From Nostoc sp. S4 (GTDB lineage: Bacteria; Cyanobacteriota; Cyanobacteriia; Cyanobacteriales; Nostocaceae): 64,000 nucleotides of DNA. The stretch covers positions 1-64,000 of the forward strand of contig JAQYWR010000004.1 in NCBI GenBank assembly GCA_029379225.1. Reading direction: 5' to 3'. A program made the translations under genes and the position numbers. Positions 1-64,000 of the stretch are shown in pieces. Position 1 is the first letter of the stretch. Each line of letters starts with the position of its first letter. The notes beneath the pieces were generated by a model. The model was not told where the DNA came from, did not search any database, and saw only the letters and a program-made list of their open reading frames with translations.

Positions 1-256
1 ATAATTCTCTGTCTCGCCCTTCTTTACTTCCTCAATATTAGACCTGAATCCTTACATTTTACTTTTGATAAAAGTTTTAATTAAACTAGTAATAGAAATA
101 AAGTTAAATTTAAAAAATAGCTTATTTCAAACTTTAAAATTAATTCTTCCTGAAGGTAGAAGCATTACTTATTCAATTCATTCTGTAGAGTGATTTGCAA
201 ATTTAATTAATCATTAGAGAATGCTTCTATCAATACTTGATCTGACAAACACTTCT
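1..256. other. AT-rich leader, no gene seen
   Basis: AT-rich spacer at the left edge with no convincing reading frame. It is the 5' region of the GH13 gene and presumably carries its promoter, but no clear -10/-35 pair or strong Shine-Dalgarno was found. Confidence 0.4.
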
Positions 257-1915
257 ATGGCAAAGCCAATTGAATTTAACTTATTTGCACCCTACAACAA
301 AGGAGCCGCATTAATTGGTTCTTTTTCTGATTGGCAAGAAATTCCAATGGAAAAAGGTGAGGATGGTTATTTCCGCACAAGTGTTGAATTAGAAGACGGC
401 GTTTATCAATATAAATTCCGTGTTCAATCAAATTCATGGTTTTTTGAGCCAGAACAATGGGTTGATATCACAGATCCCTATGCAACTGATATAGATGAAA
501 TGGGGGGAAAAGATGACGGTGTTGTCTGTATCAAAGATGGAAAAAGAATTACTGATACCTATGTTTGGCAACATGATGATAAACCCTTACCTGCTGACCG
601 CGAATTAGTAATTTATGAGCTGCATGTTGGTGATTTTTCTGGTGGTGAAGACGATCCTTATGCACGAGGCAAATATAAACATGTAGTAGAAAAGTTAGAT
701 TATTTATCTGAATTGGGAGTCAACGCTATTGAGTTGATGCCACTAAAAGAATATCCTGGTGACTATAGCTGGGGTTACAATCCCCGCCACTTCTTTGCCA
801 CAGAATCTAGCTATGGTTCCAGTGCTGGGTTAAAAAATTTGATTGACGAGTGTCACGGTAGAGGCATTCGTGTAATTATTGATGGTATTTATAACCATTC
901 AGAATCATCTAGTCCGTTAACACAAATTGACCACGATTATTGGTATCATCACTCGCCTCGCGATCCTGATAATAACTGGGGACCTGAGTTTAATTATGAA
1001 CATTACGACGAAAATTTAAATATCCATCCAGCGCGTAAATTTATCGGTGAAACGGTGCGTTATTGGATTGGGCAATATCATCTTGATGGTATTCGTTATG
1101 ATGCAGCACGGCAAATTGCTAACTATGATTTTATGCACTGGATTGTACAAGAAGCCAAAAATGTTGCTGGACCGAAGCCTTTTTATAACATCGCCGAACA
1201 CATTCCTGAAACTACCAGCATTACCAATTTTGATGGACCGATGGATGGTTGCTGGCATGACAGTTTTTATCACTGCATTTTAGAGCATATCTGTGGTGAT
1301 ACATTTGATTTAGAGCGTCTCAAAGATGTTATTGACTGTAAACGTCAAGGTTTTTTGGGTGCTACTAATGTGGTAAATTATCTTACCAATCATGACCATA
1401 ATCATCTCATGGTAGAACTAGGGAACCGTGAGATTTTTGATGAAGAAGCCTTTAGGCGGGTTAAATTAGGAGTTGCTATCCTGATGACTGCTATTGGTGT
1501 ACCATTAATTTGGATGGGAGAGGAATTTGGTGAGTACAAACCGAAACAACCCGAATCAGCTAAAATCGATTGGACACTGTTGGGTAATGATTTAAATCGT
1601 GGTTTATTTGAATATTACAAAGGCTTAACCAACCTGCGTAAAAGTAATCAAGCTCTCTACACAGAAAACATTGATTTCATTCATGAAAATCCAGAAGCAA
1701 AAGTGTTAGCTTATAGCCGTTGGAATGATGAGGGTTCTCGTGTAATCGTGGTAGCCAATTTTTCCGAAAATTTTCTAGCTGAGTATCATGTTCCTAACTT
1801 TCCTAATAGTGGTACATGGCACGAATGGACGGCAAATTATGATGCTGAAGCTAATGATGATGGCATTACTACTGATTTAGGACCACACGAAGCAAAAGTG
1901 TTTGTGTGGCAGTAA
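257..1915 (+). CDS. GH13 alpha-amylase family glycoside hydrolase with N-terminal CBM48-like domain
   Basis: Predicted to hydrolyse or transfer alpha-glucosidic bonds in glycogen-type glucans in the cytosol; no signal peptide is seen. Residues about 5-90 form an E-set/CBM48-like domain (GSFSDWQEIPM, then DGVYQYKFRV). A (beta/alpha)8 barrel follows, starting near YELHVGDF. The GH13 catalytic set is complete: nucleophile Asp282 in GIRYDAAR, acid/base Glu314 in NIAEH, and Asp380 in LTNHDH. YELHVGDF and the ELMP motif resemble maltooligosyltrehalose hydrolases and branching enzymes, so the exact specificity is open. The frame also opens at 221, but the start at 257 (MAKPIEFN) fits the domain boundary better. 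It is alone at the left edge, though more alpha-glucan genes lie at 12.7-19 kb. Confidence 0.85.
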   Translation: MAKPIEFNLFAPYNKGAALIGSFSDWQEIPMEKGEDGYFRTSVELEDGVYQYKFRVQSNSWFFEPEQWVDITDPYATDIDEMGGKDDGVVCIKDGKRITDTYVWQHDDKPLPADRELVIYELHVGDFSGGEDDPYARGKYKHVVEKLDYLSELGVNAIELMPLKEYPGDYSWGYNPRHFFATESSYGSSAGLKNLIDECHGRGIRVIIDGIYNHSESSSPLTQIDHDYWYHHSPRDPDNNWGPEFNYEHYDENLNIHPARKFIGETVRYWIGQYHLDGIRYDAARQIANYDFMHWIVQEAKNVAGPKPFYNIAEHIPETTSITNFDGPMDGCWHDSFYHCILEHICGDTFDLERLKDVIDCKRQGFLGATNVVNYLTNHDHNHLMVELGNREIFDEEAFRRVKLGVAILMTAIGVPLIWMGEEFGEYKPKQPESAKIDWTLLGNDLNRGLFEYYKGLTNLRKSNQALYTENIDFIHENPEAKVLAYSRWNDEGSRVIVVANFSENFLAEYHVPNFPNSGTWHEWTANYDAEANDDGITTDLGPHEAKVFVWQ

Positions 1916-2221
1916 TTAAAGATAGTAGTTTTTAGCCAGCATCTCAATAACCAAGAAAAAGGGGGTAAATATTGCCTCCTTTTAAGTTGAATGCATTACA
2001 CAAGTTACTTGCCCTATGTCTGGCATCCTTTTGCTTAGTAATAGGCTATATAGCAGGAGGCAGCTATGGTGGAGGTAAAACATTACTGTTCCTAACATCC
2101 AGGCTTTCAAGATGTCCTAACCTTTAATTCGCTTGCTATATACAAATTATGGTTGGTAAGTTTGCCAAAAAGTTGTATTTTTCATCTACTTGTCGCTAGT
2201 ACTATTAAGCGAAGTAGAATC
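1916..2221. other. Convergent spacer between GH13 and the large kinase
   Basis: No gene is seen. It holds short palindromic sequence (GCTATATAGC near 2045, and TGCTATATA near 2133) that could form weak hairpins between the two convergent 3' ends. Confidence 0.35.
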
Positions 2222-5200
2222 TTACCCTACATATTCTCTTGAAGTTCCATGTTCTACTTGTGGTGAAACAGCAGTCAGTTTGACCACAACAGGAAGCACT
2301 ATCGTAAATTCTGTTCCTTGTCCTAGAACAGAATCTACCTTGAGCGTTCCTCCATGTCGCTCAACGACAATTTGGCGAGCGATCGCCAATCCTAAACCCG
2401 TTCCTTGACCTACTGACTTAGTAGTGAACAGATAATCAAATATCTGTTGCTTCACCGACTCAGCCATTCCTACACCATTGTCTGCAATCCGAATTAAAAT
2501 ATGCTGTCCATCTTCTGCTAAACGAGTTTGAATTGTAATTTGATTTGGATTTGCTTGGATGTTTACAAAACTGCGTCCTTGATTCGACTCTTCTAAAGCA
2601 TCGATCGCATTCGCTAGCAGATTCATAAATACTTGGTTGAGTTGTCCAGCAAAACACTCTACCAAAGGCAGTTTGTTATAGTCTTTTACTACCTCTATTG
2701 CGGGACGATTTTCGTTAGCTTTCAATCGGTGCTTGAGAATTAAAATTGTGCTGTCGATGCCTTCATGAATATTGAATGGCACTTTATAATCTTTGTCAGC
2801 TCTAGAAAAAGTTCGCAAACTGATACTGATATCACGAATGCGGTCAATACCCAGTGTCATTGAATCTAGTAACTTTGGTAAATCTTCTCGTAGATATTCC
2901 AAATCAATCGCTGCAATTTCATCCTCAATTTCATTATCGGGATTCGGCAACTTCTGTTGATATAAATCAATCAGTTCAAACACATCCTGGACATATTCTT
3001 TAGCTGGTTTGAGGTTGCCTATAATGAAACTTAGGGGATTATTGATTTCGTGAGCAACTCCAGCCACCAGATTCCCCAGTGCTGACATCTTCTCATTCTG
3101 TACTAACTGAAGTTGGGTTTGTTGAAGATGCTGAAGTGTTTGTTCTAACTGAGTTGCTTGCTGGCGAGTTTTGGTCAACAGCTCCGTCTGCTTGAGTGCA
3201 ACCCCCATTTGGGCAGCAATTTGTTGGGCAAATTGAATCTCGGAAGTTTGCCAGTGACGAGGTTGGTCGCATTGGTGAATGCAAAGCAAACCCCAAAGTT
3301 CCTCATCTTGCATAATCGCCACAACTAATGATGCTCTGATATGAAATTGCTGTAAAATTGCCCGATGACAGTCCAGTACATCAGCGGTTTCGATATCAGC
3401 TATTGCACAGAAACGACCTTTTTTATACAGAGTTGCATAGTCCTCACCAAAGCAATGATCTTGAATTTTAATAGTTAAGGCTGAAGGAAATGCAGGTAGG
3501 ACATCTTCGGCAATGAATTCGCCGTATTCATACTTCGATTCGAGATTAAAATGATAAATACCAACTCGATCTGCATTCAGAATGCGACGAATATTTTGGG
3601 TAACTGCGCCGAAAATTGCATCCAAATCTAACGACTCTCGCATCTGAGTAACAACATTAAACAAGGTCTTTTGTTGAGCAAGCGATCGCTCTAATTGTTG
3701 AGCAGAAATCTGAGCTTGCTGAAAAAGACGGGCATTTTCTAAGGCAATCGCGGCTTGGGTGCAGAGTAGATTGATGATTTCGACGCGATCGGTTGTAAAT
3801 ACCCCAGCGGTCAGGCTGTTCTCCAGATACAAAATTCCCAATAGTTTGCCTTGATAATTAATCGGCGTACAAAACAAACTCTTAGGTTGTTGGCGAATAA
3901 TGTAGGCATCAGCCATCACTAATGGATAGGTAGCAATATTATTAATTATTGAGGGTTGCAAGGTGCGTTTAACAGTGTTGAGCAGTGAAATAGGCAGTTC
4001 GTGCGAATCTTCCAGAGGTAGAGATTGCATAAGTGTTGTTGACTGTCCAATCGTAATTGCTTCAATCAGCAATTTTTGTTCTTTGAGTAGTAGCAAAGCA
4101 CATTTATCTGCGCCAGCATTTTCAATTAACACATTCAGCAATGTGACTAGTAGTTTATCAAGATGAATTTCGCTAGATAGTGTTTGGGAAGCTTTGAAAA
4201 GTGTTCCTAAATCGAGTGCGACAGACACACTAACGGTGCCAGTAGTCGTGGAATTGCTATAACTTCGATGAGATAAAGTAGCGTTATCAACCGTGCTAAT
4301 TGTGATATAAGGCTTTAACCGCGTTCTATCTTGTTGCAGCACGGGAGTTAATAATTGAGAATAATGTTTTTCTAAGTCCTCAATCTTGGCTTTTGCTCCC
4401 CAACGAGCATAGCCATAATAAGCTTTCAACAAATAATTCTGAGCAAGTTGCTCTTTGCCCCATCCTAAGTAAAAGTATGCAGCGAGTTCGTTAGCCAAAG
4501 CTTCTTCATTGAGGTAGTGATGTTTTTGGGCTAAAGTAATCGCAAGGTCATAATACTCAATTGCTTCAGCTTTGTTGCCAAGAATTCGCTGCCGTTCTGC
4601 TTCCACTAAATAATATTTGTGCAAGTGATTAGCTGGAGCATGGTCAGCCCAGTTTTTCAGCTTTTCTTGGTTGGCAATTACCCGTTGGTGAATACCTTGT
4701 TGTTTTGCCTGTGAAACCTGAGAATAGATAGCTAGATGCGCTAAAGAGTCATAGGTGTGGAAAACTGGAACCAAAAATAATCCTGTAGCACCACCCAAGT
4801 AGTTTTCAATAGCGATCGCTGCTTCCACTGCTAGCTCAAACTGAGCAAACGCATAGCAGAGTAAAAGTCTGCTGATATAGAAATAGCACAGCGCTGTCTG
4901 ATCCCCTGCTTGCTCAATCCTAGGCAACATTTGCTCTTGATCGAAGGTATTCCCAATTAATTCCCATGCTTGAGGAGAATCGCCGATTAAATTTAAAATC
5001 GCTTGCTGAAAAATAGTTAAATGGCACAGAAGTCCTTCCTGTTTGAGTTGAGTCAGTTGAGTATAAAAGGCCGCACTCTCCTGGCTTAAATCGCCCAATT
5101 CTTTGCCAATAAACCAGGAGTGCATTACGTAAACAAATGCACAAATAGTCGCTGATTCTAAATCTCCCGTTTCTAGTCCACTTTGATAGCCTTCTCTAAG

Positions 5201-8200
5201 AAATGGTAGGGTGTTCCGTAGCGGCTGTTTCCAATGCCATACACTACAGTGAACTCCTACATAGGCTCTAGCGATCATTTCTTTGGCATTCAGTTGTTCG
5301 AGTAACAAATGTGCCAGTTGTCCAAATTGATAGCCACGCTCAATTTCTCCCATCACCCCGCATAACATCAATCCGTAATAAGCATAACCATTGGCAGAGT
5401 ATGAAGTATTGCCATACCGAACAGATAAATTTACCTGCTCTAAAATCAGAAATGGTAAAAGAGTTGGAGCTACAACATAGGCAGAAGAAGAGACACCAGT
5501 GAGAATTCTGATAGCAGCTAATTTTTCCGGCTGGTTCATCTGGGGTAGAGCAATTAAATCTAACGCTTGCCTACCTGTCAGAATCGAGTTGGTTGCTGCA
5601 CATGCCTGGGCAATATCCGATTCGCTAGGTTGGTGAGGAAAACTGATTCCTAGATGTTCCAGAATTTCCAAAGCAATCTGCACTGCCTCTATAAATTGAT
5701 GTTGGGCTTGAGCTGCTTGAATTTTGATTTCATAAATCTTGACTTTATCCAACAAGGTACTAGCCTGTTCTAAAATAACTACCGCTAGTTGTGACATCTG
5801 CTCTAGATTCCCGCTCAAATAAGCAGCCTCAGTAGCAGCTTCGTAAAGTGCCAAGGTTAGCTCATACTGTGTTTGCCACGGCTTTGATGGCAACAAAGCA
5901 ATGCCTGTATTGAAATACTCAAATGCTGCTATATATGCAGTTGCAGCTCTAGCTTTACGTCCGGCTTTGAGATTGAGTTGGGCGAGTTCGATCTGCTGTG
6001 TTTGCTCGCTGATGAGATTTTTACCGATATTCAATTGGTTGACAATCTCAAACACTTTCTCATCTTGTTGGGCAAGGTTCATATTACTCAGCAGTAGTTG
6101 CCCAATTTTTAGGTGAGTGACTTGTTTTTGCTCTTGTGGAATCAGAGAGTAGGCAGCTTGCTGGACGCGATCGTGCAGAAATTTATAGTTAGGTAGTCGA
6201 TTGCTGCTCATCAGTAATTGGCATGATTCGCTGTCATTACTAGAGTTCTGGAAAAACTTATAAACCTCACTGGTTGGTAAAATCAATCCTTCTTGCAGCG
6301 GTCTCCATAAGTCTACAGCAGTCTCAGTTAAAGATTTTTCATAAACAATGGCAAGAGTTGCCAAATCAAAACAGTTACCAATACAGGCAGCTAGTTTTAA
6401 AACAGATTGGGCTGTAGCAGGCAACTTCTGAATTTGATGCACCATGAACTCAACAACATCATCAGTGAGCGTCAGTGCTTGAATTTGAGCAATATCTGCT
6501 TGCCAAAACCTTCTTTGACTATCAAAGGTAATCCATCCGTCTTCATACAATGCTTTAAGAAATTGCGTCACAAAAAAAGGATTGCCTTTGGTTTTCCGAT
6601 ATATCAATTCGGTCAAGGGTGCTGCTAGTGTTGGCGAACAACTGAGACTATCGGCAATTAAATGGTTGAGGTCAAATAACTGGAGGGAGTTTAGAGTTAT
6701 AGTGTTGACAATCGCTGCTGTTTTAGCAATGTCGCTAATTGTTAGCATCAGAGGATGGGCAGGAGTAACTTCATTATCTCGATAGGCACCAATGAGCAAA
6801 AGATAGCCTGTTTCTGTCTCACTCATTAGCAGTTGCATCAGTTGTAGGGATGCAGAATCTGCCCATTGCAAATCGTCCAAGAAAATCACTAGAGGATGCT
6901 CTGGAGTTGTGAGTACTTGAATAAACTTCAAGAACAGCAGATGGAAGCGATTTTGTGCAGCACTACCACAAAGTTCTACAGCAGGGGGTTGTTTGCCAAT
7001 AATCCGTTCGAGTTCAGGAATGACTTCAATAATTACCTGCCCGTTCTCGCCCAACGCAGAAAGAATTTTAGTCTGCCATTGCTTCAGTTGCGTATCTGTT
7101 TCAGCCAGTAATTGCCCCATCAAGTCCCGTAATGCTAACACAAACGCAGAAAAAGGAATGTTGCGCCCGAACTGATTGAATTTACCTTTGATGAAGTAAC
7201 CCCGTTGCCGTACAATCGGCTTGTGGACTTCGTTAACGACTGCTGTTTTGCCGATGCCGGAGAAACCTGCTACTAGCATGATTTCTGTACTACCAGCACT
7301 GATGCGGTCAAAGGCTTGTAGAAGGGTGGCAACTTCACTTTCACGACCGTAGAGTTTTTCTGGGATTAGGAAGCGATCGCAAATATCCCGTTGCCCAATT
7401 TGAAAATATTCAATCTTATCGGTTTGATTCAGTTGCCAAAGACAGGTTTCTAAATCATGTTTTAACCCTAAAGCACTTTGATAGCGGTGTTCGGCATTTT
7501 TAGCCATCAGCTTGATCGTAATATCGCACAGCACTTGCGGTATCTCTTCCCTGTCCGTTGCCCCCTGTGCCTTGTTGTCTAAAAGTAGTGGTTGCTTGGC
7601 AATATGACAATGTACCAACTCCATTGGGTCATCTGACTCAAAGGGTAAATGTCCTGTCAGTAGTTCAAAAAATGTCACACCTAAAGAATAAAAGTCACTA
7701 CGGTAATCTATTCCCCGGTTCATACGTCCAGTTTGTTCTGGAGATAAATAAGCCAGGGTTCCTTCTAAAACATTGGGACTAATAAGAGTTTGAGTTTCTC
7801 TAGGAAGTAAACAAGCAATACTAAAATCGATGAGTTTTACTTGTTTGGTTTGCGGGTTAATGAGAATATTCGTGGGTTTAATGTCTTTGTGGATTACTCG
7901 TTCTTGGTGGAGTGAATGGAGAATATTACTAAGTTGCAGGGCGATTGTAAAAAACTCCACCAGTTCTAGCGATTGCGTTCTAGTATATTCTCTGAGAGAA
8001 ATTCCCCCAAAATCTTCCATTACTAGAGCATAACCATTACGATATGCTTCTAGACTATAAGGACAGACGATACTAGGAATATTTAAATTTTTGGCTATGG
8101 TGTATTGGTTACGGAACTGCAACAGTTCGTTAAAGGTAGGGTATTCTGTTTGCAGTATTTTAATGACAACAGCTTGTCGATCTATCAATCGAATGGCACG

Positions 8201-8287
8201 ATAGACTTCGGTTTTATAACCTTCATAAAGTGTTTCTATTAATTTATAGCCGCTAATACTATAAACTCGATCGATTGCTGTTGTCAT
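2222..8287 (-). CDS. Ser/Thr kinase - AAA ATPase - GAF - histidine kinase fusion (2021 aa)
   Basis: A giant cytosolic signalling protein typical of filamentous cyanobacteria. Order: Ser/Thr kinase-like domain (about 1-265), AAA_16-type ATPase with Walker A GFSGIGKT (about 340-347), a long helical TPR-like region (about 600-1310), GAF (about 1355-1525), second GAF (about 1545-1705), then HisKA with His1746 in GVAHEINNP and a HATPase with N box (MNLLANAIDAL), DNGVG and GTGLGL. The kinase keeps HKDIKPTN, but its nucleotide loop is not glycine-rich and the DFG position reads DFS, so Ser/Thr kinase activity is doubtful. The histidine kinase half looks complete but has no receiver. The start at 8287 (MTTAIDRVY) was preferred over an upstream TTG at 8308. 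It appears monocistronic. Confidence 0.9.
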   Translation of the reverse strand: MTTAIDRVYSISGYKLIETLYEGYKTEVYRAIRLIDRQAVVIKILQTEYPTFNELLQFRNQYTIAKNLNIPSIVCPYSLEAYRNGYALVMEDFGGISLREYTRTQSLELVEFFTIALQLSNILHSLHQERVIHKDIKPTNILINPQTKQVKLIDFSIACLLPRETQTLISPNVLEGTLAYLSPEQTGRMNRGIDYRSDFYSLGVTFFELLTGHLPFESDDPMELVHCHIAKQPLLLDNKAQGATDREEIPQVLCDITIKLMAKNAEHRYQSALGLKHDLETCLWQLNQTDKIEYFQIGQRDICDRFLIPEKLYGRESEVATLLQAFDRISAGSTEIMLVAGFSGIGKTAVVNEVHKPIVRQRGYFIKGKFNQFGRNIPFSAFVLALRDLMGQLLAETDTQLKQWQTKILSALGENGQVIIEVIPELERIIGKQPPAVELCGSAAQNRFHLLFLKFIQVLTTPEHPLVIFLDDLQWADSASLQLMQLLMSETETGYLLLIGAYRDNEVTPAHPLMLTISDIAKTAAIVNTITLNSLQLFDLNHLIADSLSCSPTLAAPLTELIYRKTKGNPFFVTQFLKALYEDGWITFDSQRRFWQADIAQIQALTLTDDVVEFMVHQIQKLPATAQSVLKLAACIGNCFDLATLAIVYEKSLTETAVDLWRPLQEGLILPTSEVYKFFQNSSNDSESCQLLMSSNRLPNYKFLHDRVQQAAYSLIPQEQKQVTHLKIGQLLLSNMNLAQQDEKVFEIVNQLNIGKNLISEQTQQIELAQLNLKAGRKARAATAYIAAFEYFNTGIALLPSKPWQTQYELTLALYEAATEAAYLSGNLEQMSQLAVVILEQASTLLDKVKIYEIKIQAAQAQHQFIEAVQIALEILEHLGISFPHQPSESDIAQACAATNSILTGRQALDLIALPQMNQPEKLAAIRILTGVSSSAYVVAPTLLPFLILEQVNLSVRYGNTSYSANGYAYYGLMLCGVMGEIERGYQFGQLAHLLLEQLNAKEMIARAYVGVHCSVWHWKQPLRNTLPFLREGYQSGLETGDLESATICAFVYVMHSWFIGKELGDLSQESAAFYTQLTQLKQEGLLCHLTIFQQAILNLIGDSPQAWELIGNTFDQEQMLPRIEQAGDQTALCYFYISRLLLCYAFAQFELAVEAAIAIENYLGGATGLFLVPVFHTYDSLAHLAIYSQVSQAKQQGIHQRVIANQEKLKNWADHAPANHLHKYYLVEAERQRILGNKAEAIEYYDLAITLAQKHHYLNEEALANELAAYFYLGWGKEQLAQNYLLKAYYGYARWGAKAKIEDLEKHYSQLLTPVLQQDRTRLKPYITISTVDNATLSHRSYSNSTTTGTVSVSVALDLGTLFKASQTLSSEIHLDKLLVTLLNVLIENAGADKCALLLLKEQKLLIEAITIGQSTTLMQSLPLEDSHELPISLLNTVKRTLQPSIINNIATYPLVMADAYIIRQQPKSLFCTPINYQGKLLGILYLENSLTAGVFTTDRVEIINLLCTQAAIALENARLFQQAQISAQQLERSLAQQKTLFNVVTQMRESLDLDAIFGAVTQNIRRILNADRVGIYHFNLESKYEYGEFIAEDVLPAFPSALTIKIQDHCFGEDYATLYKKGRFCAIADIETADVLDCHRAILQQFHIRASLVVAIMQDEELWGLLCIHQCDQPRHWQTSEIQFAQQIAAQMGVALKQTELLTKTRQQATQLEQTLQHLQQTQLQLVQNEKMSALGNLVAGVAHEINNPLSFIIGNLKPAKEYVQDVFELIDLYQQKLPNPDNEIEDEIAAIDLEYLREDLPKLLDSMTLGIDRIRDISISLRTFSRADKDYKVPFNIHEGIDSTILILKHRLKANENRPAIEVVKDYNKLPLVECFAGQLNQVFMNLLANAIDALEESNQGRSFVNIQANPNQITIQTRLAEDGQHILIRIADNGVGMAESVKQQIFDYLFTTKSVGQGTGLGLAIARQIVVERHGGTLKVDSVLGQGTEFTIVLPVVVKLTAVSPQVEHGTSREYVG

Positions 8288-8599
8288 GATTCTGCTCTCA
8301 ATAATCAAGATTGCTTGTCAAAAGTTTGACTTTAATAAGCACATATAGATTATTCTTCCCAAGGGACTAGCAAAAAATAAAATCTGCAATTATCTTGGGG
8401 TGAATGGCTACAGCATAGACTCACAAAGCAATTTAACCTTGTTTACACTTAAATGAATGGGTACTGACTATCTCTACTCCAATTCGCTTGTAGGCATTGT
8501 GTAAAATCTTATCTGCCATGAATCGGCTGAGATTTTCGCTTAAACTTGCTTAAGCAAAGTGCGATGGTGCAAGCGATCGCGTGGCCTTAGTCATCTCTC

Positions 8600-8702
8600 A
8601 GTAGACTTCTTGCATAAATTAAAAAAACAACGTCAAAGTCTCCCCACCTGCTCTTAGGGGCTGGGGGTGGGGTCTTAGAGGGCTTTTGCAAGAGGTCTAG
8701 TG
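8600..8702. repeat. MITE-like inverted-repeat element
   Basis: Left end AGTAGACTTCTTGCATAAA (from 8600) is an imperfect inverted match of the right end TTTGCAAGAGGTCTAGTGA (about 8685-8703); most positions pair. The roughly 100-bp interior has no coding frame. The size and ends fit a non-autonomous miniature transposable element. No target-site duplication is obvious. Confidence 0.5.
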
Positions 8703-8715
8703 AAGAATGGTACTA

Positions 8716-8818
8716 ATACCAATTCAAAATTCTTGCATTCAAAATTCAAAATTAAGAATCCAGACAGGACAAGGTTTTGGGGATGTGTATCTGTCGCATT
8801 CTTTTTTAAAATTGGTAT
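8716..8818. repeat. Short inverted repeat with ATACCAATT ends
   Basis: ATACCAATT at 8716-8724 is mirrored by AATTGGTAT at 8810-8818. The interior contains tandem AATTCAAAATT-like sequence. It may be a decayed small repeat element; it follows the 8600-8702 element almost directly. Confidence 0.4.
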
Positions 8819-8875
8819 AAGTTTAACGTGAGTTAGACAAACAATGGTATTACTATTTGGCAAGCTACATCGCCA

Positions 8876-9850
8876 CTAACTAATCGCAGTTGAATTCTTC
8901 AGATTTTGGTAGATATATAACAAAGACATTGCATCTAAATTAATTTCTTTACTTTCACCTTGATTAGTATTTTTAAATAGTACTGTAAATGCACCAGCCC
9001 CTAACCTATCTTGAGGAAACATTCGATAACAAGGCATGGTAGTTAAATGAGACTGATATTTCGTTAAATGACTAACTTCTATCGCTTGAAAATCAGGAAA
9101 CCGTTCTAAGAACCATTCACAAACTTGCTCATTTTCTTCCGGCGAATAGGTGCAAGTCATATAAGCAAGATATCCTTGTGGTGAGACAAGTTTGGCGGAG
9201 TTAGCTATAATACGTTTTTGTCGATTTGCACTTTTATTAATAGCAGTTGGATGAAAACAACCAGGTGCTTTTTCACCCTTAGCAAGTAGTGATTGTCCAG
9301 TACAAGGAGCATCTACTATTACCAAATTGCTAGAAGCTGGAATAATTTCGGCAAATATACTTGAATCTTTATTAACTACAGCACTAGGACTAACATGGCA
9401 ACGCTTCAAATTAGAAATTAGCATCCCCAGACGTTTGCCAATTACTTCATTACTGATAAGTAAATCAGGTTGCAAAGCTTTCCAAGCAAAAATACTTTTC
9501 CCTCCGGGTGCAGCACACATATCAAAAATTAAATCTATTGGCTGAGGAATGGCTAACAAAGTAGCAGCTGCAAACACTGAAGAAAAATCCAAACAATAAA
9601 AATATCCTTTTTCATGAAGTGAATGTTGACCGGGTCTTTCTCCCAACTGTAAACGGTCTATAAATTGCGGTTGCCAATAAGTTGGTGTTTCTACTGCAAA
9701 AGACGAAATATCTGGTTTTTCCTGACACCAAAGAATACTAGATGGGAACGGCTGAGGATTTATCAATGCCTGAATAAATTTTTCTTGTTCATCTAAATTA
9801 GTAAACAAATGCCGCGAAAGTTTAAGTAATAAATTAGAAGGTTTTTCCAT
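8876..9850 (-). CDS. RsmB/NOP2-family RNA (cytosine-5) methyltransferase
   Basis: SAM-dependent m5C methyltransferase acting on RNA, probably 16S rRNA or tRNA. The SAM-binding motif I DMCAAPGGKS is clear. Both family cysteines are present: motif IV IVDAPCTG, with the enzyme-release Cys, and motif VI MTCTYSPEEN, with the nucleophilic Cys. At 324 residues it is shorter than E. coli RsmB (about 430) because it lacks the N-terminal NusB-like domain. It is therefore closer to short NSUN/RsmF-like members, and the substrate cannot be named. ATG at 9850. Single gene, transcribed away from the DUF2157 gene. Confidence 0.85.
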   Translation of the reverse strand: MEKPSNLLLKLSRHLFTNLDEQEKFIQALINPQPFPSSILWCQEKPDISSFAVETPTYWQPQFIDRLQLGERPGQHSLHEKGYFYCLDFSSVFAAATLLAIPQPIDLIFDMCAAPGGKSIFAWKALQPDLLISNEVIGKRLGMLISNLKRCHVSPSAVVNKDSSIFAEIIPASSNLVIVDAPCTGQSLLAKGEKAPGCFHPTAINKSANRQKRIIANSAKLVSPQGYLAYMTCTYSPEENEQVCEWFLERFPDFQAIEVSHLTKYQSHLTTMPCYRMFPQDRLGAGAFTVLFKNTNQGESKEINLDAMSLLYIYQNLKNSTAIS

Positions 9851-10037
9851 GTAGATATATAAATAAATACAGTCAAAATTATGAGTGATGATTTCTTACT
9901 AATTTGGTTGTATCAGAATCCAAGTAAAACTGTTACACAAGAACAGTGTAATTAAGGCTTTTAGCTTCATACTCAAAATATAATGACCGCCATTGGGAAT
10001 GCAATGGCCAAGCTACCCCACTGCACCGGAGAAGGTC

Positions 10038-11432
10038 ATGTTCTCAGATAACTTTGGGCAAAAATTACGTAAAGAAGCACAATTATGGAGGGATGAAGGA
10101 ATAATTAGTTCTTCGCAGTACGAACAAATAGCAGAACGTTACCAATTTAAAAACCTGGAAGCTGCTGCACGCGATCGCTTTATTGCAATGGTAATCGCTA
10201 TAGGCAGCATCCTTTTATGCATAGGCATAGTTACTTTTGTAGCAGCAAACTGGCAGTCAGGCTCACGAGAAGTCAAGTTTATTCTGCTGATGAGTTTGTT
10301 TTTTGCGACGGCGATCGTTGGTTTTTATGCTTGGAGACAACCTGGAGCAAAAAAGCCACAACAAAGCAAACGCTCGCTGGGAGAGGGTTTGCTAATTTTA
10401 AGCGCTTTTATTTTCGGTGCAAATCTACTGCTGATGGCCCAGATGTTCAATATTAGCGGCTCAATTTCCCAACTGTTTCTCGCTTGGGGCTTTGGTGTTG
10501 TAGTCATGGCCTATAGTCTGTTCTTAAATTCTTTAGGAATTCTCTCAATTATCCTTGTGGAAATTGGCTATTGGACGGGGCTAGAAGATTTGTGGTACTC
10601 TTCAAGTCAAGTAATTTGGTCGCGACTAGTGGTACAGCATATGCCTCTGTTGGCATGGCTGGTGTTTGTACCTTTAGCTTACTTATGTCGATCGCGTTGG
10701 ATTTTCGCCCTAGCAGCCTTTGTCTTTGCTAGTTCTTTGCAAGCCAATCTCAATCCTCTCCCACTGCTAAATTATGCTGATATAGCCCCTTGGGTGGCAT
10801 CTTTTGCTTTTGCACTTCCACCTGCATTATTCTGGAGTTATGATGACTTGCTATTTCCAACCATAAATTACAGGTTGTTTCAATTCCTGGCTCGTAATTT
10901 AGCGTTGGTCAGCTTTGGTGTTGTCTTCTATGTCTTGTCTTTTCGTTGGGTCTGGGAATCTTCAGATTATAGCTATAATCAGCCAACGACTTTGACAAAC
11001 TTATTTGAGTCTCTGCCGATAATTGATTTGGGAATTCTCAGCGGCTTAGCGGTGTTTCAATGGTTGTTTCTACTGCGTCAAAGAAATAATCCTCCTCGCC
11101 GCGAAGTTATTTTTACGACTGCTGTAATTACTACTTTTCTTGTCTTTATTGTCTTAGTACCTTTTTGGCATCAAACTATCAGCCGAATTGATGAACTTGG
11201 GATTTTTATTTTCAATGTACTTCTAGCAACATTAGCTTGGGGACTAATTCAAGAAGGATTGAAATTAAAAAGCAGAAGTTCCTTTTGGGGCGGTATGCTG
11301 TTATTAACACTGCAAATTATCAGTCGGGTACAAGAGTACGACACTGACTTACTTTTTAAGTCCCTGGTCTTTGTTTTGTGCGGTTCAGCTTTAATCAGTG
11401 CTGGACTTTGGTTTGAACGCCGCCAAAAGTAG
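10038..11432 (+). CDS. DUF2157 multi-spanning membrane protein
   Basis: The first ~60 residues are soluble and helical (KLRKEAQLWRDEGIISSSQY), the usual DUF2157 N-terminal domain. Roughly ten or more hydrophobic segments follow, for example around FIAMVIAIGSILLCIGIV and ILLMSLFFATAIVGFYAW. The function of the family is not known. The start at 10038 (MFSDNFG) is chosen because GGAGAAGG sits just upstream; an in-frame ATG at 9993 would add 15 residues of low similarity to the family. The next gene encodes a GDYXXLXY-type protein; these two families are commonly paired in bacteria, so the products probably act together in the membrane. Confidence 0.8.
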   Translation: MFSDNFGQKLRKEAQLWRDEGIISSSQYEQIAERYQFKNLEAAARDRFIAMVIAIGSILLCIGIVTFVAANWQSGSREVKFILLMSLFFATAIVGFYAWRQPGAKKPQQSKRSLGEGLLILSAFIFGANLLLMAQMFNISGSISQLFLAWGFGVVVMAYSLFLNSLGILSIILVEIGYWTGLEDLWYSSSQVIWSRLVVQHMPLLAWLVFVPLAYLCRSRWIFALAAFVFASSLQANLNPLPLLNYADIAPWVASFAFALPPALFWSYDDLLFPTINYRLFQFLARNLALVSFGVVFYVLSFRWVWESSDYSYNQPTTLTNLFESLPIIDLGILSGLAVFQWLFLLRQRNNPPRREVIFTTAVITTFLVFIVLVPFWHQTISRIDELGIFIFNVLLATLAWGLIQEGLKLKSRSSFWGGMLLLTLQIISRVQEYDTDLLFKSLVFVLCGSALISAGLWFERRQK

Positions 11433-11730
11433 TGCATCTAAGTCTATAAGTCAGAAGTAGTGTCAGCGCTCGAAGAAGTTAGAATTCACCAATTTGGTAA
11501 GAATTTAGGAGTTTCAATTTTTCCTGCAATCCAAAATTCCAAATCTAAAATTGAATGACTTCTAACTTTAAAAATTTTGGATTTGAGATTTTTGCTTCAA
11601 TCCAAAATCTAAGTTCAGCAATGCACTAAAGGTGCGACTCAAATCTCAAATTGTGAGAGTTTCTCTGCGTCAGTCCTAATCTCGTTACTTTTCTCCTCCT
11701 CATTACCTCCTGCTTTTTAGGACTACGCTC
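11433..11730. other. Spacer with AATCCAAAAT-type repeats
   Basis: Between the DUF2157 and GDYXXLXY genes there are several copies of a CAATCCAAAAT / AAAATTTTGGATT motif in both orientations (about 11525-11615). No gene is seen. The spacer makes simple cotranscription of the pair uncertain. Confidence 0.4.
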
Positions 11731-12441
11731 ATGGCAAGTAATTCTTCTGAATCTAAAAATAAACCCTTGTCTCCCGAAGCTGAATTTTCCAATACAGTGA
11801 CTTTTCGGGATTACTTGATTGCTACTGAACAAAAATCGAATAAGCCCTTACCTGTTTGGCGGTTAATAGCACCATTGGCAGTACAAACAGCGCTAATTAT
11901 GGCAGTACCAGCTCAAGCGCTTTACACAGATATGACGGGCAAGACGGTAATTTTACAGACCGTACCTGTAAATCCTAATGATGTGCTACAAGGAAATAGC
12001 CTTGCCTTAGACTATAACATTTCCCGGACTGCTAATTTGAGCAGACTGCCTGGTTGGCAGACGTTAGTCAGCAAAGGTCGTGGAAGTGGCAGAAGATTGC
12101 CTGAAGGAACCAACATCTACGTGACTTTACAAGAGCAACCATCTTTTGGTGGTGGTGTTCCTAGAGCTTGGAGACCGTTACGAGTCAGTAGCTCGCGCCC
12201 CACTTCCCTAAGAGCTAATCAAGCAGCCTTAAGAGGTGTCTATGAGGATGGTTCCGTCAACTACGGTTTAGAAACATATTATATTCCAGAGAACCAACGG
12301 CAGCAGATTAGAAATGACTTGCAAGCCCAACGTGCCAGGAGAGGACAAGTACCACCGATTGTGGTGAAGGCGAAAGTCGATCCTCAAGGAAGCGCAGTAC
12401 CGATTAGTATGTGGGTACGCGATCGCAACTATCGCTTTTAA
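11731..12441 (+). CDS. GDYXXLXY-family membrane-anchored protein
   Basis: Residues about 1-45 are polar, followed by one hydrophobic segment (RLIAPLAVQTALIMAVPAQ) and an extracytoplasmic domain with VNPNDVLQGNSLALDYNIS. This matches the family signature region (normally D..D..RGDYxxLxY), but the motif itself reads GNSLALDY, with D to N and Y to S. The C-terminal part (YYIPENQ, VVKAKVDPQGSAVP) is typical of the family. Role unknown; it follows a DUF2157 gene, its usual partner. ATG at 11731 has no strong Shine-Dalgarno. Confidence 0.75.
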   Translation: MASNSSESKNKPLSPEAEFSNTVTFRDYLIATEQKSNKPLPVWRLIAPLAVQTALIMAVPAQALYTDMTGKTVILQTVPVNPNDVLQGNSLALDYNISRTANLSRLPGWQTLVSKGRGSGRRLPEGTNIYVTLQEQPSFGGGVPRAWRPLRVSSSRPTSLRANQAALRGVYEDGSVNYGLETYYIPENQRQQIRNDLQAQRARRGQVPPIVVKAKVDPQGSAVPISMWVRDRNYRF

Positions 12442-12489
12442 GTTTTTATGCAAATAAACTTGCATGTCTACTGGCAAACTTAGTCCTTT

Positions 12490-12518
12490 GCCCTTTGTGA
12501 ATACAAATGACAAAGGGC
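12490..12518 (+). terminator. Hairpin after GDYXXLXY gene
   Basis: GCCCTTTGT (12490-12498) pairs perfectly with ACAAAGGGC (12510-12518) across an 11-nt loop, 49 nt after the stop codon. There is no strong T run, so the terminator may be weak or an RNA 3'-end stabiliser. Confidence 0.5.
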
Positions 12519-12728
12519 TAATCATATCTTTGAAAAAAGAAATCACAATTCAATTAGTGAGGATTTAGACCGAATCAGAATTGGATGTCTTTTTTAAGAA
12601 ACTAACGTAAAGTGTCGAAAACCGCCTGTATCACATATTTTAAAGTGTGTGTTAATTACGAATTGCGAATTACAAATTAGTATTCTTTCCCACTGCAATT
12701 TTATAGCTAATTAACAAAATATCTGGAA

Positions 12729-15143
12729 TTAGAGAGAAATCACAACCGATGTACCAGGTTGCACAGTTGCAGCTTTTCCTTGGCAGACTAGCTCTACAGA
12801 TTCACTGTTTTCGGCTGTGGCTGTAATCACCAGATGCTTTTGCGTAATCTCAATTTGCAGATCGTTACCTTGATGGTTCAAGTTAATACGCAACCGATTG
12901 AGGTGTGCTGGAAACGATGGATCGAGGTAGAGAGTTCCATAACAGGCACTCAAGCCCAGATAGCAGTGATGTAGCATATGTAGCGTACCCGCCATTGCAC
13001 CTAAATGGATTCCTGTTTCTGTACCCGAACTGTTCCTATGAGAGCAATCTGTAAATAGTGCCTGCGTAAATAGCTGCCAGGAAGTATCGCAATCGAACGT
13101 TACCGTTGCCCCTGCATAAATAAGACGGGACAAGCTCGATTCGTGAGCAGTGTGTTGGAGGTGATAGGCGAGCGTGCGCTGCATTTGCTCGCAGTCAAAG
13201 GAATACCCTAGCCGTTCCATAAGGGCTTTGAGTTCGCTCTGACTCAACAGAAAAAACAAAACAGCAACATCGGCTTGCTTGGCAATTTGATAATGATTGA
13301 TATCATCACCTTGTGCCTGTAGTGTCCACTCAATTCGCTGCTTACCATGCTGGTGGTGGAACTGTTGTAAATCGAACGGTTGCAGGTTTTCAAACCCTTC
13401 ATATTGGCTGAGAATCCCATTGTCAAGAAAGCCGACATACATCTTGCGGCTGATGACATCCCACAGTTCAATCTCATCTTGGCTTAGTTCCAATACTTGC
13501 CAAAGCTCACTGCGACCAGAAGGCGGCAGGCGATCGAGCGCTTCACGGGCACGGCAAAGAGTCCAGACTGCCATTAAATTAGTATAAGTATTATTATTGA
13601 TACCGGGAGTTTTTGCCTCTGGATAGGCTGTGTGATACTCGTCTGGCCCCACAACACCGAGAATTTCATAGCGATCGCGTTTAGGGTTATAGGTGGCAAA
13701 ACTCGAAAAGAAACGGGCAATTTCAATTAGCAGTTCAGCACCCCAATCGCTCAGGAATACTTGGTCGTTGGTCGTAATGTAGTAGTGCCAAACCGTGTAG
13801 GCGATGATTATCCCAATATGGTGTTGCAAAAAAGTGTTGTCTGGTGCCCAATCGCCTGAGAGGAGATTGAACTGAAAGCGGGGGGTTTCCTCGCGTCCTG
13901 TGCTGGCACTACGCCAAGGAAACATGGCACCTCGATAACCGTGCTCTCGTGCCAATTGTCGGGCTTCATCTAGACGACGGTAGCGGTAGAGCAAAATAGA
14001 GCGGACGATCGCCGGAAACCGACAAGACAAAAACGCCAGCACAAAAGTTTCATCCCAGAAAATGTGTCCGCGATAATCTTCCCCATGCCAGCCACGCGCT
14101 GGGATGCCAACATCCAAGTCCACGGTGTGGGGTGAGACGGTTTGCAGCAGATGAAAAATGTGCAGGCGGGCTGCTTCCAGATATTTTACAGGGTCGAGGT
14201 CAAAGTCGCAGCGCAGCCAGAGCCGCTCCCAAGCTCGCTGATGTGCTTTGAGCAACTCGGCAAAGCTAGGAGCGTGTTGGATTGCCAGTTTTGCCGCTTC
14301 TGTGCTTTCAGTAATTGCTGGATCGTGTGAGGTGTAAAGGGCAGCAATTTTTTCCAGCGTAACTGTTGTACCACGCTCAAGTTGCACCTGTATTCGCTCT
14401 GCAATTTGAGCTTGCTCGCAGTCGTGAATTCGTACTGCATTCACCTCATGTCCGTTCACAGCAGTGCGAGTTCGAGCTGCCATTGCGATGTCAATGTGAG
14501 ATTGGCAGGTACGCATTGTCAACCAAATTCCCTCTGGCTCTAGCGTTCCGGTTGCAACTGGCTCTAAATGTTGGTTATTGAACGGTGCATAGCGAGGGAC
14601 ATTATTGTTAGTAACGCGCCCATCGATCGCCGAACGAATTTCTAAGTTGCCTGACCAATTCTCTGCCGTTAACTGAATGTGCAATCCGGCAAGATGGGGT
14701 CGATCCATGCTGACAAAGCGCTGTTCTTGCAACTTTGTTTGCCGTCCGTGGCGATCGCAAAATTGCACCTCGCGCCTGAGAACACCTTGCCGCAACTGCA
14801 AAGTCTGGCGATAGGCAAGAATCTCAACTGCGTCGAGCGAAAACCACTCTTCACCATCAATCCGAAATGTCAGCGACAACCAGTTGGGCAGATTGACGAT
14901 TGACTCGTCAGCCACCTCCTCGCCATTGACTTGACTGACCAAGCGATTGTAAATACCTGCCCGATAAGTGCCAGGGTAGTGAACTTCGTCTGCTGTAGCC
15001 TCCGCTGCGGCTGCACGGGTAACGAAATAACCATTTCCTAAGGCACATATGGCTTCTCTTCGACCTTCTTCTTCAGGGTTGTAGCCCTCAAAGACGATGC
15101 TCCAGGGATCGTCCCAGGGATGAGAGTTGCTAGGAGAGGACAT
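12729..15143 (-). CDS. Glycoside hydrolase family 65 disaccharide phosphorylase or hydrolase
   Basis: GH65 enzymes cleave alpha-glucosidic disaccharides (maltose, trehalose, kojibiose, nigerose), usually with phosphate to give beta-glucose 1-phosphate. The N-terminal beta-sandwich begins at WSIVFEGYNPEEEGRREA with NGYFVTRAA. The (alpha/alpha)6 catalytic domain contains ARGWHGEDYRGHIFWDETF and the general-acid Glu502 in VVGPDEYH. The C-terminal beta domain ends the protein. Length is about 804 residues from the ATG at 15143, as expected for the family. The start codon lies inside the end of the upstream PfkB gene (14-nt overlap), so translation is probably coupled. No beta-phosphoglucomutase is adjacent, unlike many maltose phosphorylase operons, so the substrate is unresolved. 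Confidence 0.85.
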   Translation of the reverse strand: MSSPSNSHPWDDPWSIVFEGYNPEEEGRREAICALGNGYFVTRAAAAEATADEVHYPGTYRAGIYNRLVSQVNGEEVADESIVNLPNWLSLTFRIDGEEWFSLDAVEILAYRQTLQLRQGVLRREVQFCDRHGRQTKLQEQRFVSMDRPHLAGLHIQLTAENWSGNLEIRSAIDGRVTNNNVPRYAPFNNQHLEPVATGTLEPEGIWLTMRTCQSHIDIAMAARTRTAVNGHEVNAVRIHDCEQAQIAERIQVQLERGTTVTLEKIAALYTSHDPAITESTEAAKLAIQHAPSFAELLKAHQRAWERLWLRCDFDLDPVKYLEAARLHIFHLLQTVSPHTVDLDVGIPARGWHGEDYRGHIFWDETFVLAFLSCRFPAIVRSILLYRYRRLDEARQLAREHGYRGAMFPWRSASTGREETPRFQFNLLSGDWAPDNTFLQHHIGIIIAYTVWHYYITTNDQVFLSDWGAELLIEIARFFSSFATYNPKRDRYEILGVVGPDEYHTAYPEAKTPGINNNTYTNLMAVWTLCRAREALDRLPPSGRSELWQVLELSQDEIELWDVISRKMYVGFLDNGILSQYEGFENLQPFDLQQFHHQHGKQRIEWTLQAQGDDINHYQIAKQADVAVLFFLLSQSELKALMERLGYSFDCEQMQRTLAYHLQHTAHESSLSRLIYAGATVTFDCDTSWQLFTQALFTDCSHRNSSGTETGIHLGAMAGTLHMLHHCYLGLSACYGTLYLDPSFPAHLNRLRINLNHQGNDLQIEITQKHLVITATAENSESVELVCQGKAATVQPGTSVVISL

Positions 15144-16086
15144 GGGCATGTTGGGTGAGTTTTTCAAATAGGGCGTTGAGCTGCGATCGCGTTGGGTAGG
15201 CGGGTTGGGAACCATACTTAGTCACGGCAGCATGTGAGGCAGCGGTAGCGAAACAGGCAGCATCTTGCAATGAGCGACGCTCTAGTACAGCAACAGCAAG
15301 CCCTCCGGCAAAGGCATCGCCTGCACCAGTCGCATCAACAACATCTACTTTAATAGAGGGAACATGCAGCGTCATATCTCGGTTCACCAGAACACAGCCA
15401 CCATCTTCTAGTTTGACACAGGCATTCTTTACCCCCTGTTCTACAAAGTGATGGGCGGCTTGCACTGCATTATCTACAGAGTCGATGGTAATACCTGTTA
15501 ACTTTTTTGCCTCACCCGCATCAGGAACGATGTAAGTTACCTGGGGAAACAACTTAGCATCGACTCGTTGTGCAGGTGACGGATCGAGGATTATCGGCAT
15601 GTCTCGCTCATGGGCAGTGGCGATCGCCCCCTCAACAATAAAAGGTGGAATCTCATAATCAATTACCAGTACTGAGTCTAGTGGCGCGTCCCTAATTGCT
15701 GCACCCACTTCAGCCACATCTTCGTCTGCCCAATCGTCGTTGGCATTTCCAGCTAAGATAATTCCCTTTTTGCCATCGGGTGGAACAGTAATCATTGAAA
15801 CACCTGTAGCTTTGCCTAGAACAGCATGGACATAGCGCAGGTCAACGCCTATTTCTCGCAACGGTTGTATTGCCTGGTCTGCCAAGGCATCGTCACCCAC
15901 ACGAGCAATCAGCAATGCGGTCGCATCCAGTTTGCGAGCCAGATAGGCAACATTTGCTGCTTTACCACCACTCAGTTGGAGAAAGTCGTGTGCCACTAGC
16001 GTCTCACTCAAGTCAGGGCGGCGATCGACCCGCACCTGAAAATCAGCATTGACACTACCGAGGGAAATCACGATTCCCTGATGCAT
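15130..16086 (-). CDS. PfkB/ribokinase-family carbohydrate kinase
   Basis: ATP-dependent sugar kinase. The N-terminal GSVNADFQV and GGKAANVAYLARKL match PfkB signature 1. Signature 2 is DATGAGDAFAGGLAVAV with catalytic base Asp257 and its anion hole. About 318 residues from the ATG at 16086 (MHQGIVISLGS); the frame extends upstream to 16134 without similarity. The best general match is ribokinase-like, but the substrate cannot be read from sequence. It is the first gene of a two-gene unit with GH65, which overlaps its stop codon, so it may phosphorylate a sugar released by GH65 or the divergent GH31. Confidence 0.85.
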   Translation of the reverse strand: MHQGIVISLGSVNADFQVRVDRRPDLSETLVAHDFLQLSGGKAANVAYLARKLDATALLIARVGDDALADQAIQPLREIGVDLRYVHAVLGKATGVSMITVPPDGKKGIILAGNANDDWADEDVAEVGAAIRDAPLDSVLVIDYEIPPFIVEGAIATAHERDMPIILDPSPAQRVDAKLFPQVTYIVPDAGEAKKLTGITIDSVDNAVQAAHHFVEQGVKNACVKLEDGGCVLVNRDMTLHVPSIKVDVVDATGAGDAFAGGLAVAVLERRSLQDAACFATAASHAAVTKYGSQPAYPTRSQLNALFEKLTQHAHVLS

Positions 16087-16314
16087 AATATCTGCGCTCC
16101 TAGATTCAATGGACAAACCCTGCTGAAACTGCAAATGAATTTACCAGAAAATAAGACAAGGTTGCTTGTTGAATTAAACAATTTTCTAGGGGTGCAAGTC
16201 ATCTAACTCAAGTCAACAGATTCATTATTTAGAACTTGCAGGGAATTCTAAACCTAGATGCACTGACTTATGGTTGCGCCTTGGTGCAGGATTATCTCAA
16301 AACTAATATCCCAG

Positions 16315-16351
16315 TTGAGAAAAGCGATCGCTGTACGATCGCTCTTCTCAA
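16315..16351. repeat. Long HIP1-containing inverted repeat
   Basis: TTGAGAAAAGCGATCG (16315-16330) and CGATCGCTCTTCTCAA (16336-16351) are 16-nt arms with one mismatch and a 5-nt loop. It could be an operator, an RNA hairpin, or a HIP1-related repeat. Confidence 0.55.
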
Positions 16352-16380
16352 CTATTAGAAATATTTGTTGATAGCGATGG

Positions 16381-16398
16381 AGAAAGCGATCGCTTTCT
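16381..16398. repeat. Perfect 18-nt palindrome around HIP1
   Basis: AGAAAGCGATCGCTTTCT is a perfect palindrome centred on GCGATCGC. Together with the inverted repeat 30 nt upstream it shares the core (T)GAGAAAGCGATCG, as two related operator-like sites would. Confidence 0.5.
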
Positions 16399-16651
16399 GA
16401 TATCATGAATCTTGCTTTTACCAAGCCAGTTGGTATGATGCAAGCTAGTTTCAGCGACACCAAAAACTTTACTTCAGTCTAAATATAATTAGGTCTGATT
16501 GAACTACTTTGCATTTTGCATCTCAATCATAGTATAAATACCTAAAAAATGCCCTAAATTTAGTCCATGCTATGCCTAAAGATACAAGCTTTTTAACAGT
16601 AGTTTATGTGAATCTCAATTGGGGAAAGTAGTTATCTTTTAATCAGGGATT

Positions 16652-18994
16652 ATGCCGCAATACTTTGGACAGCTGCACACAACCGAGCCGTCTTGGTCAA
16701 TTCTGGGAGCAGTAGAAGCAATACAACAAGATGAGCGTCATATCCTGCTCAAATGCGGCATTCCCTGTCTGAAGATTAGTGTCTTAGCACCGAACTTAAT
16801 TCGGGTGCGGATGACACCAACTGGAGAATTTTTACCCAGGCGGTCGTGGGCTGTGGCACAGGCGGATGAAGAATGGTCAAAAGTGCCGTTTGAAGTACGA
16901 GAAAAAGCAGAGACTATAGAAATTACAACCGAACAAATATCTATTGTCGTCTCCCGTAACCCTTGTCGTATCCAGTGCTTCGACTCAGCAGCACAGCCCT
17001 TTGCTGAAGATGCAGACATGGGAATGGGGTGGCGGACTGGTGCTATTGCTGGATGGAAACGGATAGAAACTGAGGAACATTTCTATGGTTTTGGCGAATC
17101 TACTGGTTTGCTCGATCAGCGATCGAAAGTGAGAACCAATTGGACAACTGATGCGCTCGATTATGGGGTCTTGACAGATAATATGTATCAATCGATTCCC
17201 TTTTTTATCGCCTTACGTCCAGGATTAGGCTACGGACTTTTTTTTAATACTACTTTTTGGAGCCGATTCGATCTGGGCGCACAGCAGCCTGGGGTGTGGC
17301 GGATGGAAACTCAAGGAAGTGAACTCGATTACTACATTATTTATGGGCCTGAACCTGCAAAAATTCTTCATACTTACACACAGCTAACCGGACGGATGCC
17401 CTTACCACCTCGATGGTCATTAGGTTACCAGCAGTGTCGCTGGAGTTACGAATCACAAGATATAGTACACAAACTGGCGCGTGAATTTCGTCAACGACAA
17501 ATTCCCTGTGATGTGATTCATTTAGATATTGACTACATGAACGGCTACCGGGTTTTTACCTGGAGTCAGAAGCGATTTGCTAACCCTGAAGAACTAATCC
17601 AAAATCTCAAGCAAGACGGCTTTAAACTAGTAACAATTGTCGATCCGGGAGTTAAGTACGAACCAGAAGCAGATTACAAAGTATTTGATGAGGGATTAAA
17701 GAACGATTATTTTATCCGTGAAACCAATGGTGAGCTATTTCACGGCTATGTTTGGCCTGACAAAGCTGTGTTTCCTGATTATCTAAAACCAGAAGTTCGA
17801 GATTGGTGGGGAAGTTTACTCAGCAGCTTAACTGACATTGGTATTGCTGGCATTTGGAATGACATGAATGAACCTGCACTAAACGATCGCCCGTTCGGTG
17901 ACCCTGGTAACAAAATTGTCTTTCCTCTGGATGCACCGCAAGGGCCGACTGACGAAAAAACCACCCATGCTGAAACCCATAACCTCTATGGGCTAATGAT
18001 GGCACAGGCATCTTATCAGGCACTTGAAAGATACCGTCCCACAGAACGCTCTTTTTTGTTGACACGTTCCGGATTTGCTGGCGTTCAGCGTTGGTCAGCA
18101 GTATGGACTGGAGACAATCAATCTCTGTGGGAATACTTAGAAACGTCCATACCAATGCTCTGTAACTTGGGGTTGTCAGGCATTGCCTTTGTGGGTGCAG
18201 ATATCGGGGGATTTGCAGGGAATGCGACAGCGGAACTGTTTGCTCGTTGGATGCAGCTAGGAATGCTTTACCCCTTAATGCGGGGACATTCAGCCTTAAC
18301 TACAGCACAGCATGAACCTTGGACATTTGGCGATCGCGTTGAAAAAATTTGCCGCGAGTATATTGAACTGCGTTACCAACTACTGCCCTACATTTACACC
18401 CTTTTCTGGGAAGCTGCAACCACTGGCGCACCAGTTGTGCGTCCTCTGCTCTATCATTTTCCCAATGACCCGAAGACTTTCACCCTCGCAGACCAACTAA
18501 TGCTAGGTTCATCATTACTAGCAGCACCAATTTATCGTCCGGGTGTTGAATATCGTGCTGTATATTTGCCTGAAGGTAACTGGTATGACTGGTGGAGTGG
18601 TGAGGCTTTTACAGGCCCAACCCACATCTTGGCACACGCACCACTTGAGCAAATGCCATTATATGTGCGTGCCGGCTCGATTATTCCGATGATACCTGTG
18701 ATGCAATATGTAGATGAACGCCCCATAGACCAGATGAGGCTACGGATTTGGCAGGGTATAGGTGAATTTACCCTTTATGAAGATGACGGTCGTACTTTTG
18801 AATATAAAACTGGAGCCTTTTGCACAACAACTTATCGCGTTAATTCACAAGAGCAACGAACTATTGTTGAAATTGCAGCCAGAGAAGGAGAGTTTTCACT
18901 TGCAACGCGTGAAATTATTGTGGAATTAGTTGGTGTTGGCGAACAAACCTTTGTGGATGATGGCACTGCACATCAGCTAGAGTTCTCTACTTAG
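16652..18994 (+). CDS. GH31 alpha-glucosidase
   Basis: Retaining exo-alpha-glucosidase of family 31, probably cytosolic, releasing glucose or related sugars from alpha-linked oligosaccharides. The N-terminal galactose-mutarotase-like beta domain covers about 1-230. The barrel carries the nucleophile Asp404 in IWNDMNEPA and the probable acid/base Asp488 in VWTGDNQS; PLMRGHSA and DIGGF are also family motifs. C-terminal beta domains follow (GNWYDWWSGEAFTGP). 780 residues, full length for the family. ATG at 16652 follows a CAGGGA ribosome-binding-like sequence. It is divergent from the PfkB-GH65 unit and ends at a strong hairpin, so it is probably a single-gene transcript. Confidence 0.9.
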   Translation: MPQYFGQLHTTEPSWSILGAVEAIQQDERHILLKCGIPCLKISVLAPNLIRVRMTPTGEFLPRRSWAVAQADEEWSKVPFEVREKAETIEITTEQISIVVSRNPCRIQCFDSAAQPFAEDADMGMGWRTGAIAGWKRIETEEHFYGFGESTGLLDQRSKVRTNWTTDALDYGVLTDNMYQSIPFFIALRPGLGYGLFFNTTFWSRFDLGAQQPGVWRMETQGSELDYYIIYGPEPAKILHTYTQLTGRMPLPPRWSLGYQQCRWSYESQDIVHKLAREFRQRQIPCDVIHLDIDYMNGYRVFTWSQKRFANPEELIQNLKQDGFKLVTIVDPGVKYEPEADYKVFDEGLKNDYFIRETNGELFHGYVWPDKAVFPDYLKPEVRDWWGSLLSSLTDIGIAGIWNDMNEPALNDRPFGDPGNKIVFPLDAPQGPTDEKTTHAETHNLYGLMMAQASYQALERYRPTERSFLLTRSGFAGVQRWSAVWTGDNQSLWEYLETSIPMLCNLGLSGIAFVGADIGGFAGNATAELFARWMQLGMLYPLMRGHSALTTAQHEPWTFGDRVEKICREYIELRYQLLPYIYTLFWEAATTGAPVVRPLLYHFPNDPKTFTLADQLMLGSSLLAAPIYRPGVEYRAVYLPEGNWYDWWSGEAFTGPTHILAHAPLEQMPLYVRAGSIIPMIPVMQYVDERPIDQMRLRIWQGIGEFTLYEDDGRTFEYKTGAFCTTTYRVNSQEQRTIVEIAAREGEFSLATREIIVELVGVGEQTFVDDGTAHQLEFST

Positions 18995-19658
18995 CTCGCT
19001 TTATTCTATCGGTGTTTTTAATATGTAAAACAACATACTTTTACTGTGGAATATAAGGTAAAATTCTTACCTTATATTCCTAATATTTAATATATAACTT
19101 CTAGAATTTTATTTAATTATTTTCTTCTCATTAAATCTAGTTGTTTTCAGATGTATTATTTGACAGTTTTAATGAAATAAACACTTTTTCTTCCTCTACA
19201 CTTTCCATAAGCTTACACAGCTACAATCTTATTTATTGAAAAAACTAATAGACCTCCCATGCTTCCCACTCTCCCAATCCCTAGCGGCTGGAGTGTAGAG
19301 GAGCGATCGCATTTCCAGCCTCTTAATTTCTTGTTTACTATTACTTATTGATTTCTTAACTTGATTATCTTAATTTTCAATTGTAACCAATACCGTCCGA
19401 TCCGGATATGGTAGATGCACTGAAAAAGTCTATCTACTCACATCTAGTAACTGTTTATTTGCCCGCTAATAGATTTATTTCTTGCGTGAAAGCAGAAGTT
19501 AGCTCTAATTGACTGGAGATATATTTTACTCAGTTTTAGAGGATTTCAACTATGAGCCTTAAACGGAATTTTAAGGCTGACTCAATGTGACGTGCAAAGT
19601 TTTTTAACACAACTTGTTTTTCTCAGACACGATTCTTGTATTTTACTGGAAGTGCTAA
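18995..19658. other. Spacer before the phosphate transporter
   Basis: Apart from the GH31 terminator hairpin at 19048-19080 and one HIP1 site near 19304, this ~660-bp AT-rich stretch shows no gene. It should contain the promoter of the Pit-type transporter. No PHO box was identified. Confidence 0.4.
19048..19080 (+). terminator. Perfect 14-bp hairpin terminator of GH31
   Basis: GGAATATAAGGTAA (19048-19061) and TTACCTTATATTCC (19067-19080) pair perfectly with a 5-nt loop, 54 nt after the GH31 stop, followed by AT-rich sequence. There is no long T run, so termination strength is uncertain. Confidence 0.65.
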
Positions 19659-21116
19659 ATGGAATATTTATTTCTAGCTTTGGCGCTGGGCCTTGCGCTA
19701 TGCTTTGAATTTGTTAATGGTTTTCATGATACTGCTAATGCGGTTGCCACGGTCATTTACACTCACACCCTCAAGCCAAACATCGCCGTTGTCTGGTCAG
19801 GCGCTTGGAATTTAATTGGTGTGCTGACATCAACCGGAGCCGTTGCTTTTGGGATTATTGCCTTACTTCCCGTTGAGTTAGTAATTAATGTTGGTTCAAG
19901 TGCAGGTTTCGCAATGGTATTTGCACTTTTGATTTCAGCAATCATGTGGAATTTGGGAACTTGGTACTTAGGCTTACCTGCATCCAGTTCGCACACACTT
20001 ATTGGCTCAATCATGGGTGTTGGTTTAGCAAATTCAATGTTATCTGCGGGTCATGTCTTTGGTGAGGGTGTAAACTGGTCAAAGGCCCAGGAAGTTTTCA
20101 CATCTCTGTTGGTTTCGCCCATCGTTGGATTTACCTGCGCTGCATTGCTATTAATACTGGCGAAGATATTAATTAAACGACCAGAGTTGTACCGTGCGCC
20201 AGAAGATGGCAAAACCCCACCAGTTTGGATACGTGCGTTGTTAATCTTGACATGTACTGGTGTCAGCTTTGCTCACGGTTCAAATGATGGGCAAAAAGGT
20301 ATGGGTTTGATTATGCTGATCCTGGTAGGTATTTTACCAGGTATGTTTGCATTAAATCTAAATACTGATGCTGCGGCGATCGCTCAGTTGGCAGCTACTT
20401 CCAACTCTGCGATTACAGTGTTGCAACAACAAGTGTCTGGAACATCGTTAAACAACCAAAGCGCCACAGATGAGCTTTCCAATTTTCTCAAACCCATCAG
20501 CGAAGCCAACGACAAAACATTTGCAGCCCTTGTTGCCGAAAGCCGGATAATTAAAGACAAGCTTGCTAATAAAACTAGTTTCCAGCAGCTTTCAAAGAAT
20601 GAGCTTAGCTCACTTAGAACCGATATGTATTTAGTTGCTGGAACAATTACCAAACTGTACAAGCAGGAAAAATTAACCGATCGAACTAGACAGGTACTTA
20701 CCACTTATAAAACGCAGTTGGATCGAGTAACCAAGTTTATTCCCAATTGGGTGAAATTTGCTGTTGCCATTGCCTTGGGTCTGGGCACAATGATTGGTTG
20801 GAAGCGCATCGTGGTCACAGTGGGTGAAAAAATTGGTAAAGACCACCTTACCTATGCTCAAGGAGCTTCCGCCGAATTGGTGGCTATGACAACTATTGGT
20901 GCTGCTGATTACTTCGGTTTGCCAGTCAGCACCACTCACGTCCTGTCATCTGGTGTAGCAGGGACAATGGCGGCGAACCATTCTGGTTTGCAAATGGACA
21001 CCCTGAGAAATCTACTACTAGCGTGGGTGCTGACACTGCCGATTTGCGTACTTCTGGGTTCTGCTACATACGCTGGGGGTTTGTATTTAGTCTTGAATGT
21101 TCTGGGTTTAAAGTAG
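19659..21116 (+). CDS. Inorganic phosphate transporter, Pit family
   Basis: Low-affinity phosphate:cation symporter of the inner membrane. The duplicated Pit signature is visible near the N-terminus (FVNGFHDTANAVAT) and in the middle (SFAHGSNDGQKGMG), with further membrane segments to the C-terminus (GLPVSTTHVLSSG). A hydrophilic insert of roughly 110 residues (about 235-345) separates the two halves, as in bacterial PitA proteins. 485 residues. ATG at 19659 is preceded by GGAAG. It converges with fbaB, and the intervening 166 bp is filled by the G-rich hairpin repeat. Confidence 0.9.
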   Translation: MEYLFLALALGLALCFEFVNGFHDTANAVATVIYTHTLKPNIAVVWSGAWNLIGVLTSTGAVAFGIIALLPVELVINVGSSAGFAMVFALLISAIMWNLGTWYLGLPASSSHTLIGSIMGVGLANSMLSAGHVFGEGVNWSKAQEVFTSLLVSPIVGFTCAALLLILAKILIKRPELYRAPEDGKTPPVWIRALLILTCTGVSFAHGSNDGQKGMGLIMLILVGILPGMFALNLNTDAAAIAQLAATSNSAITVLQQQVSGTSLNNQSATDELSNFLKPISEANDKTFAALVAESRIIKDKLANKTSFQQLSKNELSSLRTDMYLVAGTITKLYKQEKLTDRTRQVLTTYKTQLDRVTKFIPNWVKFAVAIALGLGTMIGWKRIVVTVGEKIGKDHLTYAQGASAELVAMTTIGAADYFGLPVSTTHVLSSGVAGTMAANHSGLQMDTLRNLLLAWVLTLPICVLLGSATYAGGLYLVLNVLGLK

Positions 21117-21160
21117 AACATTGGGGATTGGGTAGGAGGTAGCCCGGATTTCTCACAAGA

Positions 21161-21282
21161 GTGTGGGGGGTGTGGGGAGTGTGGGGAGTGTGGGGAGTGT
21201 GGGGGGAAAGATTTCTTCCCCATCTTCCCATACCCCCCCATCCTCCCACACTTCCTTTTCCTCCCACACCTCCCACACTCCA
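21161..21282. repeat. GTGTGGGGA nonamer array with inverted arm (G-rich hairpin)
   Basis: Four G tracts (21174-21177, 21183-21186, 21192-21195, 21201-21206), separated by AGTGT, lie on the plus strand. A C-rich arm of CCCACACTCC-type units at 21226-21281 can fold back on them. The element fills the gap between two convergent genes and touches the fbaB stop codon. A nearly identical core occurs in reverse orientation at 55.1 kb. Confidence 0.8.
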
Positions 21283-22365
21283 CTAAGCTATGGTCACATC
21301 TGGCGACAAGTAAACATCTTGAATGGCGCGAAATAGCTTCACACCTTCTTCAAAGGGACGCTGGAATGTTTTGCGTCCAGAAATTAATCCCGAACCACCA
21401 GCACGTTTGTTGATGATGGCGGTGCGAACTGCTTCAGCGAAGTCATTTTTGCCCGTGGCGCCACCGGAATTAATCAGTCCGACACGTCCAGAGTAGCAAT
21501 TGAGTACTTGGTAACGAGTCAAATCAATTGGATGGTCGGTGGTTAATTCTGTGTAAACTCGTTCGTCGGTTTTGCCGTAACTCTTACCAGTAGCTTTGGC
21601 AACTGCTCCATAACCATTGTTATTTTCGGGTAACTTTTGTTTAATGATGTCGGCTTCAATGGTTACGCCTAGATGATTCGCTTGTCCGGTGAGGTCGGCT
21701 GCAAGGTGGTAATCTTTATCTTGTTTAAAAGCGTTGTTCCGCAGATAGCACCAAAGAATAGTCGCCATCCCTAATTCATGGGCGCGTTTAAAAGCTTGGC
21801 TGATTTCGTGAATTTGCCTGGTAGACTGGTCTGAGCCGAAGTAAATTGTTGCACCAACGGCAGCCGCCCCTAAATTCCAAGCTTGTTCGACATCAGCAAA
21901 CAATACTTGGTCAAATTGATTGGGGAAGGTCAGCAATTCATTGTGATTGATTTTGACAATAAAGGGAATTTTATGGGCATATTTTCGTGATACGATACCC
22001 AATACTCCCAAAGTGGTAGCAACAGCATTGCATTCTGCGGCGATCGCTAACTTGACAATATTTTCGGCGTCAAAGTAAATTGGATTGGGCGCAAATGACG
22101 CAGCAGCGGAATGTTCAATCCCTTGGTCTACCGGCAAAATAGACAGATAGCCCGTGTTTGCCAAACGACCAGTAGAATAGAGTAACTGAAGATTACGCAA
22201 TACTTGAGGATTGCGATCGCTATTAATCCAGATTCGATCTACAAAATCTGGCCCTGGCAAATGTAATAAATCCTTAGAAACCTTTGCTTTGTAGGTAAGC
22301 AGGTCTTCTGCCTCTTTACCTAGCAATGACTCGATAGAATTAGCCTCTATGAGCGTTGTAGTCAT
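21283..22365 (-). CDS. fbaB: Class I fructose-bisphosphate aldolase (FbaB/DhnA type)
   Basis: Cleaves fructose 1,6-bisphosphate to DHAP and glyceraldehyde 3-phosphate through a lysine Schiff base, in glycolysis and the Calvin cycle. The DhnA/FbaB fold is recognised from [19 protein letters not shown] and [13 protein letters not shown]. The conserved ADIIKQKLP segment probably contains the Schiff-base Lys. The C-terminal phosphate site is [11 protein letters not shown] followed by [12 protein letters not shown]. 360 residues, the usual length. ATG at 22365. Its stop codon abuts the G-rich repeat, which probably forms the 3' end of the mRNA. Confidence 0.92.
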
Positions 22366-22622
22366 AGCGTTTTCCTTAATATTTGAGCAAATGACCTTGT
22401 TTTTAAGATAGCATTTTAGTTAAAATTCAGAATTTTTGAATAGATCCGTCTGAATAGTTAAAGAATTCAAATAATATTTGATAAATCAAGATAGCGATTA
22501 TACTATAGCTATTTTATTTGAATTGGGAAAAATATTAGTGATGGCTGTTAACCATTATCAGTCATCAGCCATCAGTCAACAATTAATTGTGCTAATAATC
22601 ATTCAGAGAATAAATAAATGCC

Positions 22623-22949
22623 ATGAGTAAATTTCAAATCAATATCGACTTCAGCAATATAGATTTAGCTGCCCTAGAGACAGAAGAAGATTTTCAAAGA
22701 GAGGCAAAAATATTACTACCAAAGGCACTGGTAAAACTAGGTGAAAGTGTTGGCGAAAAAACATGGGAAGAATTACAGCAAGGACTCAAAGGATCTGGAG
22801 GTAAACTCAAATCTTCTCAAAGTGAGAAACGTAGATTTATTCAAGAAACAGCAAGAACTTATCAACGAAATGCCAGCAATAGAGAAAAGCAAGAGTTGCA
22901 AGGATATATAGTAGAGCAATTACGCCAGTACAAGGATAATTCTATCTAA
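22623..22949 (+). CDS. Small hypothetical protein (108 aa)
   Basis: Not recognised. A charged, mostly helical, soluble protein with an acidic N-terminus (NIDLAALETEEDFQREA) and a Lys/Arg/Gln-rich C-terminus (TARTYQRNASNREKQEL). There is no signal peptide, membrane segment or cysteine. ATG at 22623; no strong Shine-Dalgarno. It stands alone between fbaB and a MITE-like repeat. Codon use resembles its neighbours, which supports a real gene. Confidence 0.55.
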   Translation: MSKFQINIDFSNIDLAALETEEDFQREAKILLPKALVKLGESVGEKTWEELQQGLKGSGGKLKSSQSEKRRFIQETARTYQRNASNREKQELQGYIVEQLRQYKDNSI

Positions 22950-23638
22950 TCAAGATTCATAGCATGTTCGGTAAATCACCTGAAATATTTCTCAAGAAAG
23001 TGAAACGTCAGTAGAACGAAGCAATCATCAGGTTTTCGGGATTGCTTCGCGACATCGCAGTCGCGGTTATTTGAGCGAACATGATATCGTCTTTGATTTT
23101 TGAGAATTGTAAGTCGCAACTCCCTGAGTTCGATAAATACTAAATAACTCCACTTCCATCCATCCAAGAAAAGCAGTGAGAGGCTAACAAAGCTGATTCT
23201 TTCGTACCAATTTTTAGATTTTTTGCCCCAGCCCTACAAAGGTTGGGGTTGGGATTAGGTTACATCCTACTCATGTTTATTTACAAGTATTAAAGACTTA
23301 TTAACAAATTTTAATTTCTACGAAATTATATTTATAAATCATTCTCCCTAACTCCTAATCCCTCTGCCATATCAACATAAAATATTCCTATCTATCCATA
23401 ACAGAGGCGCAATGGCTATGATTAGCTAAGTAAAATGGCAAATACATCAATGCTAGTACCATTTAGTCAGCAGTCTTTATCAGCTGTTGGGACTCGCACC
23501 CGTAAAAATTAATTTTGTCGATCCACTTTCTATTTGCTAGTTTCTATTTTGAGCGGCATTACCTAAAAGTACTCTCACTCAATACGGGGTACAAAAAATA
23601 CAAAAAATTCCTCAATAATTAAAATTAAGGATCAGGCT
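22950..23638. other. Spacer with MITE-like element and leader of the poly-HAMP kinase
   Basis: Holds the inverted-repeat element at 22959-23087; the rest (23090-23638) is non-coding AT-rich leader. AAGG sits about 11 nt before the kinase ATG. No promoter was assigned with confidence. Confidence 0.45.
22959..23087. mobile_element. MITE-like element, ATATCATGTTCG ends
   Basis: The left end (ATAGCATGTTCGGTAAATC, from 22959) is an imperfect inverted match of the right end (read inward, ATATCATGTTCGCTCAAAT, to 23087). A perfect 10-bp stem, CGAAGCAATC / GATTGCTTCG, lies inside (about 23018-23051). About 129 bp with no coding frame. The ends resemble those of the 30107-30204 element. Confidence 0.55.
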
Positions 23639-26600
23639 ATGACAACCGAACAGCTAACTAGAGACAGTGACAATCTAGATTTAAATCAGCTACTTAAAAC
23701 GCTGACGGCTGTCAAGCAAGGTGACTTCTCGGCTCGGATGCCCATAGACCATACTGGTGTAGCTGGGAAAATAGCCGACACTCTCAACGATATAATCGAC
23801 CAAAATCAGCGGATGACAACGGAGCTACAGCGAATTGGTAATGTTGTCGGTAAAGAAGGCAAGATTACCGATCGCGCCTTTTTAGGAGATGTTCGCGGTT
23901 CGTGGTCAGATTGTGTAAATTCTGTCAATAGTCTAATTACAGATTTAGTCCAACCAACAGCAGAAACAACTCGCGTGATTCGGGCTGTGGCTAACGGTGA
24001 CTTATCCCAAACCATTGCTACAGAAATTGATGGCACACCGTTGCAAGGTGAGTTTCTCCAAACTGCCAATATTGTGAATACGATGGTAGACCGGCTGGGT
24101 TCCTTTGCCTCGGAAGTAACGCGGGTTGCCCGTGAGGTGGGTACTGAAGGTAAACTCGGCTCTCAAGCAGAAGTGCGCGGTGTGGCTGGTACTTGGAAGG
24201 ATTTAACTGACAATGTTAACTTGATGGCAGGAAATCTTACAGGTCAAGTCCGTAACATTGCTGAAGTTGCCACAGCGATCGCTAACGGTGACCTCTCCAA
24301 AAAAATCACCGTCGATGTGAAAGGCGAAATTCTCGAATTGAAAAACACCGTTAACACAATGGTGGATCAACTGAATTCCTTTGCATCGGAAGTAACAAGA
24401 GTTGCCCGTGAGGTGGGAACCGAAGGTAAGTTGGGCGTCCAAGCCGAAGTTAAAGGAGTGGCTGGTACTTGGAAGGATCTCACTGACAACGTTAATTTAA
24501 TGGCAGGTAATTTAACCGCTCAAGTGCGTAATATTGCCGAAGTCACAACGGCAGTGGCAAATGGCGACTTGTCGAAGAAAATCACTGTGGATGTGAAAGG
24601 CGAAATTTTGGAATTGAAAAACACCGTTAACATCATGGTGGATCAACTGAATTCCTTTGCATCGGAAGTAACAAGAGTTGCCCGTGAGGTGGGTGCAGAA
24701 GGAAAACTCGGCGGTCAAGCAGAAGTCAGGGGAGTGGCGGGTACCTGGAAGGATTTAACTGACAGCGTGAATTTCATGGCGGGAAGCTTGACGGCACAGG
24801 TGCGGAATATTGCGGAAGTGACTACGGCAGTAGCAACTGGCGACCTTTCCAAGAAAATCACAGTTGATGTCAAGGGCGAAATTCTGGAGTTGAAAAATAC
24901 CATCAACACGATGGTGGATCAACTCAATTCCTTTGCATCGGAAGTAACAAGAGTTGCCCGTGAGGTGGGAACCGAAGGAAAGTTAGGCGTGCAAGCAGAA
25001 GTCCGGGGAGTGGCGGGGACTTGGAAAGACTTGACGGATAACGTTAACTTAATGGCAGGTAATCTCACCGGACAAGTGCGAAATATTGCCGAAGTTGCCA
25101 CAGCGATCGCTAGCGGTGACCTCTCGAAGAAAATCACCGTTGATGTTAGAGGTGAAATTCTCGAACTGAAGAACACCATCAATATCATGGTGGATCAACT
25201 CAGTTCCTTTGCCTCAGAAGTAACAAGGGTTGCCCGTGAGGTAGGAAGTGAGGGTAAACTCGGCGTGCAAGCAGATGTTAAAGGTGTGGCTGGCACTTGG
25301 AAGGATTTAACTGACAGCGTGAACTTCATGGCGGGAAGTTTAACGGCACAGGTGCGAAACATTGCCGATGTGACTACGGCTGTGGCAAATGGCGACCTTT
25401 CTAAGAAAATCACCGTGGATGTGAAAGGTGAAATTTTGGAGTTGAAAAACACTATTAATACAATGGTGGATCAACTCAGTTCCTTTGCCTCAGAAGTAAC
25501 AAGGGTTGCTAGAGAAGTGGGAACCGAAGGGAAATTGGGCGTGCAAGCAGAAGTCAGGGGAGTGGCGGGGACTTGGAAGGACTTGACCGACAATGTGAAC
25601 TCAATGGCAGGGAACTTGACCGACCAAGTGCGAAATATTGCCGAAGTTGCAACTGCGATCGCCAACGGTGACCTCTCGAAGAAAATTACTGTTGCTGTCA
25701 AAGGGGAAATTCTGGAGTTGAAAAACACCATCAATATTATGGTGGATCAACTCAATTCGTTTGCCAGTGAGGTTACAAGGGTTGCTAGGGAAGTAGGTTC
25801 TGAAGGGAAGCTGGGCGTTCAAGCAGATGTGCGCGGTGTAGCTGGGACTTGGAAAGATTTAACCGACAGCGTGAACTTCATGGCGGGAAGCTTAACGGCA
25901 CAGGTGCGAAACATTGCTGCGGTGACAACGGCTGTAGCTAATGGCGACCTCTCGAAGAAAATTTCCGTTGATGTCAAAGGGGAAATTTTGGAATTGAAAA
26001 ACACCGTTAACACAATGGTGGATCAACTCAATTCCTTTGCCTCAGAAGTAACAAGGGTAGCGCGGGAGGTGGGAACCGAAGGCAAGTTGGGTGTGCAAGC
26101 AGAAGTTAAAGGTGTAGCCGGAACTTGGAAGGACTTGACCGACAGCGTAAACTTCATGGCCGGAAGCTTGACGGCACAGGTGCGGAATATTGCCGAAGTG
26201 ACAACGGCGGTGGCAAACGGCGACCTTTCTAAAAAAATCACTGTCGATGTTAAAGGCGAAATTCTGGAATTGAAGAATACCATCAATACAATGGTGGATC
26301 AACTGAATTCTTTTGCATCAGAAGTTACAAGAGTTGCTCGTGAGGTGGGAACCGAAGGAAAGTTGGGCGTGCAAGCTTTCGTCAGAGGAGTTGCTGGTAC
26401 GTGGAAAGATTTAACTGATAACGTCAACTCAATGGCGGAGAACCTCACCGGACAAGTCCGCAATATTGCTGAAGTCACCAAAGCGGTAGCTAATGGTGAC
26501 CTCTCGAAGAAAATTACCGTCGATGCCAAAGGCGAAATTTTAGACTTGAAGAATACCACCAATACAATGGTGGATCAACTCAGTTCCTTTGCATCGGAAG

Positions 26601-29600
26601 TAACACGGGTGGCGCGGGAAGTGGGAACTGAAGGCAAGTTGGGCGGACAAGCCCAAGTCCAAGGCGTTGCAGGTACCTGGAAAGATTTGACCGACAACGT
26701 CAACTCGATGGCGGGGAACCTAACGGCACAGGTGCGGGGGATTGCCAGAGTTGTTACCGCAGTTGCCAACGGCGACTTGAAACGCAAATTGATGCTAGAT
26801 GCCAAAGGTGAAATTGAAACTTTGGCAGAAACAATCAACGAAATGATTGATACCCTAGCCACCTTTGCCAATCAAGTGACCACAGTGGCGCGGGAAGTGG
26901 GAATCGAAGGAAAGTTAGGCGGACAAGCCAGAGTACCTGGGGCGGCTGGAACTTGGAAAGATTTGACCGATAACGTCAACGAACTCGCTGCTACACTGAC
27001 AACCCAGTTGCGAGCGATCGCCGAAGTTGCTACAGCTGTAACTAAAGGCGATTTAACTCGTTCCATTGCTGTCGAAGCATTAGGGGAAGTTGCCATCCTC
27101 AAAGACAACATCAACCAGATGATTGCCAACCTGCGAGAAACAACTCAGAAAAACACCGAACAAGACTGGTTGAAAACTAACCTCGCTAGGTTTACCCGAA
27201 TGCTCCAAGGTCAGCGAGACTTGGAAACTGTATCTAAATTAATTCTCTCAGAACTCGCACCCCTAGTAGGAGCGCAACATGGTCTATTCTACTTGATGGA
27301 CTCTGGGGAAAATACGCTGTATTTGAAACTAATTAGTAGCTACGCCTATCGGGAACGCAAACATCTAGCCAACCGCTTCTACATGGGTGAAGGTTTGGTG
27401 GGACAATGCGCCTTAGAAAAAGAGCGAATTCTGCTCACCCAAGTGCCGAACGATTATATCAAAATTGGCTCCGGCTTAGGAGAAGCTACACCCCTGAATG
27501 CCGTAGTCTTACCCGTACTGTTTGAAGGACAAGTGACAGCAGTCATTGAATTAGCATCCTTCCGCCGCTTTAGCGAAATTCACCTCACATTCTTCGACCA
27601 ACTTACTGAAAGTATCGCGATCGTCCTCAACACGATCGCCGCTTCCATGCGAACTGAAGAATTACTCAAGCAGTCGCAATCTTTAGCAGAAGAACTACAA
27701 ACCCAGCAAAACGAACTCCGAGAAACCAACAAACGCTTAGAACAACAAGCCCAATCACTCAAAGCCTCGGAAGATTTACTCAAAGGACAACAAGAAGAAC
27801 TGCAACAAACCAACGCTGAATTAGAAGAAAAGGCAGAATTATTGGCTCAGCAAAAGAAAGAAGTCGAGCGTAAAAATCAGGAAATCGAACAAGCAAGAAC
27901 GTCTTTAGAAGAAAAAGCCGAACAACTCGCCCTCTCCTCAAAATATAAATCAGAGTTTCTTGCCAACATGTCCCACGAATTGCGGACACCCCTTAATAGC
28001 TTGTTAATTTTGGCCAAGCTATTAACAGATAACATCGAAGGCAACCTCAGCAAGAAACAAGTTGAATACAGCCAGACAATTTACTCAGCAGGTACAGATT
28101 TGTTGGGGTTGATTAATGACATTCTCGATCTTGCCAAAATTGAATCTGGAACCATGTCAATTGAAATCACTCAAATGCTGTTGGCAGAGTTAGGCGAGCA
28201 AATTGAGCGCACCTTCCGGCAAATAGCCAATAGCAAAGGACTTGGTTTTGCAATTGAATTTCTGCCGGAATTGCCACCCAGCATTTATACAGATGTCAAA
28301 CGCTTACTACAGGTATTGAAAAATCTCCTCTCCAACGCCTTTAAATTCACAGAACAAGGAGAGGTGCGGTTAAGGATTGCAGTGGCAACGCAAGGATGGA
28401 GTCCCCACCAGGAAATCTTAAATCGCGCCCAGATGGTTATCGCTTTCTCAGTCAGCGACACTGGTATCGGTATTGCCCTGGACAAACAAAAAGTCATCTT
28501 CGAGGCATTTCAGCAAGCAGATGGCTCTACCAGTCGCAAATACGGCGGTACAGGATTGGGCTTATCAATTAGCCGCGAAATTGCCCACTTATTTGGCGGC
28601 GAAATCAAACTAGTTAGTCAACCCGGTCAAGGTAGCGCCTTTACATTCTATTTACCACAGGGAGAGGGACACACAGACACGGGGACACTCTTACGCTCCG
28701 ACGCACAGAGAATATTTGAGCGATTCTCCACCTCACCCTATCCTGGGGGAATGCTAAGAGCCAACGGCTTCGGTAGTGAGGTGTTGCTACCGCAACCGAC
28801 GGAAACCGGGACTGCAACTAACTCACCCTATCTCCCCCTTGCTGGATCTTCATCTCCTCACTCACCACTAATAAATGACGATCGCACTACAATCGCCATT
28901 GGCGATCGCGTATTATTAATTGTCGAAGATGACGTTAACTTTGCGCGTATCCTTCTAGAGATGGCGCAACAGCACGGATTCAAAGCGATAACTGCCCAAA
29001 CTGGCACTACAGGCTTGATGCTAGCCCAGCAATTTCTCCCTTCAGCTATTTTGCTAGATATTAGATTGCCAGAAATGGATGGTTGGACGGTGTTAGATCG
29101 TCTCAAACACGACCCGAATACCCGTCACATTCCCGTACACATCATGACCGTTGAGGAAGGCAGACAGCGCGGTTTGCAATTAGGAGCGATCGCATATCTG
29201 CAAAAACCATTAACCAGTGACACAATATCGCAAGCGTTGAACAAAATTAAAGGTTTCGTCGAACGCCAAGTGAAAAATTTATTGGTAGTCGAAGACGACG
29301 ACACTCAACGCCATAGCATTGTCGAGTTAATTGGCGACACCGATGTTGCTACCACAGCTGTGGACACAGGTGCAGCAGCCCTCGAAGCTATCCGCAACCA
29401 GCATTTTGATTGTCTCGTCCTCGATTTAGGACTACCAGACATGACCGGATTTGAACTGATCGAGCAAATCAAGCTTTTACCGAACGGCAAAGCTTTGCCA
29501 ATAATTGTCTACACAGGTAAAGAAATTAGCAAAGCTCAAGAAACTGAACTCAGACGAATTGCACAGACAATCATTATCAAAGATGTGCGATCGCCCGAAC

Positions 29601-30076
29601 GCCTCCTCGATGAAACAGCATTGTTCTTACACCGAGTCCAAGCAAATTTGCCAGAACCCAAGCGCCAAATCCTCGAACAACTTCATTCTCGAGACCACTT
29701 GCTCGTCGGCAAAAAAGCGCTAATTGTAGACGACGATATGCGGAATATCTTCGCCCTCACAAGTATGTTAGAGCGTTATCAAATTCAGGTGTTATATGCT
29801 GAAAACGGCAGAGAAGGAATTACTTTGTTAGAAACTACACCAGATATTGATATCGTTTTAATGGACATCATGATGCCAGAAATGGACGGTTACGAAACAA
29901 CACGTCAAATCCGCCAAAACAATCGCTTTCAATCCTTGCCGATTATTGCCCTTACCGCCAAAGCCATGCAAGGCGATCGCGATAAGTGCATTGAAGCAGG
30001 CGCATCAGATTACATTACTAAACCCGTAGATACCGAACAATTACTTTCACTTTTACGCGTTTGGTTATATCGGTAA
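23639..30076 (+). CDS. Poly-HAMP hybrid histidine kinase with three receivers (2145 aa)
   Basis: Large soluble hybrid sensor kinase. Residues about 150-1165 consist of eleven ~92-residue HAMP-type units ([13 protein letters not shown]...[14 protein letters not shown]...[16 protein letters not shown]); ten are nearly identical and the eleventh diverged. Then follow GAF (about 1175-1335), a Gln/Glu-rich coiled coil (about 1340-1435), HisKA with His1446 in [10 protein letters not shown], HATPase ([26 protein letters not shown]), and three receivers with phospho-acceptors Asp1807, Asp1929 and Asp2076. No membrane segment is seen, so the signal is probably intracellular, read by HAMP stacks or GAF. 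The architecture recalls group III fungal Nik1 kinases and cyanobacterial homologues. A stand-alone receiver gene follows in the same direction, a possible phosphorelay partner. Confidence 0.93.
24100..26870 (+). repeat. In-gene tandem array of 276-bp HAMP units
   Basis: About ten consecutive 276-bp units coding 92 residues each, with long stretches identical at DNA level (for example GGATCAACT followed by TCCTTTGC at each boundary). Units alternate between a DNVN..MAGNL type and a [10 protein letters not shown] type in the middle of the array, as if a two-unit block had been duplicated. Confidence 0.85.
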
Positions 30077-30378
30077 AACAAATTGAGGAATTGGAGATTG
30101 GGAGTTATATCGTGTCCGGTTAAAGAGTTATCATTAAGATGGCAGGGGGTTTCCTGGTTTTTGCACAGATGCGGGAATTATAACTAATTAGGCGGACATG
30201 ATATTAAGAGCTATTCTTCCAATTTCACTCATCCTGATGATGCAACAAGTTTTCACCTTCAGTAGATGCAGCGATCGCTTTTTTGTGGGTTAATAAGCTA
30301 ATGGATGGATTATTAAGCCATTCAACAAATCTCATAAATTTTTATACCAAGCTAAAGAACTGCTTTGCAGTCAGAATA
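30077..30378. other. Spacer with MITE-like element
   Basis: Between the hybrid kinase and the stand-alone receiver there is the 98-bp inverted-repeat element at 30107-30204 and one HIP1 site near 30270. The element may separate what was once one operon. Confidence 0.5.
30107..30204. mobile_element. MITE-like element, 25-bp inverted ends
   Basis: The left end (30107-30131, ATATCGTGTCCGGTTAAAGA...) and the inverted right end (30180-30204, ATATCATGTCCGCCTAATTA...) match over 25 bp with about five mismatches. 98 bp in total, non-coding. Single ends of the same type occur near 37712 and 48430. Confidence 0.65.
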
Positions 30379-30801
30379 ATGGCTAAGAAATCACTATCTC
30401 TCAAGGGACTACGGTTACTCGTTGTTGATGATGACCCTGATACGAGAAAAATACTTGCTATTTTATTTAAATTAGAGGGTGCAGAAGTTATTGCAGTCGC
30501 CTCAGCCCCGGAAGCTTTGGAAGCAGTTTCATCTCTTCAACCTGACATTTTAATCTGTGATATTTGTTTACCAGGTGAAGACGGCTATTCACTGCTGGAA
30601 AAAGTTAGAAAAGTAAACAAACAACAAACGCACCCAGAAATTCCAGCTATTGCGATGACAGCTTTTGTTGACGAACAAGACTCCACCAGTGCATTGTTAG
30701 CAGGTTTTCAAACTCATATATATAAGCCAATTGATTTGAAGGAGTTAGTCTGTGTAGTTACTCATTTAATTGATACAAGTAGTAATCTTAGTTCAAATTG
30801 A
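30379..30801 (+). CDS. Stand-alone response regulator receiver
   Basis: A single REC domain without output. Acidic pocket in LLVVDDDPDTRK, phospho-acceptor Asp in DILICDICLPGEDGY, Thr in IPAIAMTAF and Lys in THIYKPID; all key residues are kept. 140 residues from the ATG at 30379 (MAKKSLSLKG); the frame extends upstream to 30283 through non-conserved sequence. It lies downstream of the hybrid kinase in the same direction and converges with the CheB-CheR fusion, so it probably acts as a phosphate shuttle for one of the two. Confidence 0.85.
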   Translation: MAKKSLSLKGLRLLVVDDDPDTRKILAILFKLEGAEVIAVASAPEALEAVSSLQPDILICDICLPGEDGYSLLEKVRKVNKQQTHPEIPAIAMTAFVDEQDSTSALLAGFQTHIYKPIDLKELVCVVTHLIDTSSNLSSN

Positions 30802-30824
30802 GAATTGAATGCAGTTAAAATATA

Positions 30825-30867
30825 CCTCCTGCCTCCTGCCCCCTGCCCCCTGCCTCCTGCCTCCTGC
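30825..30867. repeat. CCTCCTG heptamer tandem array
   Basis: About six 7-nt units (CCTCCTG or CCCCCTG), a short tandemly repeated repetitive sequence of the type common in Nostoc and Calothrix. It ends 4 nt before the stop codon of the minus-strand CheB-CheR fusion gene. Confidence 0.85.
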
Positions 30868-30871
30868 TATA

Positions 30872-33800
30872 TCAACTTCTGCTAATTCGTCCAGTCAAAG
30901 AAGCAACTACAAATATTAATCTACTCGGCTCGACGGGTTTGGGCAGATGCACTTGGTAACCTGCACTCAGAGCCTCTATACGTTCGTTATCTCCAGCAAG
31001 GGCGGTTATTGCTATGGCTGGAATTTGTCCTCCTTGTTCAACGCTCAGTGCCCTTACCTGGCGAATCAGTGTATAACCGTCTTCATCTGGCATCATGATA
31101 TCAGATATAAGTACGTCATAGCCCCCAGGATTTGCCATCAGCGTTGATAATGCTTGACTTGCAGACGCGACTGGCGTTACTTCAACTCCATAGAGTTCGA
31201 GCAGTGTAATCAGAAACTCGCGTACATATAGTTCATCATCCACCACAAGTACGCGTACACCATCAAGCGATCGCATCTCCTGTGAGGGTACTAACTGTCT
31301 TAAGTCCGATAACTCTGTAGTATTGGGCGTATTACTTTCTTCAACGTTAGTTGGCAGGGGTAATTTAACAATCAACGTTGCCCCTTGTCCCTCACCTGGG
31401 CTATGGGCTTCAACTGTACCACTGTGGAGTTCCACCAAATGACGCACAATCGTCAGCCCTAGTCCCAGTCCAGTGTTTGAGCGCGTTCTACCGCTATCTG
31501 CCTGACGGAAGCGATCGAAAATATAGGGGAGAAAGTCAGCCCTGATACCTTGACCTGTATCGCTGATTTGAATTTGAGCTTGTTCGTGAATATATTCTAG
31601 TAAAACTTCAATTCTGCCTCCCCTGGGGGTGAATTTAATCGCGTTAGAAAGTAAATTCCAAAAAACTTGTTGTAAGCGAACCGCATCACCTAAAATTCTG
31701 ATGGTGGAAGGCTCAAGCTGAGATTCAATTTGAATATTTTTGGACTCTGCTGCTAAACGCAGTAAGTTGATGGCTGAATCAACCACAAGGGCAAGTTCAA
31801 TCAGTTCGTAGTTCAGACGCAGCCTACCTGAGGTGATGCGCGAGATGTCTAAGAGATCCTCAATCAACCGGGCTTGAACTTTGGTACTGTGTTCGATCGC
31901 TTCTAGCCCCTGATTCACAGTATCTTCATCTACCTGATGTGTCCGCAGCAGTTGCGCCCACCCCAGCATGGCATTCAACGGGTTTCGCAGTTCGTGGGAA
32001 AGCATGGATAAAAACTCATCCTTGACACGATTGGCACTCTCAGCCGCAGTTCGGGCTAACTGTTCTTGAGTCAATAAATGAGCGCGTTCTGCTTCCCAGT
32101 ATTTGAGGCGGGTAATATCTTCAATCGCCAAGAGAATCAACTCTGTATTATCGTCTATTTTAGGCATTTTCCGGGCATTGAGCCGCATAATTTTCTGCCC
32201 TATCTGTTCAAAGTTATGCTCAATCTCAAAATCTTGAATTGAGCTGTTGTTTGTGAGAATCTGTTCTAGGAGCGATCGCAATTGAGGAATATTCCACTGC
32301 CCATTGCCAATTTCAAAAATCGAGCGGTCTAGTGTTTCGGCTGCTACAACTTGGAACATATTGTAGAAAGACAAATTGGCAAGGACTACTCGTAAATCTG
32401 CATTCAGCACCACTAGCGATTCTCGCACAGTTTCTACAATCGCTTTAGCGTAATCCCCAGATGCTTTGAGCTGATTTACGCTGCGTTTGAAAGCATCAAT
32501 GTCAACTAATACGACCACAGCACCATCAATTTTATTATCTATTGTCCGGTAGGGTCGGATTCGCAGGTCATACCAATGACCCTGTTGGTCTTGAACTTCC
32601 TGAACTTTGAGGTTGAGGGTATTAATTACTTGTAAGATTTGTTCTTCTAAGTCGGGGAGATTGAGATTGTGGTTGATATCACTCAGCGGTCGCCCTATAT
32701 CGGTGGGAATCAGGTTGAAGATTGTCCCCGCTATTGGTGTAAAGCGGCGAATCTGCAAATCACCTCCTAACATCAAGATCGGAATATTGATACTACTGAG
32801 TAGATTCTGTAAATCATTGCCGACCTGAGTGGATTCAATATTCCGCCGTTGCAGTTCGTCGTTTATCGTATTCAGTTCTTCATTAGTTGCTTGAATTTCT
32901 TCTTTGGCGGTTTCCAGTTCTTCGTTCGTACTTTGCAATTCTTCGTTACTTGAGAGGATCTCTTCGTTGGCAGCTCTCAAGTCTTGATTAGTAGCTTGCT
33001 GTTCCTCAATAATTGATTGTAGATATTCTTTAGTGGTTGCCAACTCTTGTTTTAGTTGGTTAGTTTCTTGCTGTCTGCGGTTTTGTTGCTGGCTATAAGC
33101 GCCGTGACCATCTTCAGGTGGCTCTAAGACAGGCGTTGCTGATAAGGGAATCTCATGAAACAGAACTAAAAAGTAGTTTTCGCTGGCTTTATTAGGTTTG
33201 AAAGGAATGACATCAATCTTAACCTCCCTAATTTGATCGTCATGCCTATAATTTAAATTTTCCTTCGCCACCCGCTCTTGCCGTTTTTTTGCCTGATGAA
33301 TTGCAGTGCGTAACTCTAGTCGCAACTCTTCTTTTGCCATCTTCAGCAAATTAAAGCTTGGTCTGCCAGGTGCGGGTTGCAAATACAAGCTGGTTTGTCC
33401 CCTAAATTGGAGAATTTCCAAATCGGCGTTGACAATTACACCCACCGGAGCATATCGATCTAACACAATCCGGTCAGCTTCTTTATGCATTTCTAAGTCA
33501 TTCCAGACCTGTTCGTTGACTACAGGTTGGGGGTTGGCAATTTCTTGTGGATAGGTGTTAGGAACCAGATCGATCCCTACTCGAGTAGGGGCCATTTTCC
33601 AGGAATAAATTTTGTACTTTCTCTCTACTAAATTAAATAATTCGGTAAATTCACCCACTGTCTCAGAAGTACCTAACATTAAATAGCCCGTTGACTTGAG
33701 ACCATAGTGAAACAGGGGTAGGAGCTTCTTTTGGAGTGAGCTTCCTAAATAAATCAACATATTGCGACAAGTAATCAAATCCAACCGAGAAAAAGGTGGG

Positions 33801-35092
33801 TCAGCGATTAGGTTTTGTCTGGCAAAGACGCACAACTCGCGCACTGGCTTACTAATTTGGTAACCACCCTCTACCTGGATAAAGAAGCGCTGTAGACGTT
33901 GTTGAGAAACATCTGCTAACTGGCTATGCTTGTAAATGCCATTACGTGCTTTCTCAATCGCCACTTCATTGATGTCTGTAGCAAAAATCTGCACGGGGGG
34001 ATTAATTCCCAAGCCTGTTAAATATTCCAGCAGACAAATAGCAATCGAGTAAGCTTCTTCACCCGTTGAACATCCTGCTACCCAGATTCGCAAGGGTGAA
34101 TCAGGGGTTCGACCTTTGACAATATTAGGAAATACCTTCGTTTTTAAAGCCTCAAAAGCTTCGGAATCTCGGAAAAAACAAGTGACGGAAATCAGCACAT
34201 CTTGATATAAGGCACTCACTTCTCCAGTATTTTCTTGAAGATAGCGGACGTAATCTTCTAGCCTTTCGAGTTTGTATAAAATCATCCGGCGTAAGATCCG
34301 CCGCTTGAGCGTGGTTTGTTTGTAGAAAGAAAAGTCAACTCCTGTAGAATTTCGTAAAAGACCGAAAATACTAGAAAGAGCATCCCCTTCTTCAGGTAAT
34401 GCCTCAGTTGGTTGTACTGGGGTTTTGCTAGCTACGTAAGGATGACGACTAATTTTTATTAGTTCTTCGGCGATCGCTTCTGGAGGTAAGATAAAGTCTA
34501 CATAACCGGAAGCGATTGCGGTGTTCGGCATACTACTGACTCTTGCTGTTTCTTCGCACTGGGCAAAGGTAATGCCCCCAGCTCCTTTGATAACTTCTAG
34601 TCCCCGGGCGCCATCTGCGTCACCCCCCGATAATACCACTGCGATCGCTTTGCTTCCCCGCTCCTCTGCTAAGGAAATAAAGAAAGCATCGACTGTCATA
34701 AAATGACCGCGCGTCTTCGGGCGTGGCGAGAGTTTCAGCACTCCCTCAGAAATAGTCATCTTGGCATTGGGCGGAATCACGTACACATGATTTGGTTGCA
34801 CCACCGTACCATCTTTTACCTCAGATACAGCCATCTGAGTTATGCCAGAGAGAATTTCGCTCAACAAGCTTTTTTGATTCGGGCTTAAGTGTTGAATCAG
34901 CACAAATGCCATGCCTGTATCGCTTGGCAAATGACTCAGTAATCGTGTAAATGCTTCCAATCCACCGGCAGAAGCTCCCATTGCGACAATCGGAAATAAT
35001 TCCTTTTGATTTTCTTCTTCTTGCTCGCTATTGCTAGCTTGCCCCGTAGTGGAATTAGATTCAGACTTTTTAGAAGACTGCCGCGGTGTCAT
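30872..35092 (-). CDS. CheB-CheR-PAS-histidine kinase-receiver fusion (1406 aa)
   Basis: Multidomain signalling protein. The CheB methylesterase domain (about 34-220) has Ser41 in MGASAGG, His68 in IQHLSP and the Asp-containing SGGDADGARGL. The CheR methyltransferase domain (about 240-500) has VAGCSTGEEAYSIA for SAM and FATDINEVAIEKA. A linker (about 520-660) and an Asn/Glu-rich coiled coil (about 670-775) follow, then two PAS-like domains, HisKA with His1033 in LSHELRNPLN, HATPase (WNLLSNAIKF, DTGQGI, GLGLGL), and a C-terminal receiver with Asp1331 in ISDIMMPDEDGY. There is no membrane segment. Proteins of this type link adaptation enzymes to phosphotransfer without a cognate chemoreceptor nearby. 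ATG at 35092. It converges with the stand-alone receiver. Confidence 0.92.
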   Translation of the reverse strand: MTPRQSSKKSESNSTTGQASNSEQEEENQKELFPIVAMGASAGGLEAFTRLLSHLPSDTGMAFVLIQHLSPNQKSLLSEILSGITQMAVSEVKDGTVVQPNHVYVIPPNAKMTISEGVLKLSPRPKTRGHFMTVDAFFISLAEERGSKAIAVVLSGGDADGARGLEVIKGAGGITFAQCEETARVSSMPNTAIASGYVDFILPPEAIAEELIKISRHPYVASKTPVQPTEALPEEGDALSSIFGLLRNSTGVDFSFYKQTTLKRRILRRMILYKLERLEDYVRYLQENTGEVSALYQDVLISVTCFFRDSEAFEALKTKVFPNIVKGRTPDSPLRIWVAGCSTGEEAYSIAICLLEYLTGLGINPPVQIFATDINEVAIEKARNGIYKHSQLADVSQQRLQRFFIQVEGGYQISKPVRELCVFARQNLIADPPFSRLDLITCRNMLIYLGSSLQKKLLPLFHYGLKSTGYLMLGTSETVGEFTELFNLVERKYKIYSWKMAPTRVGIDLVPNTYPQEIANPQPVVNEQVWNDLEMHKEADRIVLDRYAPVGVIVNADLEILQFRGQTSLYLQPAPGRPSFNLLKMAKEELRLELRTAIHQAKKRQERVAKENLNYRHDDQIREVKIDVIPFKPNKASENYFLVLFHEIPLSATPVLEPPEDGHGAYSQQQNRRQQETNQLKQELATTKEYLQSIIEEQQATNQDLRAANEEILSSNEELQSTNEELETAKEEIQATNEELNTINDELQRRNIESTQVGNDLQNLLSSINIPILMLGGDLQIRRFTPIAGTIFNLIPTDIGRPLSDINHNLNLPDLEEQILQVINTLNLKVQEVQDQQGHWYDLRIRPYRTIDNKIDGAVVVLVDIDAFKRSVNQLKASGDYAKAIVETVRESLVVLNADLRVVLANLSFYNMFQVVAAETLDRSIFEIGNGQWNIPQLRSLLEQILTNNSSIQDFEIEHNFEQIGQKIMRLNARKMPKIDDNTELILLAIEDITRLKYWEAERAHLLTQEQLARTAAESANRVKDEFLSMLSHELRNPLNAMLGWAQLLRTHQVDEDTVNQGLEAIEHSTKVQARLIEDLLDISRITSGRLRLNYELIELALVVDSAINLLRLAAESKNIQIESQLEPSTIRILGDAVRLQQVFWNLLSNAIKFTPRGGRIEVLLEYIHEQAQIQISDTGQGIRADFLPYIFDRFRQADSGRTRSNTGLGLGLTIVRHLVELHSGTVEAHSPGEGQGATLIVKLPLPTNVEESNTPNTTELSDLRQLVPSQEMRSLDGVRVLVVDDELYVREFLITLLELYGVEVTPVASASQALSTLMANPGGYDVLISDIMMPDEDGYTLIRQVRALSVEQGGQIPAIAITALAGDNERIEALSAGYQVHLPKPVEPSRLIFVVASLTGRISRS

Positions 35093-35411
35093 AGTGTCTA
35101 CTAAATAATAGTTTGGGATGCTTCGTTTTTAATTCCAAGGAATTATATTTCTATCTTGACTAGTTTGATAAAGCTTTAACTAAATAGGGATAACATTATA
35201 CCTTTAGTAATAAAAATAATCTATTCCTAAAGTTATATTTGTGAGGGTGAAAGCTGGGTTGCTAGCTGATAACTGTTGACTGTGAACAGTGGAATATTTT
35301 TTTATAGTAAAATTGTATCACTCTTACTCCCTGCCCCTACCTCTGAGACAAAATAGGTCAACCTAAGCTAAAATTCAAGCAGAGTAAGCTTTTCACGCTT
35401 AGGAACACTTC
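35093..35411. other. Divergent spacer, fusion kinase / ccdA
   Basis: No gene is seen. This AT-rich region must hold promoters for both divergent genes. A TGATAACTGTTGACTGTGAACAG-like stretch near 35268 resembles a dispersed repeat also seen near 44863-44893. Confidence 0.35.
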
Positions 35412-36152
35412 ATGTTTGAGACCCTAGAAACTCGACTTTACCAATTAGAACAATTTGCCAACTCCCTTGTTTCTCAACAACTAACGCACATTAGCGTTTT
35501 GAGCATCGGGATTATCTTTGCAGCTGGCTTATTCACCAGCCTTACACCTTGTATGCTTTCCATGCTGCCAATTACCATTGGTTACATCGGTGGTTATGAA
35601 GCAAAAAGCCGCCTCCAAGGTGCTGCACAATCAACTTGGTTTGCTTTGGGTTTGGCAACTACACTGGCAGGGTTAGGTATATTAGCAGGTTTAGTAGGAA
35701 AAGTCTACGGTCAAGTGGGAATTGGTTTACCAATCATTGTTAGCATCATCGCCATTCTCATGGGGCTGAACTTATTGGAAGCGCTACCTTTACAATTTCC
35801 ATCCTTGAACGAAACCAATTGGATTTCCCCAGATTTACCAGCGGGATTGCGTTCCTATTTACTGGGGCTGACTTTCGGCTTAGTTGCATCTCCTTGTAGC
35901 ACGCCTGTTTTAGCTAGCTTGCTGGCTTGGATTACCAATACAAAAGACTTAATTCTGGGTGCTGTTTTACTACTTTCTTATACAGCTGGTTACGTAGCAC
36001 CATTGATTTTAGCGGGTACTTTTACTGCTTCAATTAAAAAGTTGCTAGAATTGCGTCGCTGGTCAGGTTGGATTAACCCAGTTAGCGGGGCATTATTAGT
36101 AGGATTCGGGGTATTTTCTTTAATTTCTCGAATTCCTGTTGGTAGTTTTTAA
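35412..36152 (+). CDS. ccdA: Cytochrome c biogenesis protein CcdA
   Basis: Thylakoid/plasma-membrane thiol-disulfide transporter that passes electrons across the membrane to reduce apocytochrome c haem-binding cysteines. Six hydrophobic segments are visible. The two conserved cysteine sites are present: SLTPCMLSMLP in the first helix and VASPCSTPVLASLLAW in the fourth. 246 residues, typical length. ATG at 35412. ccs1 starts 50 nt downstream in the same direction, forming the system II maturation pair. Confidence 0.92.
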   Translation: MFETLETRLYQLEQFANSLVSQQLTHISVLSIGIIFAAGLFTSLTPCMLSMLPITIGYIGGYEAKSRLQGAAQSTWFALGLATTLAGLGILAGLVGKVYGQVGIGLPIIVSIIAILMGLNLLEALPLQFPSLNETNWISPDLPAGLRSYLLGLTFGLVASPCSTPVLASLLAWITNTKDLILGAVLLLSYTAGYVAPLILAGTFTASIKKLLELRRWSGWINPVSGALLVGFGVFSLISRIPVGSF

Positions 36153-36202
36153 CTAAGAAACCAGAATTCTGAAGATTGTATATTAATTATCCCATGTGAG
36201 TA

Positions 36203-37603
36203 ATGACTTTAGAAGATTCCACTTCCAATAAAATCAGTTGGTGGGCTGTACCTGGGCAGTATTTCCGCCGAGAATTTTTGCCTGTCTTGACAGATTTACG
36301 ACTGGCGATTGTTCTACTATTATTGATTGCAATTTTCAGTGCCACTGGTACTGTAATTGAGCAAGGGCAGTCACCTGCATTTTACCAAGCTAATTATCCA
36401 GAACATCCAGCATTATTTGGTTTCTTAACTTGGAAAGTAATTCAAGTAGTTGGCTTAGACCATGTATATCGGACTTGGTGGTTTTTAGCATTACTGATTT
36501 TATTTGGCACCAGCTTAACGGCTTGTTCTTTTAGTCGTCAGTTACCAGCCTTAAAAGCAGCCCAACGCTGGAAATATTACGAAGAACCACGGCAATTTAA
36601 AAAACTAGCTTTAAGTGCAGAATTAGATACTGGTTCTCTCGATTCTCTTAACCAAATATTACAAAATCGCCGCTATAAAATTTTTTCCGACCCAGAAAAA
36701 GAAAATCTATTATACGCCCGTAAGGGAATAATCGGACGCATTGGCCCAATTATTGTGCATATTGGTATCGTCACTATTCTGCTTGGGGGAATTTGGGGAG
36801 CAATGACTGGATTTATTGCCCAGGAAATAATAGCCAGCGGCGATACATTTCAGGTAAAAAATATTATCGATGCTGGCCCTTTAGCAGCACCCCAAGTGCC
36901 AAAAGATTGGTTTGTGCGAGTCAATCGCTTTTGGATTGATTACACTCCAACTGGAGGTATTAATCAATTTTATTCAGATTTATCTGTCTTAAATAGTCAA
37001 GGAAAGGAAGTTGACCGCAAAAATATTTTTGTCAACCAACCTCTACGCTATCATGGCGTAACTTTCTACCAAACTGATTGGGGAATTGCAGCTGTGCGCG
37101 TCCAATTTAATAACAGCCCAGTTTTTCAGCTACCAATGGTCAAGTTAAACACCAACGGTCAAGGTGCGATTTGGGGAAGCTGGATTCCGACTAAACCAGA
37201 TTTGAGCGAAGGTGTTTCCGTGTTAGCCAAAGACTTGCAAGGAATGGTATTAATTTATGATGTCAAAGGCAAACTAATTAATACTATACGCGCTGGCATG
37301 TCTGCCGAAGTTAATGGCGTGAAATTGAAAATAATCGATGTAATTGGCAGTACCGGCTTACAAATCAAAGCCGATCCAGGTATACCAATTGTTTATTCAG
37401 GATTTGCTTTACTCATGTTGGGTGTAGTGATGAGTTACTTTTCCCACTCCCAGATTTGGGCATTACAAAAAGGCGATCGCTTATATGTCGGTGGTAAAAC
37501 TAATCGCGCCCAAGTCGCTTTTGAACAAGAGATTTTAGAAATTTTAGATCGACTGAGTTCGCAGCCAAAGAATGAGGATAAAGAAATGGCAATTGAAGTT
37601 TAA
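36203..37603 (+). CDS. ccs1: Cytochrome c biogenesis protein Ccs1/ResB
   Basis: Membrane component of system II haem delivery and ligation to c-type cytochromes (cyt c6, cyt f), partner of CcsA. N-terminal membrane helices lie around [20 protein letters not shown] and [17 protein letters not shown], a third around [17 protein letters not shown], a large lumenal domain follows, and there is a final helix near [17 protein letters not shown]. 466 residues, as for cyanobacterial Ccs1. It follows ccdA closely, consistent with an operon. ccsA is not in the window. Confidence 0.9.
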
Positions 37604-38046
37604 TTGTTATTTGTCATTTGTGGTTAACGTTGCTACTAACGCAGTCCAGGCTACAATAGTGCATGAGAAAAACTTGTGATATGCCGTTGCGAGTGCAACG
37701 AAGCAATCATATTATGTCCACTTAATTATTTACTAAAATCTAATAATCCCAGGGCAAATGCATCTAATTTCTGACAAAGTGTTATGGATAAACTAGAAGA
37801 CGGCTCAGGTGAATAATTTTGCCTGGCGGGCATTAGGAGGAAATCAATGAAGCTTTGTACTGATTGGTCAATGTAAAAAAGTCAACATTAATAGTATTCA
37901 CGCTTGTCCACTTGCTCAACCATGACATTCTCATTCTCAAAGTAGAATGAAGCCAGATAAGCGTGAAACTCAAGCCTAAAATTACAGCGTATTGCAGGTT
38001 TATGAGGTACAAAACTGAGAATTCAAAACTCTAATTATTCTTTATC

Positions 38047-38100
38047 CCTTCTGCCTGGTTGTTGAGCGCAGCCGAAACACTGCCTCCTGCCTCCTGCCTC
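38047..38100. repeat. Left flanking repeat of katG
   Basis: CCTTCTGCCTGGTTGTTGAG..., then GCCGAAACACTGCCTCCTGC. The same sequence appears inverted on the other side of katG at 40966-41062, where an extra 48 nt is present in the middle. Contains CTGCCTC heptamer units. Confidence 0.7.
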
Positions 38101-38175
38101 AAAACCTGTGACTTTGTACTTCATGTAAATAAAAACTGCTGTATGATTGCTGACCACTTTGCAGTGATAGAGTTT

Positions 38176-38421
38176 CTATTGGTAAATAAAATGCGTTCGC
38201 CCTGATTTCTGTATGAAAGAATCAAGGGCATAGTGCGATAACTGCCACCAATCCTTGTCCATCGGGCAATCCCCAACATCGTCACTCGACCGCTGATCGC
38301 GAACATAGCCAAGATTATCTAGTTCAATTGACGCATCGTTGTAGCCTTTATCTCCGGCAGGAGGCATTGTAACAATGATAAGATATCGAGCATGGGCGGC
38401 AAGTGGTTTTTGAATTGTCAT
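38176..38421 (-). CDS. Doubtful small protein upstream of katG
   Basis: An 81-residue frame from an ATG at 38421 ([20 protein letters not shown]...), not recognised. Base composition is closer to katG than to the AT-rich surroundings, so it may be a remnant that arrived with katG, or a small divergent gene. No Shine-Dalgarno is visible, and a second open frame overlaps it on the same strand. Low certainty. Confidence 0.25.
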
Positions 38422-38506
38422 TGTGAGAGACAATAACTCTACTAGGAAACGCCCTACCTCTTCATCCTCTTATTTTGGCGACGGTATTAAGAAGAGACTG
38501 GATTTT

Positions 38507-40789
38507 ATGAATAACAACCCTCCTACCACTCCTGCACAATGTCCTTTCCGTGGAAGCCGCATTGGCGGTGCGCTCGGCTCCAAGCCGCAAACTGATGATT
38601 GGTGGCCGAACCGACTTCAAGTCGAGCTGCTTCACCAAAATTTGCCCCAAGCTAACCCGCTGCGAGATTTCGATTACAAGGAAGCCTTCACGAAGATTGA
38701 CTTTGAACAGTTGAAGAGCGATATCAAAGCGCTGCTGACCGATTCAAAGGACTGGTGGCCAGCCGACTATGGTAATTACGGACCTCAGATGATTCGCATG
38801 GCGTGGCACGCCGCAGGCACCTACCGGATCGCAGACGGTCGGGGCGGAGCGAGTCAGGGTATGCAACGCTTTGCACCAATCAATTCGTGGTGGGATAATG
38901 GGAACACAGATAAATCGCGACGGCTGCTCTGGCCCATCAAGCAGAAATATGGTGCGGCAATCAGCTGGGCTGATTTGATGAGTCTGACTGGCAACTGCGC
39001 GCTCGAAATCATGGGGTTTAAGACCTTTGGTTTTGGTGGCGGTCGCATTGATGCCTGGGAGGCAGATCGCGCGACATACTGGGGGCCAGAGTTCTGGAAC
39101 GGCGATCCGGTTGACAATATCAAGGAACATCCTGGTCATCCTGAGGAGATGGTCACTCGCACGATTCGGTGGGTTGGGAAGCCGAACGAGGAATACTACG
39201 ACCTTGAGAACCCGCTAGCAGCTTCGCATCAGGCGCTAATTTACGTCAATCCAGAAGGTCCAAACGGCGAAGGCGACCCCTATGGCTCAGCGCGAGACAT
39301 TCGCGAGACGTTTGCGCGTATGGGCATGAATGACGAAGAAACTGTCGCGCTTATTGCAGGTGGTCATGCCTTTGGCAAAAGTCACGGTATGGTCTCGGCG
39401 GACAAGATCGGTCCAGCGCCGGAAGCCGCGCCGATTCAGGCTATGGGCTTGGGGTGGCAGAACCCTGAAGGCACTGGGTTTGCCGAATATACGATGACGA
39501 ACGGGATCGAAGGATCGTGGACTCCAAACCCAACCCAGTGGGATAACAGTTACCTAACCAATCTTTTTAAGTACGACTGGGAACAGACAAAGAGTCCAAC
39601 AGATGCCATTCAGTGGAAGCCGAGCAATCCTAATGCGCCAAAGACACCGGATGCCCATCAACCGGGCGTTGAACATTCGTTAATGATGATGACTTCGGAC
39701 ATTGCGTTGAAGGTCGATCCGGTCTATCAGGAGATCTGTCAGCACTTCTTGGATGACTTCGATTACTTCAGCGATGCGTTCGCGCGCGCCTGGTATAAGC
39801 TGATCCATCGAGACATGGGACCGAAAACGCGCTATCTCGGTCCGGAAATTCCAGAGGAAGATCTGATCTGGCAAGATCCAATTCCAGCACTGGATCATGA
39901 GGTTGTTGATGTCGCCGATATCAATTCTCTCAAGGATAAGATTTTAGCGAGTGGGATTTCTGTTTCGGCGCTTGTGTCAGCCGCTTGGTCAGCCGCGTCG
40001 AGCCACCGCCATTCTGACAAGCGCGGCGGCGCAAACGGAGGGCGCATTCGCCTCAATCCCCAGAAAGACTGGGAAATGAACCGCCCGCAGGAACTTGGCA
40101 AGGTGCTATCGACCCTTGAGCAAATTCAGTCCGAGTTTAACAGCACTCAGTCGGGCAGCAAAAAAATCTCAATCGCAGACCTTATCGTCCTCGGTGGCTG
40201 TGCTGCGATCGAGAAGGCCGCGCAAGACGCTGGGGTTTCTGTTGCCGTCCCATTTACACCGGGTCGGATGGATACAACTCAGGAATTGACAGACGTTGAA
40301 ATGATTAATTGGCTGAAGCCAGTTTCGGACGGTTTCAGAAATTATCACAATCAGGCGGTTGGCTATAAGGTGAAGCCGGAGCGAATCTTCCTCGATCGGG
40401 CGCAGCTTTTGACACTGACTGCGCCTGAGTGGACGGTTCTGGTCGGCGGACTTCGCGCCCTCGATCAGAATTGGGATTATTCAAAGCACGGTAGTTTCAC
40501 CGATCGACCCGGCGTCTTGACAAATGACTTTTTCCGTGTCCTGACCAGTATGGACTATGAGTGGAAGCCGATAGACTATCGCGAGATGCTGTTTAACATT
40601 TGCGATCGCAAAACGGGTGAAACGAAGTTCACTGCGACACGCTGCGATCTCATCTTCGGCTCGAACGCCGAACTGCGTCAGATTGCTGAAGTCTATGGCG
40701 CTAATGACGGTCACGAGCGGATGGTCAAGGACTTCGTCGCAGCCTGGAACAAGGTGATGATGCTCGATCGCTTCGACGTTCGCGCTTAA
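38507..40789 (+). CDS. katG: Catalase-peroxidase KatG
   Basis: Bifunctional haem catalase-peroxidase removing hydrogen peroxide, cytosolic. The N-terminal catalytic domain has distal Arg-Trp-His in [12 protein letters not shown] and the crosslinking Tyr in [15 protein letters not shown]. The proximal His is in [13 protein letters not shown]. The second, non-catalytic peroxidase-like domain spans about 430-760 ([21 protein letters not shown]). 760 residues from the ATG at 38507 ([11 protein letters not shown]), which has AGAAGAGA upstream; the frame extends back to 38423. GC content is clearly higher than in neighbours (hand counts of three 60-nt lines: 60, 50 and 62 percent, versus about 40 percent in ccs1), a sign of acquisition from a GC-richer donor. 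Confidence 0.95.
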
Positions 40790-41149
40790 CAAATTAGTGC
40801 AGCGTCACAGGTTATTTTTAGGGTAGACACCTTCGGAATAGCTTGCTAGATGGGAATTTAGGAGATAGTCCACCCTAGTTTTTAGCCTTGACACTGCACT
40901 AGCTAAATATTGACGCGCACTAATGATAAGTAGGTGGGTGTGAATATTTATCGTTGGGATGAGGGAGGAGGCAGGAGGCAGTGTTTCGGCTACTTCGACT
41001 TCGCCCCTCGGCTTCGCTCGGGATGAACTCAGTACAAGTGCGCTCAACAACCGGGCAGAAGGAAAAAGGGTTTAAGTCTATTTTATTTTTCTTAACTAGC
41101 TTTGTTTTTTTACACTGTTTTACTTAGGATATTTTTATATTGTCAGTTC
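40790..41149. other. Spacer after katG
   Basis: No gene. The base composition returns to AT-rich after about 40830. It carries the right flanking repeat (40966-41062). Short minus-strand frames here only translate the repeat. Confidence 0.5.
40966..41062. repeat. Right flanking repeat of katG (inverted, with 48-nt insert)
   Basis: The reverse complement begins CCTTCTGCCCGGTTGTTGAG and ends with GCCGAAACACTGCCTCCTGC, matching 38047-38100 except for 48 extra nt (CTTGTACTGAGTTCATCCCG...) in the middle. Confidence 0.7.
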
Positions 41150-41617
41150 CTAAAGCGCCCTCTTAGGATTCATCAAAGCCGGAAACAACTTGACTAATAC
41201 AATTCCTCCGACCAAAGCAAAAATTGAGCCTAAGCCGATAAATATTAGAGGTAATAACCATAAACTCAGCCAAGAGTTAATCTTTGCGGAACGTGGCTTG
41301 TCAGGACGGTATAAAACTTCTACCTGGTCGCCTCTAGTATATCCTGGTGGGTCGCTACCTGAATTTGATTCAAAAACTGTTGGCTCACCTGCACGGGTAG
41401 TAAATTGTACTATTGGATAGTAAGCATAAGAATAATGGCCATCGCTATCAACTGATGAATGTTCTACTAAATCGATGACTGTCCCTTGTGCTGGAATTGC
41501 GGTAGCGACATAAGACCGAGTATTCATGCCAATAATTATGCCTATGACAGCAAATACACTGCCAACACCACCAAAGATTGAACCAAATAGAAGTAGGAAT
41601 TTTGTATCTTCGTTCAT
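41150..41617 (-). CDS. DUF3592 membrane protein
   Basis: 155 residues with two hydrophobic segments (about 8-30 FLLLFGSIFGGVGSVFAVIG and about 118-145 LWLLPLIFIGLGSIFALVGG) around an extracytoplasmic beta-rich domain. Features of DUF3592: AQGTVIDLVEHS, YYPIVQFTTRAGEPTVF and GDQVEVLYRPDKPRSAKI. Function unknown. ATG at 41617. It is downstream of the glycosyltransferase-TPR gene on the same strand but separated by 336 bp with a tandem repeat, so it is probably separate. Confidence 0.8.
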   Translation of the reverse strand: MNEDTKFLLLFGSIFGGVGSVFAVIGIIIGMNTRSYVATAIPAQGTVIDLVEHSSVDSDGHYSYAYYPIVQFTTRAGEPTVFESNSGSDPPGYTRGDQVEVLYRPDKPRSAKINSWLSLWLLPLIFIGLGSIFALVGGIVLVKLFPALMNPKRAL

Positions 41618-41953
41618 AAGATGTTAAAAAGTTTGGTATAGTTAGTAGTTTGTTTTCTCTGCTGATTTGTAGTTTTGATTTCAAGTTTTAGAGATTTTTT
41701 ATCAAGTAAAAATATAATTTTTGTAGGGTGCGTTAGGCTAAAACCGTCACACACCCTACTTAAGGTTTACTTTATAATTGGTTTCCATAAGTCGATGTTT
41801 GTAGATTAAATAACAATCGGGGAAAACTAGGGGAGACGAGTTAGGAGTTAGAAGTTATTCTCAAAAATTCTCTTGTCTCCCCACACTCCCCACACTTCCC
41901 ACACTTCCTACACTCCCCACACTCCCCACACTTCCCACACTCCCCACCTTCTC
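41618..41953. other. Spacer with a GTAGGGTG hairpin and C-rich nonamer array
   Basis: Contains a small hairpin GTAGGGTG / CACCCTAC (41723-41759) and the array at 41877-41948. No gene is seen. A homologous AAATATAATTTTTGTAGGGTG-like stretch recurs at 46580-46610. Confidence 0.5.
41877..41948. repeat. CACACTCCC nonamer tandem array
   Basis: About eight units of CACACTCCC or CACACTTCC in one orientation (GGGAGTGTG as read from the minus-strand gene), ending 5 nt before the stop codon of the glycosyltransferase-TPR gene. It belongs to the same repeat family as those at 21.2 and 55.1 kb but lacks the inverted arm. Confidence 0.8.
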
Positions 41954-43162
41954 CTACATCACTCCCATCTCTTGCAACCCCTGGCGTAGTCTGTTGGCCT
42001 CTTGGGGATTATGCCTTTCGTGAAGTGCGATCGCTCTTTTAAAAGCTGTTAAACTTTCTTGATGATTGCCAGCTTTGAGCAAGACTACGCCTAAATTTTG
42101 ATATGCTTCGGCATAGTTAGGATTTAAGACGATCGCATTTTGATAACAAGCGATCGCATCTGTAAATAAACCCAAAGCTTTAAATGTCATCCCCAGGTTA
42201 TAATATCCCGATACAAAACTCGGATCGATTTTCAAAGCTGCGATGTAAGCAGTTTTCGCACCGTTGAAATCTCCTGCTGTTTTGAGTAAGTTACCTAAAT
42301 TGTTGTAGGCTCCTAGTTTGAGCATGGGATAAATTGGCAATTTAATCCCAGCTTGATAATGATAAATCGCCTGTGGAAAATTTTTTAAGCGACTGTAGGC
42401 AATGCCTAGATGATAGTGGAGTTCGTACAAAATATCATAATTTTCTTCCCCAGCTGCGTGAGTTTCACTGATGTGCTGTAGTCCTCGTCTGAGTAACTCC
42501 ATTCCTTGGGGAATTTTGCCAGTTTGCACATACAACGCCCCCAATTTACTGCAAACATAGGGGTCATCAGGATGAGTAGCGAGAAATCCTTCCATCGCTG
42601 TGGCGGCTTTGGCATATTTGTTATTTTGAGCGATCGCACTTTTTTGATATCCTACGTGAAGAATTGCCACTCCTGGTAAATAACCTACCTGCCAATGGGG
42701 TTCTTTAGTTAAAATTGCTGACACGCTATCATCGACTAAGGCATGGTAAGGACGGTCAAAGCGAATATCTGGATGATTGCGGAATAATCTCGAAACCAGA
42801 GAATAGGGAGATTGTTCTGCGCCAACTTCTTGGCGGACAAGGTTGAGTAACAGGTATTCATCTCTGGCGATCGTGTCTTGCAATAACGGTATAATTCCTG
42901 GTGTGAGAGTTTCATCAGCATCTAACACCAAAATCCAATCACCAGTTACATATTTTAAAGCTGCATTGCGGGCGTCACTAAAGTCATCGCACCATTTAAA
43001 ATGATGGACTTTCGCCCCAAACTGTTGGGCAATATAAGGAGTGCGATCGATTGAGCCTGTATCCAACACTACCATTTCATCTACCACTTTGTTCACACTG
43101 CTTAGGCATTTAGGCAATGTTGCTGCTTCGTTTTTCACAATCATACACAGACTCAAACTCAT
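41954..43162 (-). CDS. Family 2 glycosyltransferase with TPR repeats
   Basis: The N-terminal GT-A domain (about 1-200) has the start LSLCMIVKNEAATLPKCLSS, VLDTGSIDRT and a metal-binding DAD in LVLDADETLTPG, typical of SPBc2-type/WaaE-like family 2 transferases. Residues about 200-395 hold TPR repeats (YNNLGNLLKTAGDFNGAKTA, YYNLGMTFKALGLFTDA, YQNLGVVLLKAGNHQ). No membrane segment. Probably adds a sugar to a protein or a surface glycan; donor and acceptor are unknown. ATG at 43162. Confidence 0.85.
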   Translation of the reverse strand: MSLSLCMIVKNEAATLPKCLSSVNKVVDEMVVLDTGSIDRTPYIAQQFGAKVHHFKWCDDFSDARNAALKYVTGDWILVLDADETLTPGIIPLLQDTIARDEYLLLNLVRQEVGAEQSPYSLVSRLFRNHPDIRFDRPYHALVDDSVSAILTKEPHWQVGYLPGVAILHVGYQKSAIAQNNKYAKAATAMEGFLATHPDDPYVCSKLGALYVQTGKIPQGMELLRRGLQHISETHAAGEENYDILYELHYHLGIAYSRLKNFPQAIYHYQAGIKLPIYPMLKLGAYNNLGNLLKTAGDFNGAKTAYIAALKIDPSFVSGYYNLGMTFKALGLFTDAIACYQNAIVLNPNYAEAYQNLGVVLLKAGNHQESLTAFKRAIALHERHNPQEANRLRQGLQEMGVM

Positions 43163-43314
43163 AAGCCAATCGTTATTTAATTTACTGCTTGAAAAATAGG
43201 AAGTGTGGAGAGAATAACTCCTAAATCCTCACTTTTAACTCACCACCTAGCACTTTATTATGTGCAAAAATCAAGATTAACAAAATTACTGAGTAATTAA
43301 TTCCAGGAGAAGGG

Positions 43315-44748
43315 GTGAATTTAATCCAGGGTCAAACCATCGGTGGACATTACCAAATTCTCACCCAACTAGGACAGGGAGAATTTGGTACGACTTTTTT
43401 AGCTCAAGACATGCAAACAGTGGGAAATCCGCAGTGCATTATTAAGCATTTTAAACCACTCTCTACTGATGCATACACTTTCAGTGAAGCTAAACGTTTG
43501 TTTGACGAGGAAGTGATAATTCTGCAAACTTTAGGAAAGCATGAGCAAATTCCTCAATTATTGGCTCACTTTCAAGAGAATCAAGAATTTTATTTAGTTC
43601 AAGAATTTATTCCAGGTCATGATATTAGCCAAGAAATACCTCCTCTAGGTAAGCGGTTGAGTGAAGCTGAAACTATTAAACTTCTAAAAGAGATTTTGGA
43701 AGTTTTAGCATTTGTTCATCAGTACAATGTGATTCACCTGGATCTCAAGCCTACCAATATTCGGCGCAGACAATTAGATAACAAGATTGTACTAATTGAT
43801 TTTGGGGCTGTGAAACAAATTACTACGCAAATGATTAATTCTCAAGGGCAAACAAGTTTCACAGTTGCGATTGGTAGTTATGGTTATATACCAAGCGAAC
43901 AAGCTAATCGTACTCCACAATTGAGCAGCGATATCTATGCAGTAGGAATTATTGGTATCCAAGCTTTGACAGGGATTAATCCTGCTGATTTTAACAGTCA
44001 AGGACTGCAAACTAACTATAATACAGGAGAAATTGATTGGCGCAATCAAATACAAGTAAGCCAGCAGCTAGGAGAAATTTTAGACATAATGGTGCTGTAT
44101 GACTTCCGCCAGCGTTACCCGACAGCAACATCAGCATTGCAAGCTTTAGAAATGCTGGAGAAAACGCCAGATACCGTAATTCAGAAACCTTTGCAATTTG
44201 CCCCGCGTCAGAAATTTTTCATGAGTGTAGGAATAACTGCGGTAGTTGCTACTATAAGTTTATGGTTATTGCAATTACAAACTCATACACAAAATTTTTT
44301 GACATATCAAGATTCTAATTATGGGATAAAAATCAAATATCCCACAAATTGGAAAATTCAAGAAAATTCAAATTCTATAAATCAAGAATTAGTAATATTT
44401 TTCTCAACTGAAATCAGCAATTCAAATAATTATCAAGAGCTTTTAACTGTATCTATTGAAAAATTTTATGGAAATTTAAAGGAATCGCAAGATTTATTTA
44501 GTAATGAAATCAAAGCTACTTTATCTAATGCCACTATTATAGATACAAGTGAAACGACTTTAGCAAAGAAACAAGCTAATCAATTAATTTTTCTCAGCAA
44601 AGATAGAAAAAAGAATTTAAAAAATTTACAAATTTGGACTTTAAAAAACAATCAAGCATACATCATCACCTATTCAGCAGGAATAGAGGATTACGATCGC
44701 TTCTTACCAACTGCAGAAAAAATGATAGAATCATTTGAAATTGATTAA
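43315..44748 (+). CDS. Ser/Thr protein kinase with membrane anchor and PsbP-like C-terminal domain
   Basis: The kinase domain (about 1-280) has a glycine loop (LGQGEFGTTFLAQD), Lys in CIIKHFKP, the catalytic loop HLDLKPTN with Asp143 but Leu in place of the usual Arg (non-RD), and DFGAVKQ. One membrane helix (about 303-320, FFMSVGITAVVATISLWLL) leads to an exported domain (about 330-477: YQDSNYGIKIKYPTNWKIQ, SFEID end) resembling PsbP/MOG1-fold domains seen behind cyanobacterial kinases. GTG start at 43315, supported by AGGAG 6 nt upstream. Single gene. Confidence 0.88.
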   Translation: MNLIQGQTIGGHYQILTQLGQGEFGTTFLAQDMQTVGNPQCIIKHFKPLSTDAYTFSEAKRLFDEEVIILQTLGKHEQIPQLLAHFQENQEFYLVQEFIPGHDISQEIPPLGKRLSEAETIKLLKEILEVLAFVHQYNVIHLDLKPTNIRRRQLDNKIVLIDFGAVKQITTQMINSQGQTSFTVAIGSYGYIPSEQANRTPQLSSDIYAVGIIGIQALTGINPADFNSQGLQTNYNTGEIDWRNQIQVSQQLGEILDIMVLYDFRQRYPTATSALQALEMLEKTPDTVIQKPLQFAPRQKFFMSVGITAVVATISLWLLQLQTHTQNFLTYQDSNYGIKIKYPTNWKIQENSNSINQELVIFFSTEISNSNNYQELLTVSIEKFYGNLKESQDLFSNEIKATLSNATIIDTSETTLAKKQANQLIFLSKDRKKNLKNLQIWTLKNNQAYIITYSAGIEDYDRFLPTAEKMIESFEID

Positions 44749-45129
44749 TGATTTTTTCAGCAGCAAAAGTGCGATCGCTCCTCCAGTGTCTTATTCCTGC
44801 GTTGCTACTTGAGAATGGTATTTAGGAAACTCCAAGAAATAACTTATCGTGTTTGAAGTTGCTGACTATTGACTGATGACTAATGACTGTGAATAGTAGG
44901 ATATTTTTTTACTTGTCAGTCCCTTAGACTTATAATGCCGATACACTTGAGTTAAAAATCCTGAAAACTCGCCCTTAGGGTGTATCTACTTCTTTATTCA
45001 GTGTACAATCAAAATAACAGATTTATCTAATGAGTCTTGGGTAATAATTAAGAATTTTTTTCAATAAAACTTACTCAAATTCAATGCTTATTTAAATCTG
45101 CTAAATATTGTCAGATAATCATATATATA
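44749..45129. other. Spacer before pcxA
   Basis: AT-rich, one HIP1 site near 44772, and a GACTGATGACTAATGACTGTG-like stretch (about 44870-44892) that is a dispersed cyanobacterial repeat. No gene is seen; no promoter was assigned. Confidence 0.4.
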
Positions 45130-46392
45130 ATGAAAAAGTCATTGGTAACAAGAGTAGAATTACTTTATCAAAAGCTGAAAGAATATTTGCGATCGCCTAA
45201 CAGTTGGTTTTTAAATACACCAGAAAGGTCGCTCCTACAAGCTTACGAAGCAGCTCAGAGAATTAAAAATATTGAGATTGAACATTTTCATGGCAATAAA
45301 ATCTCTTCAGTATCAGGAAAATATACTGAAAATATGATGTCTTATTGGCAAGTCTATCTTGATAAAAACTTAACTCTGATCAAAATTAGGCTGGCAGAAT
45401 TCACACTGAGTCGGAAAATTATTGATATTTCTAACTCTGTTTTGTTAGATAAATTGAAAGTTATTGATGAAGTTGTAGAGAGGTACGCCATCAAAAATGA
45501 ACTCATTAATTATCAGTCATTACAAAATAGCCACAGCAAAATCGACAAACAATCAGACTCACTTAATATCAAAGATATTAATACTACATCTCCATTTCAA
45601 AAAACTGGAGTTTTTCCCGGCTCTATTGGCAGAAGTCTTAATGTAATTAAAGGAGATTTTTCACCCCACGCAGAAGAAAATTTTACTAGAAATTATCGAT
45701 TGTCTAGAAATAGAACCAGAATTGCCCTGAGATTTTTTCTGATTCTAATTATTGTACCGATTTTCACACAGTATTTATCTAAAGAACTTTTAGTAAATCC
45801 CATAGTAGAACGAATTAGAGGAGAGAATACAACTCAAATTTTTATTAATTCTGACATGGAAAAAGAAGCTCTCCATGAATTACAGAATTTTCAAGCAGCA
45901 ATCAGATTTGAATCTTTTATAACTCAAGCACCAAAATTATCGTCAGAAGAAATCCAAGAAAAGATAAAAGACAAAGCATTTGAGATTGCTGAAGAATTTC
46001 GGATAAAAAGTAATCTTAGTATTAGTAATATTTTTGCCGATCTAATCTCATTAATTGCTTTTGCCTTAATTATCAGTTTGAGTAAGAAGGAAATTGTAAT
46101 TGTTAAGTCATTTATAGATAATATTGTCTATGGTCTTAGCGATAGTGCCAAAGCATTTTTGATTATTCTGTTTACAGATATATTTGTAGGATTCCACTCG
46201 CCACATGGCTGGGAAATTATTTTAGAAGGATTGGCAGAACATTTAGGTTTGCCAGCTAATAATAGCGCAATCTTTTTATTTATTGCTACATTTCCAGTGA
46301 TTTTAGATACTATCTTTAAATATTGGATATTTCGCTATCTCAGTCGTTTATCTCCATCAGCATTAGCTACATTAAAAGAGATGGATGAATAA
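45130..46392 (+). CDS. pcxA: Proton extrusion protein PcxA (CemA family)
   Basis: Plasma-membrane protein needed for light-induced proton extrusion and inorganic carbon uptake, homologous to chloroplast CemA. The N-terminal ~190 residues are soluble and cyanobacterium-specific (SPNSWFLNTPERSLLQAYEAA). The CemA domain follows with four membrane helices (about 198-215, 298-315, 340-360, 382-402) and the conserved end GFHSPHGWEIILEGLAEHLGLPAN then PVILDTIFKYWIFRYL. 420 residues, usual length. ATG at 45130 in a very AT-rich leader. Single gene. Confidence 0.92.
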   Translation: MKKSLVTRVELLYQKLKEYLRSPNSWFLNTPERSLLQAYEAAQRIKNIEIEHFHGNKISSVSGKYTENMMSYWQVYLDKNLTLIKIRLAEFTLSRKIIDISNSVLLDKLKVIDEVVERYAIKNELINYQSLQNSHSKIDKQSDSLNIKDINTTSPFQKTGVFPGSIGRSLNVIKGDFSPHAEENFTRNYRLSRNRTRIALRFFLILIIVPIFTQYLSKELLVNPIVERIRGENTTQIFINSDMEKEALHELQNFQAAIRFESFITQAPKLSSEEIQEKIKDKAFEIAEEFRIKSNLSISNIFADLISLIAFALIISLSKKEIVIVKSFIDNIVYGLSDSAKAFLIILFTDIFVGFHSPHGWEIILEGLAEHLGLPANNSAIFLFIATFPVILDTIFKYWIFRYLSRLSPSALATLKEMDE

Positions 46393-46916
46393 TAATATAT
46401 AATTCAAACTCTGAGTAAAACAGCCTTGGTATTCGGATTTTCAACATAGATTCTGTACCTTACTCACTTGCAAATTTGACAAAAAATTAATTAGGGTACT
46501 CCTTTTGAACTTATAGTGATTCTGAGTTCTAAATCAGGACTTTTTAATTTTGACTTTTCTATTTTCAGAAGTTATTTATAAAATAAAAATAAAATTTCTG
46601 TAGGGTGTATTAGGTGCATATTTTGAGATGATTTGTTACGAAAAAGATAATGGAAGCGTCTAACGCACCATGTAATACCGTTTCATTTTAAGATTGATAC
46701 AGATGGCAAGTAAGGGAGCAGGGGAAAGGATTAGGTATTTCATGAAATGGTATAACATAGTGGTGCGTTTGGCTAAAGCTATAACCCACGCTACCAGAAG
46801 ATTTAGTTTATAAATAGTGTCTGAGTTCTCAATTCTTACCAAGAACTACGAATTATTTTGACCCTTTGTCCCTGATTCGCTACGCTATGTATATCTTAGT
46901 TTTTCTGAGGCGTGCT
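46393..46916. other. Repeat-containing spacer
   Basis: Contains a GTAGGGTG-type repeat at about 46580-46673 (TGTAGGGTGTATTAGGTGC, then TCTAACGCACC) related to that at 41.7 kb, and a TTTCATTTTAAG / CATGAAATGG area. No gene is accepted. Confidence 0.4.
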
Positions 46917-47393
46917 ATGGATTTTGAAAGCAAAGCCAAAGCTCCGACTGCTACAGAGAATATAAAGTTTGCTCAACCAACTACTACTCGCAAACCACTA
47001 GAATTGCTGCGAAACACTGAGGCTTTGCTACGCCACCCAACTGTAGCAACACTAGCGCCGATTTTACCACCAAAACTCAGTAATAGATTGCAAACAACCT
47101 CATCTTTAGCAGATGAATCTTTTAAGCAACTAGTAGAAATTGACCTAGACAATATCAGTGATTTTGAATTGCGACCTGCACGAATTTGTGCTGGCTTAAG
47201 CTTTACTGGTTTTGGAGCGCTGACGATCCTAGTACTACTGTTGTACTTAAACACTTTGCATCCAGAACTGAATACAGTAGAACAGATTCGGCAATATTGG
47301 TATCAATATGCTTGGTTTGTGAGTTTAGGAATTGCAGGAATGTTTATTTTGGGTCGTGAAGCTATGCGTCCACTCCCAAAACGGCGAAAATGA
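46917..47393 (+). CDS. Small conserved membrane protein upstream of PPK2
   Basis: 158 residues from the ATG at 46917 (MDFESKAKAPT). The first ~95 residues are soluble (RKPLELLRNTEALLRHPTVATLAPILPPKL), followed by two hydrophobic helices (LSFTGFGALTILVLLLYL and YAWFVSLGIAGMFILG) and a basic tail. Not recognised; it looks like a cyanobacterial orphan family. It ends 13 nt before the PPK2 gene in the same direction, so the two are probably cotranscribed. An in-frame start at 46866 would add 17 residues. Confidence 0.6.
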   Translation: MDFESKAKAPTATENIKFAQPTTTRKPLELLRNTEALLRHPTVATLAPILPPKLSNRLQTTSSLADESFKQLVEIDLDNISDFELRPARICAGLSFTGFGALTILVLLLYLNTLHPELNTVEQIRQYWYQYAWFVSLGIAGMFILGREAMRPLPKRRK

Positions 47394-47406
47394 GGAGATT
47401 TGATAA

Positions 47407-48276
47407 ATGAATTATGATGCTTTTATTGTTCCACCAGGTTCAAAGATTTCTCTGAAAAAAAACTACGATCCAGCTTATAAAACTGATTATTATCAAAAAA
47501 CTGATGCTTTAAGTAAATTACAGGCAGATATTCAACGATTAGCAAATTACCAAAATATTCTTTATGCTCAAAACACTTATGCCATATTAATTATTTTTCA
47601 GGCAATGGATGCTGCTGGCAAAGACAGCACAATTAAACATGTGATGTCTGGCGTGAATCCACAAGGATTTCAGGTGTTTAGTTTTAAAGGTCCAAGTGCA
47701 GAAGAATTAGACCACGATTACTTGTGGCGAACAATGAAAGCTTTGCCAGAAAGAGGACGAATTGGTGTATTCAACCGTTCATATTATGAAGAAGTATTAG
47801 TGGTTCGCGTCCATCCAGAAATGCTGAAAAAGCAACAACTACCGAAATTTCCTGACGAAAATCAAATTTGGAAACAACGCTTTCAAGAAATTAACAATAC
47901 AGAAAAATATTTGGTAGATAATGGTGTGATTATTCTGAAATTTTTTCTGAATGTCTCTAAAAAAGAGCAGAAAAAACGCTTTTTACAACGGCTTGAGTCT
48001 CCAGAAAAAAATTGGAAATTTTCCGATAGTGATGTCAAAGAAAGAGCTTTTTGGGATGATTATATGGAAGCTTATGAAGAAGTTTTCAATAATACTAGTA
48101 CAAAATGGGCACCTTGGTATATTATTCCTGCCGATCGCAAATGGCTTACACGCCTGGTAGTTGCGAATATTATCTGCACAAAACTAGAAGAACTGAATTT
48201 GAAATACCCGATAGTCAGTGAAGAACACAAGCAACAACTTTTGCAAGCAAAACGCATTTTGGAACAGGAAGATTAA
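47407..48276 (+). CDS. Polyphosphate kinase 2 family protein
   Basis: Transfers phosphate between polyphosphate and nucleotides in the cytosol, usually towards NDP or NMP phosphorylation. Walker A-like [14 protein letters not shown], lid-region [19 protein letters not shown] with the catalytic Arg, and the C-terminal [18 protein letters not shown] are all PPK2 hallmarks. 289 residues, one domain, the size of class I/III enzymes; the class and the substrate (AMP or ADP) cannot be set by eye. ATG at 47407, 13 nt after the small membrane protein gene. Confidence 0.9.
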
Positions 48277-48495
48277 GCTATCAAGTTATCGCCGTAGTCA
48301 TATAAGTTAGGACACAAAAACAAGCGCGAATGTCAGGAAGAGTAATGTTTTTACCTCCTGCCTCCTGCCTCCTGCCCCCTGCCCACTGCTATAATTGCGA
48401 TTCTTCAAAACATAAAAACTGCCGAATTTTGACGGACATGATATAAACTATTTGCTGGAGTACTCAGCCAAATTGCAATTCTGGAGTTTTGTGAT
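48277..48495. other. Spacer with heptamer array and solo MITE end
   Basis: Holds the CCTCCTG array at 48354-48389 and a single CGGACATGATAT end at about 48433-48444, like the right end of the 30.1-kb element. No second end was found. Confidence 0.5.
48354..48389. repeat. CCTCCTG heptamer tandem array
   Basis: Five units of CCTCCTG or CCCCCTG, same type as at 30.8 kb, downstream of PPK2. Confidence 0.8.
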
Positions 48496-49092
48496 GTGCT
48501 TACTCAGTTACCAACTATCAACGCCCTGAAACAGCCCACGAGTTCTGCTTGGATCGAACAAGCGATCGCTAACTTAGACATCATTTTACTCGACCACTCC
48601 CACTGCGAACGTAAAGCCGCAGGCGTGGCCTTGAACTTTATGTTTCGCTACCCTTCTAATACTAAAATGGTGCGGGAGTTAACAGCGATCGCTCGCGAAG
48701 AACTAGAACACTTTGAGCTAGTTAACCAATGGTTAGAACGCCGGAATATTCCTCTGGCTCCCCTACCACCACCTCCCTACGGAGCGGGTTTAAAAGCTGC
48801 TGTACGCCCTCAAGAACCTCAGCGATTTTTGGATTCCTTACTAGTCACTGGCTTAATTGAAGCTCGCTCTCACGAACGCCTGGGATTATTAGCTGCTTAC
48901 TGTCCAGAGCCAGAATTAGCAAAATTTTATCGTGGACTGATGGCATCCGAAGCGCGTCACTACGGTATATATTGGGTTTTAGCTGCTACTTACTTCGACA
49001 AAGAAATTGTCATGCAACGCCTTGATGAATTAGCAATTGTCGAAAGCGAGTTACTGGCGATTTTGCATCCAGAACCTAGAATTCACAGTTAG
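48496..49092 (+). CDS. miaE: tRNA-(ms2io6A)-hydroxylase MiaE-like
   Basis: Non-haem diiron monooxygenase that hydroxylates the isopentenyl group of ms2i6A37 in tRNA. The ferritin-like four-helix bundle carries its metal ligands: Glu in HCERKAAG, EExxH in AREELEHFELV, Glu in LIEARSHERL, and ExxH in SEARHYGIYW. The PLPPPPYGAGLK loop is typical of the family. 198 residues. GTG start at 48496 is required because the nearby ATG at 48494 is out of frame. A VOC gene follows 15 nt downstream, probably in the same transcript. Confidence 0.88.
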   Translation: MLTQLPTINALKQPTSSAWIEQAIANLDIILLDHSHCERKAAGVALNFMFRYPSNTKMVRELTAIAREELEHFELVNQWLERRNIPLAPLPPPPYGAGLKAAVRPQEPQRFLDSLLVTGLIEARSHERLGLLAAYCPEPELAKFYRGLMASEARHYGIYWVLAATYFDKEIVMQRLDELAIVESELLAILHPEPRIHS

Positions 49093-49107
49093 TAGACTAA
49101 GGCCACT

Positions 49108-49512
49108 ATGAAGCTTCAGCTAACACACTTAAGACTGCTTGTCTCCAACTACAAAGATTCTTTTCTATTCTACCGAGATTTGCTAAAATTTGATGTCGAT
49201 TGGGGCGATGAAAATAGCGGATATGCTGAGTTTAATAGCGGATATCTCAAGCTCGGTTTGTTCAAAAAAGAATTAATGGGCGAAGTAGTCCCAAGCATCG
49301 ATCAGCCTTCATATGTTGTGAATCGAGATAAGATTGTCTTGATTTTTGCAGTCGATAACGTCGATGAGGTCTACAAGCAAGTCAAAGATAGTAATGCAAT
49401 TGTTGTCACTCAACCAATAGACCGCCCAGCTTGGGGAATCCGCACAGCTCATTTTCGCGATCCTGATGGTAATTTAATCGAAGTCTACAACAACTTGGGA
49501 ATTGTCAGTTAA
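49108..49512 (+). CDS. VOC/glyoxalase-fold protein
   Basis: 134 residues forming one vicinal-oxygen-chelate unit pair: HLRLLVSNYKDSFLFYRDLL at the start and HFRDPDGNLIEVYN at the end. Metal-ligand-like His7 and the final Glu are present. Members include glyoxalase I-like enzymes, antibiotic-resistance binding proteins and dioxygenases; no substrate can be assigned. ATG at 49108, 15 nt after miaE. Its 3' end overlaps the convergent PhnD-like gene by 4 nt. Confidence 0.8.
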   Translation: MKLQLTHLRLLVSNYKDSFLFYRDLLKFDVDWGDENSGYAEFNSGYLKLGLFKKELMGEVVPSIDQPSYVVNRDKIVLIFAVDNVDEVYKQVKDSNAIVVTQPIDRPAWGIRTAHFRDPDGNLIEVYNNLGIVS

Positions 49513-50387
49513 ATGTTTGTTGGCAGTTTTGAATCAAATAAACGCACAGGTTTAGTTTGCAAATTAGAAGCAATTGAACTGACTCGATCTACCACAGAAA
49601 TCATATATTTGTAATTCGGTACTTGTCCATTGGGTACATAGCCAACTTCTTGAGCTAAACCCGAAGGTGATTCGCTCATCACTTTGCGAATGAATTCTTG
49701 ACGATTGCGCTCTACATTAGGCCCAATCAAAACCACACCCAGCGGTACATAGTGGGGATCTTTAAAAAGTACGCGGAATTCAATCGGGTTAAACTGTGAA
49801 CCGTGGAGACTCAATTCAGCCTCCGAAACTGCACAGGCGCTAGCTTTTCCTTGAGCTACCAATTCCAGTGCTGCTTTTGGTGTAGGTGCAAATAAGATTT
49901 CAGCTAGTGTTGTACCATAAAGATTGTAAAGAGGAAAATAATATCCTGTGGCCGAACCTAACTGACCTAAAGCTAGTGTTTGACCCTGTAGTTGTTTTAA
50001 ATCTGTTATTGAGCTGTCCTTGCGAACAACGAAAATTGAACGCAGATCGCTAATACCTATTAAAGGAAATAGAGGAACATATTGGTAGCGGGCGATCGCA
50101 ATAGCCGCTAAACCCGGTGGAGCAAATACCAACGACCAAGCACGAGCCTCAAGGCGCTCAACCGCTCTATTTTCATTAAAAGCAGGCTCTAGTTGAATAT
50201 ATGAGTTTGTTTTTTCACCCAAATAACTATTAAATTTAGCATATTGATTAATTATCTGTTCGCCTCCACCATAGTTAAGAACACCAATAGTTAGCGTACC
50301 TTCAAACTTCCGTCCTGATTGACAGCTAGCAAATGTCAAACCTAATAGATTAAATAGAAAAAAACGACGGGAAAATCGCAAAAACAT
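49509..50387 (-). CDS. PhnD-like phosphate/phosphonate-type substrate-binding lipoprotein
   Basis: Periplasmic-binding fold of the PhnD/SsuA group. The N-terminus is a lipoprotein signal (FSRRFFLFNLLGLTFASC), with Cys about 20 as the lipidation site. Family features: TLTIGVLNYGG, FAPPGLAAIA, LKQLQGQTLALGQLGSATGY and ASACAVSEAEL. No ABC permease or ATPase is adjacent, so a sensory rather than transport role is likely. The ATG at 50387 was chosen; a GTG lies one codon upstream. It is divergent from the haem-HAMP sensor across 181 bp. Confidence 0.82.
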   Translation of the reverse strand: MFLRFSRRFFLFNLLGLTFASCQSGRKFEGTLTIGVLNYGGGEQIINQYAKFNSYLGEKTNSYIQLEPAFNENRAVERLEARAWSLVFAPPGLAAIAIARYQYVPLFPLIGISDLRSIFVVRKDSSITDLKQLQGQTLALGQLGSATGYYFPLYNLYGTTLAEILFAPTPKAALELVAQGKASACAVSEAELSLHGSQFNPIEFRVLFKDPHYVPLGVVLIGPNVERNRQEFIRKVMSESPSGLAQEVGYVPNGQVPNYKYMISVVDRVSSIASNLQTKPVRLFDSKLPTNI

Positions 50388-50568
50388 CACTAATCCTGGT
50401 AAAGGAATAACTCAGATTTGATAACTAATTTAGAGCGGCTTCATTAGTGCTTAAATAGGTGATATTGCAACAAAAAATTAATATTTATTAATTCATTGAT
50501 TAGGAGCTTTCTAACAGGTATAAATAGATATTAAACAAGATGAATATACCACCTTCTTTGATTAGATT

Positions 50569-51483
50569 ATGTTGAACAACATTACTTTAAAAAACTTAAA
50601 AATAGGTGCTAAATTTAACTTACTTTTAATATTAGTTTTCATTGTCAGTATTTTGGGAAGCGGCGTTGCCTTATCTAGTGTACTTCAGGGGAGAGCGCAA
50701 AATGAAGTAGCTTCTCAAGCACAGATTCTCATCGAAATGGTGAATGCAGTTAGAAACTATACACAAAATCGTATAGATCCCTTATTAGAACCTAGACTAG
50801 ATACTAACCCAAGCTTCATGCCTGAAGTAGTGCCCACTTTTTCATCTAAAGAAGTATTTGAGAATTTTCGCAAAAAGCCCGAATATAAAAACTTTTTTCA
50901 TAAAGATGCCACACTTAATCCAACTAATTTAGCAGATAAAGCTGATAATTTTGAAGCTGAACTTGTGAAGCGTTTTCGTAACGAAGCCAATACTCTAGAA
51001 ATTACTGGTTTTCGCAACTTGCCAGAAGGCGAAGTATTTTATATTGCTCAACCATTAAAAATTACACTCCAAAAATGCTTGCGCTGTCATTCTACACCAG
51101 ATCGAGCTCCTAAGAGTCAGTTAGCAACTTATGGCTCGGAAAATGGTTTTGGCTGGCAACTCAATCAAATTGTTTCTGCTCAAATAATTTCTATTCCTTC
51201 CGAAGATATTTTTGCCAATGCCAGACGTACTTGGATATTAATCATGGTACTTTTGATTGCTATCTTTGGAATTATACTTTTCTTGATTAACTTTTTAATT
51301 AAAAAAGCTGTGATTCAACGAATCAAAAGAATAGAAAAAATTGCCCAAAAAGTCAGTACTGGTGACATGACTGCTGATTTTGAAGAGATATCTAATGATG
51401 AAATTGGTGGTTTAGCAGAAGCATTTAATCGTATGAAAGCTAGTTTAAGAATAGCTTTGGAATTGCTGAATAATCAGAGTTAA
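50569..51483 (+). CDS. Tll0287/DUF3365-type haem c sensor with HAMP and no output domain
   Basis: N-terminal helix (about 12-35, FNLLLILVFIVSILGSGVAL), then an extracytoplasmic Tll0287-like domain with a covalent haem c site CLRCH (Cys170, Cys173, His174), a second helix (about 222-247, WILIMVLLIAIFGIILFLI) and a HAMP domain (RIKRIEKIAQKVSTGDMTADF, GGLAEAFNRMKASL), ending there. In most relatives a kinase or chemoreceptor domain follows; none is encoded here and there is no sign of frameshift after the stop. It may act through a partner kinase. ATG at 50569, divergent from the PhnD-like lipoprotein, which may be its ligand-binding partner. Confidence 0.85.
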   Translation: MLNNITLKNLKIGAKFNLLLILVFIVSILGSGVALSSVLQGRAQNEVASQAQILIEMVNAVRNYTQNRIDPLLEPRLDTNPSFMPEVVPTFSSKEVFENFRKKPEYKNFFHKDATLNPTNLADKADNFEAELVKRFRNEANTLEITGFRNLPEGEVFYIAQPLKITLQKCLRCHSTPDRAPKSQLATYGSENGFGWQLNQIVSAQIISIPSEDIFANARRTWILIMVLLIAIFGIILFLINFLIKKAVIQRIKRIEKIAQKVSTGDMTADFEEISNDEIGGLAEAFNRMKASLRIALELLNNQS

Positions 51484-51594
51484 AAAGTTATGGGCATTGG
51501 CTAAAGAGGAAATGTCGACTGATGACTGATGAGCAAAGCCAGAGATGCTTTGCCCTCTAGCTCGCACATATCCTTAGACTCACTATTGCCTAAT

Positions 51595-52989
51595 TTAAGA
51601 GAGTAAGCGTTGCTGAAATTGTAAAGCTTTTTGAGCTTCGGGAATATTTGAGGCTAAAATTTTCACCAGTTCTACACGAGAAATTTGTCCAGAAGATTTG
51701 ACAGCTTTTTGGACTAGAAACTTAGCTATCGGGCCAATTAAATCAGCTAACTCCCGCTCGCATTTTTCTACAAAGCTGTCAGTTATGAGTTCAGATTCTT
51801 GGTTTGGTAAATTATTCGAGATAATTGTAGAGCGATCGGATTTAACAGTTAACTCCTGGAGTAGAGTAGGTTTCTCTAGTATAAATATTGTTTTATTGTG
51901 AAAATCAATTTGTTGATTTGGTCGCAGATGAAGTGCCAATTGACTAATTAATTCTTCAGAGTTGGGCGCAGACACCGCAACTTGTTGTAGTAATCTTGGG
52001 GCAACAGGGCCGACAAATTCTAAAAGAATTTTTTCTAAGCGATTATAATTTTCTGGAGACAGGATAGGAGCAGGCGCATACCCAATTAAATTTTGTTGAG
52101 AAAGTGAAGCTTGAGGGGGTTGTGTAAAAGATGAAGGTTGAGGTAATTGAGCTTCTACTCTCGTATCGAGATGCTCAAGCACCCTTAAAATTTCAGCCGC
52201 AGACTGATAGCGCTGTTTAAAGTGGTGTAGCACCATCTTAGATAGCACAGATGCCAACTCAGAACTGACGTTAGCCTGATGCTGCCAAGAAATTTCTCCT
52301 GTATCTGGATCTTCCTCAAAGTTTATCGGATGTAAACCTGTGAGTGCTTGGATACCAATAATGCCCAAGGAATAAATATCGCTGTTAGGGCGGGGTTTAC
52401 CTTGCCCCTGTTCTGTAGACATGTATCCTGGGGTGCCAATAATAATACTAGCCCCAGTTTGCCCTGCAACTGTCAGCAGTTGAGTTTGGATTTGTTTGAC
52501 TGCACCAAAATCAATCAGTACTAACTTCCCGTCTCGTTGCCGCCTGATTATATTGTCTGGCTTGATATCTCGATGAATAACGCTGTGGCTGTGAATAAAT
52601 TGCAGAATACCCAATATTTGTTGGAGCAGTTGAATCACTTGCTCTTGTGTCCAACGTTGATTGGGAGGCAATTCTACTTTAAGAGTATGCCCTTCAATAA
52701 ATTCTTGCACCAAGAAAAACTCTTGGTTGTCTTCAAAATAAGCTAAAAGCCGAGGGATTTGGTCATGGTTTCCCAGTTGTTCTAGTGTTTCTGCCTCACT
52801 AGTAAATAGCCGTCTAGCAGTTTCGAGAAATTCGGGGCTGCGAGTGACAGGCTTGAGGTGTTTGACAACGCATTTCGGGAAACCTGGACGGTGGGTGTCT
52901 TGGGCGATGTAGGTTTGACCGAACCCTCCTCCACCTAAAACTTGAAGGACTTGGTAACGTCCGTCTAATAACTGTCCTAACATTGTCAT
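51595..52989 (-). CDS. Ser/Thr protein kinase with duplicated C-terminal module
   Basis: The kinase domain (about 1-275) is complete: glycine loop VLGGGGFGQTYIAQD, Lys in CVVKHLKPV, HRDIKPDN, DFGAVKQ and GTPGYMSTEQ. Following a Pro/Gln-rich linker, the C-terminus holds two similar ~45-residue helical modules (ILLEFVGPVAPRLLQQVAV... about 325-365 and ELADLIGPIAKFLVQKAVK... about 420-460), sharing L..xGP.A..L.Q.AV spacing. No membrane helix, so it is cytosolic. The ATG at 52989 or 52983 is likely; a GTG lies at 52992. Single gene. Confidence 0.88.
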   Translation of the reverse strand: MTMLGQLLDGRYQVLQVLGGGGFGQTYIAQDTHRPGFPKCVVKHLKPVTRSPEFLETARRLFTSEAETLEQLGNHDQIPRLLAYFEDNQEFFLVQEFIEGHTLKVELPPNQRWTQEQVIQLLQQILGILQFIHSHSVIHRDIKPDNIIRRQRDGKLVLIDFGAVKQIQTQLLTVAGQTGASIIIGTPGYMSTEQGQGKPRPNSDIYSLGIIGIQALTGLHPINFEEDPDTGEISWQHQANVSSELASVLSKMVLHHFKQRYQSAAEILRVLEHLDTRVEAQLPQPSSFTQPPQASLSQQNLIGYAPAPILSPENYNRLEKILLEFVGPVAPRLLQQVAVSAPNSEELISQLALHLRPNQQIDFHNKTIFILEKPTLLQELTVKSDRSTIISNNLPNQESELITDSFVEKCERELADLIGPIAKFLVQKAVKSSGQISRVELVKILASNIPEAQKALQFQQRLLS

Positions 52990-52992
52990 CAC

Positions 52993-53490
52993 TTGCCTAA
53001 GTCCTCAAATTAATCTTGGCACAACTACCAGCTTTGGCAAGGTCTGTTGAGAAAGAAACTAGGTAGTGTTAAGATTCCAAGGTTTTTTGAGGATTGTACT
53101 ACAAGTTAATGACTCCCTAAACTCCAGAGCGACTTGCCGCTATATTATTGTTGAAGGTTTAATTTTTGAGAAATTGGCAATTTTTACCTCTTAAATTAAG
53201 TGTTGTTCAACAATGGTAATTAGTTATCACACCATAATTGAAGAGTTATGCAAAACTTATACTTTTTTAGGAACTGGTTAAAGGATTAGCCGTCTAAGGT
53301 GGAGAGTTATTTGTTATTAGTCATTGGGTATGGGAGTACTGTTAGCTTTTTTTTGTGCGTTTAGACCGTGGTGAGTTAGGAGTTATTATTCTCCCTCTGC
53401 CCCCTACTCCACCTCCCGTATGCTTACCCTTTTCATTCTGGGGTAACTTGGTTAACAATGGGTTGAATGTTTTTTAAAAAATTCAATCTT
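52993..53490. other. Spacer upstream of the MltA pair
   Basis: About 500 bp of AT-rich sequence with no gene seen. It must include promoters for the divergent kinase and for the small protein-MltA unit. No clear motif was assigned. Confidence 0.4.
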
Positions 53491-53745
53491 ATGCCTAGAA
53501 CTGCAAATGAATATGCCGTATACCTCCTACTTGAAAGCGGCCATCGGGAAGAAGTACGTTTTCCTACTATTCAAGAGTTTCAGAAGTGGTATAGTGGCGA
53601 ACTTGTGCCCAAGTCTGCTTCTACTGATTTTATTAGCGTCCCGATCAAGAATATTCAGGGAGAGTATATGGTAGTACGCCCTTCTCGGATCGTGGCAATC
53701 CGGGTAGAACCCGTTTTTAGTTCCAGCGTTGAAAGATTCAACTAA
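53491..53745 (+). CDS. Small conserved cyanobacterial protein preceding MltA
   Basis: 84 residues from the ATG at 53491 (MPRTANEYAVYLLLESGHRE); the frame opens at 53467. A compact alpha/beta protein with no signal or membrane helix; the pattern EEVRFPTIQEFQKWYSGE, then SVPIKNIQGEYMVVRPSRIVAIRVEP, suggests a small beta-sheet domain. Function unknown. Its stop codon immediately precedes the MltA ATG, so the genes are almost certainly cotranscribed and translationally coupled. Confidence 0.65.
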   Translation: MPRTANEYAVYLLLESGHREEVRFPTIQEFQKWYSGELVPKSASTDFISVPIKNIQGEYMVVRPSRIVAIRVEPVFSSSVERFN

Positions 53746-55017
53746 ATGATGAGAAAAACCCTTGCTTTGCTTTCCCTGAGTCTGGGAATTGCCTTTGTAA
53801 ATCCTCTTTTATCGGTTGTTGCTCAGGTTCCTAATTTAGTACCCTTGCCAATACCGACTACTCCCGAACTCCCGTCTCTACCAGTACCAATCACTGTACC
53901 TACTCCTGAGGTAACGCCACCGCTAAAACCAATCGCCATTGGAACAGATTGTACGCTGCAGCAGAGTTGCTTGGGTTGGGATGACCAAATTTGGAGTCAA
54001 ACGGGTAGAACAGGCGATCGGCAAGCTTTATTGGCTTCTATTGATAATAGTTTGCGTTACTTAGCAAAGGATGATGCGATCGCAGTGTATCAGAATTATC
54101 CCGTTAAGGAAATCACGCTCGATCGCGTTCGTCAGAGTTTATTACGTTTTCGCCAACTTGTTGTCAGTTCTAACTCACCAGGGGAATTACAAGCAGCTGT
54201 CCAACGGGAGTTTGTTTTTTACCAGTCTGTGGGCAACGATGGTAAAGGTACTGTTAAATTCACAGCTTATTATGAACCTGTTTACACCGCCAGCCGTGTC
54301 AGGACTGCAATATATAAATATCCCCTTTATCGGCTACCACCTAATTTCAGCCAATGGGCGAAACCCCACCCAAAACGAATTGCTTTGGAAGGGAAGGATG
54401 GTTTACTAGGAAATAAAAGTCGGTTGCATGGTTTAGAACTGCTTTGGTTCCGCGATCGCCTCGACGCATACATGGTACACATCCAAGGTTCCGCCCAAAT
54501 TAAATTAACTAATGGCCAAACAACATCTGTTGGCTATGCAGGTGGAACCGATTACCCTTGGACTAGTATCGGCAAAGAACTAGCCAAAGATGGCAAACTG
54601 CCTTTGCAAGGATTGACAATGCCACGTATGATCGCTTACTTCCGGCAAAAACCGCAAGAGTTGAATAATTATCTGCCGCGCTGGCAACGATTTATTTTCT
54701 TCCAAGAAACTGGTGGTGCTGGAGCTACAGGCAGTATTCATGTACCAGTGACCGCAGAGCGTTCCATTGCCACAGATAAGTCTCTTATGCCTCCGGGAGC
54801 GCTAGCCCTGATTTACAACTCATTTCCCTATCCTGCCAGTGGTGGCAAACTCCAGAAGCGTACTGTCAGCCGCTTTGTCCTTGACCAGGATACAGGAAGC
54901 GCCATCAAAGGCCCAGGACGAGTAGATTATTTTATGGGATCTGGGAAATTAGCAGGCGATCGCGCTGGCATCACAGGCGGTAATGGTTCACTATACTATT
55001 TATTGCTCAAGGAATAA
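53746..55017 (+). CDS. mltA: Membrane-bound lytic murein transglycosylase A (MltA)
   Basis: Cleaves peptidoglycan glycan strands to 1,6-anhydro products in the periplasm. A signal peptide covers about 1-27 (LALLSLSLGIAFVNPLLSVVAQ), followed by a Pro/Thr-rich linker. The MltA double-psi barrel (FTAYYEPVYTASR, FFQETGGAGATGSIHVPVTAERSIA) and the 3D domain with the catalytic Asp in PGRVDYFMGSG are present. 423 residues. ATG at 53746 directly follows the stop of the small upstream gene. No lipobox Cys is seen, so it may be soluble or anchored by its uncleaved signal. Confidence 0.9.
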   Translation: MMRKTLALLSLSLGIAFVNPLLSVVAQVPNLVPLPIPTTPELPSLPVPITVPTPEVTPPLKPIAIGTDCTLQQSCLGWDDQIWSQTGRTGDRQALLASIDNSLRYLAKDDAIAVYQNYPVKEITLDRVRQSLLRFRQLVVSSNSPGELQAAVQREFVFYQSVGNDGKGTVKFTAYYEPVYTASRVRTAIYKYPLYRLPPNFSQWAKPHPKRIALEGKDGLLGNKSRLHGLELLWFRDRLDAYMVHIQGSAQIKLTNGQTTSVGYAGGTDYPWTSIGKELAKDGKLPLQGLTMPRMIAYFRQKPQELNNYLPRWQRFIFFQETGGAGATGSIHVPVTAERSIATDKSLMPPGALALIYNSFPYPASGGKLQKRTVSRFVLDQDTGSAIKGPGRVDYFMGSGKLAGDRAGITGGNGSLYYLLLKE

Positions 55018-55068
55018 GTATTAAGTATGGGGCATGGGGAATAGGGTAAACAGGGCATTGGGCAAACA

Positions 55069-55168
55069 GGGAGTGTGGGAGGTGTGGGAGGATGGGGAAG
55101 AAATCTTTCCCCCCTCTCTCCCCACACTCCCCACACTCCCCACACTTCCCACACTCCCCACTCCCCAC
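55069..55168. repeat. G/C-rich nonamer hairpin (inverted copy of the 21.2-kb repeat)
   Basis: Left arm GGGAGTGTGGGAGGTGTGGG (from 55069) and right arm of CCCCACACT units (55120-55165) can pair. The centre GATGGGGAAGAAATCTTTCC (from 55091) is the exact reverse complement of the centre at about 21203-21225. On the minus strand the right arm has four G tracts (55109-55141). It touches the stop codon of the DUF5895 gene. Confidence 0.8.
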
Positions 55169-56038
55169 CTAATACGGCGGATAAGCAAAATCATCTTCAT
55201 CAGCATATACATAAGAACTAGAAACTCCTGCCATTGCCATTTTTGGTGTTTCTGATTTTACAGGTTCCTTGCCAAATTCTTTGTATTCTTCAAAAGTTTT
55301 GCAGATAATTGCAGATTCAGCACAATCGGAAGGAATTAAATATTGTGTTAAGGTTCCTACGGTAGGATGTTTGTAGTCTACAGTTGAAGCTACCAGAACT
55401 GTATTCGGTTCAATGCCTCTTTCTTCACACTCAATTATCGGGCAAAAAATCCCGTGGGCGTGGAACAAAGGGCCTTTTGCACTCAAGGGTTGCTTGCGAT
55501 AAATAGCATAAGCCTTTTCTAGTTCAGCAACGAAGCCACTAACTACTTTCCCTTGTTGAAATTCGCTGTAAGTTTTGCTAAAACTCGCTCCAGCAGCACC
55601 ATTAAGTGTTAATTGTAGTGGTGATTCATGTAAAAACTTTTTATTCTCTCCTACTATAAAAATTAGATAGCGAGTAAAGGTTTTAAATTTAAGTTTGTCT
55701 GCTAAAAAAGCATCATAATTATCTTTGAGCGTACCCAGTTTTAGACCAGTTTCCCGATCTTTGACAGACAATGGTCCGCGACGCACTATAACTAAGCGGG
55801 GAGTAGTGCTAATAAAGACCGTTTCGACTCCAGAGCTAAATTCATGCTCTACCTGCTGCCAATTATCATCTGGCACAAAACCGACAGCATTAGCATTATC
55901 CAGCTTAATCGCCAAACCGTAAGATTGTATACCATCTGTGCCATACCGAGGATTAATCATCTGACACCAGGGGATGACTTGAGAAGGCGGTGCATTAAAT
56001 TTCTCGTCTTCAAAGTCGAAATTAGCAGATGCTTTCAT
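55169..56038 (-). CDS. DUF5895 protein
   Basis: 289 residues, cytosolic, no signal. Recognised from the ordered motifs SQVIPWCQMINPRYG near the N-terminus, GFVPDDNWQQVEHEFSSGVE, and the C-terminal TVLVASTVDYKHPTVGTLTQ. The family is widespread in cyanobacteria, often on plasmids or accessory regions, and is of unknown function. ATG at 56038. It converges with mltA and ends against the G-rich repeat. Confidence 0.7.
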   Translation of the reverse strand: MKASANFDFEDEKFNAPPSQVIPWCQMINPRYGTDGIQSYGLAIKLDNANAVGFVPDDNWQQVEHEFSSGVETVFISTTPRLVIVRRGPLSVKDRETGLKLGTLKDNYDAFLADKLKFKTFTRYLIFIVGENKKFLHESPLQLTLNGAAGASFSKTYSEFQQGKVVSGFVAELEKAYAIYRKQPLSAKGPLFHAHGIFCPIIECEERGIEPNTVLVASTVDYKHPTVGTLTQYLIPSDCAESAIICKTFEEYKEFGKEPVKSETPKMAMAGVSSSYVYADEDDFAYPPY

Positions 56039-56367
56039 CGTTTTAGGCTATCAAGTGTTTTCTTAAACAAGTTTATCGGCAGTGAGTCGATCTTGGGGAG
56101 CCAATTTATGTACTCTGCCAAAACTTTGAAACAACTGCGTTGTGGTGAGCGATCGCTACGGGGGTAATCAAACTGCCATAGTAGTTTTTCCAGAGTAAGT
56201 CAGAATCAATCTATGTTGCAATCCCTGTTTAGTTTTTTAACAGCATATTCTCATTCAAATCGCTCTGGGGATTCAAGAGACTTCCTCTCTAAAAAATATC
56301 CCAGTGTTGAGAGTCAACAGTCAACAGTCAGCAACTTCAAACGAGATAATTTATTTGTTGGAATTCC
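56039..56367. other. Spacer, no gene
   Basis: A short plus-strand frame (56213-56434) runs into the 3' end of the HAD gene antisense and has no protein-like features. It contains GTCAACAGTCAACAGTCAGCA repeats near 56312, otherwise nothing. Confidence 0.45.
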
Positions 56368-57072
56368 TCAAGACTGTTTTGCTGAAATCAAAGCAGCAAG
56401 GGTCTTCAAATCAGGCACTTCTAAATCAGGTTGACTGACTGCTGATACAGTAGCACTAACTCCTTGTTCACCTGCTCGACGGTTCACCCAAACTGTTGAT
56501 ACTCCTAGAGATTTCGCTGCCACTATATCGCGATAAACACTGGCAGCAACGTGTAATATCTCTTCTATCGGTAAATTAATTCTCTCAATAGCAAGTCTGA
56601 AGTTGTTTAAGGAAGGTTTGTAGCTTTTAGCCTGTTGTGCTGTGATAATTTGCTCGAATTCCACCTCCAAGCGCTTAGCTGAGAAAGCAAAGAGATCGTC
56701 ATCTACATTTGAGATAATCACTAGTCTAAAATTTTGCTTGAGGTTTCTCAGTGCCTCAACTGTGTCGGGAAAAGGTAACCAGTACGCGATCGAATCAGCA
56801 AGTGAATTGAGTTCCTTAGCAGTTGGCTCAAAACCTATTCGCTCACCAAATTTCTGGACTACTCTCCTCAAAACTTCTCGATATTTAATGTATTCTCCTC
56901 GTTCGAGTTCTGCTTCAAATTCGGCAAAAAGTTCCAGAATTTGATTGTCATTTAAATCACTATTGTGTCTCAGCAACAGTGGCTTTAGTACCTCTAAGAT
57001 ACCGTTTTCCCAATCGATTAGGGTTCCATAACAATCGAAGGTTAAAGCCTTGTACTGATTGAAGTTAATCAC
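56368..57072 (-). CDS. HAD hydrolase, type II haloacid dehalogenase-like
   Basis: Cytosolic HAD-superfamily hydrolase. Motif 1 TFDCYGTLIDW has the nucleophilic Asp with Tyr at the +2 position, as in L-2-haloacid dehalogenases rather than phosphatases (DxD). Motif 2 is VIISNVDDDLF and motif 3 Lys is in SYKPSLNNF; motif 4 acidic residues are less clear (HVAASVYRDIVAAK). 234 residues, right for the family. GTG start at 57072 (the overlapping ATG at 57074 is out of frame). Substrate unknown. Confidence 0.82.
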   Translation of the reverse strand: MINFNQYKALTFDCYGTLIDWENGILEVLKPLLLRHNSDLNDNQILELFAEFEAELERGEYIKYREVLRRVVQKFGERIGFEPTAKELNSLADSIAYWLPFPDTVEALRNLKQNFRLVIISNVDDDLFAFSAKRLEVEFEQIITAQQAKSYKPSLNNFRLAIERINLPIEEILHVAASVYRDIVAAKSLGVSTVWVNRRAGEQGVSATVSAVSQPDLEVPDLKTLAALISAKQS

Positions 57073-57381
57073 ATTTTTATACTCTATAGGTAGATTAATT
57101 GTCTTCAGTTTTTACGAACCGAAAAACGGGTGAATCTATTTGCTGTTGGCTACATCTGCCGCTGTTATAGTCTTGTGACCATTATCTTCTATATCAAAGC
57201 AGAGTTTAAGTAGGTAGACAATCAAATAGCAACCTGTGTAAAACTAACTAAGCAAATGGGCACAACAAAACTCGACTATGTAAATAAAAATAAAGTATAC
57301 TAAAACCTTTTTGGTTATTGGCTTGTACCCGCTCTCGACAATAAATATTTAGTTAAGTCTAAGTGTGTGGGATAATGCTAC
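57073..57381. promoter_or_regulatory. Divergent control region with candidate promoter for the ThDP-KAS III unit
   Basis: A -10-like TATACT at 57296-57301 lies 18 nt after a -35-like TCGACT at 57272-57277, about 80 nt upstream of the ThDP gene. Otherwise AT-rich with no gene. This is a sequence-pattern guess. Confidence 0.3.
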
Positions 57382-59172
57382 ATGACACAGGAAATTCTTC
57401 CTAAAGTAGTTTGTATGGATGCTAAATTTGAGGATATAAAAGTCAATCCTAGTAAAAAATTAAACTTAACTGAACAGCAATTTCATAGCAAATCATCTAG
57501 AGCTTTTTCGGTAGCAGAGGCAGTGGTAAAAATTCTGGAAGAGATGGGAGTGCAGTATGCCTTTGGTGTTTCAGGAGGTGCGATCGCCCCAGTGTGGGCT
57601 GCATTACATCAAAGTTCCATTAAGGTGTTGCACTTTCGCCACGAAGCCGGAGCAGCTTTTGCGGCCACTGAGGCTTACTTTGCTAGCGATCGACCAGTTG
57701 TCGTATTCACTACCACAGGCCCGGGGATCACTAATGCTTTGACAGGGTTGTTGGCTGCCCGTTGGGAGGGCGCTAAGGTAATTTTTGTGTCCGCTTCAAC
57801 CTCCGCGCCACAGCAAGGGCGTTGGGCTTGCCAAGAAACTAGCACCTACACTATGCCCAGCACAGGTATTTTTACTTCGGGGTCAATATTTCATTATGCG
57901 ACTACTCTCGAATCCAGCGATCGACTTCCAGAGGTTTCTCGAAGGCTTAGTCTTGGGCTAGGACAACCAGGAGGATTCGTAACCCATATAAGTATTCCGA
58001 CAAATATCCAAACAAGTTCACTAAAGACTTCTTTGCCACAAGTAACTCTGTCTCAGAGTCTGGCAACAGCAACTGAGGAAACAATCGCCGAATGTGTCCG
58101 GTTACTATCTGAGGGAGCTTTTGCCATTTGGGTAGGCTTCGGGGCGCGGGGTGCTGCAAAGGAGATTTGCCAGCTTGCTGAGAGGACAGGGGCTGCCGTA
58201 ATGTGTTCACCACGGGGTAAGGGTATCTTTCCAGAAGACCATCCTCAGTTTGTAGGTGTCACTGGCTTTGGGGGGCATGAGTCAGTTTTGAGATATATGC
58301 ATGAGCAACGTCCATTGCGCGTGCTGGTGCTGGGAACACGTCTTGGCGAACTGACATCGTTTTGGAACCCAGAGATGATTCCCAAGCGAGGGTTTTTACA
58401 TGTTGACATAGACTCAAAGGTGTTAGGAACTGCATATCCATCTGTCAAGACGTTCGCCATCGAGTCCGATATAGGAGTATTTGTGAAAGCATTATTGAAG
58501 TACTTTCCAGATCGTCCTAGTACGTCAAAAGTTCCGTCACGGCCAATATCTAGGCGCGATGTAATCCATCTACGTGCTGATGGGGAAGTGCGACCAGATG
58601 TGCTGATGAATATGATTCAACGGTTGATTGTCGAAGAGAACAATGCAGTTGTGATGACGGAGGTGGGTAACTCCTTAGTCTGGGCAATTCACCTGCTGCA
58701 ATTTGCTAAACCGTGTCGTTTCCGGGTCAGCACTGGCTTCGGGTCTATGGGACATTTTGTGACTGGTGTCGTGGGTGCTGCTTTAGCCCGGAATGGCAAG
58801 GCGGTTGCTATTGTTGGAGATGGTGCCATGCTCATGAACAGCGAGGTAAACACTGCGGTAAAATACCAAATTCCCGCCGTCTGGATTGTACTCAATGACG
58901 GGCGCTACAATATGTGCGAACAGGGAATGACGTATCTGGGCTTCAACAATGTGGATACAACCATTCCCCAGGCGGATTTCCTTAAGATTGCTCAGGGAAT
59001 GGGAGCTGATGGCATCCGTGTTCAAAGCGAGTACGACATTCAAGCAGCGCTAGAGAAAGCGATGACATTCCCTGGTCCATTTGTTGTTGATGTAGTCATC
59101 GAACCTAACAGCCCCGCACCAATAGCAAGCCGTCTCGACAGTCTGATTTGGCAAGGTGCTACGAATTACTGA
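57382..59172 (+). CDS. ThDP-dependent acetolactate-synthase-like enzyme
   Basis: Thiamine-diphosphate enzyme of the acetolactate synthase/pyruvate decarboxylase superfamily. The Pyr domain starts near residue 42 with cofactor-activating Glu88 in HFRHEAGAAFAATE; the central Rossmann-like domain follows; the PP domain has the ThDP/metal motif GDGAMLM (Asp480) ending at VLNDGRYN. A ~40-residue N-terminal extension is unusual. 596 residues. The gene lies 13 nt upstream of a KAS III-like gene, not beside ilvN/ilvC, so a role in branched-chain amino acid synthesis is unlikely. It probably makes an acyloin or decarboxylates a keto acid for a specialised product. Scytonemin enzyme ScyA is a related precedent, but no other scy gene is present. 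Confidence 0.87.
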   Translation: MTQEILPKVVCMDAKFEDIKVNPSKKLNLTEQQFHSKSSRAFSVAEAVVKILEEMGVQYAFGVSGGAIAPVWAALHQSSIKVLHFRHEAGAAFAATEAYFASDRPVVVFTTTGPGITNALTGLLAARWEGAKVIFVSASTSAPQQGRWACQETSTYTMPSTGIFTSGSIFHYATTLESSDRLPEVSRRLSLGLGQPGGFVTHISIPTNIQTSSLKTSLPQVTLSQSLATATEETIAECVRLLSEGAFAIWVGFGARGAAKEICQLAERTGAAVMCSPRGKGIFPEDHPQFVGVTGFGGHESVLRYMHEQRPLRVLVLGTRLGELTSFWNPEMIPKRGFLHVDIDSKVLGTAYPSVKTFAIESDIGVFVKALLKYFPDRPSTSKVPSRPISRRDVIHLRADGEVRPDVLMNMIQRLIVEENNAVVMTEVGNSLVWAIHLLQFAKPCRFRVSTGFGSMGHFVTGVVGAALARNGKAVAIVGDGAMLMNSEVNTAVKYQIPAVWIVLNDGRYNMCEQGMTYLGFNNVDTTIPQADFLKIAQGMGADGIRVQSEYDIQAALEKAMTFPGPFVVDVVIEPNSPAPIASRLDSLIWQGATNY

Positions 59173-59185
59173 GAGGAGATGAGTT

Positions 59186-60325
59186 ATGGTAGATTACCCA
59201 GTAGGTATTCGGGCGATCGCAGTTAGCTGCCCAAGCGTTAGACGTACTAACGATTATTACCGAGAAAAATATCCTGAATTGGTGGCTCAGGCTGAGGAAA
59301 AAAGCTTGGCAAGGCTATTTTCACTTTCTGAATCGACCCCCAGCAACGAGTTCGATCGAGAAATGACGCCCTATCTCTCAGATCCCTTTCGTGGAACTGT
59401 TGAGCGATGGGTACTCGGCCCAAACGAGTCTTCATTAACCCTAGAGTATCGCGCGGCTAAGGATGCTCTCAAGGCAGCAAAACTTTCTGCTGATGACGTT
59501 GATCTCATGATTGTTGCCTCAGTTTGGCCTGAACAAATCGGCTTTGGCAATGCTGCTTTCCTTGCTCAGAAACTGAATCTGCAAGGCGCAGCATGGAATC
59601 TTGATGGTTCGTGTGGAAGTACTCCGGTAGCGCTGCAAACTGCCTCTGCTTTAGTGCGTGCAGGTGAGTACCGCAATGTATTGGTTGTGATATCATGCAC
59701 TTACTCTCGCTTTGTTGATGAGGACAATACCATTTCATGGTTTCTTGGCGATGGTGCTGGAGCTTTTGTTATCGGTTTACTCGAATCTAACCAAGGAATA
59801 CTCGCTACTAAGACCGTTCATACGGGTAACATAGGCGAGCTTGTTTGCTTAAATGTTATGGGGGAAAAGTTAGGCAATCCAAAGATTCGCATAGAACTGC
59901 CCAAACATGCAAAAAATGTATTAAGCCAGACAGCTGAGGAACTTGTGCATACTTGTTGCATGGGCGCTGCTGTTGCTGCTGGTGTAACTTACGAGGAAAT
60001 CGACTTTTTTCTTTTCAATACACCCTTTGCATGGTTTGCGAGCTTCTGCACGCGCGTTCTAGGAATTGACCGAAAGCGTACGCTCAACCTATTCCCCCAA
60101 TATGCAAATATTGGGCCTGTTCTCACTGTTACCAATCTTTACCATGCTGCACAACTGGGGAAGATTTCTGAAAACGACTTGGTTCTCATTTTTGGCTATG
60201 GGGCAGCAGGGGTTGCCTCTGCAAGTGTAATGCGTTGGGGTAAAGTAGCATTAGGTCCTACTCCCCTCCAAGAATCCGACTCAGTAGTAAAAAATATTGA
60301 AAACATAAGCGTAATTTCTGATTAA
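59186..60325 (+). CDS. KAS III (FabH-like) protein with altered catalytic His
   Basis: Thiolase-fold acyl-transferring or condensing enzyme. The nucleophile Cys143 is in WNLDGSCGSTPVAL. The usual HQAN motif reads NTPF, placing Asn278 at the catalytic His position; the Asn of GNxxxAS is kept as Asn308 in YANIGP. The C-terminal fold is intact (DLVLIFGYGAAGVASASVMRW). 379 residues, longer than FabH (317). Loss of His makes a decarboxylating condensation doubtful and fits acyltransferases of the CerJ/XclA kind. GAGGAG precedes the ATG at 59186, which is 13 nt after the ThDP gene: an operon. Confidence 0.85.
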   Translation: MVDYPVGIRAIAVSCPSVRRTNDYYREKYPELVAQAEEKSLARLFSLSESTPSNEFDREMTPYLSDPFRGTVERWVLGPNESSLTLEYRAAKDALKAAKLSADDVDLMIVASVWPEQIGFGNAAFLAQKLNLQGAAWNLDGSCGSTPVALQTASALVRAGEYRNVLVVISCTYSRFVDEDNTISWFLGDGAGAFVIGLLESNQGILATKTVHTGNIGELVCLNVMGEKLGNPKIRIELPKHAKNVLSQTAEELVHTCCMGAAVAAGVTYEEIDFFLFNTPFAWFASFCTRVLGIDRKRTLNLFPQYANIGPVLTVTNLYHAAQLGKISENDLVLIFGYGAAGVASASVMRWGKVALGPTPLQESDSVVKNIENISVISD

Positions 60326-60365
60326 AATAATCTATCAAGTTTAAAAATTTATTTATAAGTTAAAA

Positions 60366-61337
60366 GTGCAAACAAAAATTCTCGCAATAGGACTTTTCCT
60401 ATTATCTTTCGCATTTCCGTTGAGAGTCTTGGCAAAGAATTATGATGAAATTGTCGTGTTTGGTGATAGCTTCTCTGATACAGGTAATGTATTTAACGCT
60501 ACAGGAAAAGCTATTCCCCCAAGTTCATCTTACTTTAATGGGCATTTTTCCAATGGTTCAATTTGGGTAGAATATCTCGCATCCGATTTAGGAATAAATT
60601 TTAATCCCAAAACTAACTTTGCTTATGCTGGCGCAACTACAGGATTTGAGAACATCGGAGTAAGGAATTTACCAGGTTTACAACAACAAATCAACAACTT
60701 TACCTCAGCAAACCAGTTTGTCGACCCAAACTCTCTCTATATTGTGTGGGCTGGTACTAATGATTATTTAGATTACTTTTTCGGTGGCTCTCCCAACCCT
60801 ACCCAGACAGTCTCAAATTTAATTGATGCAGTGAAAGCCCTTGCTGCTGTCGGTGCTAAAGATATCATGGTAGTTAACCAACCAAATTTGGGTAATTTTC
60901 CAGTTACAGATGGCAGTTATCATACTTCCAGCATACTTAACACTTATAGCAGTGTACATAATTCCCAGTTGAAGACAAATCTTAACTTTTTGAGCCAGCA
61001 GCTAAGTTCTGATACCAACATTATTTCTCTTGATATTGATTCCTTATACAATAGAATCATTGCCGCTCCAAAAGAATTCGGGTTTACAAATGTCACTGAT
61101 TCTTGCATAGGCAAGTTATCAGTGGTGCCGATAAATATTCCTGAGCAACCAGTTGCTTGTACTCCAGATGAGTTTTTATTCTGGGATCAAATCCATCCCA
61201 CGACTACTACTCATAAGTTAATTGCAGAATTAGCATTTTCGGTACTGAAATCAGCATCTGTGCCTGAACCTTCTACAGTATTAGGGGTAATATTAGTTGC
61301 TACTTTAGGTACACTTGGGTTCGTGAAACATAGCTAG
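60366..61337 (+). CDS. Secreted SGNH/GDSL hydrolase with PEP-CTERM sorting signal
   Basis: Esterase/lipase fold. Signal peptide about 1-23 (ILAIGLFLLSFAFPLRVLA). Block I VFGDSFSDTGN (nucleophilic Ser), block II Gly in GATTGF, block III WAGTNDYLDY, and block V DQIHPTT with the catalytic Asp-His. The C-terminus has a VPEPS motif, a hydrophobic helix (VLGVILVATLGTLGFV) and a basic tail KHS: a PEP-CTERM signal for exosortase processing. 323 residues; GTG start at 60366. It follows the KAS III-like gene by 40 nt on the same strand, so it may share the transcript. Confidence 0.85.
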   Translation: MQTKILAIGLFLLSFAFPLRVLAKNYDEIVVFGDSFSDTGNVFNATGKAIPPSSSYFNGHFSNGSIWVEYLASDLGINFNPKTNFAYAGATTGFENIGVRNLPGLQQQINNFTSANQFVDPNSLYIVWAGTNDYLDYFFGGSPNPTQTVSNLIDAVKALAAVGAKDIMVVNQPNLGNFPVTDGSYHTSSILNTYSSVHNSQLKTNLNFLSQQLSSDTNIISLDIDSLYNRIIAAPKEFGFTNVTDSCIGKLSVVPINIPEQPVACTPDEFLFWDQIHPTTTTHKLIAELAFSVLKSASVPEPSTVLGVILVATLGTLGFVKHS

Positions 61338-61422
61338 CTCAACAAGAAGGAATATTTGTCTTTAAGATCCCAAAGGAAAAGCAAAGCTTGAAATTCTTGA
61401 ATATTTCTTAAAATATTTGCCT

Positions 61423-64000
61423 TTATTTACCCCTTGTATTGAGTAAATTTTCTCGATACTCAACTGCCCCTAAAACTTTTAGAGTCCCTATGGTTGCTTC
61501 AGTTATCCCTGTAATGCTAGTGATATTCATGCCTTCATAGGGTCTAGAACTTCTCAAAGTTTTTATACACTCACCTGTCGAAATATCCCAAAGTTTTATT
61601 GTCTCATCTTCACTGCAACTGGCTATGGTGGAACCATTAGGACAAGAAGCTACTAACCAAACCCACCTAGTATGTCCTGACAAAGTTTTGAGGCATTGAC
61701 CATTTCTGACATCCCAGAGCTTCACTGTTTGATCGCCACTGCCACTAGCAAGTATGTTACCTTCCACGGTGAAGGTGGCTGAGTATACAGAATTACTATG
61801 CCCTTGTAAAGTTCTCAAACACCGACCATTTTTGATATCCCAGAGCTTCACTGTTTGATCGCCGCTGCTGCTAGCAAGTATACTACCATCAGGACTAAAA
61901 GCAACTGACCAGACCCAGTCAGTATGACCATACAAAGTTTGAACGCATTTGCCTGTGCTGACATCCCAGAGTCTCACTATTTGGTCATGACAAGCACTCG
62001 CTAAGTAATTACCATCAGGACTAAAAGCAACTGACCAGACCCAACCTGTATGTCCTTGTAATGTCCTAATGCATTCACCTGTATTGACATTCCACAGCTT
62101 TACAGTTTGATCGTCACCGCTACTAGCTAAAATTGTACCTTGGGGGCTGAAACTGACTGATGTAATCCGATTTCTATGTTCTCGCAAAGTCTTAAGACAT
62201 TTACCAGTATTAGCATCCCATAATTTTACTGTTTGATCCTCACTGCCACTGGCAAGAATATAACTATTGGGACTAAAAGCGACTGATGTGACTCGACTTT
62301 TATGTCCTAGCAAACTTTTGCAACACTGACCAGTATTAGCATTCCACAATTTTACTATTCGGTCATTACTACCACTAGCAAGCATATGACCGTCTGAGTT
62401 AAAAGCAACTGACCATATTCTATTGCTATAACCCTGCAAGGTCTTCAGGCAACGACCAGTACTAATATCCCATAGCTTGACCATTTGGTCATCATTAACA
62501 CTAGCAGCTGTGCAATTATCTGGACTAAAGGCTACTGACCACACCCGACAACCATGCCCCTGTAGTTTTTTGAAGCATTGACCTGTACTTACGTCCCACA
62601 ACCTCACTGTTTGGTCTTCACTACCACTCGCTACTGTCTGACCATCTGGACTAAAGGCTACAGAATGTACCCAGTTAAGATGACCCACCAGAGTCTGAAG
62701 ACATGCCCCTGTACGTACATCCCACAATTTCAAAGTTTTGTCATGAGAACTACTTGCCAGTGTATGACCATCAGGGCTGAAAGCAACTGACCAAACCCAA
62801 CCTGTGTGACCTTGCAAGATCTTAATGCATCGACCTGTGCTGATATCCCATAGCCTCACAGTCTGGTCATCGCTGCTACTAGCAAGAATGCGATCGTCTT
62901 TTGGACTAAACGCAACTGACGATACTCTATTACTATGTCCCTCTAAAATGCTCAGGTATTTACCTGTACTTACATCCCACAATTTAACTGTTTGATCTTC
63001 ACTGCCACTGGCTATAATACGACCATCTAAATTAAAACCTACTAACCCAAATCCATTACTATAACCCTTGAGGGTCTGAAGACATTGACCTGTGCTAGCA
63101 TCCCACAACTTAATTGTTTGGTCATTACAGCTGCTGGCAACAATCTGACCGTCAGGACTGAAGGTGACTGACCAAATCCAACCATTATGCCCTTTACAAG
63201 TGAGAAGTTGTTCACCGTTGGTAACTTGGTATAAATGAATCTCTCCATTAGTATCACCTGTAGCTATCAGTTTTCCATCGGGGCTAAAGGCTACCGAAAA
63301 CATACCACCAAGGGTGTCGGCAAAAACAGACTTCCCTAGATTGGCATGAGCAAAATTTGCATTATGCAACTTTACATTCTGCAAGTCAGCTTGCCAAATA
63401 GTTAGATAAGAAAAATCATAACCGCCCAGATGTGTTTCTAAATGACAAAGCAGGTTAAAGACATTTCCTGCTGTATAACTTTGTTCTAGAGGGGATATTT
63501 CTCGTAGAGTTGCTAAAATTTGAGCTAAGTGATTTTCTAGGTTTTTTTTACTTCTAAAGACAGTAAGCAGACCATCTAAAACTGGTTTGATAATAAGGCG
63601 AATTTGAGTATCTTTAACATAATCTTTACCCGTCGCTTTCATTAGAGCATAACGCCTGAATAAATCAATATTCTCAGTGACGATCTCTTCACATACTTGT
63701 TCTATCAAGCTAGTAGTCACATACTCTATAACTACAGGTTGGAGAGTAAAAAGCGATGCAATTTTTTCAATCAGGGTAGGTGTAGCTTTCTCGATTAGCG
63801 ATCGCCTCCCCAAGGATTCCACAGCCTCTAGTAACTTTGCCTGTGGTACTGGCGATATAATATCATCTCGCAATTCTTTTAGTGTTATCGGCTCCCGATT
63901 AATCGCCAACCAATACATTATATCCTTTTCTAAATCTGACAACCGTTCAAACTGCTGCTCTAAAACATCACGAATGTCGCCAAAAACAACTGTGTCTTGT
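61423..64000 (-). CDS. WD40-repeat protein with upstream NB-ARC-type helical region, truncated by the window edge
   Basis: The C-terminal part of a larger protein. The segment around [19 protein letters not shown], followed by helices to residue ~160 of the visible part, resembles the region after the NB-ARC ATPase in cyanobacterial NB-ARC-WD40 proteins. A short pentapeptide-like linker ([20 protein letters not shown]) follows. Then 14 WD40 repeats ([32 protein letters not shown]), enough for two seven-bladed propellers. The frame stays open through the last 58 nt ([17 protein letters not shown]), so the true start lies beyond 64000; a TTG at 63940-63942 is not a real start. Possibly a STAND-type signalling or defence protein. 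Confidence 0.88.
61430..63330 (-). repeat. Array of 14 WD40 coding repeats
   Basis: About 126-bp units, 14 copies, with strong similarity in the CCAGACTGATCAAACAGTGAAGC-like part of each. Repeats 3 and 7 are the most divergent in the middle of the array; repeat 14 lacks the final GH. Confidence 0.85.

Follow-up and report, generated by a model that had tools for sequence, protein, structure and literature searches.

What does a cyanobacterium make with a ThDP enzyme, a KAS III-like acyltransferase and an SGNH hydrolase encoded side by side? This question is raised by a locus in the window, the whole stretch of 64,000 nucleotides from Nostoc sp. S4 that was analyzed. The initial annotation had likened the locus to xenocyloin synthesis and knew of no described cyanobacterial pathway with this set. 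However, the furanolide pathway, described with the TPP enzyme CybE and the KAS III-like furanolide synthase CybF, has the ThDP/KAS III pair (PMC13288894, PMC12395478, PMC8777810). We propose, with fair confidence, that it encodes a lyase-less form of this CybE/CybF two-enzyme pathway, accompanied by a probable envelope esterase and a linked, possibly regulatory STAND protein.

Results

Gene organization of the locus

The three genes lie on the forward strand with gaps of 13 and 40 nt, and the coordinates and spacing given initially were reproduced. The first ORF (57382-59172, 596 aa) encodes a ScyA-related, CybE-like ThDP enzyme with the Pfam domains TPP_enzyme_N, TPP_enzyme_M and TPP_enzyme_C. 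The second (59186-60325, 379 aa) encodes a KAS III-like protein of the CybF-like family with ACP_syn_III (PF08545) and a C-terminal domain (PF08541). The third (60366-61337, 323 aa), starting with GTG, encodes a probably exported SGNH/GDSL protein with PEP-CTERM (Lipase_GDSL, PF00657, 106.3 bits). The start of the ThDP ORF is uncertain: in 39 aligned upstream regions, the ATG at codon 12 (57415) falls within a stretch conserved in at least 60% of them and the first ATG outside it. In the same alignment, a common upstream operator was sought, and no clear conserved block emerged except the start-codon area.

The conserved neighborhood extends past the SGNH gene to a convergent gene for a STAND protein on the reverse strand, whose near end at 61423 lies 85 nt beyond 61337. 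Its 3' (WD40) part occupies 61423..64000 and runs past the window edge; the whole gene (G000:C91:61423-64998) encodes 1191 aa comprising NB-ARC, WD40 repeats and an HTH-like N-terminal region. This neighbor was absent from the initial annotation.

The two core enzymes

The ThDP enzyme passes the ScyA-related model NF035927 (TPP_ScyA_rel; 1046.7 bits, cut-off 1000), and fails the models for ScyA (NF035923; 935.6 bits, cut-off 1020) and IlvB (TIGR00118; 219.1 bits, cut-off 538.35). The IlvB score, far below its cut-off, agrees with the initial view that this is no ilv locus and speaks against orthology to anabolic IlvB, which had been suggested as a check. Scytonemin ScyA represents the nearest other ThDP family, and the ScyA score rules out the scytonemin branch for the window enzyme; the genome holds a separate enzyme above the ScyA cut-off (1086.4 bits). 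We know of no scytonemin cluster with a KAS III gene. Both furanolide-type ThDP enzymes scanned with NF035927 (2 of 13, from loci L116 and L127) also pass, with 1003.9 and 1021.5 bits, and a single one of 558 alignment columns separates the window-type from the furanolide-type ThDP groups (90%/80% conservation). The best solved-structure matches were BbmA and CsmA, on which a literature search found nothing relevant. From these relationships, the enzyme is predicted to be an acyloin ligase joining two 2-oxo acids.

The KAS III-like protein fails the FabH model (TIGR00747; 101.7 bits, cut-off 292.1). Its active-site columns read Cys143/Asn278/Asn308, as opposed to Cys/His/Asn in FabH, and the FabH histidine is replaced by Asn in 47 of the 50 W rows and 13 of the 15 F rows of the alignment. 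These scores rule out an IlvB/FabH identity. A role in primary metabolism, with the two proteins as surplus copies of acetolactate synthase and FabH, has only the generic Pfam names in its favor and is close to refuted: both proteins fall far below the respective cut-offs, and the genome contains another, FabH-looking KAS III match (28% identical) as well as seven other TPP_enzyme_N matches.

Judged by homology to the KAS proteins of furanolide-type loci in the survey, the window KAS is in one family with the furanolide-type KAS. The gene content of locus L116 is that given for the maculalactone cluster (PMC13288894). With the KAS of this locus, which serves as a proxy for the mac cluster by gene content only, the window KAS shares 56.2% identity. 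Window-type and furanolide-type KAS share a mean identity of 56.1% (range 49.9-62.9); CybF proteins from P. pacifica and Tolypothrix are reported to share 39.3% (PMC8777810). The window KAS has Trp185 and Thr146 at the positions where the furanolide type has Phe and Ala. Its AlphaFold model (pLDDT 82.4) matches the folds of FabH, PqsBC and PqsD at 17-25% identity.

Distribution and co-location

The family survey covered 145 genomes with 80 KAS-family matches, two of them fragments, after FabH-level matches (about 30% identity or less) had been removed. A ThDP gene (E<=1e-120 to that of the window) was found within 800 nt of 58 of the 80 matches, on the same strand and 5' of the KAS gene in 51 of the 58 pairs; four of the 22 unpaired matches have a more distant ThDP gene nearby. 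The genome-neighborhood check suggested initially thus revealed a pair co-located in many genomes. We assigned the loci by gene content to the groups W1 (the window's type), W2, F, K and P. The ThDP gene is present in all 38 W1 loci, window included, and 45 of the 58 pairs lie outside furanolide-type loci. A Ser/Thr kinase-AAA-GAF-histidine kinase of ~1825 aa is encoded in 11 of the 16 loci of a further group within this KAS family.

Counting against the proposed reading, the KAS tree, with supports from 0.17 to 1.0, has two main branches that separate the window protein from the furanolide type. The gene-content groups do not form clean clades: the W1 loci L088, L147, L155 and L159 fall among K, the K loci L108 and L163 among W1, and W2 appears in two places. 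Most W2 enzymes are placed differently in the ThDP tree, where node supports go down to 0.0. A class-wide search matched 24 of 388 genomes. Frames of 504-561 aa occur in 18 of the 22 rows outside the window's family, which is the size of a KAS-ACP fusion known within that family.

Acyl-precursor genes

A search of the window's genome for an aromatic amino acid lyase (PF00221; CybB-type) gave no match. The family was found in 17 of the 145 genomes. Of the 21 genomes in which a W1 pair occurs, 15 lack it; in the other six (G015, G035, G061, G078, G096 and G134) it lies elsewhere in the genome. As to a CybC-type CoA ligase, the genome has 18 AMP-binding matches, all of them off the window's contig, and the protein most similar to the L127 ligase, encoded elsewhere, is 33% identical to it. 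Among the W1 loci, one (L155) lies close to a ligase gene. Because the genome has neither an aromatic amino acid lyase nor a close relative of the CybC-like ligase, the acyl donor is probably neither cinnamoyl- nor coumaroyl-CoA.

The locus might still be a full furanolide producer drawing its aromatic enoyl donor from other metabolism, as the single diagnostic column between the two ThDP groups would allow. We consider this improbable, given the absence of the PF00221 lyase from the genome and the exchange of the furanolide-type Phe and Ala in the KAS for Trp185 and Thr146.

The SGNH hydrolase

Read by eye, the N-terminus of the SGNH protein is hydrophobic, and the protein contains the SGNH blocks. 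It passes the PEP-CTERM model TIGR02595 (19.6 bits, cut-off 16), below which two scanned relatives fall with 13.8 and 15.8 bits; 19 of 31 orthologues have the letters PEP close to their C-terminus. The hydrolase is thus probably exported, as predicted from these features. Among the 20 best non-self matches in the 145 genomes, 19 adjoin a KAS match. The esterase-like gene pointed out initially is a genuine third member of such loci. It is present in 31 of the 38 W1 loci, window included, and absent from seven, of which L069 is cut by the contig end.

The esterase orthologue tied to the locus, together with the lack of a lyase in the genome and of a ligase on the contig that could supply an aryl-propenoyl donor, would also suit a xenocyloin-like ester pathway. 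There, the KAS would O-acylate the ThDP-derived acyloin with a plain saturated acyl group and form no ring, and the SGNH enzyme would trim or remove the ester extracellularly. We regard this as rather unlikely, since both the sequence family of the KAS and its catalytic Asn are of the furanolide type.

The STAND neighbor

The STAND protein has both domains: WD40 repeats were found, and NB-ARC scored 47.1 bits (cut-off 23.5). Among 34 STAND N-termini, HTH_26 was detected in 19 and HTH_3 in 16 (E<=0.01), the HTH match of the window genome's own copy remaining below the cut-off of 22 with 18.8 bits. The structures matched by a model of the L070 N-terminus (97% identical; pLDDT 68.4) were mostly of the XRE type, with no match reaching E<=0.001. 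With PADLOC, a defense reading of the gene met one weak match of the N-terminal half (PDC-S27, 21.4 bits); a second match over the WD40 part was taken as repeat-driven.

A gene for an NB-ARC/WD40 STAND protein of ~1190 aa lies within 10 kb in 34 of the 38 W1 loci, compared with 9/12 in W2, 2/13 in F, 0/16 in K and 0/13 in P. It could be an unrelated passenger, drawn from a multi-copy family or placed by a hot spot for insertion that the loci share, with a position inherited from few old events; we place this reading somewhat short of an even chance. Indeed, the N-terminal half has matches in 140 of the 145 genomes, STAND relatives also occur apart from any ThDP/KAS pair, and a tree in which a single clade of linked genes was sought, with 12 unlinked loci picked from the best matches, interleaved linked and unlinked copies. 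Moreover, seven W loci have no STAND match. Four of these (L086, L088, L095 and L150) have at least 8.9 kb right of the KAS gene, L069 and L093 are near a contig end (<500 nt of contig there), and L114 has its KAS at the contig start, with a ThDP + WD40 piece on another contig of the same genome (L141).

Against a mere passenger, the STAND gene accompanies the KAS gene on one stretch in 43 of the 50 W-type loci, compared with 2 of the 42 remaining loci of the KAS family (Fisher p 2.2e-16, assuming independent loci, which they are not; 3 of 42 by a looser WD40 cluster). Furthermore, when the W1 loci are grouped by outer context, 13 of the 14 groups, some of which are short contigs, include a linked copy, and the position of the gene varies between convergent downstream and, in some W2 loci, divergent upstream.

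Discussion

The homology of the core enzymes, their co-location, the catalytic-residue pattern, the absence of a lyase, and the linkage of the SGNH and STAND genes were found directly. Relatives of the furanolide core enzymes without acyl-precursor genes, combined with an exported esterase and a sensor-like protein, suggest that the operon probably makes a small molecule of an undescribed kind.

For the lyase-less variant that we favor, we infer the chemistry and product from the enzyme families. The ThDP enzyme would decarboxylate one 2-oxo acid and join it to another, forming an acyloin in which one carboxylate remains. Cys143 of the KAS III-like enzyme would then be loaded with an acyl group from a CoA or ACP thioester, and the enzyme would O-acylate the acyloin with loss of CO2, followed by closure of a butenolide ring if the acyl group is alpha,beta-unsaturated. 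In the envelope, the exported SGNH enzyme may act on the product by hydrolyzing or transferring one of its acyl or lactone groups. The weakest step concerns the convergent NB-ARC/WD40 protein, which would most likely act as operon regulator or product sensor.

A more far-reaching and rather speculative idea is a signaling cassette. A small signal of the acyloin or butenolide type would be made by the ThDP/KAS III pair and then matured or inactivated by the SGNH enzyme anchored in the envelope; the STAND protein, which carries an HTH-like N-terminus, would serve as both receptor and transcriptional regulator. The ~1825-aa kinase found in the other KAS group could then be a different giant sensor filling the same role there. 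If the STAND link is functional, the locus would provide a ligand-receptor system that includes one of the large STAND proteins of cyanobacteria, most of which are unassigned. The chemistry of CybF-type enzymes is itself unusual, with a formal Morita-Baylis-Hillman ring closure reported (PMC12395478). Mining for the maculalactone cluster used the combination of CybB, CybC, CybE and CybF as its key (PMC13288894); because 45 of the 58 pairs lie outside furanolide-type loci, such mining would miss most of them.

Among known systems, the signal synthases PqsD and PqsBC have the KAS III fold in common with the window KAS, and at about 20% identity the likeness is one of analogy only. In xenocyloin synthesis by XclA, XclB and XclC, ThDP-dependent acyloin formation is followed by KAS-like acyl transfer. 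The likeness to the window locus lies in the described chemistry, and we know of no SGNH or STAND partner there. Acyloin formation with acyl transfer, as proposed in the initial annotation, remains the best chemistry for the locus, whereas the furanolide pathway is the closer precedent.

The deoxyenhygrolide loci of marine myxobacteria, like the window, have co-located cybE and cybF homologues without the cyb operon (PMC8777810). They belong to another phylum, their CybE and CybF homologues being 44.0% and 39.3% identical to those of Tolypothrix, and the accessible part of that report mentions neither SGNH nor STAND partners (PMC8777810). The furanolide clusters for cyanobacterin (cyb), nostoclide (ncl) and maculalactone (mac) share with the window a ScyA-related ThDP gene adjoining a KAS III-like gene of one family, whose product has Asn where FabH has its His. 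In contrast to them, the window has no lyase in its genome and no CoA ligase on its contig, and carries the SGNH and STAND genes instead. Since the ThDP enzyme passes the ScyA-related model and the KAS belongs to the furanolide-type family, the cyanobacterial furanolide pathway is the nearest described precedent.

Results

Reanalysis gave the same operon layout as the initial annotation, namely three ORFs on the forward strand encoding a ThDP enzyme (57382..59172), a KAS III-like protein (59186..60325) and an SGNH hydrolase (60366..61337), separated by gaps of 13 and 40 nt and assigned by Pfam to a ThDP enzyme, KAS III and GDSL lipase. The ThDP enzyme scored 1046.7 bits with the NCBI model "ScyA-related TPP-binding enzyme" (cut-off 1000) and 935.6 bits with the ScyA equivalog (cut-off 1020), a cut-off exceeded by a second, distinct enzyme of the source genome (1086.4 bits). 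Its score with the IlvB model was 219.1 bits, far below the cut-off of 538.35; clear orthology to IlvB is thus absent, and the earlier non-ilv reading holds. Contig C90 of the source genome holds a ThDP ORF of decarboxylase type that is full-length and adjoins a shortened second copy (L176:9487-12061); an ORF close by resembles, by eye, a cytochrome P450. Upstream of the operon, the region 51595-57072 (protein kinase, small ORF, MltA-like protein, DUF5895 and HAD hydrolase) is an outer context common to many Nostoc relatives, and it persists in loci L070, L082 and L096, all without the SGNH gene.

The co-occurrence of ThDP and KAS III genes, for which a neighbourhood search had been proposed, was found across the window's family. 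In 145 of its genomes, we checked 80 KAS-family matches, including two fragments, after dropping FabH-level matches. A ThDP gene lay within 800 nt of 58 of the 80, and 51 of these 58 pairs kept the window's order and strand. Flanks were inspected at 95 loci. By gene content we sorted these into W1, the window type (38, the window's locus among them), the furanolide type F (13) and groups W2 (12), P (13) and K (16); the remaining three are ThDP loci without KAS. The Pfam names in these loci come mostly from one representative per protein cluster. SDR genes occur in 12 W loci (W1 and W2 together) and methyltransferase-like genes in four W1 loci.

All 13 F loci contain an AMP ligase and 12 an aromatic amino acid lyase, the sole exception, L123, being a 5.3-kb contig. 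In L116, the order is DAHP synthase, lyase, ligase, ThDP and KAS (the first genes named by cluster membership), followed beyond KAS by chorismate mutase, tyrosinase, an NAD(P)H-binding protein and bilin reductase, a content that fits the maculalactone cluster as described in PMC13288894. L127 carries a halogenase-type gene, as do cyanobacterin clusters (PMC8777810). The furanolide-type loci L105 and L151 also have a STAND gene and, upstream of the lyase, a second KAS that is short and FabH-like.

In P loci there is no ThDP gene, and the KAS is fused to an ACP and accompanied by AMP ligase, chorismate-binding enzyme, NRPS and PKS. L112, L130-L140 and L154 hold a same-family KAS in frames of ~500 aa (ACP fusion in the one scanned, L130) beside genes of these same four kinds and no ThDP partner; in them the CybF-like fold is put to a distinct, assembly-line use. 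In the K group, KAS usually adjoins a giant kinase: 11 of the 16 loci (L097, L104, L107, L110, L111, L126, L148, L149, L152, L158 and L160) include a Ser/Thr kinase-AAA-GAF-histidine kinase of ~1825 aa (domains scanned in L104), and several of them carry an opposite-strand ThDP gene.

KAS proteins of W1 and F share a mean identity of 56.1%, and the window's KAS is 56.2% identical to that of L116 and 53.3% to that of L127. At the thresholds used, one of 558 ThDP alignment columns splits W1 from F. Cys143 is conserved in 49/50 W, 15/15 F and 12/12 P rows and in 12/16 K rows. The FabH His position holds Asn in 47/50 W, 13/15 F and 12/12 P rows and in 6/16 rows of the mixed K group; we infer that the two F rows without it come from L105 and L151 and represent the short FabH-like paralogues there. 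Asn308 is present in all 93 rows. The passages of PMC12395478 on the active site, cysteine and catalytic terms do not mention the His-to-Asn replacement. A predicted model of the KAS (pLDDT 82.4) matches the folds of FabH, PqsBC and PqsD. In the KAS tree, F, P and W2 make up one main branch (support 0.72) and K with most W1, including the window's, the other (0.99); support at inner nodes is as low as 0.17. Group boundaries are not clean in it: W1 loci L088, L147, L155 and L159 fall among K, and K loci L108 and L163 among W1.

The SGNH gene belongs to the W1-type locus as a genuine member. Its orthologue occurs in 31 of 38 W1 loci and in none of the remaining groups of the 95 loci, and 19 of the 20 best non-self matches in the 145 genomes (at least 59% identity) have a KAS match beside them. 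The exception, genome G065, has SGNH and STAND genes ~2 kb apart and no KAS match; this locus (L164:7194-14001, contig C78), without the ThDP/KAS pair and with two ORFs between the genes that look cupin-like and deacetylase-like by eye, is possibly a remnant. A PEP-CTERM signal accompanies the SGNH blocks in the window's protein; by simple patterns, the third block was unmatched in five and the fifth in one of the 31 orthologues.

A convergent STAND gene (61423-64998, reverse strand, 1191 aa) ends 85 nt past the SGNH stop and extends beyond the window's edge, its full length being taken from the contig; its protein has clear NB-ARC and WD40 domains. Among 34 STAND N-termini, HTH_26 was found in 19 and HTH_3 in 16 at E<=0.01, the window genome's copy falling below the cut-off; for a predicted N-terminal model from L070 (pLDDT 68.4), the structures retrieved were mostly XRE regulators, and no hit reached E<=0.001. 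Counting a match of >300 bits in the fetched stretch of a locus as linkage, STAND was linked in 34/38 W1 and 9/12 W2 loci, at no more than 8 kb from KAS in every case, and in 2/13 F, 0/16 K and 0/13 P loci, with one P locus added by a looser WD40 cluster (Fisher p 2.2e-16, treating loci as independent, which is untrue). Two of the seven W loci without STAND have <500 nt of contig to the right of KAS. The W1 loci form 14 outer-context groups, some of them short contigs, and 13 include a linked copy. The STAND family is multi-copy, with matches in 140 of the 145 genomes, and linked and unlinked copies interleave in its tree, which argues against a dedicated role.

Discussion

The initial annotation knew of no described cyanobacterial pathway pairing ThDP and KAS III enzymes; the furanolide pathway (CybE and CybF) is such a pathway and has been described. 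Two 2-oxo acids are turned into an acyloin by the TPP enzyme CybE; CybF, whose annotation is 3-oxoacyl-ACP synthase, joins this acyloin with coumaroyl-CoA supplied by lyase CybB and ligase CybC (PMC13288894; PMC12395478; PMC8777810). Homologues of cybE and cybF are also described as co-located, without the cyb operon, in marine myxobacteria (PMC8777810). Among the open-licence papers listed, judged mostly by title and start of abstract, we recognised no description of a ThDP/KAS III/SGNH/STAND locus.

The lyase family PF00221 has no match in the source genome and is present in 17 of the 145 family genomes. It is missing from 15 of the 21 genomes with a W1 pair; in three of the six lyase-positive ones (G015, G035 and G134) it sits in a furanolide-type locus, and in G061 it is likewise held in the second pair. 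None of the source genome's 18 AMP-binding matches lies on the window's contig, and its best match to the ligase of L127 shares 33% identity. With no PF00221, no AMP-binding match on the contig and so distant a ligase, a cinnamoyl or coumaroyl donor is unlikely for the window locus.

Alongside the observed homology, linkage and missing precursor genes, we infer the chemistry and regulation of the locus. In the best-supported reading, the ThDP enzyme would form an acyloin, the CybF-family acyltransferase would act with a non-cinnamoyl donor, the SGNH protein, as an envelope esterase, would work on the product, and the STAND protein would probably regulate the locus. We do not class the locus as a furanolide cluster because two of the defining genes, lyase and ligase, were looked for and found missing from it. 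It may nonetheless work like one, and the window type is a variant of the furanolide-type pair.
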